Source of the DNA: Palleronia marisminoris
GTDB taxonomy: Bacteria > Pseudomonadota > Alphaproteobacteria > Rhodobacterales > Rhodobacteraceae
DNA length: 64,000 bases
Direction: 5' to 3'
Assembly: GCF_900172315.1 (NCBI RefSeq)
Contig: NZ_FWFV01000008.1
Span: forward strand, 124,001-188,000
Both the position numbers and the translations under genes were made by a program. The notes below the pieces were generated by a model. The model had not been told where the DNA came from and made no database searches. It saw nothing but the letters and a program-made list of their open reading frames with translations. Shown in pieces: positions 1-64,000 of this stretch; the stretch's first letter is position 1; every line of letters begins with the position of its first letter.

Positions 1-765
1 GGCGAGCAGGGCGGCAGTATAGGGGTGGTGCGGGGTCGCGAAGAGGTCGGTGACGGTCTGGTCCTCGACCTTTTGGCCGGCATATTGGACGGCGACCCGC
101 TCGGCCGTTTCGGCCACCACGCCCATGTCGTGGGTGATGAGGATCAGCCCCATCCCGGTTTCTTTCTGGAGCCCGGTCAGCAGGTCGAGGATCTGCGCCT
201 GGATCGTCACGTCGAGCGCCGTCGTCGGCTCGTCCGCGATCAGAAGCCGCGGTTTGCAGGCGATCGCCATGGCGATCATCACGCGCTGGTTCATGCCCCC
301 CGAAAGCTGGTGCGGATAGGCCTTGAGCCGTTGTTCGGGGGACGGGATGCCGACCATCTCGAACAGTTCGACGCAGCGGGCGTGGCGCTGCTTGCGGTCC
401 ATGCTGGTGTGCTTGCGCAGCGCCTCGCGGATCTGGAAGCCGACGCTGAAGCAGGGGTTCAGCGACGACATCGGCTCTTGGAAGATCATCGCGAGGTCGT
501 TGCCGATGAGGCGACGGCGCGCCTTGCCCGACAGGGTGCGCAGGTCCTGACCGTCGAAGCTCATCTCGTCGGCGGTGACGGTGGCGGTCCAGGGCAGAAG
601 GCCCATCGTCGCCAGCATCGAGACGGACTTGCCCGAGCCGGACTCGCCCACGATGGCGAGGATCTGGCCCTTGTCCACGTCGACATCGACCTTGTCCACG
701 GCGCGGAACGGGCCGGTGGAGGTCGCGAAGGTGACCGACAGGTTGCGGATTTTCAGCAGGCTCAT
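1..765 (-). CDS. dppD: Dipeptide/oligopeptide ABC transporter ATP-binding protein (C-terminus beyond window)
   Basis: Peptide-importer ATPase acting at the cytoplasmic face of the DppBC permease. The visible 255 codons start [11 protein letters not shown] and carry Walker A (GESGSGKS), a Q-loop ([11 protein letters not shown]), an ABC signature written LSGGMNQR, Walker B ([13 protein letters not shown]) and the H-loop (LITHD). LNP after the Q-loop and [11 protein letters not shown] are typical of the DppD/OppD class. The open frame continues past base 1, so the C-terminal oligopeptide-transporter domain is not seen. The ATG lies one base beyond the dppC stop, so it is the fourth downstream gene of a tight leftward operon. 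The substrate is inferred from family and from the peptidase in the operon. Confidence 0.93.
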
Positions 766-766
766 G

Positions 767-1684
767 TCAGCTCCTCTTCAGCTTGGGGTCGAGCGCGTCG
801 CGCAGCCCGTCGCCCATGAGGTTGATGGCAAGAACCGTGACCAGAATTGCGATGCCCGGAAAGGTCACGACCCACCACGCGCGCAGCACGAACTCGCGCG
901 CGTCGGCCAACATGGTGCCCCATTCCGGCGTGGGCGGCTGCGCCCCCATCCCGAGGAAGCCCAGGGCGGCCGCGTCGAGGATCGCGGTCGAGAAGGACAG
1001 CGCGGCCTGCACGATGATCGGCGCAAGGCAATTCGGCAGCACCGTGATGAACATCTGCCTGAGCTGACCGGCCCCGGCGACGCGCGACGCGGTGACGTAG
1101 TCCTTGCCCCGCTCGGACAGCACGCTCGCGCGGGTCAGGCGGACGTAGTGGGGTTGCAGTACGAGGGCGATCGCGATCATCGCGTTCAGAAGCGACGGGC
1201 CCAGAACGGCCACCAGCACAAGCGCCAGCAGAAGCGAGGGGAACGCCAGGATGATGTCCATCAGGCGCATGATCAGCGTGTCGAGCCATTTCGGCGCGAA
1301 GCCGGCAATCAGCCCGATGATGATCCCGCCGGACGCCGCAACCACGACGACCACGATGCCGACGAAGAACGAGAAGCGCGCTCCGTGGATCAACCGGCTG
1401 AGCATGTCGCGACCGAGCGCGTCGGTCCCAAGGGGGAAGGCCCAGGCGCCGCCATCCTGCCAGACGGGCGGTTGCAGCGCATAGTCTCGGAATTGGGCCG
1501 ACGGATCGTAGGGCGCGATCAGCGGCGCAAAGACCGCGACGAACAGGAAGGCCAGGAAGACCCACAAGCCGATCACGGCACCTCGGTTCTCGGAGAACGA
1601 GTTCCAGAAGGTGCGGAAGCGGGTCGGCCGGGTGCCCCCATCGCGCAGGACGTTGCGGCCGGTCTGTGCAGAGGTGTCGGCCAT
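767..1684 (-). CDS. dppC: Dipeptide/oligopeptide ABC transporter permease, DppC/OppC type
   Basis: Inner-membrane permease of 305 residues, a normal length for DppC. An N-terminal cytoplasmic leader (residues 1-35) is followed by a first membrane helix (about 38-57). Then comes the OppC_N region with the periplasmic segment ending in [15 protein letters not shown], which is a hallmark of the DppC subfamily. The BPD_transp_1 domain follows, with an EAA-type coupling loop around [14 protein letters not shown]. The ATG sits one base after the dppB stop, so expression should be coupled. It forms the translocation pore with DppB. Family assignment is secure; the transported peptide is unknown. Confidence 0.94.
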
Positions 1685-1685
1685 C

Positions 1686-2693
1686 TCAGCGACTCCGGAT
1701 TTTCGGGTTGATGAGGCCGTAGGTCAGATCGACCAGCAGGTTCACGATCATCACGATCACGGCGATCATCAGAAGGCCGCCCTGGACGACCGGATAATCA
1801 CGGCGGAAGATGGAATCGACCATCCACTTGCCGATGCCGGGCCAGGAAAAGATCGTCTCGGTCAGGATCGCGCCCGCAAGCAGCGTGCCGACGGACAGGC
1901 CGATCACCGTGATGACGGGGATCATCGCGTTCCTGAGCGCGTGGACGCCGTTCACCCGCTCGGGCGAAAGGCCCTTGGCGCGGGCGGTACGGATGTAATC
2001 CTCGGACAGCACCTCGAGCATGGCCGACCGCGTCTGGCGCGCGATAACGGCCAGCGGGATCGTCGCCAGCACGATGGACGGCAGGATCAGGTGCGACACG
2101 GCCGAGCGGAACGCGCCGGATTGCCCCGACAGCAGCGAGTCGATCAGCATGAAGCCGGTCGTGTCCTCGAAGAAGTAGAGCAACCCGATCCGCCCCGAGA
2201 CCGGGGTCCAGCCGAGATTGCCCGAGAACACGATGATCAGCAGCAATGCCCACCAGAAGATCGGCATGGAGTACCCGATCAGCGCGGTGGACATGAAGAA
2301 CCGGTCGAGGAACTTTCCCCGGTAGACCGCCGCGATCACGCCTGCGGGCAGACCCAGGCAGGTGGCGATGATGATGGCGCAGATCGACAGTTCCAGCGTT
2401 GCGGGGAAGAGCGAGAAGAACTCGTCCCATACGGGGCGGTTGGTCACGAAGCTGTTGCCGAGGTCGCCCTGCAGGATTCCTGTGAAGTAGTCCCAGAACT
2501 GCTTCCAGATCGGTTGGTCGAAACCGTATTGCGCGCGCAGTGCCTCGTAGCGCTCCTGGCTCATGCCGCGCTCGCCGGCCATGACGATGATCGGATCGCC
2601 CGGCAGCACGCGGATGAACGCGAACGAAATCAGCGTCACCCCGAAGAAGGTCGGGATGAAGGTGCCGAGGCGCGAGAGGAAGAATTTCAGCAT
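1686..2693 (-). CDS. dppB: Dipeptide/oligopeptide ABC transporter permease, DppB/OppB type
   Basis: Inner-membrane permease of 335 residues. It has the N-terminal signature of DppB proteins (first helix about residues 10-30, then RVLPGDPI), five further hydrophobic helices, and the coupling-loop motif YIRTARAKGLS near residue 235, which is very conserved in the family. The C-terminus ends in LINPKIR, also typical. Its ATG overlaps the stop of the upstream peptidase gene by one base (TGATG), indicating translational coupling. With dppC and dppD it makes the membrane complex for peptides delivered by the upstream substrate-binding protein. Confidence 0.95.
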   Translation of the reverse strand: MLKFFLSRLGTFIPTFFGVTLISFAFIRVLPGDPIIVMAGERGMSQERYEALRAQYGFDQPIWKQFWDYFTGILQGDLGNSFVTNRPVWDEFFSLFPATLELSICAIIIATCLGLPAGVIAAVYRGKFLDRFFMSTALIGYSMPIFWWALLLIIVFSGNLGWTPVSGRIGLLYFFEDTTGFMLIDSLLSGQSGAFRSAVSHLILPSIVLATIPLAVIARQTRSAMLEVLSEDYIRTARAKGLSPERVNGVHALRNAMIPVITVIGLSVGTLLAGAILTETIFSWPGIGKWMVDSIFRRDYPVVQGGLLMIAVIVMIVNLLVDLTYGLINPKIRSR

Positions 2694-3784
2694 CAGATCA
2701 CCGTCAGCTCGGTCGGGAAAGTCGTCAGCGAGCGGGAGCCGTCATCGGTCACGAGGATGTCGTCCTCGATCCTGACGCCGAACGCCCCCAGCTTGTAAAG
2801 CCCGGGCTCATTGGTGAAGACGGTCCCGGTGTCAAGGGCGGCGTGGTTCCCGCGCATGATCCAGGGAGCCTCGTGAACGTCACGTCCCAGCCCGTGGCCG
2901 GTCTTGGTCCGGATGCGGTCGGCGTAGGGAGAGGCCTCCAGAACCGAGGCCACGGCGTCGTCGATCTGATGCGCCGTGACGCCGGGTTTCGTGACGGCGT
3001 GGCCCGCGCGATTGGCGGCAAGAACCGTCTCGTAGACCTCGCGCGCTTCGGCCGAGGGCTCGCCGACGAACACCGTGCGGGTGATGTCGGCGCACATGCC
3101 GCCGGCGCGGGCGCCGAAGTCCAGAAGCAGCGCGTCGCCGGGACGGATCGCGTAGTCCGGGCGGGCATGGGCATGGGGGCGGGCGGAGTTGTCGCCGGCC
3201 GCGACGATGGGCGGAAAGGCCAACCCCTCGGCACCGGCTGCGAAAAGCGCGCCCAGAAGGCGGCTTTCGACCTGCGTCTCGGTGTCGCCGACGCGCACGG
3301 TGGCGAGGGTTTCGCGCAGGGCGGTCTCGCTGATCTCGATCGCCTGCTCCAGCGCTGCGATCTCTTGTCGCGTCTTGCACAGGCGCAAGCCGCTGATCGC
3401 TGCCTCGTGGTCGCGGATGTCGAGCGTCCCGTAGGTCGCGCGCAACGCGTCGTGGACGAACACGCGCATGACCTGGCCCTCGACGGCGACGCTTTGCAAC
3501 GGCAGGTCGCGGGCCAGAGCGTCGAAAGCGGGGCCGTAGCCGGTCTGGTCGCGCCAGTCGAAGACCTTCCCCGGGACGCCGAGAGGCTCCCACGAGCCGA
3601 GCTCGAGTTCGGGGACGATCGCGGCAGGGGCACCCTCGGCAGGGATCACGAGGACGAGGGGGCGTTCGCTCGTGTGGAATTCAAACCCCACGAGACGCGC
3701 GAGATTGGGGCCGGGCACAAGGGCCACGGCATCGACCTGCAGCCGGCGGGCGAGGTCGCGGAATTCGGAATAACGGTCGGTCAT
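2693..3784 (-). CDS. M24-family Xaa-Pro-type aminopeptidase within the peptide transporter operon
   Basis: Cytosolic metallopeptidase of 363 residues with a creatinase N-domain (about 1-130) and a pita-bread M24 domain (about 140-363). The five expected metal ligands can be placed: D in LLLDFGARAG, D in CADITRT, H in TGHGLGRD, E in FTNEPGLY and E in RIEDDILV. It likely cleaves Xaa-Pro or other N-terminal residues from imported peptides. The gene lies between the substrate-binding protein and dppB and overlaps dppB by one base, which supports an uptake-plus-hydrolysis role. The precise specificity (prolidase against aminopeptidase P or a dipeptidase) cannot be read from sequence alone. Confidence 0.88.
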   Translation of the reverse strand: MTDRYSEFRDLARRLQVDAVALVPGPNLARLVGFEFHTSERPLVLVIPAEGAPAAIVPELELGSWEPLGVPGKVFDWRDQTGYGPAFDALARDLPLQSVAVEGQVMRVFVHDALRATYGTLDIRDHEAAISGLRLCKTRQEIAALEQAIEISETALRETLATVRVGDTETQVESRLLGALFAAGAEGLAFPPIVAAGDNSARPHAHARPDYAIRPGDALLLDFGARAGGMCADITRTVFVGEPSAEAREVYETVLAANRAGHAVTKPGVTAHQIDDAVASVLEASPYADRIRTKTGHGLGRDVHEAPWIMRGNHAALDTGTVFTNEPGLYKLGAFGVRIEDDILVTDDGSRSLTTFPTELTVI

Positions 3785-3852
3785 GCAGAGGGGGCCTTGG
3801 GTTAAAAGGCGGCGGGGCGACTGACCCTCCGGTCGGTCCCCCGCAAATGCGA

Positions 3853-3879
3853 CAGGGCGCGCGAAAGCCGCGCGCCCTG
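3853..3879 (-). promoter_or_regulatory. Perfect intercistronic stem-loop after the SBP gene
   Basis: Two perfect 11-nt arms (CAGGGCGCGCG at 3853-3863 and its complement at 3869-3879) enclose a 5-nt loop. The hairpin lies in the 112-nt gap between the substrate-binding protein stop and the peptidase start on the leftward transcript. There is no U tract after it, so it looks more like a 3'-end stabiliser or partial terminator that keeps SBP mRNA more abundant than the permease mRNA. That pattern is well known in other importer operons. The function is inferred. Confidence 0.65.
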
Positions 3880-3896
3880 CCTCGTCGATCGGTCGA

Positions 3897-5474
3897 TCAG
3901 CCGTCGGGGTTCAGCGTGACGGTGTCGAACAGGTGGCCGCCCAGCGGGTGGACGATGTAGCCTTCGACCTCGGACCGGACCGGCATGAAGGTCGTCGAGT
4001 GGGCGATGGTGGCCCACGGCGCCTGCTCCTTGAAAACGACCTGCGCCTCTTCATAAAGCTTCGCGCGCTCGGACTGGTCCGAAAGCGTCTTGGCTTCCTG
4101 CACCAGCTGGTCGAACTCTTCGTTGCACCACTGGGCACGGTTCGCACCGCCGACGCCGTCGCAGCCCAGAAGCACGGCCAGGAAGTTGTCCGGATCACCG
4201 TTGTCGCCCGTCCAGCCCAGAAGCACCGCACCGTCGCGGTCCACGGCCGACGACCGCTCGAGATACTCGCCCCACTCGTAGGACACGATCTCGACGTCGA
4301 CGCCGATCTCGGAGAAGTCTTCCTGGATCAGCTCGGCCATCCGGCGGGCGTTGGGGTTGTAGGGACGCTGGACCGGCATCGCCCAGATCTTCATCGACAG
4401 GTCCTCGACGCCGGCCTCTTCCAGCATCTGGCGCGCGGCTTCGGGGTCGTAGGGGTCATCCTCGACGGCGTCATTATAGGACCACATGGTGGGCGGGATC
4501 GGGTTCTTGGCCGCTTCGCCCTGTCCCGCGAAGATCACGTCGAGGATCGCCTGCTTGTCGATCGCCATGTTCAACGCCTTGCGGACCTGCGGGTCGTCGA
4601 AGGGCTCCTGCGTGGTGTTGTAGGCGAGGTAGCCGACGTTCAGCCCTTCCTGGTCCAGAAGCTCCAGGTCGGTATTCGCGCGGATCGCCTCGATATCGGC
4701 CGGGTTCGGGTAGGGCATGACGTGGCACTCGCCGGCCTGCAGGCGCTGCAGGCGGACCGAGGCGTCGGGCGTGATGGCGAAGACGAGGTTGTCGAGCTTG
4801 GGCTCGTTGTCCTTCCAGTAGTTCTGGTTCTTCGAGTAGCGGATCACGGCGTCCGTCTGGTAATCCTCGAAGACGAACGGCCCGGTGCCGATGGGGCGCT
4901 GGTTGATCATCTCGGGCGTGCCGGCCTCGGCCATGGCGTCGGCGTATTCCTTCGACACGATCGAGGCGAAATCCATCGCCATATTGGCGATGAAGGGGGC
5001 CTCGGCGCGGGTCAGGTTGAAGCGGACCGTCAGGTCGTCGACCTTCTCGACCGAGTCGATCAGGTCGGGCATCGACATGGAGTTGTAATACTCCCACGAG
5101 CCGTCGCCTTCCTGGCGCTCGAAGCTGTAGATCACGTCGTCGGCGTTCATCTCGCGCGTGGGGGTGAACAGGTCGTTCGAGTGGAACTGCACCCCGGGGC
5201 GCAGCTTGAACGTCACCTGCGTGCCGTCTTCGCTGACCTCGTAGGATTCGGCGAGGCCGGGGACGGTGTTGGTGGTGCCGGTCTCGAACTCGACGAGCTG
5301 GTTGTAGACGGTGTGGCTCGAGGCGTCGAACGTCGTGCCGGCAGTGTAGAGGGCCGGGTCGAAGCCCTCGGGGCTGCCTTCCGAGCAATAGACCAGCGTC
5401 TGGTCCTGGGCATACGCGGCGCCGGCAGCGCAGAGCGCGAGCGCCGAGACGGCGAGCGTGTGGCGAAATTTCAT
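3897..5474 (-). CDS. dppA: Peptide ABC transporter substrate-binding protein (SBP family 5)
   Basis: Periplasmic receptor of 525 residues, the normal size for family 5 binding proteins. The chosen ATG begins MKFRHTLAVSALAL, a classical Sec signal peptide ending AAYAQ-D with cleavage near residue 20. A strong Shine-Dalgarno (GGAGT) lies just upstream. The family signature is visible as FKLRPGVQFHSNDLF followed by TREMNADDVIYSFER, and later YNTTQEPFDDPQVRKALNMAID. Aromatic and acidic pocket residues are typical of DppA. It is the first gene of the leftward operon and is followed by a strong stem-loop. A longer in-frame start exists upstream but would destroy the signal peptide. Confidence 0.94.
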   Translation of the reverse strand: MKFRHTLAVSALALCAAGAAYAQDQTLVYCSEGSPEGFDPALYTAGTTFDASSHTVYNQLVEFETGTTNTVPGLAESYEVSEDGTQVTFKLRPGVQFHSNDLFTPTREMNADDVIYSFERQEGDGSWEYYNSMSMPDLIDSVEKVDDLTVRFNLTRAEAPFIANMAMDFASIVSKEYADAMAEAGTPEMINQRPIGTGPFVFEDYQTDAVIRYSKNQNYWKDNEPKLDNLVFAITPDASVRLQRLQAGECHVMPYPNPADIEAIRANTDLELLDQEGLNVGYLAYNTTQEPFDDPQVRKALNMAIDKQAILDVIFAGQGEAAKNPIPPTMWSYNDAVEDDPYDPEAARQMLEEAGVEDLSMKIWAMPVQRPYNPNARRMAELIQEDFSEIGVDVEIVSYEWGEYLERSSAVDRDGAVLLGWTGDNGDPDNFLAVLLGCDGVGGANRAQWCNEEFDQLVQEAKTLSDQSERAKLYEEAQVVFKEQAPWATIAHSTTFMPVRSEVEGYIVHPLGGHLFDTVTLNPDG

Positions 5475-5619
5475 TGGAGTGACTCCCTGATGTTGTGGAC
5501 GCCGGGTCTTTCGCCCGACGGTCATGTGCCGACCTTGGCAAGTGCAGAGGCGATGGTCCAGCCCTTCCAAGCAGGTGGTTTTCCGGTTGCCGAAACGTCA
5601 GCTTGGCCCACAGCGCAGA

Positions 5620-5647
5620 TTGACGAACCTGATTAAAACGGTAGGAT
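5620..5647 (+). promoter_or_regulatory. Candidate sigma-70 promoter for the 148-aa unknown gene
   Basis: TTGACG (5620-5625), 16-nt spacer, TAGGAT (5642-5647). It lies 26 nt upstream of the ATG at 5674, leaving room for a short leader with a GGAGAG ribosome site. The match to a housekeeping promoter is good, but it was found by eye. Confidence 0.5.
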
Positions 5648-5673
5648 TCGACTCAGCGAAAGCGGAGAGCACG

Positions 5674-6120
5674 ATGTCGAAGCCGTTCGTTTGCCCACAG
5701 ACGTCCGTCGGCACCGCGCCGGTGGGCTGCGTTGCGGACCTTCCGCCGGCCGAGGGCTGGTGGATCCGCGCCTTCCGGCAATGGGGCGGCGAGACGGCAG
5801 CCCTGTCCGCGGACATGACCGGCCGGTTCGGCGCCGCCCGAGCCGAGCGAATCCTGTCGCGCTTCGGCGAGTTGATGGAGATCCTCTCGCTCTATGCGCG
5901 ACGGCCGCTGGCGGTGCAGGGGGCGGGCAGTGCAAGCCTCTGCTCAGACGAGGCGGTCTTCGCGCTTCTGTGCACCACGGCCACCCACGGCGCGCGCGAG
6001 GATGCGATGATGATCGCCTGCCTGATGGTCCGTCCCGACGTCGCGCCGATCGCCGTGTCGCTGGCGCAAGGCCTCGGCCTCGAGGTCGAGCGGGGGCTGA
6101 GGGCGCGTAAGCTCTCCTGA
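5674..6120 (+). CDS. Hypothetical protein, 148 aa
   Basis: I do not recognise a named domain. The product begins MSKPFVCPQTSVGTAPVG and contains an N-terminal segment with WWIRAFRQW followed by mainly alpha-helical sequence (ADMTGRFGAARAERILSRFGELMEIL, split here only as a description), several cysteines (7, 19, 90, 100, 112) and an acidic-basic C-terminus. There is no signal peptide or clear membrane helix. The ATG has a GGAGAG site upstream and a plausible promoter. It stands alone between the divergent peptide operon and the aminotransferase gene. Length and codon use look like a genuine chromosomal gene; the function is unknown. Confidence 0.7.
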   Translation: MSKPFVCPQTSVGTAPVGCVADLPPAEGWWIRAFRQWGGETAALSADMTGRFGAARAERILSRFGELMEILSLYARRPLAVQGAGSASLCSDEAVFALLCTTATHGAREDAMMIACLMVRPDVAPIAVSLAQGLGLEVERGLRARKLS

Positions 6121-6187
6121 TCGCGCACGCCAGAGATTGACGCCGCCGCGCGCCATCGCCAACCCTGTCGGGGCAAAGGAGTCCCGC

Positions 6188-7498
6188 ATGAACGCCCCCA
6201 ACGATCTTTCCGCCTTCTGGATGCCCTTCACCGCGAATCGCCAGTTCAAGGCGGCGCCGCGGATGCTGACCAGCGCCGAGGGCATGTTCTATCGCACCGA
6301 CACGGATCGCGAGGTGCTCGACGCGACCGCCGGGCTGTGGTGCGTGAATGCCGGCCATTGCCGCCCGAAGATCGTCGAAGCCGTGCAGCGCCAGGTGGCC
6401 GAACTGGACTATGCGCCTGCCTTCCAGATGGGCCACCCCAAGGCGTTCGAGCTGGCGAGCCGTCTGGCCGCCATCGCGCCCGAAGGGCTGGACCACGTTT
6501 TCTACACGAACTCCGGGTCTGAAGCCGTTGAAACTGCTCTGAAGATTGCTCTGGCCTATCACAAGGCGAAGGGGCAGGGCGGCCGGACCCGCCTGATCGG
6601 CCGCGAGCGTGGCTATCACGGCGTGAACTTCGGCGGCATCTCGGTCGGCGGGATCGTCAACAACCGCCGCGTCTTCGGCCCGCTGGTGCCGGGCGTCGAT
6701 CACCTGCCGCATACGCATCTGCCCCAGAACGCCTGGACCCGTGGCCAGCCCGAGCATGGCGCCGACCTGGCCGACGACCTCGAACGGCTGGTCGCGCTGC
6801 ACGGGGCGGAGACCATCGCCGCGGTCATCGTCGAGCCCGTCGCAGGCTCGACCGGCGTGCTGCTGCCGCCCAAGGGCTACCTCGAGCGCCTGCGCGAGAT
6901 CACGCGCAAGCACGGCATCCTGCTGATCTTCGACGAGGTCATCACCGGGTTCGGCCGCGTTGGCGCGCCTTTCGCCGCCGACCGCTTCGGCGTCACGCCC
7001 GACATGATCACCTGCGCCAAGGGCCTGACGAACGGCACGATTCCCATGGGTGCCGTCATCGCCTCGTCCGAGATCCACGACGCCTTCATGAACGGCCCCG
7101 ATCACCTGATCGAGCTGTTCCACGGCTACACCTATTCGGGCACGCCGGTCGCCTGCGCCGCCGGGCTCGCAACGCTCGACACCTACCGCGACGAGGGGCT
7201 GTTCGAGCGCACGCAGGAGCTCGAGGATCGCTGGGCCGACATGCTCCACGGCTTGCGCGACTGTCGCAACGTGATCGACGTACGCAACATCGGCCTGATC
7301 GGCGCGATCGAGCTTCAGCCGATGGAGGGTCAGCCCACCAAGCGTGCGTTCCAGGCTTTCCTCGATGCGTTCGAAAAGGGGCTGATGATCCGCACCACGG
7401 GCGACATCATCGCGATGTCGCCGCCGCTCATCATCGAGCAGGAGCATATCGACCGCATCGGCGAGACCCTGCGCGGTGTGCTGAAAGCGCTCGACTGA
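6188..7498 (+). CDS. Beta-alanine/omega-amino acid--pyruvate aminotransferase (class III PLP)
   Basis: Cytosolic PLP enzyme of 436 residues that transfers the omega-amino group of beta-alanine or a similar amine to pyruvate. The start MNAPNDLSAFWMPFTANRQF is characteristic of this subgroup, and FWMPF near the N-terminus is a hallmark. The PLP-binding lysine is K278 in ITCAKGLTNG, and D249 in IFDEVITGFGR contacts the pyridine nitrogen. GSEAVETALK at about 110-119 binds phosphate. The ATG at 6188 follows AAAGGAGT and was preferred over an in-frame GTG-like upstream extension. No other amine-catabolism gene is adjacent, so the physiological amine is uncertain. Confidence 0.9.
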   Translation: MNAPNDLSAFWMPFTANRQFKAAPRMLTSAEGMFYRTDTDREVLDATAGLWCVNAGHCRPKIVEAVQRQVAELDYAPAFQMGHPKAFELASRLAAIAPEGLDHVFYTNSGSEAVETALKIALAYHKAKGQGGRTRLIGRERGYHGVNFGGISVGGIVNNRRVFGPLVPGVDHLPHTHLPQNAWTRGQPEHGADLADDLERLVALHGAETIAAVIVEPVAGSTGVLLPPKGYLERLREITRKHGILLIFDEVITGFGRVGAPFAADRFGVTPDMITCAKGLTNGTIPMGAVIASSEIHDAFMNGPDHLIELFHGYTYSGTPVACAAGLATLDTYRDEGLFERTQELEDRWADMLHGLRDCRNVIDVRNIGLIGAIELQPMEGQPTKRAFQAFLDAFEKGLMIRTTGDIIAMSPPLIIEQEHIDRIGETLRGVLKALD

Positions 7499-7499
7499 G

Positions 7500-8405
7500 C
7501 TAGCGACGCATCATCTTCAACGGCACGGTCCGCGCGAGCCGCGTGAAATGCGCCATGAACGGCCGGTCCGATTCGTCGGACCGGACTGCGGCATACAACC
7601 TGCGGGTCAGGCCCGTCTTCGTCAGGGGCCGGGTGACATAGTCCGACTGCAGCTTGACGTCGCGCACGACCCAGTCGGGCAACACGGCAACGCCCCGCTG
7701 GCTGGCCACGAGTATCAGGATCATTGCCGTCAGTTCGACCTGCCGGATCGCCTTCGGCGTGACGCCGGCGGGAATGAGAAGCTCGGTGAACGCGTCCAGC
7801 CGCTCGGGCGGAACGGGATAGGTGATGAGGGTTTCTTCGGCAAAATCCTCGGCCGTGACATATTCCTTGGCTGCCAATGGGTGCCCCGACGCGGCGATGA
7901 AGACGGGTTCGTAGTCGAAGAGCGGCAGGAAGCTGATGCCCGGCAGCTCTTCGGGGTCGGACGAGATGACAAGATCAACCGTCTCGCGCTGCAGCGCGGG
8001 CAGGGCGTCGAAGGCGAGGCCGGGGCGGATATCGACATCCACGTCGGGCCAGGCGCGGCGGAACTGCTCGAGCACAGGGAACAGCCATTCGAAGCAGGCG
8101 TGACACTCGATAGCGATATGCAGCCGCCCCGAGCTGCCGGCGACGAGTCCCGCGAACTCGGCCTCGAGCGCTGCCACTTCGGGCAGGATCCGCTCGGCCG
8201 CGCGCAAGAGGCGCATCCCCGCGGAGGACAGCTTCAACGGTTTGGATCGCCGCAGGAACAGCTCGACCCCGGCCTGGTCTTCCAGGTTCTTCACTTGGTG
8301 GGACAGCGCCGATTGCGTGATGTTCAACCTGTCGGCCGCGCGCGCCAGACCGCCTTCGTCATGGATCGCCTTGATCGTCCGCAGGTGGCGGAACTCGATA
8401 TGCAT
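7500..8405 (-). CDS. metR: LysR-family regulator of methionine genes, MetR type
   Basis: DNA-binding regulator of 301 residues. The N-terminal winged HTH (residues 1-60) contains ARAADRLNITQSALSHQVK followed by LEDQAGVELFLR, the usual LTTR pattern. The effector domain has IECHACFEWLFPVLEQFR, which is strongly MetR-like; MetR senses homocysteine. The gene is divergent from metF with a 91-bp gap holding inverted repeats, the classic MetR arrangement. Its stop lies two bases from the end of the aminotransferase gene. By analogy it should activate metF and perhaps other methionine-synthesis genes when homocysteine accumulates. Confidence 0.9.
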   Translation of the reverse strand: MHIEFRHLRTIKAIHDEGGLARAADRLNITQSALSHQVKNLEDQAGVELFLRRSKPLKLSSAGMRLLRAAERILPEVAALEAEFAGLVAGSSGRLHIAIECHACFEWLFPVLEQFRRAWPDVDVDIRPGLAFDALPALQRETVDLVISSDPEELPGISFLPLFDYEPVFIAASGHPLAAKEYVTAEDFAEETLITYPVPPERLDAFTELLIPAGVTPKAIRQVELTAMILILVASQRGVAVLPDWVVRDVKLQSDYVTRPLTKTGLTRRLYAAVRSDESDRPFMAHFTRLARTVPLKMMRR

Positions 8406-8496
8406 ATGCTGTCGAACTCATGATGGTCTTCAACTTTATGAGTTTGTCTCACGAAGGACGGCATGGGACAAGGCGTCAAACAAGAGGGTCAGTCCG
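8406..8496. promoter_or_regulatory. metR-metF divergent control region with inverted repeats
   Basis: The gap contains AACTCAT (8415-8421) and its perfect inverted partner ATGAGTT (8438-8444), 16 nt apart. It also holds a 13-nt dyad TGAGTTTGTCTCA (8439-8451) shaped like the LysR-type box and close to the known MetR consensus TGAA-N5-TTCA. The position between the divergent regulator and its expected target fits a MetR recognition and activation site. Site calls were made by eye. Confidence 0.55.
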
Positions 8497-9354
8497 ATGT
8501 GCCGCGTCAGCTACGAATTCTTCCCGCCAAAATCCCTCGAGGCCTCGTTCCGCCTGAGGGACACGCTCAACGTGCTTGCCCCCACGGCGCCGGACTTCGT
8601 GTCGGTGACCTACGGGGCAGGGGGCACCACCCGCCAGCTCACCCATGAGGCGGTGACGACGATCGCCAAGACGACGGGCCTGCGCGTTGCGGCGCACCTG
8701 ACCTGCGTCGATGCCTCCAAGGCGCAGACGCTCGAGATCGCGGAAAGCTATGCCGAGGCCGGCATCACCGACATCGTCGCGCTGCGCGGCGACATGCCGG
8801 GCGGCGCCGCCTTCGTGCCCCATGGCGAGGGCTTCTGCTCGTCCATCGAACTGATCGAGGCGTTGGCCGAGACCGGCAAGTTCACCATCCGTGTCGGAGC
8901 CTACCCCGACCGCCACCCCGAGGCGCCCTCGGACCAGGCGGATGTGGACTTCCTCAAGCGCAAGATCGACGCGGGTGCGACCGAAGCGATCACGCAGTTC
9001 TTCTTCGAGGCCGAAACGTTCCTGCGCTTCCGCGACCGCTGCGCCGCCGCGGGGATCGACGCGCCGATCGTGCCCGGCATCCTGCCGATCGAGAACTGGA
9101 AGGGCGTGCGCAAATTCGCCACCGCCACCGGCACTGTCATCCCGGCCTGGCTGGACCAAGCCTTCGCAGTCGCGGCGCGCGACGACCACACGGACCTGCT
9201 CGCGACCGCCATCTGCACCGAGATCTGCTCGGATCTTCTGAGCGAAGGCGTCGACAAGCTGCACTTCTACACCCTGAACAAGCCGACCCTGACCCGCGAC
9301 GTGATCCACGCCCTTGGCCTCGCGCCGGAGCCCGGGCTCGAAAAGGTCGCCTGA
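8497..9354 (+). CDS. metF: 5,10-methylenetetrahydrofolate reductase
   Basis: Flavoprotein of 285 residues that reduces 5,10-methylene-THF to 5-methyl-THF, the methyl donor for methionine synthesis. It starts MCRVSYEFFPPKSLEASF; the FFPPK signature with catalytic Glu in YEFFPPK is diagnostic. VSVTYGAGGTTR, LRGDMPGG and GAYPDRHPEAPS are further MetF motifs. GAYPDRHP is the folate and FAD region. It is divergent from metR and so probably under its control. The methyl-THF made here would feed the corrinoid and homocysteine methyltransferase proteins encoded at 40.9-43.9 kb. An upstream in-frame extension exists but lacks the family N-terminus. Confidence 0.96.
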   Translation: MCRVSYEFFPPKSLEASFRLRDTLNVLAPTAPDFVSVTYGAGGTTRQLTHEAVTTIAKTTGLRVAAHLTCVDASKAQTLEIAESYAEAGITDIVALRGDMPGGAAFVPHGEGFCSSIELIEALAETGKFTIRVGAYPDRHPEAPSDQADVDFLKRKIDAGATEAITQFFFEAETFLRFRDRCAAAGIDAPIVPGILPIENWKGVRKFATATGTVIPAWLDQAFAVAARDDHTDLLATAICTEICSDLLSEGVDKLHFYTLNKPTLTRDVIHALGLAPEPGLEKVA

Positions 9355-9397
9355 CGGTCAGCGCATCGCGAGGCAACGATCGGGCCTCGCCTTCAGC

Positions 9398-9450
9398 TTC
9401 ATCCTGCCGGGAACGCTTTTTTGGGGTCTCCGCCCGACGGCATTCGGGCG
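9398..9450. repeat. Diverged copy of a dispersed intergenic stem-loop element
   Basis: TTCATCCTGCCGG (9398-9410) matches the leader of the elements at 30136 and 40884. It is followed by a T6 run and a different hairpin, CGCCCGA (9431-9437) with TCGGGCG (9444-9450). It lies in the gap between the convergent metF and GMC oxidoreductase genes and may serve as a terminator. The similarity to the other two copies is limited to the leader and the general shape. Confidence 0.45.
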
Positions 9451-9491
9451 GGTGCCTTCAGAAGAATCGTCGCTCCCGCGATGGCGCACCT

Positions 9492-11123
9492 CTACCGGCT
9501 CGCGAGGATCATGTCCGAGGCCTTCTCGGCAATCATCGTGACCGGCGCGTGGGTGTTTCCCGAAACGATGGTCGGCATGATGGAAGCATCCGCTACCCTG
9601 AGGCCCGTCAGACCATGGACGCGGAGATCCGGGGCCACGACTGCCATCCGGTCCTGTCCCATCCGCGCGGTGCCGACGGGATGGAATATCGTGGTGCCGA
9701 CCCGCCCCGCCGCTTCCACGAGTTCGGCGTCGCTTTCAAGCTGCGGTCCCGGCAGCACCTCGTCGGGCCGGTAGGTCCGCATCACATCCGCCTGCATGAG
9801 TCGGCGGGCGGTGCGCAGGCTTTCGACCGCGACGATGCGGTCGCCTTCGGTCGACAGGTAGCGCGGGCGGATCTCGGGCGCGCTTGCCAGATCGCCATCG
9901 CGCAGGTGCACGCTGCCCCGGCTTTCCGGGCGCAAGTTGCAGACCGAAACCGTCATGCCGGGATAGGTGTGCAGAGGCGAGCCGAAGCTGTCGAGCGACA
10001 GTGGCTGGACGTGGAACTCGATGTTCGCGCTCTCTTCGCGCTGGGACGAGCGGCAGAAGATCCCCAGCTGGCTCGGCGCCATCGACATCGGCCCAGAGCG
10101 GCGGACGAGATATTCGAGCGCGATCACGGCCTTGCCGAACGAGGTCGCAACGCGGTCGTTCAGCGTCCTGGCGCCTGTGATCCTCCACACGGTCCGAAGC
10201 TGCAGGTGATCCTGCAGGTTCTCCCCGACGCCCGGCAGCGAATGGTGCGTCTCGATCCCGTGCTTCGGCAGCAGATCGGGATTGCCGATGCCGGACAGTT
10301 CTAGGATCTGCGGCGTTCCGATGGCCCCTGCGGACAGCACCACCTCGCGCCCCGCCCGCGCATGGTTGGGCTTTCCACGCACAACGTAATCCACGCCCGT
10401 CACACGCGAGCCGTCGAGGACGAGTCGTTCGACCTGCGCACCGGTCTCGATCCGCAGGTTCGGCCGCTTGCGCACAGGGTCGAGGAAGGCTTTCCGTGCG
10501 TTCCACCGCAGCCCGCGCCGCTGTGTCACCGGAAAGTATCCGACGCCCTCGTTGTCGCCGTCGTTGAAATCGTCGGTGCGGGCGATGCCCATCTCTTCGG
10601 CGGCATCCGCCACGTGGTCGAGGATCGGCCAGCTCAGTCGCTGCTGCTCGACTCGCAACTCGCCGCCCTTGCCGTGGAAGGCGTCGGCCGCGCCCCAGTG
10701 ATGCTCGGACTTGCGGAAGTAGGGCAGGATGTCGTCCCAGCCCCAGCCGGCATTGCCCATCTGCCGCCATTGGTCGTAGTCTCGCGCCTGGCCGCGCATG
10801 TAGATCATGCCGTTGATCGACGAGCACCCGCCCAGCAGCTTGCCGCGAGGATAGTTCAGAGCCCGCCCGCCGAGCCCCTCTTCTGCCTCGGTCCGAAAGC
10901 ACCAGTCCATCGACGGATTGCCCATGGCATAGAGATAGCCCATCGGCACATGCACCCAGAAGCGGTTGTCGCTTCCGCCGGCCTCGAGCAACAGGACCCG
11001 GTTAGCGGGATCCGCGCTCAGCCGGTTCGCCAGCACGCACCCGGCCGAGCCTGCCCCGATGACGATGTAGTCGTAGACCCCGGTATCGGCGCGGTCCGTC
11101 ACCCTGCCGCTCTTCGTACGCAT
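9492..11123 (-). CDS. GMC-family FAD oxidoreductase (choline dehydrogenase-like)
   Basis: Flavoenzyme of 543 residues oxidising an alcohol to an aldehyde. The FAD-binding beta-alpha-beta motif is GAGSAGCVLANRL near residue 22, with VLLLEAGG at the end of the second strand. PROSITE-type GMC signatures are present as YPRGKLLGGCSSINGMIYMRG and VVLSAGAIGTPQIL (each read in part). The catalytic His is in IFHPVGTARMG, with the partner Asn/His in GNTHAPVTMIAEK. An AGGAG site precedes the ATG by 5 nt. It is the last gene of the GntR-linked leftward operon and directly overlaps the end of a decayed FAH gene. No choline or betaine genes are nearby, so the substrate is probably another hydroxylated compound. 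Confidence 0.85.
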   Translation of the reverse strand: MRTKSGRVTDRADTGVYDYIVIGAGSAGCVLANRLSADPANRVLLLEAGGSDNRFWVHVPMGYLYAMGNPSMDWCFRTEAEEGLGGRALNYPRGKLLGGCSSINGMIYMRGQARDYDQWRQMGNAGWGWDDILPYFRKSEHHWGAADAFHGKGGELRVEQQRLSWPILDHVADAAEEMGIARTDDFNDGDNEGVGYFPVTQRRGLRWNARKAFLDPVRKRPNLRIETGAQVERLVLDGSRVTGVDYVVRGKPNHARAGREVVLSAGAIGTPQILELSGIGNPDLLPKHGIETHHSLPGVGENLQDHLQLRTVWRITGARTLNDRVATSFGKAVIALEYLVRRSGPMSMAPSQLGIFCRSSQREESANIEFHVQPLSLDSFGSPLHTYPGMTVSVCNLRPESRGSVHLRDGDLASAPEIRPRYLSTEGDRIVAVESLRTARRLMQADVMRTYRPDEVLPGPQLESDAELVEAAGRVGTTIFHPVGTARMGQDRMAVVAPDLRVHGLTGLRVADASIMPTIVSGNTHAPVTMIAEKASDMILASR

Positions 11124-11296
11124 TTCTGCTCCTGAACTCCCAGCCTGTCGATTTCGAGGCCCATGACCTCACCTTCCCGAAGGAAGACCTGCGGCCGCAA
11201 CCCGGCCCGACGCCAGGGGGCGTCCCGTTGGTGACGACATCGCCGGGCTCGAGCGTCATGAAGGTGCTCAAGTAGCTCACAAGGTAGGGAAGCCCC
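11099..11296 (-). pseudogene. Remnant of a fumarylacetoacetate hydrolase (FAH) family gene
   Basis: Only the C-terminal part of the family is left. One frame reads LVSYLSTFMTLEPGDVVTNG then TPPGVG, the highly conserved FAH metal-site end. The frame then breaks, and the next frame continues with LRPQVFLREGEVMGLEIDRL, the usual FAH tail. Restoring one G in the run at 11201-11203 would join them. The N-terminal 150-200 residues expected of the family are absent. It sits between the TRAP receptor and the GMC gene, so a deletion plus a frameshift inside the operon is the simplest account. Homology is read from motifs only. Confidence 0.78.
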
Positions 11297-11425
11297 GCCC
11301 GAGGCAGGGGCCGTGTCCGCGAGGCCACCGCTTCGCGGGCCGTGTTGTCGCGTTGTGCCATTGCTCTCCGTCCGGGTGAGTGCGGTGAGCGTCGGGCGGA
11401 CTGCCAGGCTGCCCGCCCTGAAGGC

Positions 11426-12448
11426 TCAGTCGAGCATGCCTTGCTCTTGCAGGTAGGTCGTCAGGGTGTCGTATACCTTCTGGGCGTTTTCCGACTGACC
11501 GGCGACGTTCTCCCACTGTTCCATGGCGATGGTGCGGAACCGCGCGCGGTCCTCGCTGGACCAGTTGTGCACCGTGATGTCGGGGTTCGCCTTGGCCTCG
11601 GCGACGGCCTCGAGATCCTTGATCGACAGTTGCGCCACCATGTCCGTGGCGAGGTCGCGCACCGACACGGTCATGATCTCCTGCAGATCCTCGGGCAGCT
11701 TGTTCCACTCGTCGAGGTTCATGGAAACTTCGACCAGCGGCATCGAGTGGAAACCCGGGTAGACCGGGTGGTTTCCGGCCTCGTGCAATCCCGCCGCCTG
11801 GTTCGTCGAGAACACGGTGGAGTCGGCGGCGTCGATGACACCCTTGTCGAGCGCCGTGAACACCTCGGCATAGGGCAGGTTCACCGGAACGGCGCCCGCG
11901 GCGGCGAAGACCTGCTGGATCAGGCCTTCCGGCGCGCGCACCTTCAGGCCCTTCAGATCATCGACGCCCTCCAGCGGCTCTCTGGAGACGAAGCCTTCAA
12001 GACCGGTCGTCGTCGCCCCAACGAAACGCAGGTTGTAGGGCTCTTCGAGCTCCTGCATCAGTTCGTTTCCACCGCCGTAGCGCATGAAGCGGAACATCTC
12101 TTCCGGCGACGACCATGCGCCGATCGGGTTCGCGACCAGACCAAAGGCCGGGTCCTTGCCCGAGAAGTAGCTGACATCCGTGACGTGCCCGTCGAGGATT
12201 CCGGCCCCCACGGCGTCCTGGGTCTCGTTGTATTCAACCACGGCGCCCACCGGCAGAAGATCGATCTGGATGCGGCCGCCGCTCATCACGCCGACGCGGT
12301 TGGCCCACGCGTCCTGGATCTCGAAATTTGGATTTCCCGCAGGATCGACGGACTGGAACGTGAAGGAATGCTCCTGTGCGTGGACAGGCAGTCCCGTTGC
12401 GGCCGTCAGGACTCCGGCGGCAATCATCGTGCTGATCTTGTTAGCCAT
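11426..12448 (-). CDS. TRAP transporter solute-binding protein, DctP family
   Basis: Periplasmic receptor of 340 residues. The start MANKISTMIAAGVLTAATG is a Sec signal peptide ending VHAQ near residue 24, with GGAGGAG just upstream. DctP family features include the substrate-carboxylate region (GLKVRAPEGLIQQVF) and the hinge sequence GAVPVNLPYAEVFTALDKGVIDAAD; the Arg in LKVRAPE is the expected carboxylate contact. No DctQ or DctM membrane genes follow. The next downstream sequence is a broken FAH gene, so the receptor looks orphaned, unless it uses TRAP membrane subunits encoded elsewhere. It is the second gene of the GntR-linked operon. Confidence 0.88.
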   Translation of the reverse strand: MANKISTMIAAGVLTAATGLPVHAQEHSFTFQSVDPAGNPNFEIQDAWANRVGVMSGGRIQIDLLPVGAVVEYNETQDAVGAGILDGHVTDVSYFSGKDPAFGLVANPIGAWSSPEEMFRFMRYGGGNELMQELEEPYNLRFVGATTTGLEGFVSREPLEGVDDLKGLKVRAPEGLIQQVFAAAGAVPVNLPYAEVFTALDKGVIDAADSTVFSTNQAAGLHEAGNHPVYPGFHSMPLVEVSMNLDEWNKLPEDLQEIMTVSVRDLATDMVAQLSIKDLEAVAEAKANPDITVHNWSSEDRARFRTIAMEQWENVAGQSENAQKVYDTLTTYLQEQGMLD

Positions 12449-12567
12449 TTTTGCTCCTCCCATGGATACTCTGGCATGCATGGTCGATTGGAAGCGATGC
12501 CCGCCCGACCTCTCCCGCAACCCTCCTTCGCTGCGAGAGCCTCCTCCCTCTTTTCCGGCAGCGACCG

Positions 12568-13605
12568 CTATTCGGCCGCCGCCATCGGTGTGCTCCCAGG
12601 ATTGTTGACGAGATTGCGAATCCGCCCCTCGGTCAGGCACAGCATTGCCGTCTCGACGGCGAGCCGCCGCGCGTCGGCGACGCTTTCGGGGCTCGACCAT
12701 GCCGCGTGCGGCGACAGCAGAAGGCGCTCGCCCGTCAACGGGTCGCCCCGCCCGGCATAGGCGATCGAGATCGGGTCGTCCTCGGCCGGCGGCTCGGTGG
12801 GCAGCACGTCCAGCCCGGCGCCCGCGATCACGTTCTTCCGCAACGCCTCGAGCAGGGCCGGCACGTCCACGATCGCCCCCCGCGCCGTGTTGACCAGGAT
12901 CGCTTCGGGCTTCATCCATCCCAGAGTTTCGGAATTGATCATGCCGCGCGTCTCGTCCGTCAAAGGACAATGCAGGCTGACGACGTCGCTGACCGCGAGC
13001 AGTTCGCGCAGGCTTTCGACCCGCCGAACGCCGACTGCGATCTCGGTCCCGCGCGAGACGTGCGGATCGTAGCAGACGACGTCGAGGCCGAACGCCTTCG
13101 CCCGCAGCGCCGTGGCGGTCCCGATACGCCCCAGCCCGACGATCCCCAGCGTCCGTCCCCGCAACCGGCCCATCAGCGGTGCGCGCGCGTGATCGAAACC
13201 GTCCTGGGGCGAGGCCATGAGTTCGCGGTGATACGAGGTGAGGCCCCGCTTGAAGTTGAGCATCATCGCGATGGCATGGTCCGCGACTTCGCTGGTGCCA
13301 TAGTCGGGCGTGTTGCACACCGGAATGCCTCTCGCGGCGGCCGCGTCGAGATCGATGTGATCGAACCCGACGCCTGCGCGAACGATGATCCGGCAGCGGT
13401 CCAGCCGTGCGATAACGTCCGAGTCGATGGGCATTTCGTGCCAGACCACCAGCGCATCGGCGCGGCTCCAGTCGTCCGCGGGAATCACTTCGGGCTGCCG
13501 CTCGCGGTGGATGATCCAGTCGGCACCGGGACCCGCCGTCTCGCGCTCGATCGCGGCGTCGTCCGGATATTGCGCGTCTGGGGTCAACAAGTGAAACCGG
13601 AACAT
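12568..13605 (-). CDS. D-isomer-specific 2-hydroxyacid dehydrogenase
   Basis: NAD-dependent dehydrogenase of 345 residues. The start MFRFHLLTPDAQ was preferred because GGAGGG lies 11 nt upstream; the longer version would need a TTG. The catalytic-domain motif IIVRAGVGFDHID, the NAD-binding GIVGLGRIG (154-162), VNTARGAIVD (catalytic Arg) and LLSPHAAW (catalytic His) are present. NAD domain residues after the glycine motif include CYDPH, so NAD rather than NADP is likely. It is the first gene of the leftward operon whose promoter region carries palindromes. The physiological hydroxyacid is unknown, but the TRAP receptor beside it suggests an organic acid. Confidence 0.86.
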   Translation of the reverse strand: MFRFHLLTPDAQYPDDAAIERETAGPGADWIIHRERQPEVIPADDWSRADALVVWHEMPIDSDVIARLDRCRIIVRAGVGFDHIDLDAAAARGIPVCNTPDYGTSEVADHAIAMMLNFKRGLTSYHRELMASPQDGFDHARAPLMGRLRGRTLGIVGLGRIGTATALRAKAFGLDVVCYDPHVSRGTEIAVGVRRVESLRELLAVSDVVSLHCPLTDETRGMINSETLGWMKPEAILVNTARGAIVDVPALLEALRKNVIAGAGLDVLPTEPPAEDDPISIAYAGRGDPLTGERLLLSPHAAWSSPESVADARRLAVETAMLCLTEGRIRNLVNNPGSTPMAAAE

Positions 13606-13636
13606 ATGATCTGCATCCCTCCGCAAAAATTACATA

Positions 13637-13680
13637 CTAGAATTCTAGCACATGCAAAACTTGTCAAGTCCATTAAATGG
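13637..13680. promoter_or_regulatory. Triple-palindrome control region of the catabolic operon and its GntR gene
   Basis: Three dyads lie within 44 nt: a perfect 12-mer CTAGAATTCTAG (13637-13648), ACTTG-T-CAAGT (13659-13669) and CCATT-A-AATGG (13670-13680). On the minus strand the second contains a perfect -35 TTGACA, and the first overlaps the expected -10 zone, so a repressor bound at the first would block the operon. The stretch is much more AT-rich than its surroundings. It lies between the dehydrogenase and the divergent GntR regulator, which makes that regulator the obvious ligand. This is inference from position and symmetry. Confidence 0.65.
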
Positions 13681-13779
13681 ACCCGGTCGCCGGGTGACGT
13701 TACATCGGCCACGACCCTACGAGCGCATCATGTCCCGGATGTCGGTGGCGCCCCATGCTCGAGAGCCGGAGAAACTGAA

Positions 13780-14478
13780 GTGTCGCTGAGCAGAGAAGCG
13801 TTCATCCGTATCCAGGAAGCCATCGTCTCGGGTGCGCTGGACTTTGGCGAGCGCCTCTCGGAGATGCAGATCGCCGAAGCCTTGGGGATGAGCAAGGCGC
13901 CCGTCAGGACGGCCTTCTTCAAGTTGCGGGACATCCGCCTCGTCACCATCGTGCCCCAGGCAGGGACCTACGTCTTCTCGCCCACCCGCGAGGATGTGCT
14001 CGAGATGAGCACCTTTCGCGCCGTGCTCGAAACAGCGGGAATGCGACTCGCGATGCAGGATTCCGGTCAAGCCGTCGTGGACGCGCTCGAGGAAACCATC
14101 GACCGGATGGACAAGGCGATGACCGGCGGCAACTGGAATCAGTACGAAGCTGCCGACATGGACTTCCACCACGTGTTCGTCGGTGCGTCCGGCAACAGCT
14201 TTCTGCCGCAGGCCTACGATCTGACGGCATCCGCCATCAAGGCCCTGCGCGTGCGCCTGCAGGAGGGCGAGGGCGACTACCGCGAACAGTCCTTCGGCGA
14301 GCACAAGCAGATCCTGGGCCACCTGAGGGCGCGCGATCTGGATCAAGCGGCCCGCGTGCTCGAGGACCACATCATGGTGATCAACGACTCGCGGCTGCAA
14401 CTGCCTGCGAAGGGGGCGACCCGCTCCAAGGCGCGCACGCGCACGCTGGACGAGTACAAGCAGCTGTTCAGGGGGTGA
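13780..14478 (+). CDS. GntR-family transcriptional regulator with FCD ligand domain
   Basis: Regulator of 232 residues. The start is taken as GTG at 13780, which has GGAGA 8 nt upstream. The winged HTH occupies about residues 3-70 (IQEAIVSGALDFGERLSE, then IAEALGMSKAPVRTAFFKL), and the all-helical FCD domain follows (about 80-210). FCD metal or acid-ligand residues appear as D and H in MDFHHVFVGASGN, and H in EHKQILGHLRARD and LEDHI. Longer upstream frames lack a ribosome site and would cover the palindromic region. It is divergent from the dehydrogenase/TRAP receptor/GMC operon and probably represses it until its organic-acid ligand is present. Confidence 0.87.
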   Translation: MSLSREAFIRIQEAIVSGALDFGERLSEMQIAEALGMSKAPVRTAFFKLRDIRLVTIVPQAGTYVFSPTREDVLEMSTFRAVLETAGMRLAMQDSGQAVVDALEETIDRMDKAMTGGNWNQYEAADMDFHHVFVGASGNSFLPQAYDLTASAIKALRVRLQEGEGDYREQSFGEHKQILGHLRARDLDQAARVLEDHIMVINDSRLQLPAKGATRSKARTRTLDEYKQLFRG

Positions 14479-14481
14479 ACC

Positions 14482-15498
14482 TCAGGCGAGCGGAGAGACC
14501 CTGGCCAAGCCCTCGACCTTCGCCTTCGCCGCCCCGCTGTCGACGCTCTCGGCCGCCATCGCGGCGCCCTCCGTCAGGGACTCCACGCGCCCCGCGACCA
14601 CCAGCCCGGCCGCCGCGTTCAGAAGAACCGCATCGCGGTAGGCGGAGGGCTCACCGGCGAGCAGGGCCCGGAACGCGCGGCCATTCGCCTCGGGCGTGCC
14701 GCCGACGATCTGCTCGAACGGGTGCTGCGGCAGGCCGGCATCCTCGGGTGCGACCTCGCACATCGTGACCTCTCCGTTCTCCAGCACCGCAACGGTGGAC
14801 GGCCCCGAGATTGCCAGCTCGTCCGTCCCGTCCGAGCCGTGGACGAGCCAGGCACGCTCGCTTCCCAGGCGGCCCAGGGTTTCGGCCATGGGTGCAAGGA
14901 TGCTCGCGGAATACGCCCCGCTCAGCTGGTACTTCACCCCGGCCGGGTTCGTCAGCGGCCCGAGGATGTTGAAGATCGTGCGGGTCCCGAGCTCGATCCG
15001 CGTGGGCATCACGGCCTTCATGGCCGGGTGGTGCATGGGGGCCATCATGAAGCCGATGCCGACCTCGGCCAGCGCACGCTCGACCACCTCGGGGCCGACC
15101 ATGACGTCGATCCCCTGCTGGGCGATCACGTCGGCCGCCCCGGACTTTGAGGACAGGTTGCGGTTCCCGTGCTTGGCCACCGGCACGCCGGCGCCGGCGA
15201 TCACGAAGGCCGCGGCGGTCGAGATGTTCAGCGTGCTCTTGCCGTCGCCGCCGGTGCCGACGATATCCATCGCCCCCTCGGGAGCGCGGACCTTTCGCGC
15301 CCGGGCGCGCATCGCGGCGGCGGCGGCCGCGAATTCCGAGACGGCCTCGCCGCGGACCCGCAGGGCCATCAGCAGCCCGCCGATCTGGCTGGGCGTGGCC
15401 TCGCCGGCGAAAATCAGGTCGAAGGCGGTCCGGGCCTCGTCTTCGGTCAGCGGCCGGTCGACCGCCGCTTCGATGAGCGGCTTCAGCGCATCGCTCAT
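14482..15498 (-). CDS. trpD: Anthranilate phosphoribosyltransferase
   Basis: Tryptophan-pathway enzyme of 338 residues that joins anthranilate to PRPP. Family motifs are complete: [15 protein letters not shown] (GTGGD at 81-85, PRPP binding), [15 protein letters not shown] and the anthranilate channel sequence [10 protein letters not shown]. The ATG overlaps the trpG stop by four bases. In many relatives trpC, and often moaC, follow directly. Here the gene ends four bases from a convergent GntR gene and trpC is not in the window, so the cluster seems cut at this point. Confidence 0.97.
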
Positions 15499-16076
15499 GC
15501 CGGCACGAGCCCGGTTTCGAGGAAGGTCCGCAGAATCGCGTGGCCATGCTCGGACCGGATCGACTCGGGGTGGAACTGCACGCCGTGGATCGGCAGGGTC
15601 CGGTGCGCGAGGCCCATGATCGTCCCGTCCTCGAGCGCAGCCGTCACGGTCAGCTCGTCGGGCAGGCTATCCCGCTCGACCACCAGCGAGTGATACCTCG
15701 TCGCCGACAGGGGCGAGGGGAGGCCCGCGAACACGCTTTCACCCTCGTGATGCATGATCCCAGCCTTGCCATGGACGATTTCGCTGTGACGCACGACCTT
15801 GCCGCCGAAGGCCTGCCCGATGGCCTGATGCCCGAGGCAGACACCCAGTAGCGGCACGCCCGCTTCGGCGGCCGCCTGCACGAGCGGCAGGCAGATGCCG
15901 GCGCGGTCCGGATCGCAGGGGCCGGGTGACAGCAGGATATGGTCGGGCTTCAGCGCCATGGCCTCGGTGACGCTGAGCGCGTCGTTGCGGTGAACCTGGA
16001 CCTCGGCTCCCAGCTCGCCCACGTAGTGGACGAGGTTCCAGGTGAAGCTGTCGTAGTTGTCGATCAACAGAAGCAC
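15495..16076 (-). CDS. trpG: Anthranilate synthase component II (glutamine amidotransferase)
   Basis: Class I glutamine amidotransferase of 193 residues supplying ammonia to TrpE. The GTG start ([15 protein letters not shown]) is preceded by GGAGAACCAGC; upstream in-frame residues are proline/arginine-rich and unlike the family. The nucleophile Cys80 is in [17 protein letters not shown], and His/Glu of the triad are in [15 protein letters not shown] is the oxyanion-associated motif. It overlaps trpD by 4 nt. The divergent gene to its right encodes the YibQ-like deacetylase, a neighbour known from trp clusters of Rhodobacter relatives. Confidence 0.96.
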
Positions 16077-16178
16077 GCTGGTTCTCCTTGTCCAAGGGCG
16101 GGGCTGGCGGGCCCGGGGCCGAGAGGTATAGATGGGGAAAAGCGCAGGCAAGCGTCAAGCGGGCGAAAGGAATTCCGG

Positions 16179-17531
16179 GTGAAGGGTCTCCTCGGAGGAA
16201 TTTGTGCGGGTGTCGTGGTCGGTGTGATCGGCCTGGCCGTCGGGCTGTCGCTGGCCCCCGTCCGGGACCATCAGGCGATCGGGGGCAGGGACCGCCCCGC
16301 CGCCGTGGGGCCGGAGACGCAGTCGATCTTCGCCGACGAGCCCGGGACGGCTCCCGTTGCTCGGGATGATGCGCGCGTCGGCCTTTCGCCGGCCGACGAC
16401 CCGTCGGGGGATATTCCCGCGGCGACGACGCCCGGACAAACTGTGCGGCAGGAGTCGGATGTGCGCGTACCTGAGGCGGCCGTGGCGCCCCCCTCGGAGG
16501 GTGCGGAGCCCGCCGCGCCTGCCGCCACGGTTTCGACAGTGGTGGTGAACGCGGCAGAACTAGGGCCGGATGCAGAGGCACGGGTGGAGCCAGCCGAGGC
16601 GGAGCCGGCGACGACAGAGACACCCACGGTCGACCCCGCCGCCGAAGTCGTGCCGCCTGCCGCGCAGATCCTCGCGCCGCGAGCGCCGAATTTTGTCCCC
16701 GCACAGACGGACGGTCCGGGCTTGACGCGGGACCCGGCCGAGGGGCCCCCGCGAGACGGTCTCGAGGCGCAACCCGCAGCGCTTGTGGTCCCGGAAGCCG
16801 GCTTCGCGCCGCCTGACTTCGACGGTGGTTTGCCATCCCGGCCCGAACGACTGCCGCAGGACGTCGATGAAGCGGCAACGGCGGACGACCGGCCGGCACT
16901 GGTGCGCAACGCCATCGCCGAGCCGCCCTCGTGGTACGTTCCTCTCATGGCGATCGTCGTGGTGGACCGCGCCGGCACCGACCCGATCGAGGGCGTGCCG
17001 CTCAGCGTGGCGATCGCCGCCGATGCGGCGGATGCTGAGGCCCGCGCGGAGGCATGGCGCGCGGCGGGCGCCGAGATCGTCGCGATACCGGGCCCGCCCA
17101 CGGGCGCGGCGGGCACCGGGCCGCTCGCGATGTTCGACGCGCTGCCGCGGGCGGCCACCGTTATGGCCCAAAGCGAGAGGGGCTTCGCCGGCGGGTCGAT
17201 CGCGGCGGACGAGATCGCAGCGGTCCTCGCGGAAACCGGACACGGCCTGATCCTGCGCAGCGGAACATCCACCTCCGTCATCGAGGCCGCCGAAAGAGCC
17301 GGCGTTCCCGCGGTCGAGATCTTCCGCCGGGTCGATGGAAGCGGCCGCGACGGGCGCGCGGTCGGACGGTTCCTCGACCAGGCCGCCTTCGAGGCGCGCA
17401 ATCGGGGCGCGGTCGTGGTGATCGCCGACAACTCTCCCGAGACGGCCGAGGGGCTCGAGCGTTTCCTCGGGAGCTCGCGGGCGGACAGCGTGGCGCTGGT
17501 TCCCGTCTCGGCCATCCTGCGCGCGCAATGA
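16179..17531 (+). CDS. Divergent polysaccharide deacetylase family protein (YibQ-like)
   Basis: Secreted or membrane-anchored protein of 450 residues. The GTG start gives an N-terminal hydrophobic helix (LLGGICAGVVVGVIGLAVGL, about residues 3-24). A very long Ala/Pro/Glu-rich low-complexity linker (about 35-265) follows, and then a C-terminal domain of about 190 residues related to YibQ/divergent polysaccharide deacetylases. That domain starts near MAIVVVDRAG and contains AGAEIVAIPGPP and GAVVVIADNSPET. The periplasmic location is inferred from the anchor. Classical NodB metal ligands are not obvious, so enzymatic activity is uncertain. It overlaps the next gene by four bases. Confidence 0.75.
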   Translation: MKGLLGGICAGVVVGVIGLAVGLSLAPVRDHQAIGGRDRPAAVGPETQSIFADEPGTAPVARDDARVGLSPADDPSGDIPAATTPGQTVRQESDVRVPEAAVAPPSEGAEPAAPAATVSTVVVNAAELGPDAEARVEPAEAEPATTETPTVDPAAEVVPPAAQILAPRAPNFVPAQTDGPGLTRDPAEGPPRDGLEAQPAALVVPEAGFAPPDFDGGLPSRPERLPQDVDEAATADDRPALVRNAIAEPPSWYVPLMAIVVVDRAGTDPIEGVPLSVAIAADAADAEARAEAWRAAGAEIVAIPGPPTGAAGTGPLAMFDALPRAATVMAQSERGFAGGSIAADEIAAVLAETGHGLILRSGTSTSVIEAAERAGVPAVEIFRRVDGSGRDGRAVGRFLDQAAFEARNRGAVVVIADNSPETAEGLERFLGSSRADSVALVPVSAILRAQ

Positions 17532-18415
17532 GGACCTCGCTGACCGGCATCCTCGCCATGGCTGGGGCCTGCACGATCTGGGGCCTGTCGGCGATCTACT
17601 ACAAGCTTCTCGCCCATGTCCCACCGGCCGAGGTGCTGGCGCACCGGACGATCTGGTCGGCACTGTTCTTCGCCGTGATCCTTGCCGGACGGGGGCGCCT
17701 TTCGACCGTTGCGCATCTGGTGCGGGGTCCGCGTGTGGCCGCCCTCGTCGCGTTTGCCTCGATCATGATCGGGGCGAACTGGTTCGTCTTCATCTTCGCA
17801 GTGCAGGCTGGCCGGGTGGTCGAGACCAGCCTCGGCTACTTCATCTTCCCGCTGGTCTCGGTCGCGCTCGGCGCGGCGATCTTCCGCGAAAGGCCGTCGC
17901 GGGCCCAGGGCATCGCGATCGCCTTGGCCGCCGCCGGTGTGGCCACGTTGATCCTGGGGCTTGGCGCGGCGCCCTGGCTGTCCTTCGTCCTGGCAGTCAC
18001 CTTCGGCTTCTACGGCGTCGCGAAAAAGGCGATCGAGGCGAACGCAATGGCCAGCGTCACCGCCGAGGTGGTCCTGCTGATGCCCCTGGCCATCGGCTGG
18101 CTGGTCTGGGCCACGCCCGGCTGGGGCGCGTTCACCGGCTGGGACGCGCTGCTCCTGGCCGCGTCGGGGCCCTTGACCGCGCTGCCGCTGATCCTGTTTA
18201 CGATGGCCTCGCGGCGGCTGTCGCTGTCGACGGTCGGCGTCATCGGATACCTGAACCCGACGCTTCAGTTCCTGTGCGCCACGCTCCTGTTCGGCGAGCG
18301 GTTCACGATGTGGCACGCGGCGGCCTTCGGGGCGATCTGGACGGCGCTCGCAATCTATTCCGGCGAGACGTTCGTCAGGCGGCGGCGGCTTCGAGCCGTG
18401 CCGCCAGTGACGTGA
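17528..18415 (+). CDS. rarD: EamA-family transporter, RarD type
   Basis: Ten-helix inner-membrane protein of 295 residues. Two EamA repeats span about 5-135 and 148-285. RarD-type features are WGLSAIYYKLLAHVPPAEVLAHR near the N-terminus (read in part) and IGYLNPTLQFLCATLLFGE in the last repeat. Transport of a small metabolite is likely, but the substrate is unknown for the family. ATGA overlap with the YibQ-like gene indicates coupling. Its 3' end overlaps the convergent LOG gene by 41 nt, and both reading frames are intact there. Confidence 0.9.
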   Translation: MRTSLTGILAMAGACTIWGLSAIYYKLLAHVPPAEVLAHRTIWSALFFAVILAGRGRLSTVAHLVRGPRVAALVAFASIMIGANWFVFIFAVQAGRVVETSLGYFIFPLVSVALGAAIFRERPSRAQGIAIALAAAGVATLILGLGAAPWLSFVLAVTFGFYGVAKKAIEANAMASVTAEVVLLMPLAIGWLVWATPGWGAFTGWDALLLAASGPLTALPLILFTMASRRLSLSTVGVIGYLNPTLQFLCATLLFGERFTMWHAAAFGAIWTALAIYSGETFVRRRRLRAVPPVT

Positions 18416-18953
18416 TCGCGGCTTCGGCGTCGGGCACGGTCTCGATGAAATCAAGCAGGCTCGCGGCGGCGAAGCCCTTGGCGACGACGTCGTCCAGAAG
18501 TCTGTGCAGCGGGTCCCAGTAACCCGCCACGTTCACCAGCACGATCGGCTTGTCGTGCAGCCCAAGCTGGCGCCAGGTGAGCGCTTCGAAGAACTCGTCC
18601 AGGGATCCCGCTCCGCCGGGCAGCATCACCACGGCGTCCGCGTTCATCAGCATCACCTTCTTACGCTCGTGCATCGTCTCGGTGACGATGAAGCGGGACA
18701 GGTCGCGCTTGCCGACCTCGAGGTCCAGAAGATGTCGCGGGATGACGCCGAAAGTGTCCGCGCCGGCGGCCTGTGCGGATCGCGCGACTCGGCCCATCAG
18801 CCCCACGTCGCCCGCGCCGTAGACCAGGCGCCAACCCCGGGCGGCGATTCCCGCGCCGAGCGCGTCGGCCGCTGCGCAGAACCGGGCGTCATTCCCGTCA
18901 CGGGATCCGCAATAGACGCAAATCGATGCGGTCGGTGTGGTTTCGAGGGGCAT
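18375..18953 (-). CDS. LOG-family protein (cytokinin riboside 5'-monophosphate phosphoribohydrolase-like)
   Basis: Rossmann-fold protein of 192 residues, the usual size. The diagnostic motif is PGGAGSLDEFFEALTW (112-127), a variant of PGGxGTxxE with the catalytic Glu and an upstream Arg in MHERKKVML. Nucleotide binding near the N-terminus is indicated by ICVYCGSRDGND and VYGAGDVGLMG. LOG enzymes release bases from nucleoside monophosphates. The old label lysine decarboxylase is a misannotation. The ATG at 18953 has GAAGG upstream. The C-terminal 13 codons overlap rarD tail to tail. Confidence 0.88.
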   Translation of the reverse strand: MPLETTPTASICVYCGSRDGNDARFCAAADALGAGIAARGWRLVYGAGDVGLMGRVARSAQAAGADTFGVIPRHLLDLEVGKRDLSRFIVTETMHERKKVMLMNADAVVMLPGGAGSLDEFFEALTWRQLGLHDKPIVLVNVAGYWDPLHRLLDDVVAKGFAAASLLDFIETVPDAEAAITSLAARLEAAAA

Positions 18954-19039
18954 GGACTCGCCTTCTCCGTTCTTTTTTCGCAATGCTTTGGAACGAATGT
19001 GGCGCCCCCGCAAGGGCGCGCGGGACAAGGAGGGGCGAG

Positions 19040-20455
19040 ATGACCCGGTTGCTCGGCATGGTCTTCGGTTGCGTGATCGCCGCCGGTCTGCTGGTGCTGG
19101 GTCTGCGCTTCGCACCCGGCGTCGAGGTGGTGTCCGACGGTGCAGGGGAGGACGTCGCGGCCGTGGTGGTTCCCGAGCCGGCGGTGGTCGTTCCCGCAGA
19201 GGACGATGCGGACGGCCCAGAGGTCGATGTCCTCCGGGTCGAGCGGGACGGCGCGATGCTGGTCTCGGGCCGTGCCACGCCCGGGGCGCAGGTCGAGGTC
19301 CTGCTGGGCGAGCAGATGGCGGGAACGGTCTCCGTCGACGTGCAGGGAAACTTCGTCGCGTTCCTGGACCTGCCCGAAAGCGAGGCACCTCAGTCCCTCA
19401 ACCTGCGTGAACGTGACGGCGGCGAGGCGAGACCGGGCAAGCAGAGCTTCGTCATCGAGCCGCGCCGCCCCGCGCCTCCGGGTCCCGCGCCCGAGGCTGC
19501 GCGCATCGCTGCTGCCCCGGCCAAGCGCGACCTGCGCGCGGTGGCGGTCGAGGATCGGGCAGCCGCCCGGATGCGCGCCGACGTGGCCGCCGAAGACCCC
19601 GAAGAGATGCGCGCAGGGGCAGCAGCGACGCTCGTGACGCCCGAGACGAGCGCGCCCGTGACGCCGCTATCTGTGCCGGATCGGGACATGCCAGTCACGC
19701 CGCGGGCCGACGCTTCGGGCCCGCGGGACGTGCCGGTCGCAACCGATCGGCCGGACGCGCCGCGGATCGCCAGTCTGTCCTCGGGCCCAGCTGCGTACGA
19801 CGCTCCCCCGGTCACGCCCGAGGTTCAGGACGTGATGGCCCAGGGCTCTCGCGTGCCCGTCGTGCCTCGGCAGGAGACTTTCGCGGCGCGCCTGACCACG
19901 CCCCCCGTGACGGAACCGCCGTCGCGACCCGAGGCGCCGCGGGTCCTGCAGGTCGAGAACGGCGGCCTGAGCGTGGTGCAGGACGGTGCGCCGCGACCCG
20001 CGCTCAGCATCGACACGATCCGCTATGCGCCCGATGGAACCGTCGTTCTGGGCGGCCGCGCGCCCGAGGCGGCCTCGGTGCGCGTGTATCTCGACAATCG
20101 TCCGCTCGACGCCGTGCGGAGCGAGGCGGACGGCCAGTGGCGCCTCGACATGCCCGCCCTCGCAGAGCGCACCTACACCCTGCGCGTCGATCAGCTGGAC
20201 GCCACGGGCGAAGTGACCGCGCGGGCCGAGACTCCGTTCCGCCCGGAATCGGCCGCGTCCCTGGACGCGCTGCAGGGCATGGTCGAGGATGGCGTGCGAC
20301 GCGTCACTGTGCAGCCTGGCTTCACCCTATGGGCCATCGCCGAGAGCAATTACGGCGACGGAATGTCCTTCGTCAGGGTGTTCGAGGCGAACGCCGACAA
20401 GATCGGCAACCCCGACCTGATCTATCCGGGCCAGATCTTCGCGGTGCCCGACTGA
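19040..20455 (+). CDS. LysM-domain membrane-anchored protein with Ig-like segments
   Basis: Protein of 471 residues. It has an N-terminal hydrophobic anchor (about 3-22), an acidic region and a first beta-rich segment (about 50-120: VLRVERDGAMLVSGRATPGAQVEV, read in part). A Pro-rich linker (about 130-300) follows, then a second similar beta-rich segment (about 325-400), and a C-terminal LysM domain (about 420-471) beginning VTVQPGFTLWAIAESNYG and ending NPDLIYPGQIFAVPD. LysM binds peptidoglycan, so a periplasmic cell-wall role is likely. AAGGAGGGG lies just before the ATG. It lies 45 bases before the likely start of the ABC exporter gene, and the two may be cotranscribed. Confidence 0.85.
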   Translation: MTRLLGMVFGCVIAAGLLVLGLRFAPGVEVVSDGAGEDVAAVVVPEPAVVVPAEDDADGPEVDVLRVERDGAMLVSGRATPGAQVEVLLGEQMAGTVSVDVQGNFVAFLDLPESEAPQSLNLRERDGGEARPGKQSFVIEPRRPAPPGPAPEAARIAAAPAKRDLRAVAVEDRAAARMRADVAAEDPEEMRAGAAATLVTPETSAPVTPLSVPDRDMPVTPRADASGPRDVPVATDRPDAPRIASLSSGPAAYDAPPVTPEVQDVMAQGSRVPVVPRQETFAARLTTPPVTEPPSRPEAPRVLQVENGGLSVVQDGAPRPALSIDTIRYAPDGTVVLGGRAPEAASVRVYLDNRPLDAVRSEADGQWRLDMPALAERTYTLRVDQLDATGEVTARAETPFRPESAASLDALQGMVEDGVRRVTVQPGFTLWAIAESNYGDGMSFVRVFEANADKIGNPDLIYPGQIFAVPD

Positions 20456-20500
20456 CGCGTGCGCTGGTCAAAGCGGGGCAGGGTGGCTAAGCCGTCGCCC

Positions 20501-22318
20501 ATGCCTCCCGGATCATCAGATACTCCGCAGACGGACGGCGAGGCGCGCGGCCTCGGTATCGTCGCGCGCGTGCTGCCATACCTGTGGCCCGAGGATGCGC
20601 CGGCCCTGCGCGTGCGCGTGGTCCTGTCCATGACGGCGCTGATCGTGGCGAAGCTCGTCGCGGTGACGGTCCCGGTCTTCTACAAGGCGGCGGTGGACAT
20701 GCTGTCGGGCGAAGGCGACGCCGCGTGGGCGCTGGGGGCAGGGGCCATCGCACTGACCATCGCCTACGGCGTGGCGCGGGTGATGAACACCGGGTTTCAG
20801 CAGTTGCGCGACGTTCTCTTCGCCGCGGTGGGGCAGCGGGCGCTGCGGACGCTCGCGCTCGAGACGTTCGAGCATATCCACCGGCTGTCCCTGCGCTACC
20901 ACATCCAGCGGCGCACCGGCTCGCTGCAACGGATCATGGAGCGCGGCGTGAAGGGCGTCGAGTTCCTGCTGCGATTCCTGCTGTTCTCGATCGGGCCGCT
21001 GGTGCTCGAGCTGGCGATGGTGGGGGTCATCCTCGCCGTGGTGTTCGACTGGCGCTACCTGGCCGTGGTGATGGTGACGATGGTGGCCTACGTGGCCTTC
21101 ACCTTCGCCGTGACCGAATGGCGGGTGCGCATCCGGCGCGAGATGATCCGGCAGGACAACGATGCCGCGCAGAAATCCATGGATGCGCTGCTGAACTTCG
21201 AGACGGTCAAGTATTTCGGTGCCGAGCGTCGCGAGGCCGACCGCTACGACAGCGCCATGGCCGGCTATGTGGGCGCGGCGCTGCGGACGTCCTATTCGCT
21301 GGCGGCGCTCAATTTCGGGCAGGCGCTGATCATTGGCGCGGGGCTTGTCTCAGTCATGGCCATGGCTGCGGCGGGCGTCTCGGCAGGGCGGTTGACCACG
21401 GGCGATTTCGTCATGGTGAACGCCTACATGATCCAGATCACCGTCCCGCTGGGGTTCCTCGGGACCGTCTACCGCGAGATCCGACAGTCGCTCGTCGACA
21501 TGGGGCAGATGTTCGCGCTGCTGGAACAGCCCGCCGAGGTAAAGGACGCGCCCGACGCCAAGGCGCTGAAGGTCCGGGGCGGCGAGATCGTCTTCGACGA
21601 GGTCTCGTTCAGCTATGGTGAGGACCGCCGCATCCTCGACGGCCTGTCCTTCACGATCCCGCCGGGGCGGACGCTGGCGCTTGTCGGGGCGTCGGGCGGA
21701 GGCAAGTCGACGGTGGGCCGGTTGCTCTTCCGGTTCTACGATGTCGGCGGCGGGGCGATCCGCATCGACGAGCAGGATCTGCGGGGGGTGACGCAGGAAA
21801 GTCTGCACGGCGCGATCGGGGTCGTGCCGCAGGACACGGTGCTGTTCAACGACACGATCCGCTACAACATCGCCTACGGCCGCCCCGACGCGACCGAGGC
21901 CGACATCGAAGCCGCCGCACGGGCCGCCTCGATCCACGACTTCGTCGCGAGCCTGCCGGATGGCTACGAGACGCAGGTGGGCGAGCGGGGGCTAAAGCTG
22001 TCCGGCGGCGAGAAGCAGCGCGTGGGCATCGCGCGCACGCTGCTGAAGGACCCGCCGATCCTGCTGCTGGACGAGGCGACGTCGGCGCTGGATACCGAGA
22101 CCGAGATGGGCATCCAGAACGAACTCCGCGCAATGGGTCGGGGGCGGACGGTGCTGGTGATCGCGCACCGGCTTTCGACGGTGGTGGATGCGGACGAGAT
22201 CGCGGTGCTGGATGCCGGCCGGATTGTGGAGCGTGGCTCGCACATGGCGCTGTTGGCACAGGGCGGGCGTTATGCGCAGCTCTGGCATCGTCAGGCGACC
22301 GAGGAAGAGGTCGCCTGA
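20501..22318 (+). CDS. Atm1/HMT1-type ABC exporter (half-transporter, permease-ATPase fusion)
   Basis: Half-transporter of about 605 residues: a six-helix ABC_membrane domain (about 30-310) and an ATPase domain (about 350-590). It carries Walker A GASGGGKST, signature LSGGEKQRVGIART, Walker B ILLLDEATSALD and H-loop VIAHRLST. Substrate-channel features of the Atm1 class include NFETVKYFGAERREADRYD, and YMIQITVPLGFLGTVYREIRQ is also typical. The class exports glutathione-derived or sulfur-containing compounds linked to Fe-S metabolism and metal detoxification. The start is uncertain: GTGs at 20459 and 20483 are in frame, but neither has a strong ribosome site. Confidence 0.9.
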   Translation: MPPGSSDTPQTDGEARGLGIVARVLPYLWPEDAPALRVRVVLSMTALIVAKLVAVTVPVFYKAAVDMLSGEGDAAWALGAGAIALTIAYGVARVMNTGFQQLRDVLFAAVGQRALRTLALETFEHIHRLSLRYHIQRRTGSLQRIMERGVKGVEFLLRFLLFSIGPLVLELAMVGVILAVVFDWRYLAVVMVTMVAYVAFTFAVTEWRVRIRREMIRQDNDAAQKSMDALLNFETVKYFGAERREADRYDSAMAGYVGAALRTSYSLAALNFGQALIIGAGLVSVMAMAAAGVSAGRLTTGDFVMVNAYMIQITVPLGFLGTVYREIRQSLVDMGQMFALLEQPAEVKDAPDAKALKVRGGEIVFDEVSFSYGEDRRILDGLSFTIPPGRTLALVGASGGGKSTVGRLLFRFYDVGGGAIRIDEQDLRGVTQESLHGAIGVVPQDTVLFNDTIRYNIAYGRPDATEADIEAAARAASIHDFVASLPDGYETQVGERGLKLSGGEKQRVGIARTLLKDPPILLLDEATSALDTETEMGIQNELRAMGRGRTVLVIAHRLSTVVDADEIAVLDAGRIVERGSHMALLAQGGRYAQLWHRQATEEEVA

Positions 22319-22325
22319 CGCTGTT

Positions 22326-22342
22326 CGAGGATCAAATCCTCG
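22326..22342 (+). terminator. Small hairpin after the ABC exporter gene
   Basis: A perfect 7-bp stem (CGAGGAT/ATCCTCG) with a 3-nt loop, followed by TTT, lies 8 nt after the exporter stop. It resembles a weak intrinsic terminator or a 3'-end stabiliser. The downstream gene starts at 22411. Confidence 0.4.
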
Positions 22343-22410
22343 TTTCGCACCTGTGGCCATTCGCATGAGGGCGCGCTATGACGCGGCGGACAGCGCGAAA
22401 GAGGTCCAGG

Positions 22411-23070
22411 GTGAGCAATAACGACAGTTTCATCGACGAGGTCTCGGACGAGGTCCGCCGCGACCGGCTGTACGCCATGCTGCGCCGCTACGGCTGGATC
22501 GCGATTCTCGCGGTCGTGCTGCTGGTGGGCGCCGCGGCCTGGGTCGAATGGCGCCGCAGCGCCGAGCAGGCCGAGGCGCGGGCCTTCGGGGACGCGATCG
22601 TCGCCGCGCTCGACGCCGAGACGCCCGAGGCGCGGCGCGAGGCTCTGCTGGCCATCGACGCCGAAGGCACGCAGCAGGCGCTGCTGGCGATGCTGGCGGC
22701 CGATACGCTCGAAACCGACGAGGCCGAGGCGCAGACGCTCGAACTGCTGACCGAGATCAGCGGCGACGGCACCATTCCGCCGCTCTATCGGGAGCTCGCG
22801 ACGCTCAAGGCGGCGATGCTGTTGCAGGATCGCGCCGACCCGCAGGAGGTCATCGATATGATCGAGCCCCTGACGATTCCCGGCGCGCCTTACCGCCTTC
22901 TGGCCCTTGAGCAGCGGGCCATCGCCGAGATGCGGGCGGGCGAGACCTCGGACGCGATCGAGACGCTGCGCGGGATCCTCGAGGACGGTGCCGCCACGCG
23001 AGACTTGCAAGCCCGGGCCCGGCAGTTGATTGTCGCGCTCGGCGGGTCGCTCGAGACGGCCGAGGGATGA
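22411..23070 (+). CDS. YfgM-like tetratricopeptide-fold membrane protein
   Basis: Protein of 219 residues. The GTG start gives MSNNDSFIDEVSDEVRRDRL, a cytoplasmic segment typical of this family. One transmembrane helix (about 31-49, GWIAILAVVLLVGAAAWVEW) and a periplasmic all-helical TPR-like domain with a C-terminal DAIETLRGILEDG repeat follow. In other bacteria YfgM is a periplasmic chaperone partner of PpiD and is encoded next to bamB and der, exactly as here. The gene overlaps the following bamB reading frame if its first ATG is used. Role is inferred from family and context. Confidence 0.82.
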   Translation: MSNNDSFIDEVSDEVRRDRLYAMLRRYGWIAILAVVLLVGAAAWVEWRRSAEQAEARAFGDAIVAALDAETPEARREALLAIDAEGTQQALLAMLAADTLETDEAEAQTLELLTEISGDGTIPPLYRELATLKAAMLLQDRADPQEVIDMIEPLTIPGAPYRLLALEQRAIAEMRAGETSDAIETLRGILEDGAATRDLQARARQLIVALGGSLETAEG

Positions 23071-23081
23071 GGGAATATCGT

Positions 23082-24377
23082 ATGACGCGGATCGGGCTGA
23101 CACTCGGCGTGGCGCTTCTTGTGCTCCAGGGCTGCGGTGATCGCGAGGAGATACTTCTCGGCGAGCGCCTGGACCTGCGCGAGGGCGAGGGCGCCGTCGA
23201 GGTGGATCGTGCCGTGCCCCTGTCGCTGCCTGCCGCCGTCGCGACCACCGAATGGACGCACAAGGCCTACGCGGCCGATCACGACATCCCCCACGTCGCG
23301 CTCGCCCCGACCCCGAGCCTGCGCTTCGCCGCGTCGATCGGCGCGGCCGAGGATCGCCGCCACCGGATCGTCGCCGATCCGGTCGTGGGCGGCGGGCGCA
23401 TCTTCACCGTGGACAGCCGTGCGCGCGTGATGGCCCATGCCCTGGCGGGCGAGCCCCTGTGGTCCGCCAGCCTCGTCCCCGCCGGTGAGCCCGAGGGCGG
23501 CGCCACCGGAACCGGCCTCGCCGTGTCGGATGGCACGCTCTACGTCTCGACGGGCTATGGCGAGCTTCTGGCGCTCGACGCGACCTCCGGGCAGCGCCGC
23601 TGGGTTCAGGACCTCGGGGCGGCCGCCTCGGGCGCTCCGACTGTCAGCGGTGGTACCGTCTATGTCGTTGGCCGCAATGCGACCGGCTGGGCAATCGATG
23701 CCGCGACTGGCCGAGTTCAATGGACCGAGACGGGCACACCTTCGACGACCGGCGTGTCGGGCGGGGCTGCACCTGCCGTGTCGGACGGATTGGTGGTCTT
23801 CCCCTACGCCAGCCGCGAGTTGCGCGGAGTTCTTTCTGGGGGCACCAGCCGCTGGACCACCACCGTCGCCGGCTCGCGGGTTGGCAAGGTGTATGCGGGC
23901 ATCTCCGACATCTCGGGCGACCCGGTGATCGACGGCGACACGATCTACGCGGGCTCCCCTTCGGGCCGGATCAACGCCTTTTCTCTGGTTTCCGGACAGC
24001 GCCTGTGGACGGCCGAGGACGGTGCGATGTCGCCGGTGGTCGTCGCCGGCGGATCGGTCTTCGCGGTAAGCGACCAGAACGAGCTGATCCGCCTCGACGC
24101 CTCGACGGGACAGCGCATCTGGGGCACGGCCCTGCCGCTGTTCGAGCGCAACATCATCGGCCGCCGCAAGGCTGTGTTCAACCATTATGGGCCCGTCCTG
24201 GCCGGTGGGCGTCTCTGGGTCGCATCGTCGGACTCGCGCCTGCGAGCATTCGACCCGACGAGCGGGACCCAGGTGGCCGAGGTCGCCATGCCGAGCGGCG
24301 CGACCTCCAACCCGGTCGTCGCTGGCCAGACGCTCTATGTCGTGAGCGAGGATGGCCAGCTTCTGGCCTTCCGCTGA
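23082..24377 (+). CDS. bamB: Outer-membrane assembly lipoprotein BamB-like (PQQ-type beta-propeller)
   Basis: Lipoprotein of 431 residues. The ATG at 23082 has GAGGG 8 nt upstream; an in-frame ATG at 23067 overlaps the previous stop but is poorly placed. The signal ends VLQGC, a lipobox. Repeated blades follow with PQQ-like motifs such as LYVSTGYGELLALDATSGQRRW, TVYVVGRNATGWAIDAATG and LYVVSEDGQLLAFR (each shown in part). BamB is part of the BAM complex that inserts outer-membrane proteins. The position between the YfgM-like gene and der matches the conserved order. Confidence 0.92.
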   Translation: MTRIGLTLGVALLVLQGCGDREEILLGERLDLREGEGAVEVDRAVPLSLPAAVATTEWTHKAYAADHDIPHVALAPTPSLRFAASIGAAEDRRHRIVADPVVGGGRIFTVDSRARVMAHALAGEPLWSASLVPAGEPEGGATGTGLAVSDGTLYVSTGYGELLALDATSGQRRWVQDLGAAASGAPTVSGGTVYVVGRNATGWAIDAATGRVQWTETGTPSTTGVSGGAAPAVSDGLVVFPYASRELRGVLSGGTSRWTTTVAGSRVGKVYAGISDISGDPVIDGDTIYAGSPSGRINAFSLVSGQRLWTAEDGAMSPVVVAGGSVFAVSDQNELIRLDASTGQRIWGTALPLFERNIIGRRKAVFNHYGPVLAGGRLWVASSDSRLRAFDPTSGTQVAEVAMPSGATSNPVVAGQTLYVVSEDGQLLAFR

Positions 24378-24422
24378 GCCGTCCGGTAAAGGGCGGCCTC
24401 TGATCCAACGGAGCGCGCGCCC

Positions 24423-25865
24423 ATGAGCTTCACTCTCGCCATTGTCGGACGCCCGAACGTGGGCAAATCCACCTTGTTCAACCGGCTCGTCGGCCGCCGC
24501 CTTGCGCTGGTCGACGACCAGCCCGGCGTCACCCGCGACCTGCGCGAGGGCGAGGCCAAGATCGCCGATCTTCGCTTCACCGTAATTGACACGGCGGGCC
24601 TCGAGGATGCAACCGACGACTCTCTTCAGGGGCGGATGCGGCGCCTGACCGAGCGCGCGGTCGAGATGGCGGACGCGTGCCTCTTCGTCATCGACGCGCG
24701 TGTGGGAGTGACGGCGGTCGACGAGATCTTCGCCGAGATTCTGCGCCGGAAGTCCGCGACCGTCATCCTGGCAGCCAACAAATGCGAGGGGCGCGCGGCC
24801 GAGGCCGGGCTGCTCGAGGCCTACGCGCTTGGCTTGGGCGAGCCGGTGCGCCTGTCGGCCGAGCATGGCGAGGGGATGATGGACCTCTACACGCTGCTGA
24901 AGCCGATGGTCACCGACGCCGAGGAGCGGGTGACCGAGACGGCACCCGAGACGGATGTGGATGTCGACGAGGACGATCCCGATGCCGGCCCCCGCGTGCC
25001 GACCTGGGAGAAGCCGTTGCAGGTGGCCGTCGTGGGGCGGCCGAACGCCGGTAAATCCACTCTGGTCAACAAGTTGCTGGGCGAAGAGAGGCTGCTGACC
25101 GGGCCCGAGGCTGGGATCACCCGGGATGCGATCTCGGTCCGGCTGGACTGGGACGGGTTGCCGGTTCGGATCTTCGACACGGCGGGGATGCGCAAGAAGG
25201 CGAAGGTCCAGGAGAAGCTTGAAAAGCTTAGCGTTTCCGATGGGTTGCGGGCCGTCAAGTTTGCCGAGGTGGTGGTGGTTCTGCTTGATGCCGCCATACC
25301 GTTCGAGCAGCAGGATCTGCGGATTGCCGACCTGGCCGAGCGTGAGGGTCGGGCGGTCGTGATCGCGGTCAACAAGTGGGACGCCGAGGCGGACAAGAAC
25401 GAGAAGATTCAAATGCTTCGCGAGGAGTGTGAACGTCTTCTGCCGCAGCTTCGGGGGGTGCCGTTGGTCACGGTTTCGGCCAAGACGGGGCGGGGGCTGG
25501 ATCGGCTAAGGGATGCGATCCTTGGGGCGCATGACGTGTGGAACCGGCGCGTAACAACTTCCAAGTTGAATCAATGGCTTGGCGCGATGATCGAGGCGCA
25601 CCCGCCCCCTGCGCCCGGTGGGCGGCGGATCAAGTTGCGGTACATGACTCAGGCGAAGACCCGGCCGCCGGGGTTCGTGGTCATGTGCTCGAATCCCAAA
25701 GAAATGTCAGAGGCTTACAGCCGATACCTCGTAAACGGGTTGAGGGTGGATTTCGACATGCCGGGGACTCCGATCCGGCTTTGGATGCGGTCGCAGAGCG
25801 ATCAGAACCCGTTCAAGGGGCGGACGAAATCGACGCCCTCGCGGCTTCGCAAGCATTTGAAATAG
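24423..25865 (+). CDS. der: Ribosome-assembly GTPase Der (EngA)
   Basis: Double GTPase of 480 residues needed for 50S subunit maturation. Domain 1 has G1 GRPNVGKS (9-16), G3 DTAG and G4 NKCE, the last a common variant of NKxD. Domain 2 has GRPNAGKS (about 205-212), DTAG and NKWD. The KH-like C-terminal domain (about 370-480) contains [19 protein letters not shown]. An acidic linker of about 30 residues joins the two G domains. The gene follows bamB by 45 bases and is the last of this rightward set. Confidence 0.97.
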
Positions 25866-25880
25866 GGTGTCGGAGTTTCG

Positions 25881-26585
25881 TCAGATCTCTGTGCGAGATC
25901 TGTAGGAGAAGTGTAGGACCCCTGCGACCGCAAGGACGCCCGCCGCGGCAACGGCTGCGAGGGCGGTGAGGGTCGTCAAATCGCCCCAGTTGCGGATTGC
26001 GACGCCGATGAAGGCCCAGGCGAGGGCGGCGGCGTAGGCGAGGCTTGGGCGGGCGCGCAGGGTCGCGAGACCCACGGCGAGGGCGAGGGCCAGTGCGACG
26101 AGGGCGGCGGTGGTGCCGCCGATCAGGCCGTAGCCGGCGGCGAGGAGGCCGAGGCTGACAGCGCTCGCCGCCGTGAGCCAGCCGGCATAGAGGCCGAGCG
26201 GGGTGGACAGTGCCCACGGGTCGGACGGGCCTGCGCGGCGCAGGGCGACGAGGGCGCCCGCCAGCATGATCAGGATCAGGAATGTCGCTCAGAGGGGCGA
26301 GGCCTTGGCGACGGGGATCCAGATGGCCCCGACGGCGAGGCTGAGTGCGAGGGGGGCGCGGGTTCGGGCCCAGTCGGGGTCATCGCCGCGGCGCAGGCCG
26401 ATGAGGCCGTGGGCGATCAGCGCCAGATAGATCAGCCCCCAGATCGAGAAGGCGTAGCCTTCGGGGGTGACGGGCGGGTCCTGTTGCGGGACGGGGAAGG
26501 CGTTCGGGTCGAACCCGCCGAAGCTGCCGGTCAGCAGCGGTGACGCGGCGAAGGCGAGGGCGAGGAGGGGGATGAGGTATCGCAT
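25881..26585 (-). pseudogene. TspO/tryptophan-rich-sensory-like membrane protein interrupted by an in-frame TGA
   Basis: The frame from ATG 26585 reads MRYLIPLLALAFAASPLLTG and on to PVAKASPL, then meets TGA at 26289-26291 (codon 99). It continues in the same frame as ATFLILIMLAGALVALRR to a natural end. Together the 234 codons make a normal-length multi-helix protein of this family, with PPVTPEGYAFSIWGLIYL as the recognisable motif. Relatives, as I recall them, carry Trp at the interrupted position, so TGG to TGA is the simplest change. Alternatives are two separately translated halves (an ATG at 26267 exists), readthrough, or a sequencing error. Confidence 0.75.
25882..25902. terminator. 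Perfect hairpin between der and the convergent TspO-like gene
   Basis: CAGATCTC (25882-25889) and GAGATCTG (25895-25902) form an 8-bp stem with a 5-nt loop, 17 nt past the der stop and overlapping the end of the opposing gene. There is no U run, so it may be a Rho-assisted or bidirectional terminator. Confidence 0.4.
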
Positions 26586-26729
26586 GGAGTGCGATGTGGG
26601 GCGGTTTGGGGGGAGGGGTAGGGTGAGACGGGCTAACAAGATGTGCGGCGAAATGGTTAGCGCCGGTTGCCTGCTGACTGTAATTGGATTTATTTGACAT
26701 ATAGTGTGGCAGGGCGAGGGGAGAGGCGT

Positions 26730-27548
26730 ATGTCAAAGAAATTCGATAAATTTACCGCTGAGCTAGATGATCTGATAAAACAGGGTGACAGCCTCCATAT
26801 GGCGATCCAATACGACTGCTTGCCAGATGAATTTCGCGAGAAGGCATGTGAGAATCTTGGCGAGCAAGGGGCGGAGACTTTTATAAAAGGCCTTCCCGAC
26901 TTCAAGGAGGAATATCAAGCTTGGTATTCAGAAGCGCAAGCGGTCATCAAGCAGGTCTTCCCGGAAAGACTGTCCGACTTTCGAAATTATTTTGAATTTC
27001 CGCGGGTGCGAAAGGATATTACGTTCCAAAACTATATGATCAAGGATTACTTGCAGGGGCTTAGTATAACCAGGGGTTCCGCTTGGGAAAAGCAGGTCAT
27101 AGCGGATGGCTCTGCTGCCATTCCTGAGTTCAGACAGCAATTATCTATTGTCAAAGCTGCTCGAGAAAAGCTGACGAGTTCTTTGTTGAACTTAAAGCTG
27201 ATATTGCAGGCACATCTTTTTGATTCCGAAATTTCAGGCGCACGTTCTCTTGCAAAAAACGGTTTCCTTCGAGCTGCGGGGGCGATCTGCGGCGTGATTA
27301 TCGAAAAACACTTGCATCAAACGCTGGAGAGCCACTCGGTATCTTCTCGAAAGAAGCATCCGGGTATCTCTGATCTCAATCAAGTGCTGAAAGACAATGA
27401 TGTCATCGACGTTCCGCAATGGCGCTTCATTCAGCACTTGGCCGATATTCGTAACTTGTGTGACCACGCGAAGGGACGAGAGCCCAAAGCTGAGGAAATC
27501 GACGACCTACTTTCGGGCGTGGAGAAGGTGCTCAAAACGGTCTTCTAA
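26730..27548 (+). CDS. Accessory protein with C-terminal HEPN-type Rx4H motif (AT-rich island)
   Basis: Protein of 272 residues with no signal peptide or membrane helix. The N-terminal part (1-60) is acidic and helical. The middle contains ITFQNYMIKDYLQGLSITRG (98-117). The C-terminal part (about 170-272) has the helical pattern GFLRAAGAICGVIIEKHLHQ, then RNLCDH at 241-246. That is the Rx4H motif of HEPN domains, many of which are metal-independent RNases in toxin-antitoxin and defence systems. I believe the family is widespread among accessory genes but lacks an assigned role. GC in two sampled 60-nt lines is 47%, far below the neighbours. GAGGGGAGAGG precedes the ATG. No antitoxin partner is visible. 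Confidence 0.8.
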   Translation: MSKKFDKFTAELDDLIKQGDSLHMAIQYDCLPDEFREKACENLGEQGAETFIKGLPDFKEEYQAWYSEAQAVIKQVFPERLSDFRNYFEFPRVRKDITFQNYMIKDYLQGLSITRGSAWEKQVIADGSAAIPEFRQQLSIVKAAREKLTSSLLNLKLILQAHLFDSEISGARSLAKNGFLRAAGAICGVIIEKHLHQTLESHSVSSRKKHPGISDLNQVLKDNDVIDVPQWRFIQHLADIRNLCDHAKGREPKAEEIDDLLSGVEKVLKTVF

Positions 27549-27569
27549 TTCTTTGGTCTCGCGAGTGGC

Positions 27570-28838
27570 CTACGAAGTTGCCAGCACTTCCACGCCCCCC
27601 ATATACCCCCGCAGCACCTCCGGCACGACGACGGAACCGTCGGGCTGCTGGCCGTTCTCCATCACCGCGATCAGGGCGCGGCCGACGGCTACTCCGCTGC
27701 CGTTCAGGGTGTGGACGAATTGGGGTTTGCCTCCGTCCGAGGGCTTGAAGCGGGCGTTCATGCGGCGGGCCTGGAAGTCCCAGCAGTTCGAGACCGAGCT
27801 GATCTCGCGGTAGCGGTTCTGGCCCGGCAGCCAGACCTCGATGTCGAAGGTGCGGCGGGCGCCGAAGCCGGTGTCGCCGGTGCACAGCTTGATCGTGCGG
27901 TAGGGCAGGCCCAGCGCCTCGAGGATGCCCTCGGCGCAGGCAAGCATCCGGAGTTGCTCGTCGTCGGAGGTGTCGGGGTGGGTGATCGAGACCATCTCGA
28001 CCTTCTCGAACTGGTGCTGGCGGAGCATGCCGGCGGTGTCCTTGCCGGCGCTTCCGGCCTCGGACCGGAAGCACAGGGTGTGGGCGGTGAAGCGTTTCGG
28101 CAGGTCGGATTCGGAGAGGGTCTCGCCCGCGACGATGTTGGTCAGGGGCACCTCGGAGGTAGGGATCAGCCACCAGCCGTTGGTGGTCTGGTAGCTGTCC
28201 TCGGCGAATTTCGGAAGCTGGCCGGTGCCGCGCATCGCCTCGTCCTTGACGAGGACGGGGGGGATGACCTCGGTCAGGCCGTTCTGGTCGACATGGGTGT
28301 CGAGCATGAACTGCGCCAGCGCCCTGTGGAGGCGGGCGATCTGGCCGCGGATGAGGGCAAAGCGCGAGCCGGAGAGGCGGGCGGCGGTCTCGAAGTCGAT
28401 GTCGGCGGTGAGGTCGTAGTGTTCCTTGGCGTTCGCGATGGGGGTGGGGTCGCCGTGGCGCTTGATCTCGACGTTGTCATCCTCGGAGGTGCCTTCGGGG
28501 ACGTCGGGGGCCATGGTGTTGGGCAGGGTCATGAGCTGGGCGATCAGCTCGGCGTCCTTTTCGCGGGCGGCCTGTTCCTGGTCGGCGACCTCGGCCTTCT
28601 TCTGGGCGACCTCGGCGCGGAGGCGTTCGAAGGCGGCGTCGTCGCCGCTGGCCTTGGCCTGGCCGACCTGCTTGGAGGCCGCGTTCTGCTGGGCCTTGGC
28701 GGTCTCGGACGCGTGGATGGCGGCGCGGCGGGCCTCGTCCAGGGCGAGAAGGGGGGCGGAGGCGTTCGAGATCCCGCGCAGGGCCATGGCGGCGTCGAAG
28801 GCCTCGGGATTGTCGCGGATCGTGCGGATGTCGTGCAT
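27570..28838 (-). CDS. serS: Seryl-tRNA synthetase
   Basis: Class II aminoacyl-tRNA synthetase of 422 residues charging tRNA-Ser. The N-terminal coiled-coil arm (about 25-105) has the expected Ala/Lys/Glu-rich repeats. Motif 2 is [21 protein letters not shown], read in part, with TSEVPLTN upstream for serine binding. Motif 3 is [18 protein letters not shown]. The ATG at 28838 starts [15 protein letters not shown], a canonical SerRS N-terminus. The gene converges with the HEPN-motif gene, leaving only 21 nt between stops, and is divergent from rnd. Confidence 0.97.
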
Positions 28839-28958
28839 GGGGCCCCTCGTGTGCTTTGGGTCGGGTATGGCGCAGATGCGGGCGGGGGTGAAGAGGGCGG
28901 TCTTTTCTTCCGGGGGCGCGGGGCCTATCAGGGCCGGGTCAGCCTTGCGGAGGTCCGT

Positions 28959-30116
28959 TTGATCACGATTACCGACACCCCGTCCCTTGCGGCGTATTGC
29001 GATGCCGCACGCGGCGCTCCTTACGTCACCGTCGATACCGAGTTCCTGCGCGAGCGGACCTATTATTCGAAGCTGTGCCTGATCCAGCTTGCGATCCCGG
29101 GCGAGGGGGATGACGGGGCCGTGCTGGTCGATCCGCTGGCGGGGGACCTGTCGCTGGAGCCGCTCTACGCGCTGTTCCGGGACGAGAGCGTGGTGAAGGT
29201 GTTCCACGCCGCGCGGCAGGACCTGGAGATCTTCTGGCACGACGGCAACGTGATTCCGGCTCCGCTGTTCGACACGCAGGTGGCGGCGATGGTCTGCGGG
29301 TTCGGTGAGCAGGTGGGCTACGAGACGCTGGTGCGCAAGATCGCCAAGGCGCAGATCGACAAGTCCTCGCGCTTCACCGACTGGTCGCGGCGGCCGCTGA
29401 CCGAGGCGCAGAAGGTCTATGCGCTGGCCGACGTGACGCATCTGCGCGACGTCTACGAATACCTGGCGGCCGAGCTGGAAAAGACCGGGCGCACGGCGTG
29501 GGTCGAGGAAGAGCTGGGCGTGCTGATGGACCCGGCGACCTACGTGGTGCACCCCGAGGACGCGTGGAAGCGGGTCAAGACGCGCACCAACACGGGCAAG
29601 TTCCTGGCGATCGTGAAGGAGCTCGCCGCCTTCCGCGAGGGATATGCTCAGGCGCGCAACGTGCCGCGCAGCCGGGTGTACAAGGACGATGCGCTGGTCG
29701 AGCTGGCCTCGACGAAGCCGCAATCCGAGAAGGACCTCGGCAACTCGCGGCTGCTGCTGCGCGAGGCCCGCAAGGGCGAGATCGCGGAAGGAATCCTCAT
29801 GGCCGTGAAGCGGGGGCTCGAGGCCGATCCCAAGACCCATCCCGAGACGGATCGCGGGCGGGACCAGCTACAGGTGAACCCCGCACTGGCCGATCTGCTG
29901 CGCGTGCTTCTGAAGGCGAAGTCCGAGAGTGCGGGCGTCGCGCAGAAGCTGATCGCGACCTCGGCCGAGCTGGACCAGATCGCCGCCGGCGAGCGCGACG
30001 TCCCGGCGCTGAACGGATGGCGCAACGTGGTCTTCGGGCGCGACGCGCTCCGGCTGATCGACGGCGAGGTCGGGCTTCGGGCCGATGGCCGCGACGTCGT
30101 CGTCTTCGAGATCTGA
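28959..30116 (+). CDS. rnd: Ribonuclease D
   Basis: 3'-5' exoribonuclease of 385 residues that trims tRNA and other RNA 3' ends. The TTG start with GGAGG 8 nt upstream gives [18 protein letters not shown] exonuclease residues are seen in [36 protein letters not shown] and [13 protein letters not shown] domains follow from about residue 205, with the first ending near [13 protein letters not shown]. Because there is no in-frame ATG near this point and the family N-terminus begins here, TTG is the likely initiation codon. Confidence 0.95.
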
Positions 30117-30135
30117 CGGCGCGCCACGCCGCCCC

Positions 30136-30180
30136 TTCATCCTGCCGGAAATACTCCGGGGTCCGGGGCAGAGCCCCGGC
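30136..30180. repeat. Dispersed intergenic stem-loop element (copy A)
   Basis: The leader TTCATCCTGCCGGAAATACT runs on to a 7-bp hairpin, CCGGGGC (30163-30169), loop AGA, GCCCCGG (30173-30179). A closely similar element lies at 40884-40926. It starts 20 nt after the rnd stop and precedes argS. It could act as a terminator or processing site. I have a memory of similar sequences downstream of many Rhodobacterales genes, which is unverified. Confidence 0.7.
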
Positions 30181-30263
30181 CGTATCCCGGTTGGGCGTGT
30201 CGGACTGCGTTGACGCCCCACGGGGGCGGGTTTAGACCGCGCACGTTCACCCTGGAGGCCCCC

Positions 30264-31979
30264 ATGAACCTTTTCGCCGATATGCGCGCCAACGTCATCT
30301 CTGCCTTGGACGAGATGGTCCGCGCGGGCGATCTGCCCGAGGGGCTGTCCTTCGACAACGTGACGGTCGAACCTCCGCGCGATGCGGCGCATGGGGACAT
30401 GGCGACCAACGCCGCGATGGTGCTGGCCAAGCCCGCCGGCGCCAAGCCGCGCGACATCGCCGAGAAGCTCTCGGCCCGGCTGGGGGCGCTGGACAGCGTC
30501 GAGAGCGCCAGCGTCGCGGGGCCGGGGTTCCTGAACCTGCGGCTGTCGGGCGCGCTGTGGTCCGACGTGGTGCTTCGTGCGCAAGAGGTCGGCTTCGGGA
30601 CGTCCAAGCTGGGCGAGGGCAGCCGGGTGAACGTCGAATACGTCTCGGCCAATCCCACGGGCCCCCTGCATGTGGGGCACACGCGAGGTGCGGTGTTCGG
30701 TGACGCGCTATGCAACCTGCTGGCCTTCGCGGGCTTCGACGTGACGCGGGAATACTACATCAACGACGGCGGCGCGCAGGTCGATGTCCTCGCGCGCTCG
30801 GTCTACCTGCGGTACCTCGAGGCGCACGGGCAGGAGGTCGAGTTCGCGGACGGCACCTATCCGGGCGACTACCTCGTCGCCGTGGGCGAGGCGCTGAAGG
30901 GCGAGGTGGGCGACGCCTATGTCGACGAGCCCGAGGAGGTCTGGCTCGAAGAGGTGCGGGCCTTCGCGACCAAGGCGATGATGGCGCTGATCGAGGCGGA
31001 TCTGGCGTCGCTTGGCGTGAAGATGGACAGCTTCTTCAGCGAGAAGTCACTCTATGGCACAGGCCGGATCGAGGATGCGCTGAAGGCGCTGGATTCCCGG
31101 GGCCTGATCTACAAGGGCACGCTCGAACCGCCCAAGGGCAAGCTGCCCGAGGATTGGGAGCCGCGCGAGCAGACGCTGTTCAAGTCCACCGATCATGGCG
31201 ACGATGTCGACCGCCCGGTGATGAAATCGGACGGCGCCTGGACCTATTTCGCGCCCGACATCGCCTATCACTGGGACAAGATCGGGCGTGGCTACGACCA
31301 GTTGATCGACGTCTTCGGCGCCGACCACGGCGGCTATGTCAAGCGGATGAAGGCCGCGGTTTCCGCGCTGTCGGACGGGCGGGTGCCGCTGGACGTCAAG
31401 CTGTGCCAGTTGGTGAAGCTTTACGAGAACGGGCAGCCCTTCAAGATGTCGAAGCGGGCGGGCACCTTCGTGACCCTGCGGGACGTGGTCGATCGGGTCG
31501 GGCCGGACGTGGTGCGGTTCCTGATGCTGACGCGCAAGAACGATGCCCCGCTGGATTTCGATTTCGCCAAGGCGGTCGAGGAAAGCCGCGAGAACCCGGT
31601 GTGGTACGTGCAGTACACCCACGCCCGGATCCGGTCGGTGATGCGCAAGGCCGACGCCATGGGCGCTGTCCCCGGCGCGCCGCGCCTGACCGACCCGGCC
31701 GAGATCGCCGTGGCGCAGAAGCTGGCCGAATGGCCGCGCCTCGTGGAGATTGCGGCGACAGGGCACGAGCCCCACCGAATCGCTTTTTACCTGGGCGAGC
31801 TGGCGCAGGTATTCAACTCGCTCTGGAACAAGGGGGATGACGATCACTCCCTGCGGTTCCTGCAGGATAGTGACCCTGAGGTGACAGCGGGCAAGATTTC
31901 TCTGCCGCTGGCCGTTTCCGTTGTGATTGCGGCCGGCCTTGGTATTCTAGGCGTGACGCCCGTCGAAGAGATGCGCTGA
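30264..31979 (+). CDS. argS: Arginyl-tRNA synthetase
   Basis: Class I synthetase of 571 residues. It has the N-terminal additional domain (1-110), the HIGH variant HVGH in [20 protein letters not shown], read in part, and the KMSKR-type loop [13 protein letters not shown]. The DALR anticodon-binding domain runs from about residue 450 ([12 protein letters not shown]) to the C-terminus. GGAGG lies 6 nt before the ATG. It heads a rightward run with the SPOR protein, nagZ, scpA and scpB, an order common in this bacterial group. Confidence 0.97.
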
Positions 31980-32055
31980 CAACGCGCACGTTGCGGGCGA
32001 CCGAGGCAGAAAAAGGACGCGGTGCCCGATATGCGGTGCCGCGGCGCGAGGCAGT

Positions 32056-33018
32056 ATGACGGATTACGTGTATGACGAGCCGGCAGAGCTCGAGCTTCCC
32101 GAGGGTCGTGGGGCCAAGGCGCAGAGGCTCGTCAATGCGGCCGGGGCCATGGTGTCGCTGGGCCTCGTCGCGGGCATGTGCGTCTGGGGCTACCAGCTCC
32201 TGGTGCGCGACGTCAGCGGCGTGCCGGTGATCGAGGCGCTGGAAGGCGCCTTCCGCGTGGCGCCCGAGGACCCAGGCGGGATGACCGCGCCGCACCAGGG
32301 CCTGCAGGTGAACGAGATTGCTGCCGTGGGTTCCGCCTCGGGTCCGGTGGACCAGGTGCGGCTGGCGCCCGGAGCGGAGCCGCTGAGTGACGAGGATCGC
32401 GCGTGGGGCGAGCTGCTCGAGACACCTGCCGAAGAGGCGGAAGACGTGCTGGTCGACGCGGGTGAGGGTGCCGTGACGACCGAGATGGCGCTGCTGGATG
32501 AGGCCGGCACGCCTTCGCCGACGATGGGGTCCAACGATGACGAGGCCGCCGCCGAGGTGATCGAGGACCGGCCGGAAGATGCCGACCCGGTGGAACTGGC
32601 CATCGCCGAGGCTCTGGCCGGGCCGGACGTGAACGAGACGGACTCGCTGCGGCCTCAACTGCGGCCCGAGGGGGTGCCGGCCATGCAGATCGCCTCGGTC
32701 GAGCCGGTCCGCGCCACGATGACCATGGCGACCTCCAATCAAGAGGTCGATCTCGCGAATCTGCCCAAGGGGACGCGGCTGGTGCAGCTTGGTGCCTTCG
32801 CGAGCCCCGAGGTGGCGCGCGGCGAATGGGACAAGCTGACCGGGCGCTTCGGCGAGTTCTTCGGAGACAAGCGGATGGTGGTGCAGGAGGCGATCTCGGG
32901 CGGGAAGACCTTCTTCCGCCTGCGGGCCGAAGGGTTCGAGGATCTGGCCGATGCGCGGCGCTTCTGCTCGGCGCTGACGGCACAACGGGCCGACTGCATC
33001 CCGGTGGAGGTGCGGTGA
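32056..33018 (+). CDS. SPOR-domain inner-membrane protein
   Basis: Bitopic protein of 320 residues. It has a cytoplasmic N-terminus (1-26), one membrane helix (about 27-50, including MVSLGLVAGMCVWGYQLL) and an acidic low-complexity periplasmic linker (55-235). A C-terminal SPOR domain (about 240-320) begins TRLVQLGAFASPEVARGEW. SPOR domains bind peptidoglycan strands lacking stem peptides at division sites, which fits the following nagZ gene. Its stop is embedded in the GTGA start of nagZ. Confidence 0.9.
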   Translation: MTDYVYDEPAELELPEGRGAKAQRLVNAAGAMVSLGLVAGMCVWGYQLLVRDVSGVPVIEALEGAFRVAPEDPGGMTAPHQGLQVNEIAAVGSASGPVDQVRLAPGAEPLSDEDRAWGELLETPAEEAEDVLVDAGEGAVTTEMALLDEAGTPSPTMGSNDDEAAAEVIEDRPEDADPVELAIAEALAGPDVNETDSLRPQLRPEGVPAMQIASVEPVRATMTMATSNQEVDLANLPKGTRLVQLGAFASPEVARGEWDKLTGRFGEFFGDKRMVVQEAISGGKTFFRLRAEGFEDLADARRFCSALTAQRADCIPVEVR

Positions 33019-34007
33019 GACGCGCCTGCATCCTCGGCTGCGCGGGCGAGACGCTTTCCCGCAGGGAAGCAGCCTTCTTTCGCGAGGCCGATCCGTGGGG
33101 GTTCATCCTGTTCGGTCGGAACGTGCGCGACCCCGAGCAGGTGCTGGCGCTGACGGATAGCCTGCGCGAGACGGTCGGCTGGCATGCCCCGATTCTCGTC
33201 GACCAGGAGGGTGGCCGGGTCCAGCGCCTGCGCGCCCCTCACTGGCGCCGCTGGGCGCCGCCGCTCGAGCACATGTCCCGCGCCAAGGACCCGATCGGTG
33301 CGATGTGGCTTCGCGCGCGGCTGATGGCCCACGAGCTCCATGCGGTGGGGATCGACGTGAACTGCGCGCCGACCGCCGACGTCGCCCGCCCCGAAACGCA
33401 CCATTTCCTTCGCAACCGCTGCTACGGCACGGATCCCGAAACGGTGACCAAGGCCGCGCGTGCCACGGCCGAGGGGCTTATGGCGGGCGGCGTCCTGCCG
33501 GTGATGAAACACATGCCCGGCCACGGGCGGGCGCAGGATGACAGCCATCATGACCTGCCGATCGTGACTGCGGGGAAGGCGGCGTTGGAAGAGGATTTCG
33601 CCCCGTTCCGCGCGCTGAACGACCTGCCCATGGGGATGACGGCGCATATTGAGTATACGGCGCTGGGGGATCGCCCGGCGACGCAGGATCCGGCCCTGAT
33701 CTGGCTCATCCGGGAAGAGATCGGCTTCGACGGGCTGTTGATGACCGACGACATCTCGATGGAGGCTCTGGGTGGCACGGTGGCCGAGCGCGCCTCGCTG
33801 TCGATCGAGGCAGGGTGCGATGTGGTCCTGCATTGCAACGGCGACATGCCCGAGATGGTGGGCTGTGTGCAGGCGGCCGGTGAGCTGACCCAGGCCGCCG
33901 CGCGTCGTGCCGAAGCCGCGCTGGAGCGTCGGCACCTACCGGAACTGGCTGATCCCGAGGCGCTGGCCTTCGAGCTGAGCGAGCTGGACGGCAACCTGCA
34001 TGGCTGA
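33015..34007 (+). CDS. nagZ: Beta-N-acetylhexosaminidase NagZ (GH3)
   Basis: Cytosolic peptidoglycan-recycling glycosidase of 330 residues removing GlcNAc from 1,6-anhydro-muropeptides. The GTG start overlaps the SPOR gene stop and is preceded by GGTGGAGG. Motifs are FILFGRNVRDPEQV, PILVDQEGGRVQRL, NCAPTADVAR and KHMPGHGRAQDDSHHDLP (flexible catalytic loop with the His/Asp pair). The nucleophile Asp lies in LLMTDDISMEAL. It overlaps scpA by eight bases. Confidence 0.95.
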   Translation: MRRACILGCAGETLSRREAAFFREADPWGFILFGRNVRDPEQVLALTDSLRETVGWHAPILVDQEGGRVQRLRAPHWRRWAPPLEHMSRAKDPIGAMWLRARLMAHELHAVGIDVNCAPTADVARPETHHFLRNRCYGTDPETVTKAARATAEGLMAGGVLPVMKHMPGHGRAQDDSHHDLPIVTAGKAALEEDFAPFRALNDLPMGMTAHIEYTALGDRPATQDPALIWLIREEIGFDGLLMTDDISMEALGGTVAERASLSIEAGCDVVLHCNGDMPEMVGCVQAAGELTQAAARRAEAALERRHLPELADPEALAFELSELDGNLHG

Positions 34008-34779
34008 GGTCCAAAGCCTTTCGGCCCACGTGGCCGAGCGGGTCGCGGCCGAGGCGCTGGTGGTCGATGTGGACGGGTTCGAAGGGCCGCTGGACCTGCT
34101 GCTGACGCTGTCGCGCACTCAGAAGGTGGACCTGCGCAAGATCAGCGTGCTGGACCTGGCGCGGCAATACCTCGCCTTCGTCGAGCGCGCCAAGGAACTG
34201 CGGATCGAACTGGCGGCCGATTACCTCGTGATGGCGGCGTGGCTGGCCTTTCTGAAGTCCCGCCTGCTGCTGCCCCCCGATCCCGAGGAAGAGGGGGCCT
34301 CGGGCGAGGAACTGGCGGCGCACCTGGCGTTCCAGCTGGAGCGGCTGGAGGCGATGCGCGAGGCGGCAGCCAAGCTGATGGCGCGGGACCAGAAGGGCCG
34401 CGACTTCTTCGCGCGCGGCATCCCCGAGACGGTCGAGCGGGTGCGCCACGTCCGCTATTCCGCGACGCTGATGGAGCTGATGCAGGCCTATGCGCGGGTG
34501 CGCACAAAGGACGAATTCCGCCCCTTCGTGATGGACCGCGACCGGGTGATGACGATGGAGCAGGCGCTGGTCCGGCTGCGTGACCTGATCGGATTCGCGG
34601 GCGACTGGATCGACCTTGCCAGCTGGATGCCCGAGGGGTGGACGGTGGATCCGGTCAAGCGACGCTCGGCCACCGCAAGCCATTTCGCCGCCTCGCTGGA
34701 GCTGGTGAAGGCGGGGCGACTGGAGATCCGGCAGGGCGAGACCTTCGCCCCGATAGAGGTGCGCCGCCGCGATGGCTGA
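34000..34779 (+). CDS. scpA: Segregation and condensation protein A
   Basis: Kleisin subunit (259 residues) of the SMC-ScpAB chromosome-organising complex. The N-terminal SMC-neck-binding region is marked by VDGFEGPLDLLLTLSRTQKVDL, read in part. The middle is helical and acidic, and the C-terminal winged helix (about 190-255) binds the SMC head. It overlaps nagZ by eight bases and scpB by eight bases, so it is translationally coupled on both sides. Confidence 0.95.
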   Translation: MAEVQSLSAHVAERVAAEALVVDVDGFEGPLDLLLTLSRTQKVDLRKISVLDLARQYLAFVERAKELRIELAADYLVMAAWLAFLKSRLLLPPDPEEEGASGEELAAHLAFQLERLEAMREAAAKLMARDQKGRDFFARGIPETVERVRHVRYSATLMELMQAYARVRTKDEFRPFVMDRDRVMTMEQALVRLRDLIGFAGDWIDLASWMPEGWTVDPVKRRSATASHFAASLELVKAGRLEIRQGETFAPIEVRRRDG

Positions 34780-35386
34780 GGAACAACCGCTTTTCGACGC
34801 GCCTCCGCTGGCCGAGCAGGAGCGGATGGTCGAGGCGATCCTGTTCGCCTCTGCCGCGCCCGTGTCTGTCGCCGATCTGAACGCGCGGCTGCCCCATGGG
34901 TGCGACGCGGCGATGGCATTGGGCGCGCTGCGGGCGCGGTACGAGGGGCGGGGGGTGCATCTTGTCCGCGTGGGCGAGGAATGGGCGATGCGCACGGCGC
35001 CGGACCTTGGCTTCCTGATGAGCCGCGAGACGGTCGAGACGCGCAAGCTGTCCCGTGCCGCGATCGAGACGCTGGCGATCGTCGCCTATCACCAGCCCTG
35101 CACCCGCGCCGAGATCGAGGAGATCCGGGGCGTGGCGGTGTCGCGCGGGACGCTGGACCAGTTGCTGGAGATGGAGTGGATCCGTTTCGGCAGGCGGCGC
35201 GACACCCCGGGGCGGCCAGTCACGTTCGTCGTGACGCAGGAGTTCCTGGATCATTTCGGGCTGGAGAACGCGCGCGACCTGCCGGGGCTGAAGGATCTGC
35301 GCGCGGCGGGTCTGCTGGAGTCGCGGCCTTTGCCGGACGCGCCCGAGGCAGATGACGACCAGGACGACATGTTCGAGGACGAGTGA
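34772..35386 (+). CDS. scpB: Segregation and condensation protein B
   Basis: Accessory protein (204 residues) of the SMC complex, with tandem winged-helix domains (about 12-95 and 100-165). The family motif LSRAAIETLAIVAYHQPCTRAEIEEIRG, seen at about 92-119, and VSRGTLDQLLEMEWIRFGRRRDTPGRP are diagnostic; only parts are quoted as signatures. An acidic tail ends the protein. The following 66-codon gene begins two bases after its stop. Confidence 0.95.
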   Translation: MAEEQPLFDAPPLAEQERMVEAILFASAAPVSVADLNARLPHGCDAAMALGALRARYEGRGVHLVRVGEEWAMRTAPDLGFLMSRETVETRKLSRAAIETLAIVAYHQPCTRAEIEEIRGVAVSRGTLDQLLEMEWIRFGRRRDTPGRPVTFVVTQEFLDHFGLENARDLPGLKDLRAAGLLESRPLPDAPEADDDQDDMFEDE

Positions 35387-35387
35387 T

Positions 35388-35588
35388 ATGATCAACATGG
35401 TGGTGCGCATGGTCATGCGCCGACTCATCAACCGGGGCGTCAGCGCGGGGATCGACCGCGCGTTCGGCTCGGCCAAGGACCCAAGGCAGATGACCGTCGA
35501 AGAGCGTCGCCGGCACGAACAGGTGCAGGCGAACGCCCGGCGGTCGAAGAAGGCGCTGCGCGTGGTGCGCCGGTTCGGCCGCTTCTAG
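35388..35588 (+). CDS. Small conserved-looking basic protein, 66 aa
   Basis: It begins MINMVVRMVMRRLINRGVSA and is strongly basic (many Arg/Lys), with a short amphipathic N-terminus and a helical charged middle (MTVEERRRHEQVQANARRSK). The ATG is two bases after the scpB stop, and the stop shares a CTAG with the convergent alpha-glucosidase gene. Such small genes after scpB are common in Rhodobacterales in my recollection. No function is known; a nucleic-acid or membrane-surface role is conceivable but unsupported. Confidence 0.65.
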   Translation: MINMVVRMVMRRLINRGVSAGIDRAFGSAKDPRQMTVEERRRHEQVQANARRSKKALRVVRRFGRF

Positions 35589-37144
35589 AGGTCGAGGATG
35601 ACGCCCTCGTCGGGGCGTAGCTCGGTGATGTTGCGCAGATCGCGGTCTTGGATCGTCGACAGGCGTGCGGTGCCCCGCACGGGCAGCGGCTGGGTCGTGT
35701 CGGTGAAGTTCAGCGCGATGGCCAGCCGTTTGCCCTCGGCATCGCGCGCATAGGCGAGGACGCTGTCGTCGGCGTGAATGCGCGCGTAGCTGCCGGTGGA
35801 CAGGGCAGGCTCGGCCCGGCGCAGGGCGATCAAGGCGCGTACGAAGGTCAACATCGAGTCAGGATCGTCGTCCTGCTCGGCGACCGACGGCACCGTGGAC
35901 ATGGGGAGGAACGGCTCGCCCGTGGTGAAGCCGCGGCCGGGGCCGTCGTCCCAGGGCAGGGGGACGCGGACCGGATCGCGGCCGATGCCGGTGCCGGGGT
36001 TGTTGATGGCCCAGGGGTCCTGCAGCATGTGGTCGGGCACCGCCTCGTTCAGCATCCCGAGCTCGTCGCCCTGCCACAGGGTGGGCGTGCCGCGCAGCGT
36101 CAGCAGCAGCATCTTGGCCACCCGCGCCTGACCGTTGCCGACGCGGGTGGCGATGCGGTCGCGGTCGTGGTTCCCCAGCACCCAGTTCGGCCAGCCGCCC
36201 GGCGGGATCAGCGCCTCGTACCAGTCGATGAAATCGGCGATGCCACGCGGGTGCCAAGGCGCATTGATGAGCTGAAAGTTGAACGGAAGCTGGAAGCCGT
36301 CGAGATCGGCGCCGTAATAGAGCATCACCTCGTCGAGGTTGCCGTAGGCCTCGCCCACCAGAAGCTTGCCGCCATGCCTTTCCGCGACGCGGCGCATGGC
36401 GCGGACATGGGGAAAGACCTCGGGCTGGTGCGAGGTGAAGGTGCGGAAGAGCGAGCGGGCCGGCCCCTCCTTCGGGTGCCAGTCGGGGTTCGTTGGGTTG
36501 TCGCGCAGCTTGGCGTCCGGGGTCAGGTGTTCGACCGCATCGACGCGGAAGCCGTCGACGCCACGCTCGTACCACGTCTCCATCGCGGCCAGCATCGCCT
36601 CTGCCACGTCGGGGTTGCGCCAGTTCAGGGCGGGCTGCTCGCGGGCGTAGATGTGCAGGTAGTACTGGCCGGTGGTGTCGTCCCAGCTCCACGCGGGGCC
36701 GCCGAACTCGCTGATCCAGTTGTTGGGCGGGCCTCCATCAGGGCCGGCGTCGCGCCAGATGTACCAGTCGCGCTTCAAGCTGTCGCGGGCGCTGCGGCTG
36801 TCCTTGAACCAGGGATGCGCGTCCGAGCTGTGGGCGGGGACGTAGTCCAGCAGGACCCTCAGGCCGAGGCGGTGCGCCTCGTCCGTCAGGCGCTCGAAAT
36901 CGTCGAGCGTGCCGAAGAGCGGCTCGATCCCGGTGTAGTCCGAGATGTCGTAGCCGCCATCCTTCATCGGCGAGGGGTAGATCGGCGAGATCCAGATCGC
37001 GTCCGCCCCCAGCCGTGCCACGTGGGGCAGGCGGCTGGTGATCCCGTTCAGATCGCCCACCCCCGATCCGGTCGAATCTTGGAACGAACGAGGATAGATC
37101 TGGTAGATGATGCCGCTTTTCCACCAGGGAGCATCTTGGGTCAT
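35585..37144 (-). CDS. Alpha-glucosidase, GH13 family
   Basis: Cytosolic (no signal peptide) glycosidase of 519 residues starting MTQDAPWWKSGIIYQIYPRS. The (beta/alpha)8 barrel carries the catalytic triad: nucleophile D202 in DGFRVDAVEHL, acid/base E265 in LLVGEAYGN and D327 in VLGNHDRDR. DYVPAHSSDAHPWF and GYDISDYTGI are GH13 oligo-1,6-glucosidase/alpha-glucosidase motifs. The C-terminal beta domain starts near residue 440. It likely hydrolyses maltose, sucrose or related glucosides. No sugar transporter is adjacent. Its stop overlaps the small gene on the other strand. Confidence 0.92.
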   Translation of the reverse strand: MTQDAPWWKSGIIYQIYPRSFQDSTGSGVGDLNGITSRLPHVARLGADAIWISPIYPSPMKDGGYDISDYTGIEPLFGTLDDFERLTDEAHRLGLRVLLDYVPAHSSDAHPWFKDSRSARDSLKRDWYIWRDAGPDGGPPNNWISEFGGPAWSWDDTTGQYYLHIYAREQPALNWRNPDVAEAMLAAMETWYERGVDGFRVDAVEHLTPDAKLRDNPTNPDWHPKEGPARSLFRTFTSHQPEVFPHVRAMRRVAERHGGKLLVGEAYGNLDEVMLYYGADLDGFQLPFNFQLINAPWHPRGIADFIDWYEALIPPGGWPNWVLGNHDRDRIATRVGNGQARVAKMLLLTLRGTPTLWQGDELGMLNEAVPDHMLQDPWAINNPGTGIGRDPVRVPLPWDDGPGRGFTTGEPFLPMSTVPSVAEQDDDPDSMLTFVRALIALRRAEPALSTGSYARIHADDSVLAYARDAEGKRLAIALNFTDTTQPLPVRGTARLSTIQDRDLRNITELRPDEGVILDL

Positions 37145-37272
37145 GGGCGGGCCTTTGCACTGAACCGACGGGTTTTGCGCTAGCAGTGCGGGGAACCAGT
37201 CGCAAGCGTGGCGCTTTTCAACCCGACGGCGGAGGATAAGGCTCCGCGATGGGATAATCTTCGGAGAGACGA

Positions 37273-39102
37273 ATGGCAGTCGAAACGGCAGCGGGCGCCA
37301 TGGACCCGGTGGCGGCAGTGGCGCTTGTCGGTGCACTGGGCGTGGGCGCCCAGTGGATCGCCTGGCAGCTTCGCCTACCGGCAATCGTTCTGATGCTCGC
37401 GGCCGGCCTTCTGGTCGGCCCGGTCTTCGGCCTGTTCGAACCTGCACGCGACATCGGGCCGTTCTACCTGCCGATGATCTCGATCGCGGTGGCGATCATC
37501 CTGTTCGAGGGCGGCCTGACGCTGAACTTCCACACGCTGCGGGATGCGGCGACGGGGGTGAAGCGGCTGGTCTTCATCGGTGCTCCGCTCGGGTGGCTCT
37601 TGTCCACGCTGGCGCTGCGCTGGGGCGCGGGCACGAGCTGGGAAAGCGCGGTCGTCTTCGGCGGCATCATGATCGTCACCGGCCCCACGGTGATCGCGCC
37701 CTTGCTGCGCACCGCCCGCCTGGCACGCCGACCCGCCGCGCTGCTGCAATGGGAGGCGATCCTGAACGATCCCGTCGGCGCGCTGGCAGCGGTACTGGCG
37801 CTGGAGGTCGTGATCGTCCTGCGCACCTCCGAGCAGCTCGGCAGCGCGTTCTTCTCGCTGGCCGTAGGGATCGCCGTGGCGACTGCGTTGGGGGTCGTGG
37901 CGGGATACCTGCTCAGCTGGGCTTTCCGGCGGGCCAAGGTGCCTGAATACATGAAAGTGCCGGTGCTGTTCGCGATGGTGCTGGCGGTCTTCGCCGTGGC
38001 GGATTCAATCCTGCACGAATCCGGGCTTCTGGCGGTGACGGTGATGGGTGTCGTGATCGCGAACGCGAACCTTGCCGCCTATGAGGAGATGCGGCGATTC
38101 AAGGAGCACGCGACGGTCCTCCTGGTCTCGGGCGTGTTCATCCTGCTGGCCGCGTCGCTGGATTTCTCGGCGCTGGCGCAGCTCACATGGCGGTCGATCT
38201 TCTTCGTGGTCGTCGTGCTGTCGGTGGTGCGCCCGGTGACGGTGTTCCTGGCGCTGGCGTTCACCCAGCTGCCGATGCGCGAGAAGATCCTGGTCGCGAC
38301 CACCGGCCCGCGGGGCGTGGTGCTGGTCGCGGTTGCCGGCCTGTTCGGCGAGCGGCTGGTAGAGCTCGGGGTGCGGGATGGCGCGCTGGTGGGGCCGCTG
38401 GCCTTCATCCTGGTGGCGGGCTCGGTGGTCGTTCACGGCTTCACGCTTGCCCCAGTGGCACGGTTCCTGAAGGTGACGGCGTCGCGGACGCCGGGCGTGA
38501 TCCTCGTCGGCGGTTCATACTGGACGACGGAACTGGCCGAGCATCTGAAGGAGGCGAAGATCCCGGTCCTCATCACCGACCAGAATCGCGGCCACCTGCG
38601 GCGCCCGCGCGAGCTGGGGATCGACACGTTCTTCGGCGACGTCCTGTCCGAGGGGGCCGAACTGCGCGTGGACATGAACGGCTACAAGATCGTCGTCGCC
38701 GCCACGGACAACGACGCCTACAACACGCTCGTCGCGACGGATCTGGGGCCGGAGTTCGGGCGCGAGAACGTCTATCAGCTGGCCCGCGAGAAGGCGGCGA
38801 ACGCGCGCAACGCGCTGCCCTCGTCCCTTGGGGGGCGGACCTTCGCCCAGGACGCGACCTACAACGAGCTGAACCGCCTGATGTGGAGCGGCTGGACCTT
38901 CGCCGTGACCCGCCTGACCGAGGAATACAAGCTGGACGAGTGGCGCGCGCAGCGGCCCGAGGCGCGCCTTCTGGCCTTCATCGACCCGGCCGGCGAGATC
39001 CATTTCGTCGGTGGCGAGGACGAGGTCGCCTCGGGCCCCGGCGTGCGGCTGGTGTCGATGCTGCCGCCCGAAGAGGCGAAGAAGCGCGAGGGGCGGTCCT
39101 AG
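37273..39102 (+). CDS. Cation:proton antiporter with TrkA-N/Rossmann regulatory domain
   Basis: Inner-membrane exchanger of 609 residues. The first about 400 residues form a 12- to 13-helix Na+/H+ exchanger domain with motifs IILFEGGLTLNF, VTGPTVIAPLLR and LLQWEAILNDPVGALAAVLAL, the last holding the ND pair of CPA1-type transporters. The C-terminal cytoplasmic part (about 410-609) contains a Rossmann fold (GVILVGGSYWTTELAEHLKE) and an accessory domain. A regulated K+ or Na+ efflux role is likely. GGAGAG precedes the ATG. Ion preference cannot be judged from sequence. Confidence 0.9.
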   Translation: MAVETAAGAMDPVAAVALVGALGVGAQWIAWQLRLPAIVLMLAAGLLVGPVFGLFEPARDIGPFYLPMISIAVAIILFEGGLTLNFHTLRDAATGVKRLVFIGAPLGWLLSTLALRWGAGTSWESAVVFGGIMIVTGPTVIAPLLRTARLARRPAALLQWEAILNDPVGALAAVLALEVVIVLRTSEQLGSAFFSLAVGIAVATALGVVAGYLLSWAFRRAKVPEYMKVPVLFAMVLAVFAVADSILHESGLLAVTVMGVVIANANLAAYEEMRRFKEHATVLLVSGVFILLAASLDFSALAQLTWRSIFFVVVVLSVVRPVTVFLALAFTQLPMREKILVATTGPRGVVLVAVAGLFGERLVELGVRDGALVGPLAFILVAGSVVVHGFTLAPVARFLKVTASRTPGVILVGGSYWTTELAEHLKEAKIPVLITDQNRGHLRRPRELGIDTFFGDVLSEGAELRVDMNGYKIVVAATDNDAYNTLVATDLGPEFGRENVYQLAREKAANARNALPSSLGGRTFAQDATYNELNRLMWSGWTFAVTRLTEEYKLDEWRAQRPEARLLAFIDPAGEIHFVGGEDEVASGPGVRLVSMLPPEEAKKREGRS

Positions 39103-39497
39103 AAGCGGATCGCCCGCGCGTTGCCCGCACCGGACACCGTGATCTCGCGGATACCGGCGGAATCGCGGGGGCTCAGGTAGGTCGCCACCGTGATCTCGCG
39201 CGAGCGCTCTGTCAGGACGGGCGCGGGTCCGGGGGGAGGCGTGGCCACGAAGTCGAAGGCCAGCTGGCCCGGCACGTCGGCGGCACGCGGCACCAGCGCG
39301 GCGTTCCAGTAGCCTTGCGTCGGCGCCACCGCGGTGACGATCAGCAGCCGTCCGGTGCTGTTCGGGACGAGCTCGGCGCTTTGGATCACGGCTGCGGGCG
39401 CGGTCGCGAGGGGCGTCACGGTGGTGCCTCCGCCGGTCCGTCCGCATCCGGTCACGGCCAATGTCGTTGCAAGGGCAAGCCAGGCCAGCCTTGTCAT
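39099..39497 (-). CDS. Small putative lipoprotein, 132 aa
   Basis: Begins MTRLAWLALATTLAVTGCG, a signal sequence with lipobox AVTGC and lipidation at Cys18. The rest is a compact beta-rich domain (about 35-130). It contains TGRLLIVTAVAPTQGYWNAA and ends ITVSGAGNARAIRF. I do not recognise a named family, although the size and pattern resemble small periplasmic lipoproteins of Rhodobacterales. Its stop codon shares CTAG with the antiporter stop on the opposite strand. Confidence 0.75.
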   Translation of the reverse strand: MTRLAWLALATTLAVTGCGRTGGGTTVTPLATAPAAVIQSAELVPNSTGRLLIVTAVAPTQGYWNAALVPRAADVPGQLAFDFVATPPPGPAPVLTERSREITVATYLSPRDSAGIREITVSGAGNARAIRF

Positions 39498-39622
39498 GTC
39501 GTCCCTCCGTCAGTCCCTCACGTGTCCGTTACCCGAATTTCCGGCGCAGGGAAAGTTGCGCCTTCGCTTGCGCCGGGCCGCCGGGCGTTTTACCTCGGTT
39601 GCTACCAAGATCGAGGACAGCC

Positions 39623-40033
39623 ATGGCCACCCCCGCCTTCGAGGAGATCGCCGAGACCTTCGAGTTCCTGGACGACTGGGAGGACCGTTATCGCCACGTC
39701 ATCGAGATGGGCCGCGCGATGGCCCCGCTCGAGGATGCGCTGAAGGTGCCCGCCACCAGGGTCGAAGGCTGCGCGAGCCAGGTCTGGCTGGTGCCCCGGA
39801 TCGAGGACGGCCACTTCGATTTCCGCGGCGATTCTGACGCCATCATCGTCAAAGGTCTGATCGCGATCCTGCACGCACTCTACGCGGGGCGCGAGGTGGC
39901 CGAGGTTCCGGGCGTGGATGCGCAGGCCGAGCTGAAGCGGCTGGGGCTGGACGAGCACCTGTCCTCGCAGCGCTCGAACGGGGTCAGGGCGATGATCGAA
40001 CGCATCCGCTCCACAGCCGCCGCGGCGACCTAG
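39623..40033 (+). CDS. sufE: Cysteine desulfuration protein SufE
   Basis: Sulfur acceptor of 136 residues for the cysteine desulfurase SufS in Fe-S cluster assembly. The acceptor Cys50 is in TRVEGCASQVWL. FEFLDDWEDRYRHVIEMGR, near the N-terminus, and AEVPGVDAQAELKRLGLDEHLSSQRSNG, in the C-terminal half, are diagnostic (quoted in part). The ATG has GAGGACAG upstream. It is not beside the suf operon. Its stop shares CTAG with the convergent DUF1638 gene. Confidence 0.95.
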   Translation: MATPAFEEIAETFEFLDDWEDRYRHVIEMGRAMAPLEDALKVPATRVEGCASQVWLVPRIEDGHFDFRGDSDAIIVKGLIAILHALYAGREVAEVPGVDAQAELKRLGLDEHLSSQRSNGVRAMIERIRSTAAAAT

Positions 40034-40659
40034 GCACTGGCCAGCGCGTCGGCGAGGTCGCCGTATCCGGTAAAGCGCCGCTCGAACGCGAGGCCAAGCG
40101 ACCGGGCGGCGGCTTCGGCGCGGGCGGTAAGAGCGTCGTCATCGGTCTGGGCAAGGTAAACCAACGTCTCGTAGTTGCCGAAATACGCGTCCCGAAGTTC
40201 GGGGTGGCGGTCGAGGCCGAGCGGCTCGGTCACGAAGGCGTCGAACTGCCGGGCGAGGAAGTCGGTCAGGAAGAAGGACGTGACCTCTCCGTCCGCCTCG
40301 AACGCGGCTGTCCCGCTGAAGAACGCGTAGCAATGGGGGCCGGGTAGCCGCTCGATCCCGAACTCGGCGCAGAGCGCGTCGATCGCGCCGCCCGTGCCGC
40401 AATCGCCGTAGCCGATGAGGATCGTGTCATAGTTCGGACGGTGGCGCAGGATGGCCTTCCGCAGGGCAGGGGCGATGCGTTCGGGTCGGTTGTGCAGGAT
40501 GGCCGGCAGGCAGGCGAGGTCGATGTGATCCCAGCCGTTCAGACGCGTCAGCGCCTTGATCTCTCGCGCGAGCGCTCCGCAGGCCAGCACCAGCACACGG
40601 CCGCGGCCTTGGGGCGGCAGTCCGGCGCGGGTCAGCGTGGTGTCGTCGGCGAAGGTCAC
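40030..40659 (-). CDS. DUF1638 protein linked to corrinoid methyl-transfer genes
   Basis: Protein of 209 residues. The GTG at 40659 overlaps the stop of the small upstream gene, giving MTFADDTTLTRAGLPP. Conserved-looking motifs are LVLACGALAREIKAL, HIDLACLPAILHNRPE, and LIGYGDCGTGGAIDAL followed by PGPHCYAFFSG. The Cys and His residues suggest a metal or cluster site. DUF1638 proteins are often found near corrinoid methyltransferases, and here the gene is two genes downstream of a corrinoid protein. The biochemical role is unknown, so only the context link is proposed. Confidence 0.85.
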   Translation of the reverse strand: MTFADDTTLTRAGLPPQGRGRVLVLACGALAREIKALTRLNGWDHIDLACLPAILHNRPERIAPALRKAILRHRPNYDTILIGYGDCGTGGAIDALCAEFGIERLPGPHCYAFFSGTAAFEADGEVTSFFLTDFLARQFDAFVTEPLGLDRHPELRDAYFGNYETLVYLAQTDDDALTARAEAAARSLGLAFERRFTGYGDLADALASA

Positions 40660-40826
40660 CGCCTGGCGTCTCGTGCCGTGACGAACCGCAGGAGGCCCCA
40701 AGCTACCAGGGCGGGCAGGGCGAGCGCGCCCGCTGCCGTCGCTCCGAAGGACGTTGAGAGCCACACGGTCGCTCCCGCGGCCAGGATGACGAAGGCGAGG
40801 ATCAGGGCGAAGACGCGATGGGGCAC
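40656..40826 (-). CDS. Small membrane protein, 56 aa, between corrinoid protein and DUF1638
   Basis: The GTG start has AAGGAG six bases upstream. The product begins MPHRVFALILAFVILAAGA and continues with a second hydrophobic stretch (AAGALALPALVAWGLLRF), so two membrane helices with a short turn are likely. Its stop overlaps the DUF1638 start (GTGA), which indicates coupled translation. No family is recognised. The stem-loop repeat at 40884 separates it from the corrinoid gene upstream. Confidence 0.7.
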   Translation of the reverse strand: MPHRVFALILAFVILAAGATVWLSTSFGATAAGALALPALVAWGLLRFVTARDARR

Positions 40827-40883
40827 GATGGACTCCTTCACACGGATATGGGGCGGCCGGAGCGGCGCGAAACCTCCCGCCGC

Positions 40884-40926
40884 TTCATCCTGGGGAAAAT
40901 ACTCCGGGTCCGGGGCAGCGCCCCGG
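40884..40926. repeat. Dispersed intergenic stem-loop element (copy B)
   Basis: The leader TTCATCCTGGGGAAAATACT is followed by CCGGGGC (40910-40916), loop AGC and GCCCCGG (40920-40926). It is closely similar to copy A at 30136-30180: same leader start, same AAATACTCCGGG core, same hairpin arms. It lies just after the corrinoid protein stop on the leftward transcript, again at a 3' end. It is read on the plus strand like copy A, although the flanking genes here run leftward. Confidence 0.7.
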
Positions 40927-40946
40927 TCCGACGGCAGGCGCCGGGA

Positions 40947-41648
40947 TCAGGCGTTGACCTGGTTGTGGCGTCGCTGGATGAACTCTTTCGCCGTTTCGAC
41001 CGCTACCGCGGCGTCGCGGCAGTAGGCGTCGGCACCGATGGACCTGCCGAACTCTTCGTTCAGAGGCGCGCCGCCGACGAGAACGATATAGTCGTCGCGG
41101 ATGCCCTGGGCCTTCATCGTGTCGATCACGGTCTTCATGTAGGGCATCGTCGTCGTGAGCAGCGCGGACATGCCAAGGATATCAGCCTTCTCGGCCACGA
41201 GCGCGTCGAGGTACTTTTCCACCGGATTGTTGATGCCAAGGTCCACGACCTCGAACCCGGCGCCTTCCATCATCATCCCGACCAGGTTCTTGCCGATGTC
41301 GTGGATGTCGCCCTTGACGGTGCCGATGACCATCTTGCCCATGCGCGGCGCGTCGGTTTCGACCAGGAGCGGACGCAGGACGCCCATTCCGCCCTTCATC
41401 GCGTTTGCCGCCAGAAGCACCTCGGGCACGAACAGGATGCCGTCGCGGAAGTCCCTGCCAACGATGGTCATGCCCGCCACGAGCGATTCCGTCAGGACGC
41501 GGTAGGGTGTCCAGCCTCGTTCGAGCAGGATGTTCACGCCCTCGAGGATCTCGTCCTTGAGCCCGTCATAGAGGTCGTCCATCATTTGCTCGACGAGCTC
41601 TTCGTCGCTCAACTCGGACAGGATGATGTCGTCGTCTTCGTCGGCCAT
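40947..41648 (-). CDS. Cobalamin-binding corrinoid protein (B12 module of split methionine synthase)
   Basis: Methyl-carrier protein of 233 residues. The N-terminal helical cap (about 10-100) has FVPEVLLAANAMKGGM. The Rossmann B12 domain (about 103-230) has the full lower-ligand motif GDIHDIGKNLV with H116, then MSALLTTTMPYM (S161) and VGGAPLNEEF. This is the architecture of MtbC/MtaC-type corrinoid proteins and of the central module of MetH. A homocysteine methyltransferase is encoded 1.25 kb away and MetF is in the window, so a role in B12-dependent methionine synthesis is the best inference. GAGGCG lies before the ATG. Confidence 0.9.
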   Translation of the reverse strand: MADEDDDIILSELSDEELVEQMMDDLYDGLKDEILEGVNILLERGWTPYRVLTESLVAGMTIVGRDFRDGILFVPEVLLAANAMKGGMGVLRPLLVETDAPRMGKMVIGTVKGDIHDIGKNLVGMMMEGAGFEVVDLGINNPVEKYLDALVAEKADILGMSALLTTTMPYMKTVIDTMKAQGIRDDYIVLVGGAPLNEEFGRSIGADAYCRDAAVAVETAKEFIQRRHNQVNA

Positions 41649-41769
41649 GGGGTGCGCCTCGTTGTTGTTCTGCCACCTGTGCGCGGACGGCGCCACAGGT
41701 CTGACCGGATTGCGACACCACGTGACGCGTTGCCGACACGGCGTCAAATGCGGATGATGCATGATGATC

Positions 41770-41780
41770 GTGAACTTCAC
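41770..41780. promoter_or_regulatory. GTGAACTTCAC palindrome in the corrinoid/radical SAM intergenic region
   Basis: A perfect 11-nt dyad (GTGAA-C-TTCAC) lies in the 165-bp gap between the divergent corrinoid and radical SAM genes. The half-sites TGAA/TTCA match those of MetR boxes, but the spacing is shorter, so it might be a variant methionine-regulator site or chance. It was found by eye. Confidence 0.35.
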
Positions 41781-41813
41781 GGGGCTTTCCCGTGTTCTGC
41801 ATACGTTCTATAT

Positions 41814-42899
41814 ATGCGGGCCATGACTGATATGCCGCCGCCCCGCATCCGGACCCGCGCCCGCGGCACGGACGCCAACCCCGAAACCCGCTTCGACGCC
41901 CATACGCGCGAGGCGGTGGACGATGGCTGGACGCCGGAAGAGCCGCCGCTCGCCCGGACCGAGGTCAGGGACGAGGCCGTCCGCGCGATCATCGCGCGCA
42001 ACACCTCGCCCGATATCGGGTTCGACCGCTCGATCAATCCGTACCGGGGCTGCGAGCATGGCTGCATCTACTGCTTCGCGCGGCCGTCGCACGGGTATCT
42101 GGGCCTGTCGCCGGGCCTCGATTTCGAGACGAAGCTGATCGCGCGACCCGGTGCGGCGGCGGCGCTCGACAAGCAACTGCGTGCCAAAAGCTACCGCTGC
42201 GACGTGATCGCGCTGGGGACGAACACCGATCCTTACCAGCCGATCGAGCGCGAGCGGCGGATCATGCGTGGTGTCCTCGAGGTGCTGCAACGGTTCCGCC
42301 ACCCGCTGACCATCGCGACCAAGGGGGCGATGGTCGAGCGCGACGTGGATATCCTGGGCGAGATGAGCGGCGCCGGCCTTGCTCGCGTCGGCATCAGCGT
42401 GACGACGCTGGACGCGGGGCTGGCGCGCACGCTGGAGCCGCGCGTGCCGTCGCCCGTGCGGCGGTTGAAGGCGATCGAGACGCTGGCGAAGGCGGGGGTC
42501 GAGGTGCGCGTGATGGTCTCGCCGGTGGTGCCTGGGCTGACGGATCACGAGATCGACGCGATCCTGTCCTCGGCCCGTGATGCCGGGGCGGTCGCCGCGT
42601 CATGGGTCATGCTGCGGTTGCCCTACGAGGTGTCGGGCCTGTTCGAGGACTGGCTCTCGCGGAACGCGCCGGGGCGGAAGGCCAAGGTCCTGGCGCGGCT
42701 GCGCGAGATGCATGGCGGGCAGCTTTATTCCGCCGACTGGGGCCACCGGATGCGGGGCGAGGGGCTTTATGCCGAGCTGACGGCCAAGCGGTTCGACCTT
42801 GCGGCGCGGCGGCTGGGGCTCGATGCCAAACTGCCGCCGCTGAGGCGCGACCTGTTCGCGGTGCCGCTGGGGGACGACCGGCAGCCGTCCCTGTTCTGA
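41814..42899 (+). CDS. PA0069-family radical SAM protein
   Basis: Radical SAM enzyme of 361 residues. The [4Fe-4S] motif is CEHGCIYC (C80, C84, C87), preceded by INPYRG. Other conserved parts are LGTNTDPYQPIE, LTIATKGAMVERD and RVGISVTTLD. The family resembles spore photoproduct lyase-like and DNA-repair-like radical SAM proteins but has no firmly known substrate. Three in-frame ATGs occur (41814, 41823, 41832) and none has a visible Shine-Dalgarno, so the start is uncertain and a leaderless message is possible. It is divergent from the corrinoid gene and convergent with the homocysteine methyltransferase gene. Confidence 0.9.
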   Translation: MRAMTDMPPPRIRTRARGTDANPETRFDAHTREAVDDGWTPEEPPLARTEVRDEAVRAIIARNTSPDIGFDRSINPYRGCEHGCIYCFARPSHGYLGLSPGLDFETKLIARPGAAAALDKQLRAKSYRCDVIALGTNTDPYQPIERERRIMRGVLEVLQRFRHPLTIATKGAMVERDVDILGEMSGAGLARVGISVTTLDAGLARTLEPRVPSPVRRLKAIETLAKAGVEVRVMVSPVVPGLTDHEIDAILSSARDAGAVAASWVMLRLPYEVSGLFEDWLSRNAPGRKAKVLARLREMHGGQLYSADWGHRMRGEGLYAELTAKRFDLAARRLGLDAKLPPLRRDLFAVPLGDDRQPSLF

Positions 42900-42900
42900 C

Positions 42901-43908
42901 TCAGCCGCGACGGCGGCCGCGACGCTCGCGCTTGGGGGGCAGGTTGTCGCCGGTGCCGTCATTGGCCGACGAATAGCCGCCGAGCTTCGCCTCGATCTCT
43001 TCCAGCGTGGGCTTGTCGCCCTTGGGCCGGGTCTCCAGCGCCTCGCGCATTGCGCGCAGGTGGTCGGGCGTGGTGCCGCAGCAGCCGCCGATGATCCGGG
43101 CGCCGCAGTCGCGGGCGAGGGCGGCGTAGTCGGCCATCACCTCGGGCGTGCCATCGTAGTGGATGTGCCCCTCGACGAATTTCGGAATGCCGGCATTGCC
43201 CTTGGCAATCACGGGTTTGGGCGCGCCGGCCTCGGTGAAGCCCAGAACGGTGCGCAAGAGGTCCGAGGCGCCGACGCCGCAATTGGCGCCGAAGGCGACC
43301 GGGTCGAGCTTGCCCACGAGCTTGACCATGTCGGCCGAGGTGGTGCCCATCATCGTGCGCCCGGCGGTGTCGAAGGACATGGTCCCGCACCAGGGCATGC
43401 CGACGCGGGAGGCGGCCTCGGCGGCGGCGCGGTATTCCTCGGGGGCCGAGATCGTCTCGACCCAGAGCACGTCGGCACCGCCGTCCTTCAGGGCCTGGGC
43501 CTGCTCCTCGAACATCTCGACGGCGAGGTCGTGGGTCAGCGCGCCCAGCGGGTGCATGACTTCGCCAGTGGGCCCCATGGAGCCCGCGACGATCACCTTG
43601 CGGGACTGCTTGTCGGCGATCTCGCGGCCGAGTTCCGCGCCGGCGCGGTTCAACTCGGCCACGCGGTGCTGGGCCTGGTGCAGTTTCAGGCGCGAGGCGT
43701 TGCCACCGAAGGTGTTGGTCAGGAACAGGTCCGAGCCGGCCTCGACCGGGCCGCGATAGAGAGCGCGGATGTTGTCCTGCTTTTCCACGTTCCACATCTC
43801 GGGCGAGTCGCCCGAGTCGAGGCCCATGTTGAAGAGGTTGGTGCCCGTGGCGCCGTCGGCGAGGATCCAGTCGCGGCTTGCGAGCATGTCGGTCAGGGCG
43901 TCGGGCAT
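42901..43908 (-). CDS. Homocysteine S-methyltransferase (betaine-homocysteine methyltransferase-like), split methionine synthase catalytic part
   Basis: Zinc-dependent methyltransferase of 335 residues. It begins MPDALTDMLASRDWILADGA. The zinc cysteines are C210 in FGANCGVGASD and the C276-C277 pair in IIGGCCGTTP. TNTFGGNASRLKLH and GSMGPTGEV are family motifs. The protein corresponds to the N-terminal module of MetH without the folate, B12 and activation modules. Together with the corrinoid protein at 40947 it fits a split B12-dependent methionine synthase. The C-terminal 40 residues are a basic, unconserved tail (KRERRGRRRG). GGAG precedes the ATG. Confidence 0.88.
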   Translation of the reverse strand: MPDALTDMLASRDWILADGATGTNLFNMGLDSGDSPEMWNVEKQDNIRALYRGPVEAGSDLFLTNTFGGNASRLKLHQAQHRVAELNRAGAELGREIADKQSRKVIVAGSMGPTGEVMHPLGALTHDLAVEMFEEQAQALKDGGADVLWVETISAPEEYRAAAEAASRVGMPWCGTMSFDTAGRTMMGTTSADMVKLVGKLDPVAFGANCGVGASDLLRTVLGFTEAGAPKPVIAKGNAGIPKFVEGHIHYDGTPEVMADYAALARDCGARIIGGCCGTTPDHLRAMREALETRPKGDKPTLEEIEAKLGGYSSANDGTGDNLPPKRERRGRRRG

Positions 43909-43997
43909 CGGGCGTCTCCAGCTGGCAATATGCGTGCTTTGCAGATTGCGCGGGTCAGGGCAAATGAGGATCGTGCATGACGATGTGCGGCGCGCTG

Positions 43998-44318
43998 TCA
44001 GTCGGCCTCGACCTCGGCTTGCGCCCGCGCCTCGGCCTCGCGCGCATAGTCCTCGAGTCTCTGGGCGAGATCCTCCGGGTTCGCGCCGGTTTCATCGGCC
44101 ACGGCGCGCAGGAATGCGGTCTCGCCCTCGGGGGCGAAGCCGGCCTTGAGAAGGCGGCGCACCGTGCCGGGTCCGTCGGGTATTGCGCGGTGCGACTCTC
44201 CGACCGCCCACTCGGCCAGTTGACGCTGTGCCCGGGCGCGGATCGAGAGGCGGAGGTCCGCCTCGAGCGCCCAGGGCTCGCCCAGGGCCTGGAAGCGGTC
44301 GTCTAGGATGGACGTCAT
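43998..44318 (-). CDS. DUF1476-like protein (divergent ATP synthase zeta inhibitor family)
   Basis: All-helical protein of 106 residues: [20 protein letters not shown], then [21 protein letters not shown]. The spacing of DDR, the acidic segment and RARA..LAEWA matches the alphaproteobacterial DUF1476/zeta subunit family (DDREKAFE...ARRNKLLGLWAAE), but many positions differ. Zeta inhibits F1-ATPase in Paracoccus and relatives. The position next to purC is the usual one for DUF1476. Because of the divergence, loss of the inhibitory N-terminus or a paralogue is possible. Confidence 0.6.
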
Positions 44319-44431
44319 CGGCAGCTCTCCTGTGTCGGTCCGTCGCGGGCGCGCGGGCGGGTGGTGCCGTTCTTGCCGCATGGCGGCGATTGCCATATAG
44401 GCGAGGCCTGACACCGCGAAAGGTTTTTCTC

Positions 44432-45196
44432 ATGGCGCGCCGCAAGAAGATCTACGAAGGCAAGGCCAAGATACTCTACGAAGGCCCCGAGCCCGGGACC
44501 ATCGTGCAGTATTTCAAGGACGATGCCACCGCGTTCAACGCCGAGAAGCGGGCGACGATCGAGGGCAAGGGCGTCCTGAACAACCGCCTGAGCGAGTTCT
44601 TCATGAAGGGCCTGGGCCAGATCGGCGTGCCGACCCACTTCATCAAGCGGCTTAACATGCGCGAACAACTCGTCCGCCAGGTCGAGATCATCCCGCTGGA
44701 AGTCATCGTGCGCAACTTCGCCGCCGGGTCGCTGTCGACGCGCCTGGGTCTGGCCGAAGGCACCGCGCTGCCGCGGCCGATCGTCGAATTCTGCCTCAAG
44801 GACGACAAGCTCGGCGATCCTTTCGTGTCGGAAGAGCACATCATGGCCTTCGGCTGGGCCGCCCAGCAGGATCTGGACGACATGGTCGCCCTTGCGCTGC
44901 GGGTGAACGACTTCATGTCCGGCGTGATGATGGCCGTCGGTATCAAGCTGGTGGACTTCAAGATCGAGATCGGCCGCGTCTGGGACAACGACTACCAGCG
45001 CCTGATCGTCGCGGACGAGATCAGCCCCGACAGCTGCCGCCTGTGGGACATGGAGACCGGCCAGAAGCTGGACAAGGACGTGTTCCGCCGCGACCTGGGC
45101 AACCTGACCGATGCCTATACCGAGGTGGCCCGGCGTCTGGGCGTTCTGCCTTCGAACGTGACGCACGCGGCGAAGAAGCCCACGCTGATCAACTGA
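44432..45196 (+). CDS. purC: Phosphoribosylaminoimidazole-succinocarboxamide synthase
   Basis: SAICAR synthetase of 254 residues, the short bacterial form. Motifs are [13 protein letters not shown] at the N-terminus, [28 protein letters not shown] and [13 protein letters not shown]. It ligates aspartate to CAIR using ATP in purine synthesis. GAAAGG precedes the ATG. It starts the rightward purine set purC-purS-NT5C-purQ, with a 118-nt gap before purS. Confidence 0.97.
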
Positions 45197-45314
45197 ACGG
45201 CCCGCATGGCGCGCGGTGCGCCATGCGACGGCCCTGTGGCGCCAAGCGGTTGTCGGCGTGGCCGCTTCGCGCTATTCGCGCGACGAAATACCAAGCGCCA
45301 AAGAGGTATCGGTC

Positions 45315-45542
45315 ATGAAGGCACGGGTCCACGTGATGCTGAAGAACGGGGTGCTCGACCCGCAGGGCGAGGCCATCCGCCATGCGCTCGGCTCCATGGG
45401 GTTCGATGGCGTCGAGGGCGTGCGCCAGGGCAAGGTGATCGAGCTGGACCTGGCCGACGGCACCTCCGAAGAGCAGGTCGCCCAGATGTGCGAGCGGCTT
45501 CTCGCGAACACCGTGATCGAAAGCTACAGGATCGAGATGTGA
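45315..45542 (+). CDS. purS: Phosphoribosylformylglycinamidine synthase subunit PurS
   Basis: Small structural subunit of 75 residues in the split FGAM synthase PurSQL. It contains [31 protein letters not shown] and [16 protein letters not shown], the typical PurS pattern. AAGAGG lies upstream of the ATG. Its stop overlaps the start of the deoxyribonucleotidase gene by one base. The large subunit PurL is not in the window. Confidence 0.95.
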
Positions 45543-46078
45543 TGCGCATCGCCATCGACATGGACGAGGTCATGACCGACACGCACGCGGCCAAGTACGC
45601 GCTGTTCGCGTCGCGTGGTTGCGCGCCGTCGGACGAGGACCTCGCCGGACGCAAGCTGAGCGACCTGGCGCCCGCCGAGGTTACCGCGGCCGTCGAATGC
45701 GAGATGCACAAGGGCTTCTTCTTCGCGAACCTCCAGCCGATGGACGGCGCGGCCGAGGCCGTGGCTTCCCTGGTCGAGCGGCACGAGATCTTCGTGGCCA
45801 CGGCGGCGATGGATTATCCGGCCTCGATCCCGCACAAGATCGCCTGGCTGGCGAAGCATTTCCCCTTCATCGACCCGCAGAACTACGTCTTCTGCGGCAA
45901 CAAGGGCATCCTGCAGGCGGACATCCTGATCGACGACTCTCCCCGGCATTTCCCAGGCTTCTCGGGCAAGGGCGTCTGCTTCAAGGCGCTGCACAATCAC
46001 GGGACGGAGGTGGCGCTGCGGCTCGATCACTGGTCGGACGCGGCAGAGCTGATCACGGAACTGGAGCGTCAGGCATGA
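45542..46078 (+). CDS. 5'(3')-deoxyribonucleotidase-like HAD phosphatase
   Basis: HAD-superfamily protein of 178 residues. The catalytic DxDxV motif is [11 protein letters not shown] near residues 3-13, followed by a helical cap and the third motif [11 protein letters not shown], with a Thr/Ser in [10 protein letters not shown]. This pattern belongs to NT5C-type deoxyribonucleotidases, which dephosphorylate dNMPs. It sits between purS and purQ with 1-nt and 4-nt overlaps, so it must be cotranslated with purine-synthesis proteins. A role in limiting nucleotide pools is plausible but inferred. Confidence 0.85.
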
Positions 46079-46743
46079 AGGCCGCCGTCATCGTCTTTCC
46101 CGGATCGAACTGCGACCGGGACCTCGCGGGCGCCTTCAAGGCTGCCGGTCTCGAAACCACGATGGTCTGGCACAAGGACGCGACCCTGCCCGAGGGCGTG
46201 GATATCGTCGGTGTCCCGGGCGGGTTCTCCTACGGGGACTACCTGCGCTCGGGGGCGATCGCGGCGCAGTCGCCGATCTGCCGGGCGGTCGCGGACCATG
46301 CGGTGCGCGGCGGCTACGTGCTGGGCATCTGCAACGGCTTCCAGGTGCTGACCGAGATGCAGCTTCTGCCGGGTGCGCTGATGCGCAACCAGCGGATCAA
46401 GTATATCTGCCGCACCGTCCCGCTGATCGTGGGTGAGGCCGACAGCGTCTTCACCGCCGGCTACGAGGCTGGGCAACGCATCGAGATCCCCATCGCGCAT
46501 CACGACGGCAACTATACCGCCGACCAGGTTACGCTGGCAAAACTGCGGGGCGAGGGGCGGGTGGCCTTCACCTATGCCGAGAACCCGAACGGGTCGCATC
46601 ACGACATCGCCGGCATCGTCAGCGAGAATGGCCGCGTGCTTGGCATGATGCCGCATCCCGAACGGGCCGCTGACCCGGTGCTGGGGAATACCGACGGGCG
46701 GGCGCTGTTCGCCGGGTTGGTGGATGCGCTGGCCACTGCGTGA
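46075..46743 (+). CDS. purQ: Phosphoribosylformylglycinamidine synthase subunit PurQ
   Basis: Class I glutamine amidotransferase of 222 residues that supplies ammonia to PurL. The nucleophile Cys is in [14 protein letters not shown], the oxyanion strand has [16 protein letters not shown], and the His/Glu pair is in [11 protein letters not shown]. It starts [16 protein letters not shown], a strong family N-terminus. It overlaps the deoxyribonucleotidase gene by four bases. Confidence 0.97.
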
Positions 46744-46780
46744 GGTTGTGAGCGCCGCTTCGGCGTTGTAACCAAGGCAG

Positions 46781-48535
46781 ATGACCGAGGCCCCCGATAC
46801 CCTCGCCCGACGCGAATGGCGCCGGCGCTGGCTGCTTCGCAGTGCGGTTGCGCTTGTCTTCGTCGTGGCTGTCGCCACGGTCTGGGTCAGCAACAGGTTC
46901 CTCACCGAGCGTTTCACCGAAAGCACCCGGAACCGGGCCGAGGTGCGGCTTGCGCTCTATTCCGGGAACCTGATGAGCGCGTTGCAGCGGGCCAGCGTGG
47001 TGCCGCTGCTGCTCAGCCGCGATCCGGCGCTGATCGGGGCGCTGAACAGCAGCGATTACACGCAGACGACCCAGCGCTTGATCTCGTACCTGGACGAGAT
47101 CGGTGCCGCCTCGCTGATGCTCCTGGACGAGGGCGGCCGCGTGGTCGCCGCGACCGACCGCAACTTCCTGGGCGCCGCGCGGGGATCCGAAGCGTATTTC
47201 GTCAATGCGCAACGTTCGCCCGACACCGTGTTCACCACGACGCGCGCCGAAAGCGGGGCCTTCAACTTCTCGTATTCCCGCCGGGTCGAGATCGAGGGCG
47301 AGCTCATCGGCGTGATCGTCGTGGGCGTGGCGTTGCGGCAGTTCGAACAGAGCTGGGCAGGGTTCTCGGACGCGGTCATGGTGACCGACAGCGAGGGGCA
47401 GATCGTCCTCGCCACCGAAAGCCGTTGGCGCGGCCTCACCGAGGAAGAGGCGTTGGCCCGCCGCTCGGCCACCGGCGCGATCCAGCGGGCGATCCAAGCC
47501 ACGGCCGATTGGTCCGTGGTGCCGGTGGACGCCTATGTCGGCGGCGAGGCGGTGATGCGCCAATCCACCCGAATCCCGTTCCAGGGCTGGCGGATGACCT
47601 CCTTCACCACCTATGCCAGCGTGCGCGAGAAGGTGAACGGGGTCCTCGCGCTCGAGATCATGGGGTTCGCGCTGCTGCTGGCCGGGGGCTCGTTCCTGGT
47701 CAGTCGCAAGGCGCTGAGCCGGGTGAGCTTCTTCCAGCGCGAAAGCCTCGAGCTGCGCCGCCTGAACGCTGCGCTGCAACGCGCCGTGGCCGAGCGGGAG
47801 CGGGCCGAGAAGCACCTGCAGGTCGCCGAGCAGACGGTCGCGCAGACCTCGAAGCTGGCCGTGCTGGGCGAGATGTCGGCCTCGGTCAGCCACGAACTGA
47901 ACCAGCCGCTCGCCGCGATGAAGACGTATCTCGCCGGCGCGCGCCTTCTGGTGCAGCGCAAGCGCCACGAAGAGGCGCTCGCCTCGTTCCACCGGATCGA
48001 CGACCTGATCGAGCGGATGGGTGCGATCACCCGGCAGCTCAAGTCCTATGCCCGCAAGGGCGGCACCGCGTTCGAGCCTGTGGACCTGCGCGATTGCCTG
48101 TCGGGCGCGCTGGCGCTGATGGAGCCGCAGCTGAAGACGCGGAACATCAGGATCGAGCGCACCGTCCCGCCCGAGCCGGTGCTGGTCCTGGCCGACCGCA
48201 TCCGCATCGAGCAGGTGGTCGTGAACCTGCTGAAGAACGCCGTGGACGCGACCGACGAGGTCAAGAGGCCCTCGATCGAGCTTCTGCTCTCGGCGGGAGA
48301 TGACGCATATCTGACCGTGCGCGACAACGGCCACGGCATTACCGACCTCGAACAGCTCTTCGAGCCGTTCTATACCACCAAGGCGCCGGGCGACGGCACC
48401 GGTCTGGGTCTTGCGATCTCGTCCGGGATCATTGCAGATCTGGGCGGCCGCCTGACGGCACGGAACAGCCCCGATGGCGGGGCCGTTTTTGAAATCGAGA
48501 TGCCATTGTGGCAGAACGTAAAGGCAGCGGAGTAG
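46781..48535 (+). CDS. DctB-like sensor histidine kinase
   Basis: Membrane sensor kinase of 584 residues. Helices at about 18-36 and 287-306 flank a large periplasmic dCache/PAS-like sensor domain (about 40-280). A cytoplasmic coiled coil (315-355) leads to the HisKA box with H371 in SVSHELNQPLAAMKTYLAG. The HATPase domain follows: N-box NLLKNAVDA, G1 DNGHGI, and G2 GDGTGLGLAISSGI. The architecture is that of DctB, which senses C4-dicarboxylates, but the ligand here is unknown. It forms a pair with the next gene three bases away. Confidence 0.9.
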   Translation: MTEAPDTLARREWRRRWLLRSAVALVFVVAVATVWVSNRFLTERFTESTRNRAEVRLALYSGNLMSALQRASVVPLLLSRDPALIGALNSSDYTQTTQRLISYLDEIGAASLMLLDEGGRVVAATDRNFLGAARGSEAYFVNAQRSPDTVFTTTRAESGAFNFSYSRRVEIEGELIGVIVVGVALRQFEQSWAGFSDAVMVTDSEGQIVLATESRWRGLTEEEALARRSATGAIQRAIQATADWSVVPVDAYVGGEAVMRQSTRIPFQGWRMTSFTTYASVREKVNGVLALEIMGFALLLAGGSFLVSRKALSRVSFFQRESLELRRLNAALQRAVAERERAEKHLQVAEQTVAQTSKLAVLGEMSASVSHELNQPLAAMKTYLAGARLLVQRKRHEEALASFHRIDDLIERMGAITRQLKSYARKGGTAFEPVDLRDCLSGALALMEPQLKTRNIRIERTVPPEPVLVLADRIRIEQVVVNLLKNAVDATDEVKRPSIELLLSAGDDAYLTVRDNGHGITDLEQLFEPFYTTKAPGDGTGLGLAISSGIIADLGGRLTARNSPDGGAVFEIEMPLWQNVKAAE

Positions 48536-48538
48536 TCG

Positions 48539-49870
48539 ATGGCCCATGCCATGAAGATCGCGATCGTGGACGACGAGAAGGACATGCGGCAGTCGGTCAG
48601 CCAGTGGCTTGCCCTGTCGGGCTACGACACCGAGACATTCGCCAATGCCGAGGACGCGCTGAAGGGAATCGGGCCGGACTACGCCGGCATCGTCATCTCG
48701 GACATCAAGATGCCGGGGATGGACGGGATGGCGTTCCTCAAGCGGGTCATGTCCGTGGACAGCGCACTGCCCGTCATCATGATCACCGGCCATGGCGACG
48801 TGCCCATGGCGGTCGAGGCGATGCGTGTGGGCGCGTTCGATTTCCTGGAGAAGCCGTTCAACCCAGAGCGGATGACCGAACTGGCCAAGAAGGCCACGAA
48901 CGCGCGGCGGCTGACGCTGGACAACCGCGAGCTTCGGCGCGAGCTGGGCGACCCCTCGGGCATCATGAAGAAGCTGATCGGCGCGTCCCCGGTGATGGAG
49001 CGGCTGCGCGAGGATATCCTCGACCTGGGACAGGCCGACGGCCACGTGCTGATCGACGGCGAGACCGGGACGGGCAAGACGCTGACCGCCCACGCGCTGC
49101 ACGCGGTCGGCGCCAAGGCCAAGCAGAAATTCGTCCTGTTCTCCTGCGCAGGGCAGAACGAGGCGACGCTGGCCGAACGCCTGTTCGGACCGAGCGAGAC
49201 GGACGTGCCGCTGATCGAGCAGGCCCGTGGCGGAACGCTGGTGGTCGAGGATATCGACGCGCTGCCCCCGTCGCTCCAGGCGCGGCTTCTGACGTGGATG
49301 AACGACCAGGGCAGCCCGGCCGAGACGCGGGTGATCGCGATCTCGAACCTCTCCGAGCAGGGCAAGACCTGCGAGGACGTGCTTCGCCCCGACCTCTATT
49401 ACCGGCTCGCGGCGATGAAGATCACCCTGCCGCCGCTGCGCTCGCGCGGCGAGGACATCCTGACGCTCTTCATCCGCTTCGCCGAGCAGGCGGCCGAGGA
49501 TTACGGCGGTGCGGCGCCCGAGCTTTCCGCACAGGAGGCCGCGCAGCTTCTGCAGGCGCCGTGGCCCGGCAACATCCGGCAACTCGTCAACGTGGCCGAA
49601 CGTGCCGCCATGCAGAACCGGCGTGGGACGGGCACGATTTCGTCCCTGCTGATGGTCGGCGAAGACGATGGCGACCCTGGCATGACGACAGAGGGCAAGC
49701 CCCTGAAGGAGTATGTCGAGGCGTTCGAGAGGATGCTGATCGACAACACGATGCGCCGTCACAAGGGGTCAATCGTTGCCGTCATGGACGAGCTTTGCCT
49801 GCCCCGGCGCACGCTTAACGAGAAGATGGCCAAGTACGGCCTGAGCCGCTCGGACTACCTGAGCAGCTGA
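48539..49870 (+). CDS. DctD-like AAA+ response regulator lacking the GAFTGA loop
   Basis: Response regulator of 443 residues. The receiver (1-120) has D55 in VISDIKMPGMDG and K105. The AAA+ domain (about 145-350) has Walker A GETGTGKT (174-181). The sigma-54-contacting GAFTGA motif is missing: AERLFGPSETDVPLIEQARG takes its place, shortened. Walker B is inverted from the usual DE to ED (VVEDID, 235-240). The Fis-type HTH is at about 409-435. Without GAFTGA it should not remodel sigma-54 holoenzyme, so it may activate sigma-70 promoters, as reported for Rhodobacter capsulatus NtrC, or act as a repressor. Confidence 0.9.
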   Translation: MAHAMKIAIVDDEKDMRQSVSQWLALSGYDTETFANAEDALKGIGPDYAGIVISDIKMPGMDGMAFLKRVMSVDSALPVIMITGHGDVPMAVEAMRVGAFDFLEKPFNPERMTELAKKATNARRLTLDNRELRRELGDPSGIMKKLIGASPVMERLREDILDLGQADGHVLIDGETGTGKTLTAHALHAVGAKAKQKFVLFSCAGQNEATLAERLFGPSETDVPLIEQARGGTLVVEDIDALPPSLQARLLTWMNDQGSPAETRVIAISNLSEQGKTCEDVLRPDLYYRLAAMKITLPPLRSRGEDILTLFIRFAEQAAEDYGGAAPELSAQEAAQLLQAPWPGNIRQLVNVAERAAMQNRRGTGTISSLLMVGEDDGDPGMTTEGKPLKEYVEAFERMLIDNTMRRHKGSIVAVMDELCLPRRTLNEKMAKYGLSRSDYLSS

Positions 49871-49874
49871 ACGA

Positions 49875-49908
49875 CAGACAGGGCGCTGCGGTCGCAGCGC
49901 CCTGTCTG
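49875..49908. terminator. Long perfect inverted repeat after the response regulator gene
   Basis: Two 16-nt perfect arms (CAGACAGGGCGCTGCG and its complement) enclose a 2-nt centre, giving a stem of about 15 bp with a 4-nt loop. It starts four bases past the stop. No U run follows, so it is probably a Rho-assisted terminator or an RNA 3'-end barrier. Confidence 0.65.
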
Positions 49909-49930
49909 ATGCATTCGGCGCAACTTCTCA

Positions 49931-49960
49931 TTGTCATTTCTGTGTATTCCGACGTAGTAT
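49931..49960 (+). promoter_or_regulatory. Candidate sigma-70 promoter for rne
   Basis: TTGTCA (49931-49936), 18-nt spacer, TAGTAT (49955-49960), inside an unusually AT-rich stretch just after the upstream terminator. Transcription starting near 49967 would give a leader of about 325 nt to the rne ATG. Confidence 0.55.
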
Positions 49961-50291
49961 GTCCCATCGGGACCGTGCGTTCGCCGCAAGGCAGCGTCGT
50001 TTCCGGAATGATTTCGCTGACGGCGACCCGTTTTCCGGGGCCGATCAGGCAGATCGCTGCCCTGACCGCTTGAAACGTGCGAGGGGCCCCCGTTCATTGG
50101 CGCGGCCTCGAGTCGCGCCGGAGTAGTATTGCGATGCGCCGCGCCACCCCGACATCCAGCCCGTACCGTCTGCCAGTGGCAGGGCGGGGGCTTTCGGACC
50201 GCGCAAGCATCGCCCCACCTCAAAACGCCGGCCGATCACGTGCGACGCCCCCCGGGGGGCGCCCGTCCGCCTGCGTACGGATATCGTTTAC
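49961..50291 (+). promoter_or_regulatory. Long untranslated leader of rne (part of a 420-bp gene-free gap)
   Basis: No convincing gene is seen between 49871 and 50291. The leader is GC-rich, with stop codons in short frames and several stem-forming parts. These include the 16-nt palindrome CGCCCCCC/GGGGGGCG at 50246-50261, about 30 nt before the start codon. The rne ATG has no clear Shine-Dalgarno. RNase E controls its own mRNA through a long 5' leader in Escherichia coli, and the length here is similar. A comparable autoregulation is inferred. Confidence 0.55.
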
Positions 50292-52889
50292 ATGGCAAAG
50301 AAGATGCTCATCGATGCCACCCACGCGGAAGAGACCCGCGTCGTGGTGGTGGACGGCAACAAGGTCGAGGAATTCGACTTCGAATCCGAGAACAAGCGCC
50401 AGCTCGCCGGCAATATCTATCTAGCGAAGGTTACCCGCGTGGAGCCGTCGCTCCAGGCGGCCTTCGTGGATTACGGCGGCAACCGGCACGGCTTCCTCGC
50501 CTTCTCGGAAATCCACCCCGACTACTACCAGATCCCGGTCGCCGATCGTCAGGCCCTCATTGCCGAAGAGCAGGAAGAAGCTGACGCCGAAGCCGCGCGC
50601 GACGATCGTGACGACGCGCGCCGCGCGGGCGACGAGAGCACGCCCGAGGGCGACGACCTCGCCGAGGCCCGCACCGCCGCCATCGCCGAAGGCATCCCCG
50701 GCATGGACGTGGTCGACGTCGCCGATGCCGAGGGCGCAACCTCGCCCGAGGCCGATCCGCGCGACGAGGGCAACAGGCGCGATGCGTCGCGGCACGACGA
50801 CTCGATCGAGTCGGTCGCCGACGACGACGTGCAGGACGAGGTGCGCCCCGCCCGCAAGCCGCGTGCCAAGCGCTACAAGATCCAGGAAGTCGTCAAGGTC
50901 CGCCAGATCCTTCTGGTCCAGGTCGTCAAGGAAGAGCGTGGCAACAAGGGCGCCGCGCTGACCACCTACCTGTCGCTGGCCGGCCGCTACTGCGTGCTGA
51001 TGCCCAACACGGCCCGTGGCGGCGGGATCAGCCGCAAGATCACCAGCGCCGCCGACCGCAAGAAGCTGAAGGAGATCGCGTCCTCCTTCAACGTTCCGCG
51101 CGGCGCGGGCCTCATCATCCGCACCGCCGGGGCCCGGCGCACCAAGACCGAGATCAAGCGCGACTACGAATACCTGCAGCGCATGTGGGAGCAGATCCGC
51201 GAGCTGACGCTGCAATCCGTGGCACCCGCGCCGATCTACGAGGAAGGCAACCTCATCAAGCGGTCGATCCGCGATCTGTATAACCGCGAGATCGACGAGG
51301 TCTGGGTGGAGGGCGAGCTTGGCTATCGCACCGCCAAGGACTTCATGAAAATGATCATGCCGTCCCATGCGCGCAACGTGAAGCACTACGTCGATCAGCT
51401 GCCGCTGTTCGCGCGGCACCAGGTCGAAAGCTACCTGTCGGCCATGTACAACCCGACGGTGCAGCTTCCCTCGGGTGGCTACATCGTCATCGGCGTGACC
51501 GAGGCGCTGGTTGCGATCGACGTGAACTCGGGTCGGGCGACCAAGGAAGGCTCCATCGAGGAGACCGCCTACAAGACCAACATGGAGGCCGCCGAAGAGG
51601 TGGCCCGCCAGTTGCGCCTGCGTGACCTGGCCGGCCTGATCGTGATCGACTTCATCGACATGGAAGACCGCAAGCACAACGCGAATGTCGAGAAGCACTT
51701 CAAGGACAAGCTGAAGACAGACCGGGCCCGTATCCAGGTGGGCAAGATCAGCGGCTTCGGCCTGCTGGAGATGTCGCGCCAGCGACTGCGTCCGGGGATG
51801 ATCGAGGCGACGACCCAGCCTTGCCCGCATTGCCACGGCACGGGCCTGTTGCGTTCGGACGAGAACGTCGCGCTGTCCATCCTGAGGCAGCTCGAGGAAG
51901 AAGGGACGCGCAAGAAGACCAAGGAGGTTTGTGTCACCGTCCCCGTGGTCATCTGCAACTACCTGATGAACCACAAGCGCGAGCATATCGCGATGATCGA
52001 GGCGCGCTACGGCATGGCCGTGCGGCTCGAGGCCGACCCGACCCTCATCAGCCCGGACTTCAAGGTCGAGAAGCTGAAGCACCAGACGATCCGCGTGGTC
52101 GAGCAAACCGCCGCGATCACGTCGGAATCAGCCTCGATGGACGATCCCGAAGACGAACCGATCGAGGTCGATGCCTCCGAAGCGCCGCCCGCGCCGGAAG
52201 CGGCCGATGAGCCTGAAGCGCCGGAGCCAGCGAAAGCGCCCGAGGCATCGGATGATGACCAGCCCAAGAAGAAGCGTCGGCGTCGTCGGCGTCGCCGGGG
52301 TGGCAAGGCCAATGGCGAGAACGGGAACGGCGAAAACGGCAATGGCGACGAAGACGAGTCGGACGATGACGATCAGGACGACAGCTCTTCCGACCAGGCC
52401 GCGGATGCGCCCGAGGACACGGACGAGAAGCCCAAGCGCCGCCGGACCCGCTCGCGGTCGCGCAAGAAGACCGATGCGGATGAAACGCCGAAGGTCGACA
52501 GCCCCGTAAGCGCGGCCGTCTCGGAAGAGATCGTCGAGGCCACCGCCGTCGCCCCGGCAAACCCGCAAGGCGGCGATGAAGCCGGCGCAGCACATGCGGA
52601 CGAGCCGACGACGCAGCAGCCCGAACCCGCAGCGCCCGAGCCGGCTGAACCGGTGGCCGAGGCTCCGTTGCCGGCCGAAGCGGCGCCCGAGGCCGATCAG
52701 GAGCCGCAGGAGGCCGATCAGGAAGTGACCGACATCTCCTCTCCGGTGAACGAGGAGGTCGCCCAGTCGATCACCGAGGACACCCCCGTCGCGCCCCCCG
52801 CGCCCGAGCGGGAGCCCGAGATGGCCGATGGAGACGGTGAGGACGACGGGAAGCCCAAGCGCCGCGGCTGGTGGTCGCTGCGCAAGTAA
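50292..52889 (+). CDS. rne: Ribonuclease E (Rne/Rng family)
   Basis: Endoribonuclease of 865 residues, core of the RNA degradosome. The N-terminal RNase H/S1 region starts MAKKMLIDATHAEETRVVVV and contains the long acidic insert seen in alphaproteobacteria (about 95-190). Catalytic acidic residues are in AIDVNSGRAT (about 410) and VIDFIDMED (about 453). The Zn-link is CPHC (about 511-514) in TQPCPHCHGTG. The C-terminal third is low-complexity and acidic with an Arg-rich RNA-binding patch (KKKRRRRRRRRGGK, about 658-672). The protein ends with KPKRRGWWSLRK. It is preceded by a long leader and followed by a clear terminator. Confidence 0.96.
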   Translation: MAKKMLIDATHAEETRVVVVDGNKVEEFDFESENKRQLAGNIYLAKVTRVEPSLQAAFVDYGGNRHGFLAFSEIHPDYYQIPVADRQALIAEEQEEADAEAARDDRDDARRAGDESTPEGDDLAEARTAAIAEGIPGMDVVDVADAEGATSPEADPRDEGNRRDASRHDDSIESVADDDVQDEVRPARKPRAKRYKIQEVVKVRQILLVQVVKEERGNKGAALTTYLSLAGRYCVLMPNTARGGGISRKITSAADRKKLKEIASSFNVPRGAGLIIRTAGARRTKTEIKRDYEYLQRMWEQIRELTLQSVAPAPIYEEGNLIKRSIRDLYNREIDEVWVEGELGYRTAKDFMKMIMPSHARNVKHYVDQLPLFARHQVESYLSAMYNPTVQLPSGGYIVIGVTEALVAIDVNSGRATKEGSIEETAYKTNMEAAEEVARQLRLRDLAGLIVIDFIDMEDRKHNANVEKHFKDKLKTDRARIQVGKISGFGLLEMSRQRLRPGMIEATTQPCPHCHGTGLLRSDENVALSILRQLEEEGTRKKTKEVCVTVPVVICNYLMNHKREHIAMIEARYGMAVRLEADPTLISPDFKVEKLKHQTIRVVEQTAAITSESASMDDPEDEPIEVDASEAPPAPEAADEPEAPEPAKAPEASDDDQPKKKRRRRRRRRGGKANGENGNGENGNGDEDESDDDDQDDSSSDQAADAPEDTDEKPKRRRTRSRSRKKTDADETPKVDSPVSAAVSEEIVEATAVAPANPQGGDEAGAAHADEPTTQQPEPAAPEPAEPVAEAPLPAEAAPEADQEPQEADQEVTDISSPVNEEVAQSITEDTPVAPPAPEREPEMADGDGEDDGKPKRRGWWSLRK

Positions 52890-52896
52890 AGCCAAG

Positions 52897-52925
52897 GGGC
52901 TGCGACATCGTTCGCGGCCCTTTTT
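52897..52925 (+). terminator. Intrinsic terminator of rne
   Basis: GGGCTGCGA (52897-52905) pairs with TCGCGGCCC (52912-52920) through nine positions with one G-U, 6-nt loop, followed directly by T5. It begins eight bases after the rne stop and is the best intrinsic terminator in the window. Confidence 0.85.
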
Positions 52926-52946
52926 CTTTCGGACGCGGCCCGTCCG

Positions 52947-53174
52947 TCAGTTCTTGCGGATCAGGTAGGTTTGCGCGGCGCCCTCGTCCGACTGGGCCAC
53001 CAAGGTATGGCCGGCTTCCGCGCAGAAATGCGGGATATCCACCACGGCGGCCGGATCGTCGGCCAGCACACGCAGCACGGCTCCGGAGGGCATCGCTTGA
53101 AGTCGCTTGCGCGCCTTCAGCACGGGCAAGGGGCACAAGAGGCCGAGCGCGTCGAGTTCGTCATCATGTTCCAT
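52947..53174 (-). CDS. TusA-family sulfurtransferase
   Basis: Sulfur carrier of 75 residues with the CPxP motif (LCPLPVLK, Cys14) and a ferredoxin-like two-layer fold. AGAGG precedes the ATG at 53174. TusA-like proteins pass persulfide sulfur for tRNA thiolation, molybdenum cofactor or sulfur oxidation. It is divergent from ccdA with a 113-nt gap, and converges with rne. No other tus genes are near, so its pathway is open. Confidence 0.9.
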   Translation of the reverse strand: MEHDDELDALGLLCPLPVLKARKRLQAMPSGAVLRVLADDPAAVVDIPHFCAEAGHTLVAQSDEGAAQTYLIRKN

Positions 53175-53287
53175 GCCGCCTCTATCCCATCTGCGCGCGG
53201 GGTTGTCCCGACCCTTTTGCCGCGCCGCCACGGCGATGTGAGGTTTGCCCCCGTGACGCCCGCGCGCGGGCAGGCTAGAGCTTGGCC

Positions 53288-54031
53288 ATGATCGGCTTCG
53301 ACATCATCGACGCGGCCCTGGTGCCAGCCATGCTCATCGCTCTGTTCGCGGGGCTTCTGTCGTTCCTGTCACCCTGCGTTCTGCCGATCGTGCCGCCATA
53401 TCTCGCCTATATGGGCGGGATCACTCTCAATGATCCATCCGCGCGGACGGGCCGGGCCGTGCTGCCGGCGCTGTTCTTCGTGATGGGTCTGTCGACCGTC
53501 TTCCTGCTGCTCGGGTTCACCGCATCGGCCTTCGGGGCGTTCTTCCTCGAGTACCAGACGCTGTTCGCCCGGATCTCGGGACTCGTGGTCATCGTGTTCG
53601 GCCTGCATTTTCTGGGCGTATTCCGCATATCTGTGCTGGACCGCGAGGCGCGGCTGGACGCGGGCGACAGGGGGGGATCAGCGCTCGGCGCCTACGTCCT
53701 GGGCTTGGCGTTCGCCTTCGGCTGGACGCCCTGCATCGGCCCGCAGCTCGGCGCGATCCTGTCGATGGCGGCCTCCGAGGCAAACGTAGCGCGAGGCACG
53801 ACGTTGCTGGCGATGTATGCCGCGGGACTTGGCATCCCGTTCCTGCTGGCCGCGATGTTCCTGCAGCGCGCGACGGGCCTGATGAACCGGCTCAAGCGGC
53901 ATATGGGGTTGATCGAAAAGATCATGGGCGCGCTATTGATCCTGGTGGGGCTGGCGCTCGTCACCGGCGCGTTCTCGGCGGTGTCCTATTGGCTGCTCGA
54001 GACGTTCCCGGCGCTCGCGCGCCTTGGCTGA
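53288..54031 (+). CDS. ccdA: Cytochrome c biogenesis protein CcdA
   Basis: Six-helix inner-membrane thiol-disulfide transporter of 247 residues. The redox-active cysteines are C30 in FLSPCVLPIVPPYL and C149 in FGWTPCIGPQLG, both in the normal family context. It moves reducing equivalents from thioredoxin to periplasmic acceptors such as CcmG. ATG 53288 was preferred over a TTG six bases upstream. No cytochrome c maturation gene is next to it. Confidence 0.95.
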   Translation: MIGFDIIDAALVPAMLIALFAGLLSFLSPCVLPIVPPYLAYMGGITLNDPSARTGRAVLPALFFVMGLSTVFLLLGFTASAFGAFFLEYQTLFARISGLVVIVFGLHFLGVFRISVLDREARLDAGDRGGSALGAYVLGLAFAFGWTPCIGPQLGAILSMAASEANVARGTTLLAMYAAGLGIPFLLAAMFLQRATGLMNRLKRHMGLIEKIMGALLILVGLALVTGAFSAVSYWLLETFPALARLG

Positions 54032-54089
54032 GGCATAATCTCGCCGGATTGTTCATGTAGGCAGAACGGGTCCGATCTTGCGAGGTGGC

Positions 54090-55298
54090 ATGGCACAAGC
54101 GCAGGTGCGCCGGCGGCGCGTCTTCTACATACCGGGCTATGACCCCATGCCCCCGCGCCGCTACCGCGAGCTCTATCGCCGCGAAGGCGCGGCGCAGGCG
54201 GCGTTGCGCGGGTACGAGATCGCGCTGAGCAACGGGACGCCGTCCGGCTGGAGCGTCGAGACGCGGATCGAGGGAGAGGTCGTCGAAACGGCGTGCGAGG
54301 TGCTCGTCTGGTCCGACATCGTGCGCGACAGCATGGAAGCCGGGGTCGGTGCAACCTACTGGCAGATGTGCCGCACGGCCTGGATCTATCTTTCGACCGG
54401 CGCCTTCTCGCGGCTGATGGGTTTGCGCAAGGGGCCGGTGATCGCCGCGCTCTACCCGATGGCGATGCTTCTGGCGCAACTGGCAGCCGCGCTTGCAGCC
54501 GCGGGTGCGCTGGTGGGGATCGCGGGGGTTTTCGTGCCGACCGTCATGGCTTCGGCCGTCGGGGGCTTGGGCCTCGTCGCCGTGCTGCGGTGGTTTCGCA
54601 AGATGGACGGCCGGTTCTTCGCCTATTACCTGATGCACAACTACGCTTTCTCGGCCCGTTTCAAGGGGGCCAATCCACCCGCGCTCGAGGCGAGGATTGC
54701 CGAGTTCGCGCGTATCCTCTCGGACGCTCTGGCTGATGATGTCGACGAGGTGCTGGTCGTCGGTCATTCCTCGGGCGCGCATGTCGCGATCTCGGTGCTG
54801 GCTGAAGTGGTCCGGGCGGGGAAGGTGCCGGCGAATGGCCCCCGACTGTCATTCCTGTCGCTGGGGCAGGTGGTGCCGATGGTGTCGTTCCTGCCGGACG
54901 CGCACCGGCTGCGCGCGGATCTGCGCCTGCTCGGCTCGACACGTGCGCTCGCTTGGGTCGACGTTTCCGCACCCGGGGATGGGTGCACCTTCGCGCTATG
55001 CGACCCGGTTGCAGTGGCGGGGGTGGCCGACAGTCCACGGACGGGCCCGCTGATCCTGTCGGCCGCATTCACCCATACGTTGCGGCCCGAGACCTGGTCG
55101 AAACTCCGGCGGCACCATTTTCGCCTGCATTTCCAATATCTCTGTGCCTTCGACAACCTGCCGGCGCGACGCGACGCCTATGACTACTTCGCGGTCACGG
55201 CTGGTCCGCTCACCCTGGCCGGGCGCTTCGGCACCCGCGCACCATCGCGGTCGCGGATCGAGCGGCCGGCCTCGCGTTACATCTCGACCGCCGCATGA
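54090..55298 (+). CDS. Membrane-anchored serine hydrolase-like protein (GHSSGA), coupled to a P450
   Basis: Protein of 402 residues. After a hydrolase-like start (VFYIPGYDPMPP, about 11-22) there are two hydrophobic helices (about 117-141 and 143-168). The nucleophile elbow GHSSGAHVA follows, with S227 and flanking VLVVGHSSG as in alpha/beta hydrolases. A possible Asp (DVSAPGDG region) and His (RHHF or similar) lie later. Insertion of the helices between the first strand and the nucleophile is unusual. It overlaps the P450 gene by four bases, so the two products probably act together at the membrane on a lipid-like or hydrophobic substrate. The substrate is unknown. Confidence 0.75.
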   Translation: MAQAQVRRRRVFYIPGYDPMPPRRYRELYRREGAAQAALRGYEIALSNGTPSGWSVETRIEGEVVETACEVLVWSDIVRDSMEAGVGATYWQMCRTAWIYLSTGAFSRLMGLRKGPVIAALYPMAMLLAQLAAALAAAGALVGIAGVFVPTVMASAVGGLGLVAVLRWFRKMDGRFFAYYLMHNYAFSARFKGANPPALEARIAEFARILSDALADDVDEVLVVGHSSGAHVAISVLAEVVRAGKVPANGPRLSFLSLGQVVPMVSFLPDAHRLRADLRLLGSTRALAWVDVSAPGDGCTFALCDPVAVAGVADSPRTGPLILSAAFTHTLRPETWSKLRRHHFRLHFQYLCAFDNLPARRDAYDYFAVTAGPLTLAGRFGTRAPSRSRIERPASRYISTAA

Positions 55299-56656
55299 CG
55301 CCGCCGAAGCCGCGGGCGCGGGCGGAGAAGGTCTCGCTCTGGCGCTACCTGCGCCTGTTCCGCGCCGATATCCTGTCAGCCCAACCCGAGCGGCTCTACC
55401 GCGCGTGGATGGCCGAGTTCCGCACGCCCTTCTTCCGGTCCTTCATGATCAACGATCCCGCGCTGGTGGCGCGCGTGCTGCGCGAACGGCCGATGGATTT
55501 TCCAAAGTCAGGCCGGGTGGGAGAGGGGCTTCGGCCCCTTCTCGGGCGGTCGGTCTTCCTGACGAACGGCGAGGTCTGGCGCCGTCAGCGACGCCTGATC
55601 GATCCCGCATTCGGGGGGGGCCGCCTGCGCGACACCTTCCCGGCGATGCTCGGCGCCGCGCGGGCCATGGTCGAGCGGCTGCCCGAGGGCCGGGTCGAGA
55701 TCGAGTCCGAGGCGAGCCACGTCGCCGCCGACGTGATCTTCCGGACGCTTTTCTCGATCCCGATCGAACATGCGACGGCACGGGCTGTTTTCGACGAGTT
55801 CCGCGCCTACCAGCGCACGCAGCCGATCCTGAACCTCGGAGCGTTCATACCGTTGCCGCAGTGGATGCCGCGCTTTCACCGGCCCGCGGCGCGGCGGGCC
55901 GCTCGGCGCATCCGCGCTCTGATCGGGGGGCTCGTGGCCGAGCGGCAGCGCGAGATTTCCGAAGGGACCGCGCCGGACGATCTGGCCACGAAGATCCTCA
56001 CGGCGGTCGATCCCGAGACGGGGGATCGGTTCGACCGAGACGAGATGGTGGATCAGGTGGCGATCTTCTTCCTCGCGGGACACGAGACCTCGGCCTCGGC
56101 TCTTGGGTGGACTCTCTATCTTCTGGCGACGCATCCCGACTGGCAGCGCCGTATGGCCGAAGAGGCGCGCGCGTTCATGGCCGCGCCGGAGTTCGCCGGG
56201 CTCTCGCGGCTCCGGATCACGCGGGACGTGTTCCGCGAAGCGCTGCGCCTCTACCCGCCCGTGCCGATGATGGTGCGCGAGACGATGCAGGACGAGGCCC
56301 TGCGCGATCGCGCCGCGCGGAAGGGGGATCTGGTGGTGCTGAGCCCGTGGCACCTGCATCGGCAAAATCGGCTTTGGGACGATCCCGACGCCTTCGACCC
56401 GGCCCGTTGGAGCACCGAGAACGGGCGGCGTTGCGCGCGCGAGGCGTTCATCCCGTTTTCGGCCGGTCCGCGGGTTTGCACGGGCGCGGGGTTCGCCATG
56501 ACTGAAGGGGTGGTGCTGCTCGCGGCGATTCTTGCCCGCTTTCGGGTGGAGCCGGTGGAGGGCCGGGTGCCCGTGCTGGTCGCCCATCTGACGGTCAGGG
56601 CGCGGGACGGGATCTGGCTGACGCTGGAGAAGCGGGATGACCCGGAAACGTTCTGA
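55295..56656 (+). CDS. Cytochrome P450
   Basis: Soluble P450 of 453 residues. The I-helix has AGHETSASALGW (261-272), the K-helix ExxR is EALRLYPP (E315-R318), the PERF-like region is FDPARWS, and the heme loop is FIPFSAGPRVCTGAG with Cys395. AGHETSA near the oxygen-binding site is normal. The N-terminus has no clear membrane anchor. It is translationally coupled to the preceding hydrolase-like gene. No ferredoxin or reductase is nearby, so electron supply must come from elsewhere. Substrate not predictable. Confidence 0.93.
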   Translation: MTPPKPRARAEKVSLWRYLRLFRADILSAQPERLYRAWMAEFRTPFFRSFMINDPALVARVLRERPMDFPKSGRVGEGLRPLLGRSVFLTNGEVWRRQRRLIDPAFGGGRLRDTFPAMLGAARAMVERLPEGRVEIESEASHVAADVIFRTLFSIPIEHATARAVFDEFRAYQRTQPILNLGAFIPLPQWMPRFHRPAARRAARRIRALIGGLVAERQREISEGTAPDDLATKILTAVDPETGDRFDRDEMVDQVAIFFLAGHETSASALGWTLYLLATHPDWQRRMAEEARAFMAAPEFAGLSRLRITRDVFREALRLYPPVPMMVRETMQDEALRDRAARKGDLVVLSPWHLHRQNRLWDDPDAFDPARWSTENGRRCAREAFIPFSAGPRVCTGAGFAMTEGVVLLAAILARFRVEPVEGRVPVLVAHLTVRARDGIWLTLEKRDDPETF

Positions 56657-56680
56657 GTCGGGTCAGTCCTTCGTCGCAAG

Positions 56681-56911
56681 CTAGGGCTGCTCCGACCGTT
56701 CGCGCACTCGGTCCAGGACGAAGACCCTGATCGCCGAGGCGAGGCCAATCTCGGTCCCGCGCCCCTCGTCGATTTCGGCGGCCAGGTCGTTTACCGCGCG
56801 GTCCTGGTCACGGGCGATGCGGCGGAACTCGTGCCAGAAGGCATCCTCGAGCGAGACCGACGTCCGATGGCCGCGCAATGTCAGGGAGTGCTTCTGGGGA
56901 CGGCCGCTCAT
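56681..56911 (-). CDS. Ribbon-helix-helix domain protein (RHH_4 type)
   Basis: Protein of 76 residues: [20 protein letters not shown], then LEDAFWHEFRRIA and LAAEIDEGRG. This matches the small RHH_4 family (HRTSVSLED..W..L..IA), proposed DNA-binding proteins found beside fumC in Rhodobacterales. It is the last of a leftward fumC-DUF4169-RHH chain; each stop overlaps the next start (ATGA or GTGA). Target unknown. Confidence 0.85.
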   Translation of the reverse strand: MSGRPQKHSLTLRGHRTSVSLEDAFWHEFRRIARDQDRAVNDLAAEIDEGRGTEIGLASAIRVFVLDRVRERSEQP

Positions 56912-57084
56912 TCCTCGCGCTTGTGCCCTTCGAGCTTGGCCGCCTCGCGCTCGGCGCGGGCGGTTTCGGCCTCTCGTTCGGCCTTGGTTCGACCGAACTT
57001 GACGGCGTTCGTGTCCGCCTCGCGCCGTTTCTCGGCCCGGGCGCGATCCTTGCGCGCCCGGTTGAGGTTGACGGGATCGCTCAC
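56908..57084 (-). CDS. DUF4169 family small protein, 58 aa
   Basis: Starts at GTG 57084, overlapping the fumC stop: [20 protein letters not shown], then [17 protein letters not shown]. The very charged, helical [16 protein letters not shown] pattern is the DUF4169 signature. No function is known. Its end overlaps the RHH gene start. Missed in simple ORF calling because of its size and GTG start. Confidence 0.85.
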
Positions 57085-58472
57085 TTGGGTCCGATCATCT
57101 TTTCGGGACGGACGGCCTCGTCGAACTCGGCTTCGGTGACGAAACCGAGGTTCACGGCCTCTTCCTTCAACGTCGTGCCGTTCTTGTGGGCGGTCTTGGC
57201 CACCGTCGTCGCGTTGTCGTAGCCGATGGTCGGGGCCAGCGCGGTCACCAGCATCAGCGACTCGCGCATCAGCTTCTCGATCCGCGCCTCGTTGGCCTCG
57301 ATGCCCGCGATGCAATTGTCGGTGAAGGCCACGGCTGCGTCGCCCAGAAGCTGCATGGATTGCAGGACGTTGTAGGCGATCATCGGCTTGAAGACGTTCA
57401 ACTCGAACTGGCCCTGCGACCCGGCGAAGCCAACGGCGGCGTCGTTGCCCATCACGTGGGCGCAGACCTGCGTCATCGCCTCGACCTGCGTGGGGTTCAC
57501 CTTGCCCGGCATGATGGACGAGCCGGGCTCGTTCTCGGGCAGCATCAACTCGCCCAAGCCGCAGCGGGGGCCGGAGCCCAGAAGGCGGACGTCGTTGGCG
57601 ATCTTGTAGCAGGACACCGCGACGACCTTCAGCGCGCCCGACATCTCGACCATCGCGTCGTGAGCGGCCAGCGCCTCGAACTTGTTCGGGGCGGTCACGA
57701 AGGGCAGGCCGGTGATCTCGGCCATGTTCGCCGCGACCTGCTCGCCCCAGCCGGCGGAGGTGTTCAGCCCGGTGCCGACGGCCGTGCCGCCCTGGGCAAG
57801 CTCGTTGATGCGGGGCAGGGCGCCCTTCACCCGCTCGATCCCCATGCGGACCTGATGCGCGTAACCGCCGAATTCTTGCCCCAGCGTCAGGGGCGTGGCG
57901 TCCATCGTGTGCGTGCGGCCGATCTTGATGATGTCGGCGAAGGCCTCGGACTTGGCTTCGAGCGCCGAGGCGAGCTTGTCGAGCCCCGGCAGCAGCACGT
58001 CGCGCACGGTCATCGCGGTGGCAATGTGCATGGCCGTGGGGAACGTGTCGTTCGACGACTGCCCCATGTTGCAATGATCGTTCGGATGCACCGGGTCCTT
58101 CGAGCCGATCGTGCCGCCCAGCATCTCGATCGCGCGGTTCGCGATGACCTCGTTGGCGTTCATGTTCGACTGGGTGCCGGACCCGGTCTGCCACACAACC
58201 AGCGGGAAGTTGTCGTCGAGCTTGCCGTCGATCACTTCGCCCGCGGCTTCGACAATGGCGTCGGCGATGCGGGCGTCGAGCTTGCCGTTCGCCTTGTTCG
58301 CCTGGGCGCAGGCCTTCTTGATGACGCCAAGCGCGCGGACGATGGCAATGGGCTGCTTCTCCCAGCCGATGGGGAAGTTCTGGATCGAGCGCTGCGTCTG
58401 CGCGCCCCAGTACTTGTCGGCGGGAACTTCGAGCGGGCCGAAGCTGTCGGTCTCGGTGCGGGTGTCGGTCAT
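57081..58472 (-). CDS. fumC: Class II fumarate hydratase
   Basis: Iron-independent fumarase of 463 residues, TCA cycle. The start [20 protein letters not shown] is typical. Family motifs are [51 protein letters not shown] and the signature loop [11 protein letters not shown] with the catalytic Ser. ATGATG gives two adjacent starts; the second was chosen. AGGCAG lies upstream. It leads a three-gene leftward chain with DUF4169 and RHH proteins. Confidence 0.97.
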
Positions 58473-58556
58473 CATCTGCCTCTTCGCGTCCTTGTCGCAG
58501 CGGCTTGAACCATGCGGGTGCGCCTCAGGCAATGACGTGAACGCTCGCGGCCCCGG

Positions 58557-59024
58557 TTATTTGCGGAACTTGTCCAGGCTGACGATCTCGGCTTCCTTGG
58601 GGGTATCGCTCGGACCGGGCTCGTCGTCGTCGATCTCGACCATGTCGGCGTCCGGCTCGTCGGCGTCTTCCGGCGTCTCGAAGCGCAGGCCGAACTCGAC
58701 CGAAGGATCCACGAAGGTGCGGATTGACTCGTACGGGATGTAGAGGGGCTCGGGGCTGTCGCCGAAATTGAGCGTGATCGAAAAGCCCTCCTCCCCGACT
58801 TCGAGCCCATCGTACCAGTGCTGCATGACCACGGTCATCTCGCCGGGATAGCGATCGCTGAGCCAGTCTGCGATCTCGACATCAGGGTGCAGCGTGTCGA
58901 AGGTGATGAAGAAATGGTGCTCGCCGGGCAGGCCATGCTCCTCGACGTCCAGCAGGACCTTCCGGATCAGGCCGCGCATGGCGTCATGCATCAGGTTTCC
59001 GTATTCGATGGTGCGATACGACAT
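58557..59024 (-). CDS. sspB: SspB-like adaptor for ClpXP
   Basis: Adaptor of 155 residues delivering substrates to ClpXP. It begins MSYRTIEYGNLMHDAMRGLI and has HHFFITFDTLHPDVEIADWL, then MTVVMQHWYDGLEVGEEGFS, the alphaproteobacterial SspB pattern. An acidic linker and a short C-terminal tail (EIVSLDKFRK) resemble the ClpX-binding end. It is divergent from guaB. Confidence 0.93.
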   Translation of the reverse strand: MSYRTIEYGNLMHDAMRGLIRKVLLDVEEHGLPGEHHFFITFDTLHPDVEIADWLSDRYPGEMTVVMQHWYDGLEVGEEGFSITLNFGDSPEPLYIPYESIRTFVDPSVEFGLRFETPEDADEPDADMVEIDDDEPGPSDTPKEAEIVSLDKFRK

Positions 59025-59132
59025 GTGGATCCTGCCTTTTGCTGTACCCTGAACAATACCTCGTCTGTCGGGGATGGAAAGCCCTGCCAGGCGGCGAGGC
59101 GGCGCGTCAATCCGGGGTTTTCATCCGCCTGA

Positions 59133-60629
<1,497 letters not shown>

Positions 60630-60664
60630 TTGGCTTGCGGGATGAAGCGAAGGCGTCGCCTTAA

Positions 60665-61837
60665 GTGACTCCGGCAGCCAGGGTTCAGACGGCGATCGAG
60701 TGCCTCGATCGCGTGGTGGCCGGGGAGGCGGCCGAACGTGTCCTGACGGCTTGGGCACGGGGTGCCCGACATGCAGGCTCGAAGGACCGGGCCGCCATCC
60801 GCGACCTCGTCTTCGGTGTATTGCGGCGCTGGTGGTCTTCGGCAGCGCTCGGCGGTGGGGAGGACGGGCGGTCGCGGATGATCGGCTATCTTCGGGCCAC
60901 GGGGATCGCGCCCCACACCCTGTTCACCGGAGCCGGATATGGGCCGGCGCCACTCGGTGCCGACGAGGGTGCGGAGCGCCCGGCGCCGGACCGGCTGGCC
61001 GACCTCGATTGCCCTGCGTGGCTCGCGCCGCGGCTGGAGGCTTCGCTCGGGCCGTCGTTCGAGCCGGTGATGCGCACTCTGCAGGACCGCGCGCCGGTCT
61101 TCCTGAGGGTCAATTCCGCGCGGGCCGATGTCGAGACGGCGCGCACGGTTCTCGTCCAAGACGGGATCGCGACGCGCCCAAGTCCGCTGTCGCCATCCGC
61201 GCTCGAGGTCATCGAGAACGCTCGCCGGGTTCAGACGTCTGCTGCCTATCGCGACGGGCTCGTCGAGTTGCAGGACGCGGCAAGCCAGGCGGTGGTGGAC
61301 ATGCTCCCGCTCGACGGGGTGACGCGGATATTGGACTACTGCGCCGGGGGCGGCGGCAAGGCGCTCGCCCTTGCGGCGCGGACGGGCGCCAAGATCCATG
61401 CCCACGATGCCGACCCACGTCGCCTGGTCGACCTGCCGCCTCGCGCCGTTCGTGCTGGCGCCGAGATAACGGTCGTGCCGCCGGCCGGGCTTCGGGACGA
61501 CGCGCGATACGACCTGGTGCTGGTCGATGCGCCGTGTTCCGGCAGTGGGGCATGGCGCCGTAGTCCCGAAGGAAAGATCCGCTTTACCAGGGACCGGATT
61601 GCCGAATTGACGGCGCTGCAGGGCCGGATACTGGAACAGGCCCTGCGCCATGTCGCGCCCGGCGGCGTCTTGGCATATGTCACGTGCTCGATGCTGGACG
61701 ACGAGAACAGCCAGCGGGTCGAGGCACTTGCGCAACATGCGCCTGTCGAACGTCTTGTCGACCGGCAATTCACGCCGCTGGATGGCGGAGACGGCTTTTA
61801 CTGTGCGCTTCTGCGCCACGAACCGGGCGGGCGTTAA
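60665..61837 (+). CDS. RsmB/NOP-family RNA (cytosine-C5) methyltransferase
   Basis: SAM-dependent RNA methyltransferase of 390 residues. The GTG start gives MTPAARVQTAIECLDRVVAG, a NusB-like helical N-domain (1-130). A linker follows, and then the Rossmann catalytic domain: SAM motif LDYCAGGGGKALALAA, motif IV DAPCSGSGAWRR and motif VI YVTCSMLDDEN. Both motif IV and VI cysteines of m5C enzymes are present. Its RNA target (16S rRNA or other) is not known. It follows guaB and precedes cckA. Confidence 0.92.
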   Translation: MTPAARVQTAIECLDRVVAGEAAERVLTAWARGARHAGSKDRAAIRDLVFGVLRRWWSSAALGGGEDGRSRMIGYLRATGIAPHTLFTGAGYGPAPLGADEGAERPAPDRLADLDCPAWLAPRLEASLGPSFEPVMRTLQDRAPVFLRVNSARADVETARTVLVQDGIATRPSPLSPSALEVIENARRVQTSAAYRDGLVELQDAASQAVVDMLPLDGVTRILDYCAGGGGKALALAARTGAKIHAHDADPRRLVDLPPRAVRAGAEITVVPPAGLRDDARYDLVLVDAPCSGSGAWRRSPEGKIRFTRDRIAELTALQGRILEQALRHVAPGGVLAYVTCSMLDDENSQRVEALAQHAPVERLVDRQFTPLDGGDGFYCALLRHEPGGR

Positions 61838-61898
61838 CCAGTCGTTAACGGTTTCGTCCGATCCTGATTGGTGAAGTTATCAAGGGGGCGCCGGGTAC

Positions 61899-63917
61899 GT
61901 GTCCGATATCAGGCTGCCGCTCGCGGACGAAGCCGCTCGCCTCGGGTATCGGGCGGCGTGGTTGCTTGTCCTGGCATTCGCGATGGCCCTGTCTGCCTGG
62001 GTGGTGCCGGCAACGAACTACGCCGTGCCATTGGCCGCCGCCGCCGCCACGCTCGCCGCCGTGGCCCTGTGCGTGCTGGTGATCGGCGGGCCCGCTTCGA
62101 TGCGTCGCCGACGCCGGGCCGAGGTGTTGCGGGATCTGTTCGGCAACGACCGGCGGCCAGCTTACGTGACTGATTCCGCCGGCCGTCTCGTGTGGTCGAA
62201 CGACGCGGGCGACCTGGACCGCTTGCTTGCCTCGGACCTTGCGGATCCATCGGAAGTCGTTGCCGATCTGCGCGCACGCGCCCTGGCCGAAGGCAGTGCC
62301 GAGCGCCGCCTGGCACGCACTCCGCCGCGCCGGCTGACGGTTCAGCAAGTTGTCGGAGGCGATCTACTTTGGCGGCTGGACGACGCGCCCGCCGCCGAGA
62401 CCGAAGCGTCTCCCGTCGATTTCGAAGCGCTCCCCCTCCCGCTGATCGAGATCGACCGAGATGGAATGATCGTGTCGGCGAACCTGCGCGCGCGCGGCGT
62501 GCTGAAGATCGGCGAGGGCGAGCGCGTCGGGCTCCACGAGATCGTGGACGGCCTCGGCCGTTCCGTGCCGAAATGGGTGTTCGATGCCTTCGCCGGGCTC
62601 GGTCTCGCACGACCGGAGGTCGTTCGGGCATCGCGCCGGACCGAGGACATGTTCATTCAGATCGTTCTCGACCGAGCGCCCGGATCCGGCAGCAACCGGC
62701 TGATGGCGGTCATGCATGACGCGACTCATCTGAAGACCCTCGAGGCGCAGATGGTGCAGTCGCAGAAGATGCAGGCCATCGGGCAGCTGGCGGGCGGCGT
62801 CGCACATGATTTCAACAACCTGCTGACCGCGATTCGCGGCCATTGCGACCTTCTTCTCTTGCGCCGCGACGCGAGTGACCCGGATTTTGCCGATCTCGAG
62901 CAGATCAACCAGAACGCCAACCGTGCGGCCAGCCTCGTCGGGCAGCTGCTGGCCTTCTCTCGGAAGCAGAACCTGAAGCTCGAAAGCGTGGCGCTGCGCG
63001 ATCTGCTCTCTGACCTGACGCATCTGCTTGACCGTTTGGTCGGCGCGCGCGTGACGCTCGCGCTGAACCATGCGCCTGATCTGCCGTTGGTCCGCGCCGA
63101 TCGAAGGCAACTCGAGCAAGTCATCATGAATCTCGTGGTGAATGCCCGCGATGCGATGCCGAACGGCGGGCGAATCGATATCTCGACACGGTCCGTACAT
63201 CTTGAAAGGCCTTTGACCCGCGATCGCGCAACCGTCCCGATCGGGGATTATGTCGAGGTCAGCGTCGTGGATGAGGGAACCGGAATCCCGCCCGACGTCC
63301 GAAAGAAGATTTTCGAGCCGTTCTTCACGACCAAGAAGACGGGCGAGGGGACCGGCCTCGGCCTGTCCACCGCATATGGCATCGTAAAGCAGATCGGCGG
63401 CTACATCTTCGTGGACAGCCGGGAGGGCCAAGGCACGACGTTCACGCTGCTTTTCCCCGCCGACGCGGTTCCCTTGCTGCCCGTACCGGAGGCGCCGCGC
63501 CCCGAGCAAGCGGCGAAGGATGCCGATGGAGCGGTCATCCTGCTGGTCGAGGACGAAGCGCCCGTACGCGCATTCGCCACGCGCGCACTACGCTTGCGCG
63601 GATACGAGGTGATCGAGGCAGAGGATGGCGAGAGCGCTCTCGAGATCGTATCCGACGACTCCGTCTCCATCGACCTCTTCGTCAGCGACGTCATCATGCC
63701 GGGAATGGATGGCCCTACATGGGTTCGGCACGCGCGGGAAAGACGCCCTGACGTCCCTGTGGTCTTCATGTCCGGCTACGCCGAGGAGAGCTTCTCCGGC
63801 ACGCAGGCATTGATTGCGCGCTCAGCCTTCATCCAGAAGCCGTTCTCGCTGTCGGATTTGACGACGATCGTAGCCCGGCAGTTTGAGATGGAAAATGAAC
63901 CTTCCGCTGACGGGTAA
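61899..63917 (+). CDS. cckA: Cell-cycle hybrid histidine kinase CckA
   Basis: Membrane hybrid kinase of 672 residues. A GTG start with AAGGGGG upstream gives two N-terminal helices (about 18-36 and 42-62). Two PAS-like segments follow (about 80-160 and 175-280), then HisKA with H303 in [20 protein letters not shown], read in part. HATPase boxes are [16 protein letters not shown] and [15 protein letters not shown]-terminal receiver (about 545-665) has D597 in [11 protein letters not shown]. This is the CckA arrangement controlling the CtrA phosphorelay with ChpT. CckA regulates motility, gene transfer agents and cell cycle functions in this group. Confidence 0.92.
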
Positions 63918-64000
63918 TCTGCGCGACCCGGCGGGCGGTGTCGAAGTGACCGAAGGCCCCTCGGAAAACCCGCCCGCACAAATATTCCATCAACGATGCC

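Follow-up and report, generated by a model that had tools for sequence, protein, structure and literature searches.

A single-gene HEPN candidate for anti-phage defence in a variable tspO-serS cargo site of Palleronia marisminoris

Why does a solitary AT-rich gene stand between tspO and serS in the GC-rich chromosome of Palleronia marisminoris, and what might its product do? The stretch of DNA analysed here (64 kb, hereafter the window) has a GC content of about 0.67 and contains an island of about 0.95 kb with a GC content of about 0.49. The GC profile lies at 0.47-0.51 across about 1 kb at the gene in question, which we call hepn, at 0.72-0.76 just to its left and at 0.68 to its right, and no other gene longer than 240 bp that the gene caller found in these 64 kb has a GC content below 0.57. 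The window gene is open across 272 codons and is flanked by a tspO-like gene and by serS (Table 1); serS and, further left, der are names that we presume from the sequences of these genes. No consensus promoter and no terminator was found for the window gene.

An earlier reading of the same DNA (the sequence-only reading) had pointed to a low-GC gene at this place with the string RNLCDH at residues 241-246, alone among "housekeeping or decaying" neighbours. The ORF, its coordinates, its low GC content and the position of the motif were all right, and the motif is kept in 24 of 24 aligned relatives. Its solitude is likewise borne out, in that only the tspO-like gene and serS adjoin it and the relatives have, by eye, no constant partner. 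The description of the neighbours stands in part: the tspO-like gene is damaged, but by one in-frame stop after residue 98, with the rest open to the gene end, and not by broad decay. Its product matches PF03073 TspO_MBR under the cut-off (E 0.0013) on those first 98 residues.

Table 1. Features of the window and contents of the occupied tspO-serS gaps of the genus
Feature	Position	Strand	Remarks
hepn gene	26730..27548	+	272-aa protein; N-terminal region (~1-160) without known relatives, C-terminal HEPN domain (~160-268) by profile comparison
R241-N-L-C-D-H246 codons, Rx4H motif	27450..27467	+	R, N, C and H identical in 25/25 rows of the family alignment, window included
AT-rich cargo interval	26626..27569	.	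DNA homology to species G394 ends at 26625 and restarts at 27589; serS stop codon starts at 27570
tspO-like gene, left flank	25881..26585	-	single in-frame stop at codon 99; place kept in genus
serS, right flank	27570..28838	-	94% identity to species G394, against 82% for der
der (GTPase), outer left flank	24423..25865	+	part of the conserved order der-tspO-serS
Gap cargo, window			HEPN by profile comparison
Gap cargo, L051 (species G394)	3869-4780		unnamed 303-aa protein with RNHAMH string
Gap cargo, L053	2162-3310		DUF5677, AT-rich
Gap cargo, L054			YaaC
Gap cargo, L055			putAbiC
Gap cargo, L056	3237-4508		nothing above cut-off, AT-rich
Gap cargo, L057	1980-3254		nothing above cut-off, AT-rich
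Gap cargo, L058			CBASS cyclase and 2TM effector
Gap cargo, L060			channel-like gene (by eye) of normal GC and coiled-coil protein
Gap cargo, L062			resembles a sorted surface protein (by eye only)
Gap cargo, L063			GmrSD_N; PADLOC NsnA at 1e-75

Membership of the HEPN superfamily

Taken alone, the window protein stays under every Pfam and NCBIfam cut-off. Its sub-threshold Pfam matches were HEPN_Apea (E 0.021), HEPN (E 0.079) and two irrelevant models; the two matches in NCBIfam were weak and irrelevant, the two in PHROGs weak and unnamed, and PADLOC gave no match at E up to 10. A family alignment of 25 rows was built from the window protein, 16 of the 17 related loci in genome_contigs and 8 of the 12 in IMG/VR, leaving out L018 (frameshifted), L027-L029 (with the same neighbourhood as L026) and L030 (with that of L016); L044 and the Paraburkholderia plasmid match H1 are also not in it. 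The window protein is 49-70% identical to the other 24 rows. Best E-values among the 25 members were 1.3e-5 for HEPN_Apea (PF18739, with four members at E up to 0.1), 1.3e-4 for DUF4145 (PF13643, seven members) and 8.6e-3 for HEPN (PF05168, seven members), and these weak matches cover the C-terminal region where positions are given. The N-terminal region retrieved nothing above cut-off in Pfam or NCBIfam and nothing convincing in PDB sequence searches. HEPN_Apea homologues were present in 2 of 200 genomes.

Profile-profile comparison with hhalign placed the family alignment on an alignment of three HEPN-like proteins with a probability of 99.4% and E 9e-22 (profile positions 126-265), setting RNLCDH over RNNAAH of the target. 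This target combines one protein from an Acinetobacter plasmid with two from genomes; the Acinetobacter member, the only one scanned against Pfam, passes both HEPN (38.5 against a cut-off of 22 bits) and DUF4145 (32.3 against 23.1). A Halorhabdus plasmid protein (99.1%) and a protein of Lactobacillus phage JNU_P1 (89%) also align with the family, and both fail the Pfam HEPN models. In contrast, two unlike proteins, Tha-1 and the cargo protein of species G394, scored 1.3% and 0.8%.

HEPN RNases are described in PMC3710099 as acting via an Rx4-6H motif. The superfamily is recognised by this motif with a polar residue after the R, and the window family has R241, N242 and H246 in these places, identical in all 25 rows (24 relatives and the window). 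Further traits of the superfamily are a four-helix fold, a dimer with a composite active site and a second conserved acidic residue upstream of the motif, often in Ex3[KR]; E167 and E192 are invariant in the family alignment. The pattern R....H alone is weak evidence because composition predicts 0.40 per protein. Here the motif is more than chance, since all 24 relatives keep it and it aligns in register with that of a Pfam-positive HEPN protein; when the invariant R and H columns were placed at random, such a pair arose in 3.6% of trials. Judged by profile-profile comparison, the window protein thus belongs to the HEPN superfamily. The earlier assignment is upheld at this level, although no Pfam model matches the single sequence above cut-off.

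The tspO-serS gap in the genus and in other genera

The order der-tspO-serS is kept across the genus, with a der-tspO spacing at most about 140 bp off the window's value (split alignments). The tspO-serS gap was measured in 13 of 14 genus genomes; G066, where it is cut by a contig end and a transposase-like gene is present, was left out. The gap is 81 and 121 bp long in two genomes and 0.97-2.7 kb in the other 11, all of which are longer than 500 bp and AT-rich, with a GC content at least 0.10 under that of the rest of the stretch. The sequence-only reading had called a foreign gene in this core locus unusual, which does not apply to the genus: with 11 of 13 species carrying an insert there, the gap is a cargo site. 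It is a hotspot flanked by core genes, with the same flanks, different cargo and defence genes included (Table 1). A comparison of fourteen gap proteins, drawn from these gaps and from G066 and leaving aside the channel-like gene of L060 and the gene of L062, found no similarity at E <0.1, and the RNHAMH-containing cargo of G394 was rejected as a homologue of the window protein (hhalign 0.8%). Inspection by eye of the longest ORFs in the 12 listed gaps revealed no integrase or transposase, and an integrase-driven island was rejected for the window, whose interval contains no integrase. We found no paper on a tspO-serS cargo site in the literature.

Named defence genes occupy 3 of the 10 other filled gaps, namely CBASS in L058, putAbiC in L055 and GmrSD_N/NsnA in L063; the 7 gaps without a named defence gene count against a defence reading. 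The unplaced proteins of L051, L053, L054, L056, L057 and L060 are defence candidates because of their location, and the cargoes of L051, L053, L056 and L057 are possibly unrecognised defence genes on the same ground. A very small cargo site thereby points to further candidates.

For comparison with other genera we drew 60 loci, following list order, from the 136 genomes that had a serS match; the window's genome, G066 and three loci near contig ends were excluded. The gap was measurable in 31 of the 60, the other 29 being cut or having no detected tspO. Twenty-five of these gaps were shorter than 500 bp and six longer, none of the latter with a GC drop of at least 0.08. AT-rich gaps longer than 500 bp are thus found in 11/13 cases in the genus against 0/31 in other genera (Fisher p 1e-8) and gap size differs as well (Fisher p 9e-5), both p values being optimistic because the loci share ancestry. 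A family-wide AT-rich hotspot was rejected, as the six longer comparator gaps have a GC content close to that of their surroundings. In four comparator loci (L067, L070, L090 and L098) the gap holds a gene of normal GC whose product, which we take to be DUF2235-like, starts with a FCDGTWN- or FIDGTWN-like string.

How the cargo is exchanged is suggested by one pair of species. Between the window and G394, the excess of serS identity over der identity (Table 1) is 12.0 points, the largest among 78 species pairs (mean 1.7, sd 3.2, next largest 6.2), and in a 10-kb test stretch elsewhere identity is 78-81% over the four longest pieces. G394 also has, adjoining its own cargo, a second 5' fragment of tspO that shares 93% identity with that of the window. 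DNA homology ends on one side of the interval and resumes on the other, and different cargoes therefore lie between nearly identical flanks. This case, one case and a signature rather than a rate, fits an exchange of cargo by homologous recombination in the flanks, and it opens to testing the question of how defence genes travel without integrases.

A GTA_TIM protein (G000:C22:435220-436107, E 5e-148) is encoded in the window's genome and suggests the presence of a gene transfer agent there. Gene transfer agents pack short chromosome pieces, so a vehicle for such pieces may be at hand, and we conjecture that it could carry the tspO-serS cargo. Passages of PMC5635113 attribute hotspots without mobile elements to recombination in the flanks and name gene transfer agents as an unexplored route for this integrase-free movement of defence genes, and a Caulobacter immune system is described as controlling gene transfer agent release (PMC13236601). 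The matches listed for gene transfer agents and anti-phage defence, in the portions of those sources at hand, contained nothing on the tspO-serS locus.

Distribution, context and possible function of the window gene

Relatives of the window protein (46-70% identity, full or nearly full length) are scattered and mostly from Pseudomonadota. Seventeen were found in genome_contigs, at 49-67% identity over the whole or nearly the whole query, one of them frameshifted; 13 belong to Pseudomonadota and the rest to Bacteroidota (two), Nitrospirota (one) and Zixibacteria (one), where mis-binning is possible because all four are metagenome-assembled. IMG/VR contributed 12 related loci (L026-L029 are one neighbourhood and L030 repeats the genome locus L016), the Paraburkholderia phymatum record NC_010625 one relative at 46% identity, and INPHARED one match only, weak and partial. 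The GC content of the gene is under that of its flanks in all 17 genome_contigs relatives. Counting the window's own genome each time, the gene is present in 1 of 14 genomes of the genus, 2 of 394 in the family sample (the other match being a C-terminal fragment), 6 of 385 in the class sample by profile search (four full or nearly full length) and 5 of 398 in the phylum sample (two full or nearly full length). The sequence-only reading had named two outcomes that would speak against it, the lack of a HEPN match and presence of the gene in all close relatives with normal composition and a housekeeping partner. Neither occurred, since a HEPN profile match was found and the gene is rare, being absent from the 13 other genus genomes and found as a fragment in 1 of 393 other family genomes. 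A midpoint-rooted tree has two clades, one with the window, alphaproteobacteria and viral contigs and the other with the rest, and recent transfer therefore seems to run mostly within the class.

Three of these loci are described here in their own right. The C-terminal fragment of L019 (G064:C156:359-523) appears by eye to adjoin a uvrB-like gene, and the frameshifted copy of L018 (Mesorhizobium) stands near a uvrA-like gene, also by eye. In L006 (Thalassospira, 8001-11871), from another order of bacteria, the relative adjoins der and a bamB-like gene in the opposite orientation; a der neighbourhood, as in the window, may be chance or a wider hotspot at der.

Several relatives are located in prophages, with terminase, portal, head or endolysin genes next to them. 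Downstream of hepn in Stenotrophomonas rhizophila and related contigs come DNA methyltransferase, endolysin, terminase and portal genes; in L030 it has terminase, portal, endolysin and methyltransferase genes nearby. It is convergent with terminase in L020 and with head genes, including the major head protein, in L023, and it follows tail fibre and methyltransferase genes in L022. Neighbour identities were mostly read from translations, and of the ten neighbour proteins in phage loci that were tested by scanning, nine had a PHROG match. Other relatives, often alone, stand beside ordinary genes. By eye, the methyltransferase gene, shared by L022 and the Stenotrophomonas group, is the only partner gene that recurs across lineages. 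In Lactobacillus phage JNU_P1, a remote relative is found among repressor, ImmA/IrrE and integrase genes.

With moderate confidence, we consider the window gene to be a solitary anti-phage effector of the abortive-infection type, a phage-associated putative HEPN RNase. An abortive-infection role, also raised by the sequence-only reading, is plausible. Several observations count against the effector reading: in the tested phage loci hepn is near late genes and not in a lysogeny module, the window protein has no above-cut-off match in Pfam or NCBIfam and none in PADLOC, the relatives outside Pseudomonadota may be mis-binned, the INPHARED match is weak and partial, neither a consensus promoter nor a terminator was found, and a single case of recombination was seen.

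It is unlikely, in our estimate, that the gene instead encodes a HEPN ribonuclease with a host role during stress or dormancy, or a locus-stabilising toxin whose antitoxin is encoded elsewhere or forms part of the same chain. HEPN-MNT toxin-antitoxin pairs exist (PMC11087260, in the part that treats them), the broken Mesorhizobium copy is followed by an FRG-like and another HEPN-like gene, and a HigBA-like pair and a Fic/Doc-like gene are near the relative in L008 (both by eye). Nevertheless, the window gene has no adjacent partner and its relatives, by eye, no constant one, and the phage-borne relatives and the defence cargo at the site fit defence better. A toxin-antitoxin pair was rejected, as a constant partner was not seen; an MNT nucleotidyltransferase is absent from the window gene's two neighbours, tspO-like and serS, and none was seen by eye beside the relatives.

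The late-gene position of hepn in L020, L022, L023 and L030 (among late or lysis genes, not in the lysogeny module) also agrees with an accessory gene whose product benefits the phage, for instance by targeting host RNA or some other defence, and which was left behind after transfer. We regard this as quite improbable, given that the gene is full-length in several chromosomes without phage genes within a few kb (by eye) and that the remote relative in JNU_P1 occupies the region of the repressor, ImmA/IrrE and integrase genes, where superinfection-exclusion genes are often found. An insertion without present function, to which the stop in the tspO-like neighbour, the frameshifted relative L018 and the C-terminal fragment in G064 might point, is very improbable for a gene open over 272 codons, 49-70% identical to 24 rows and with an intact motif.

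For an anti-phage effector, the putative RNase activity, its trigger, the protection from phage and the vehicle of transfer would be as follows. The gene would have arrived with a temperate phage or a similar carrier and would now sit in the tspO-serS cargo slot, where foreign genes may be exchanged via homologous recombination in the flanks without an integrase. The conserved N-terminal region probably holds the protein quiet and senses a phage product, so that no separate antitoxin would be needed, and the C-terminal HEPN domain probably dimerises and cuts RNA through R241 and H246. A bolder version appears unlikely to us: the gap would be a docking place for immune cassettes of one or two genes, exchanged as fragments of a few kb with the gene transfer agent as a possible vehicle, and the HEPN protein would be a single-chain immune system not described before, its HEPN RNase being under the direct control of a new sensor at the N-terminus.

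Comparison with known systems

The closest parallel in layout is Tha of S. aureus prophages, an RNA-cutting protein that phage tail proteins activate (PMC11087260, in the passages concerned). Tha is like the window protein in having a length of about 300 aa, an N-terminal region without known domain and a C-terminal HEPN domain with an RNxxxH motif, and in being encoded in prophages, as are several relatives of the window protein. Membership in Tha was nevertheless rejected, as no homology to Tha-1 is detectable (hhalign probability 1.3%) and the motifs are not aligned. The Tha-1 gene overlaps the excisionase gene, next to the integrase, and is itself overlapped by the antisense inhibitor gene ith. 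By analogy, the Tha-like layout, together with the lack of an antitoxin and a setting of phage and defence genes, suggests that the window protein works like Tha, with the N-terminal region as a putative sensor.

DUF4145 proteins are fused to restriction enzymes, helicases, AbiJ-NTD1 and others in the part of PMC3710099 that lists them; unlike these fusions, the N-terminal region of the window protein matches nothing above cut-off. The HEPN proteins of JNU_P1 (L049) and of the Acinetobacter plasmid (WP_005065062.1, L048) resemble it in having the motif in register and in residing on mobile DNA, but the alignment is confined to the C-terminal parts, with 28-30% identity across about 110 residues. 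Remote HEPN similarity is reported in 6 of 21 functionally selected defence systems (PMC9519451) and four HEPN systems among 31 (PMC13092281), as given in the portions of these papers at hand. The window family may be identical with one of these systems. Pfam, NCBIfam, PADLOC and PHROGs give it no name, and it presents itself as a compact candidate for HEPN defence by a single gene.

The site, finally, resembles the hotspots without mobile elements of PMC5635113 and the core defence hotspots of P. aeruginosa (PMC10250203), as far as the relevant passages describe them, in having variable foreign genes between fixed core flanks, no integrase seen by eye and a sign of recombination in a flank. 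The tspO-serS site was compared across the species of one genus, and its occupied gaps measure 1.0-2.7 kb, in contrast to the median of 26 kb given for cDHS1 of P. aeruginosa in the corresponding passage of PMC10250203.
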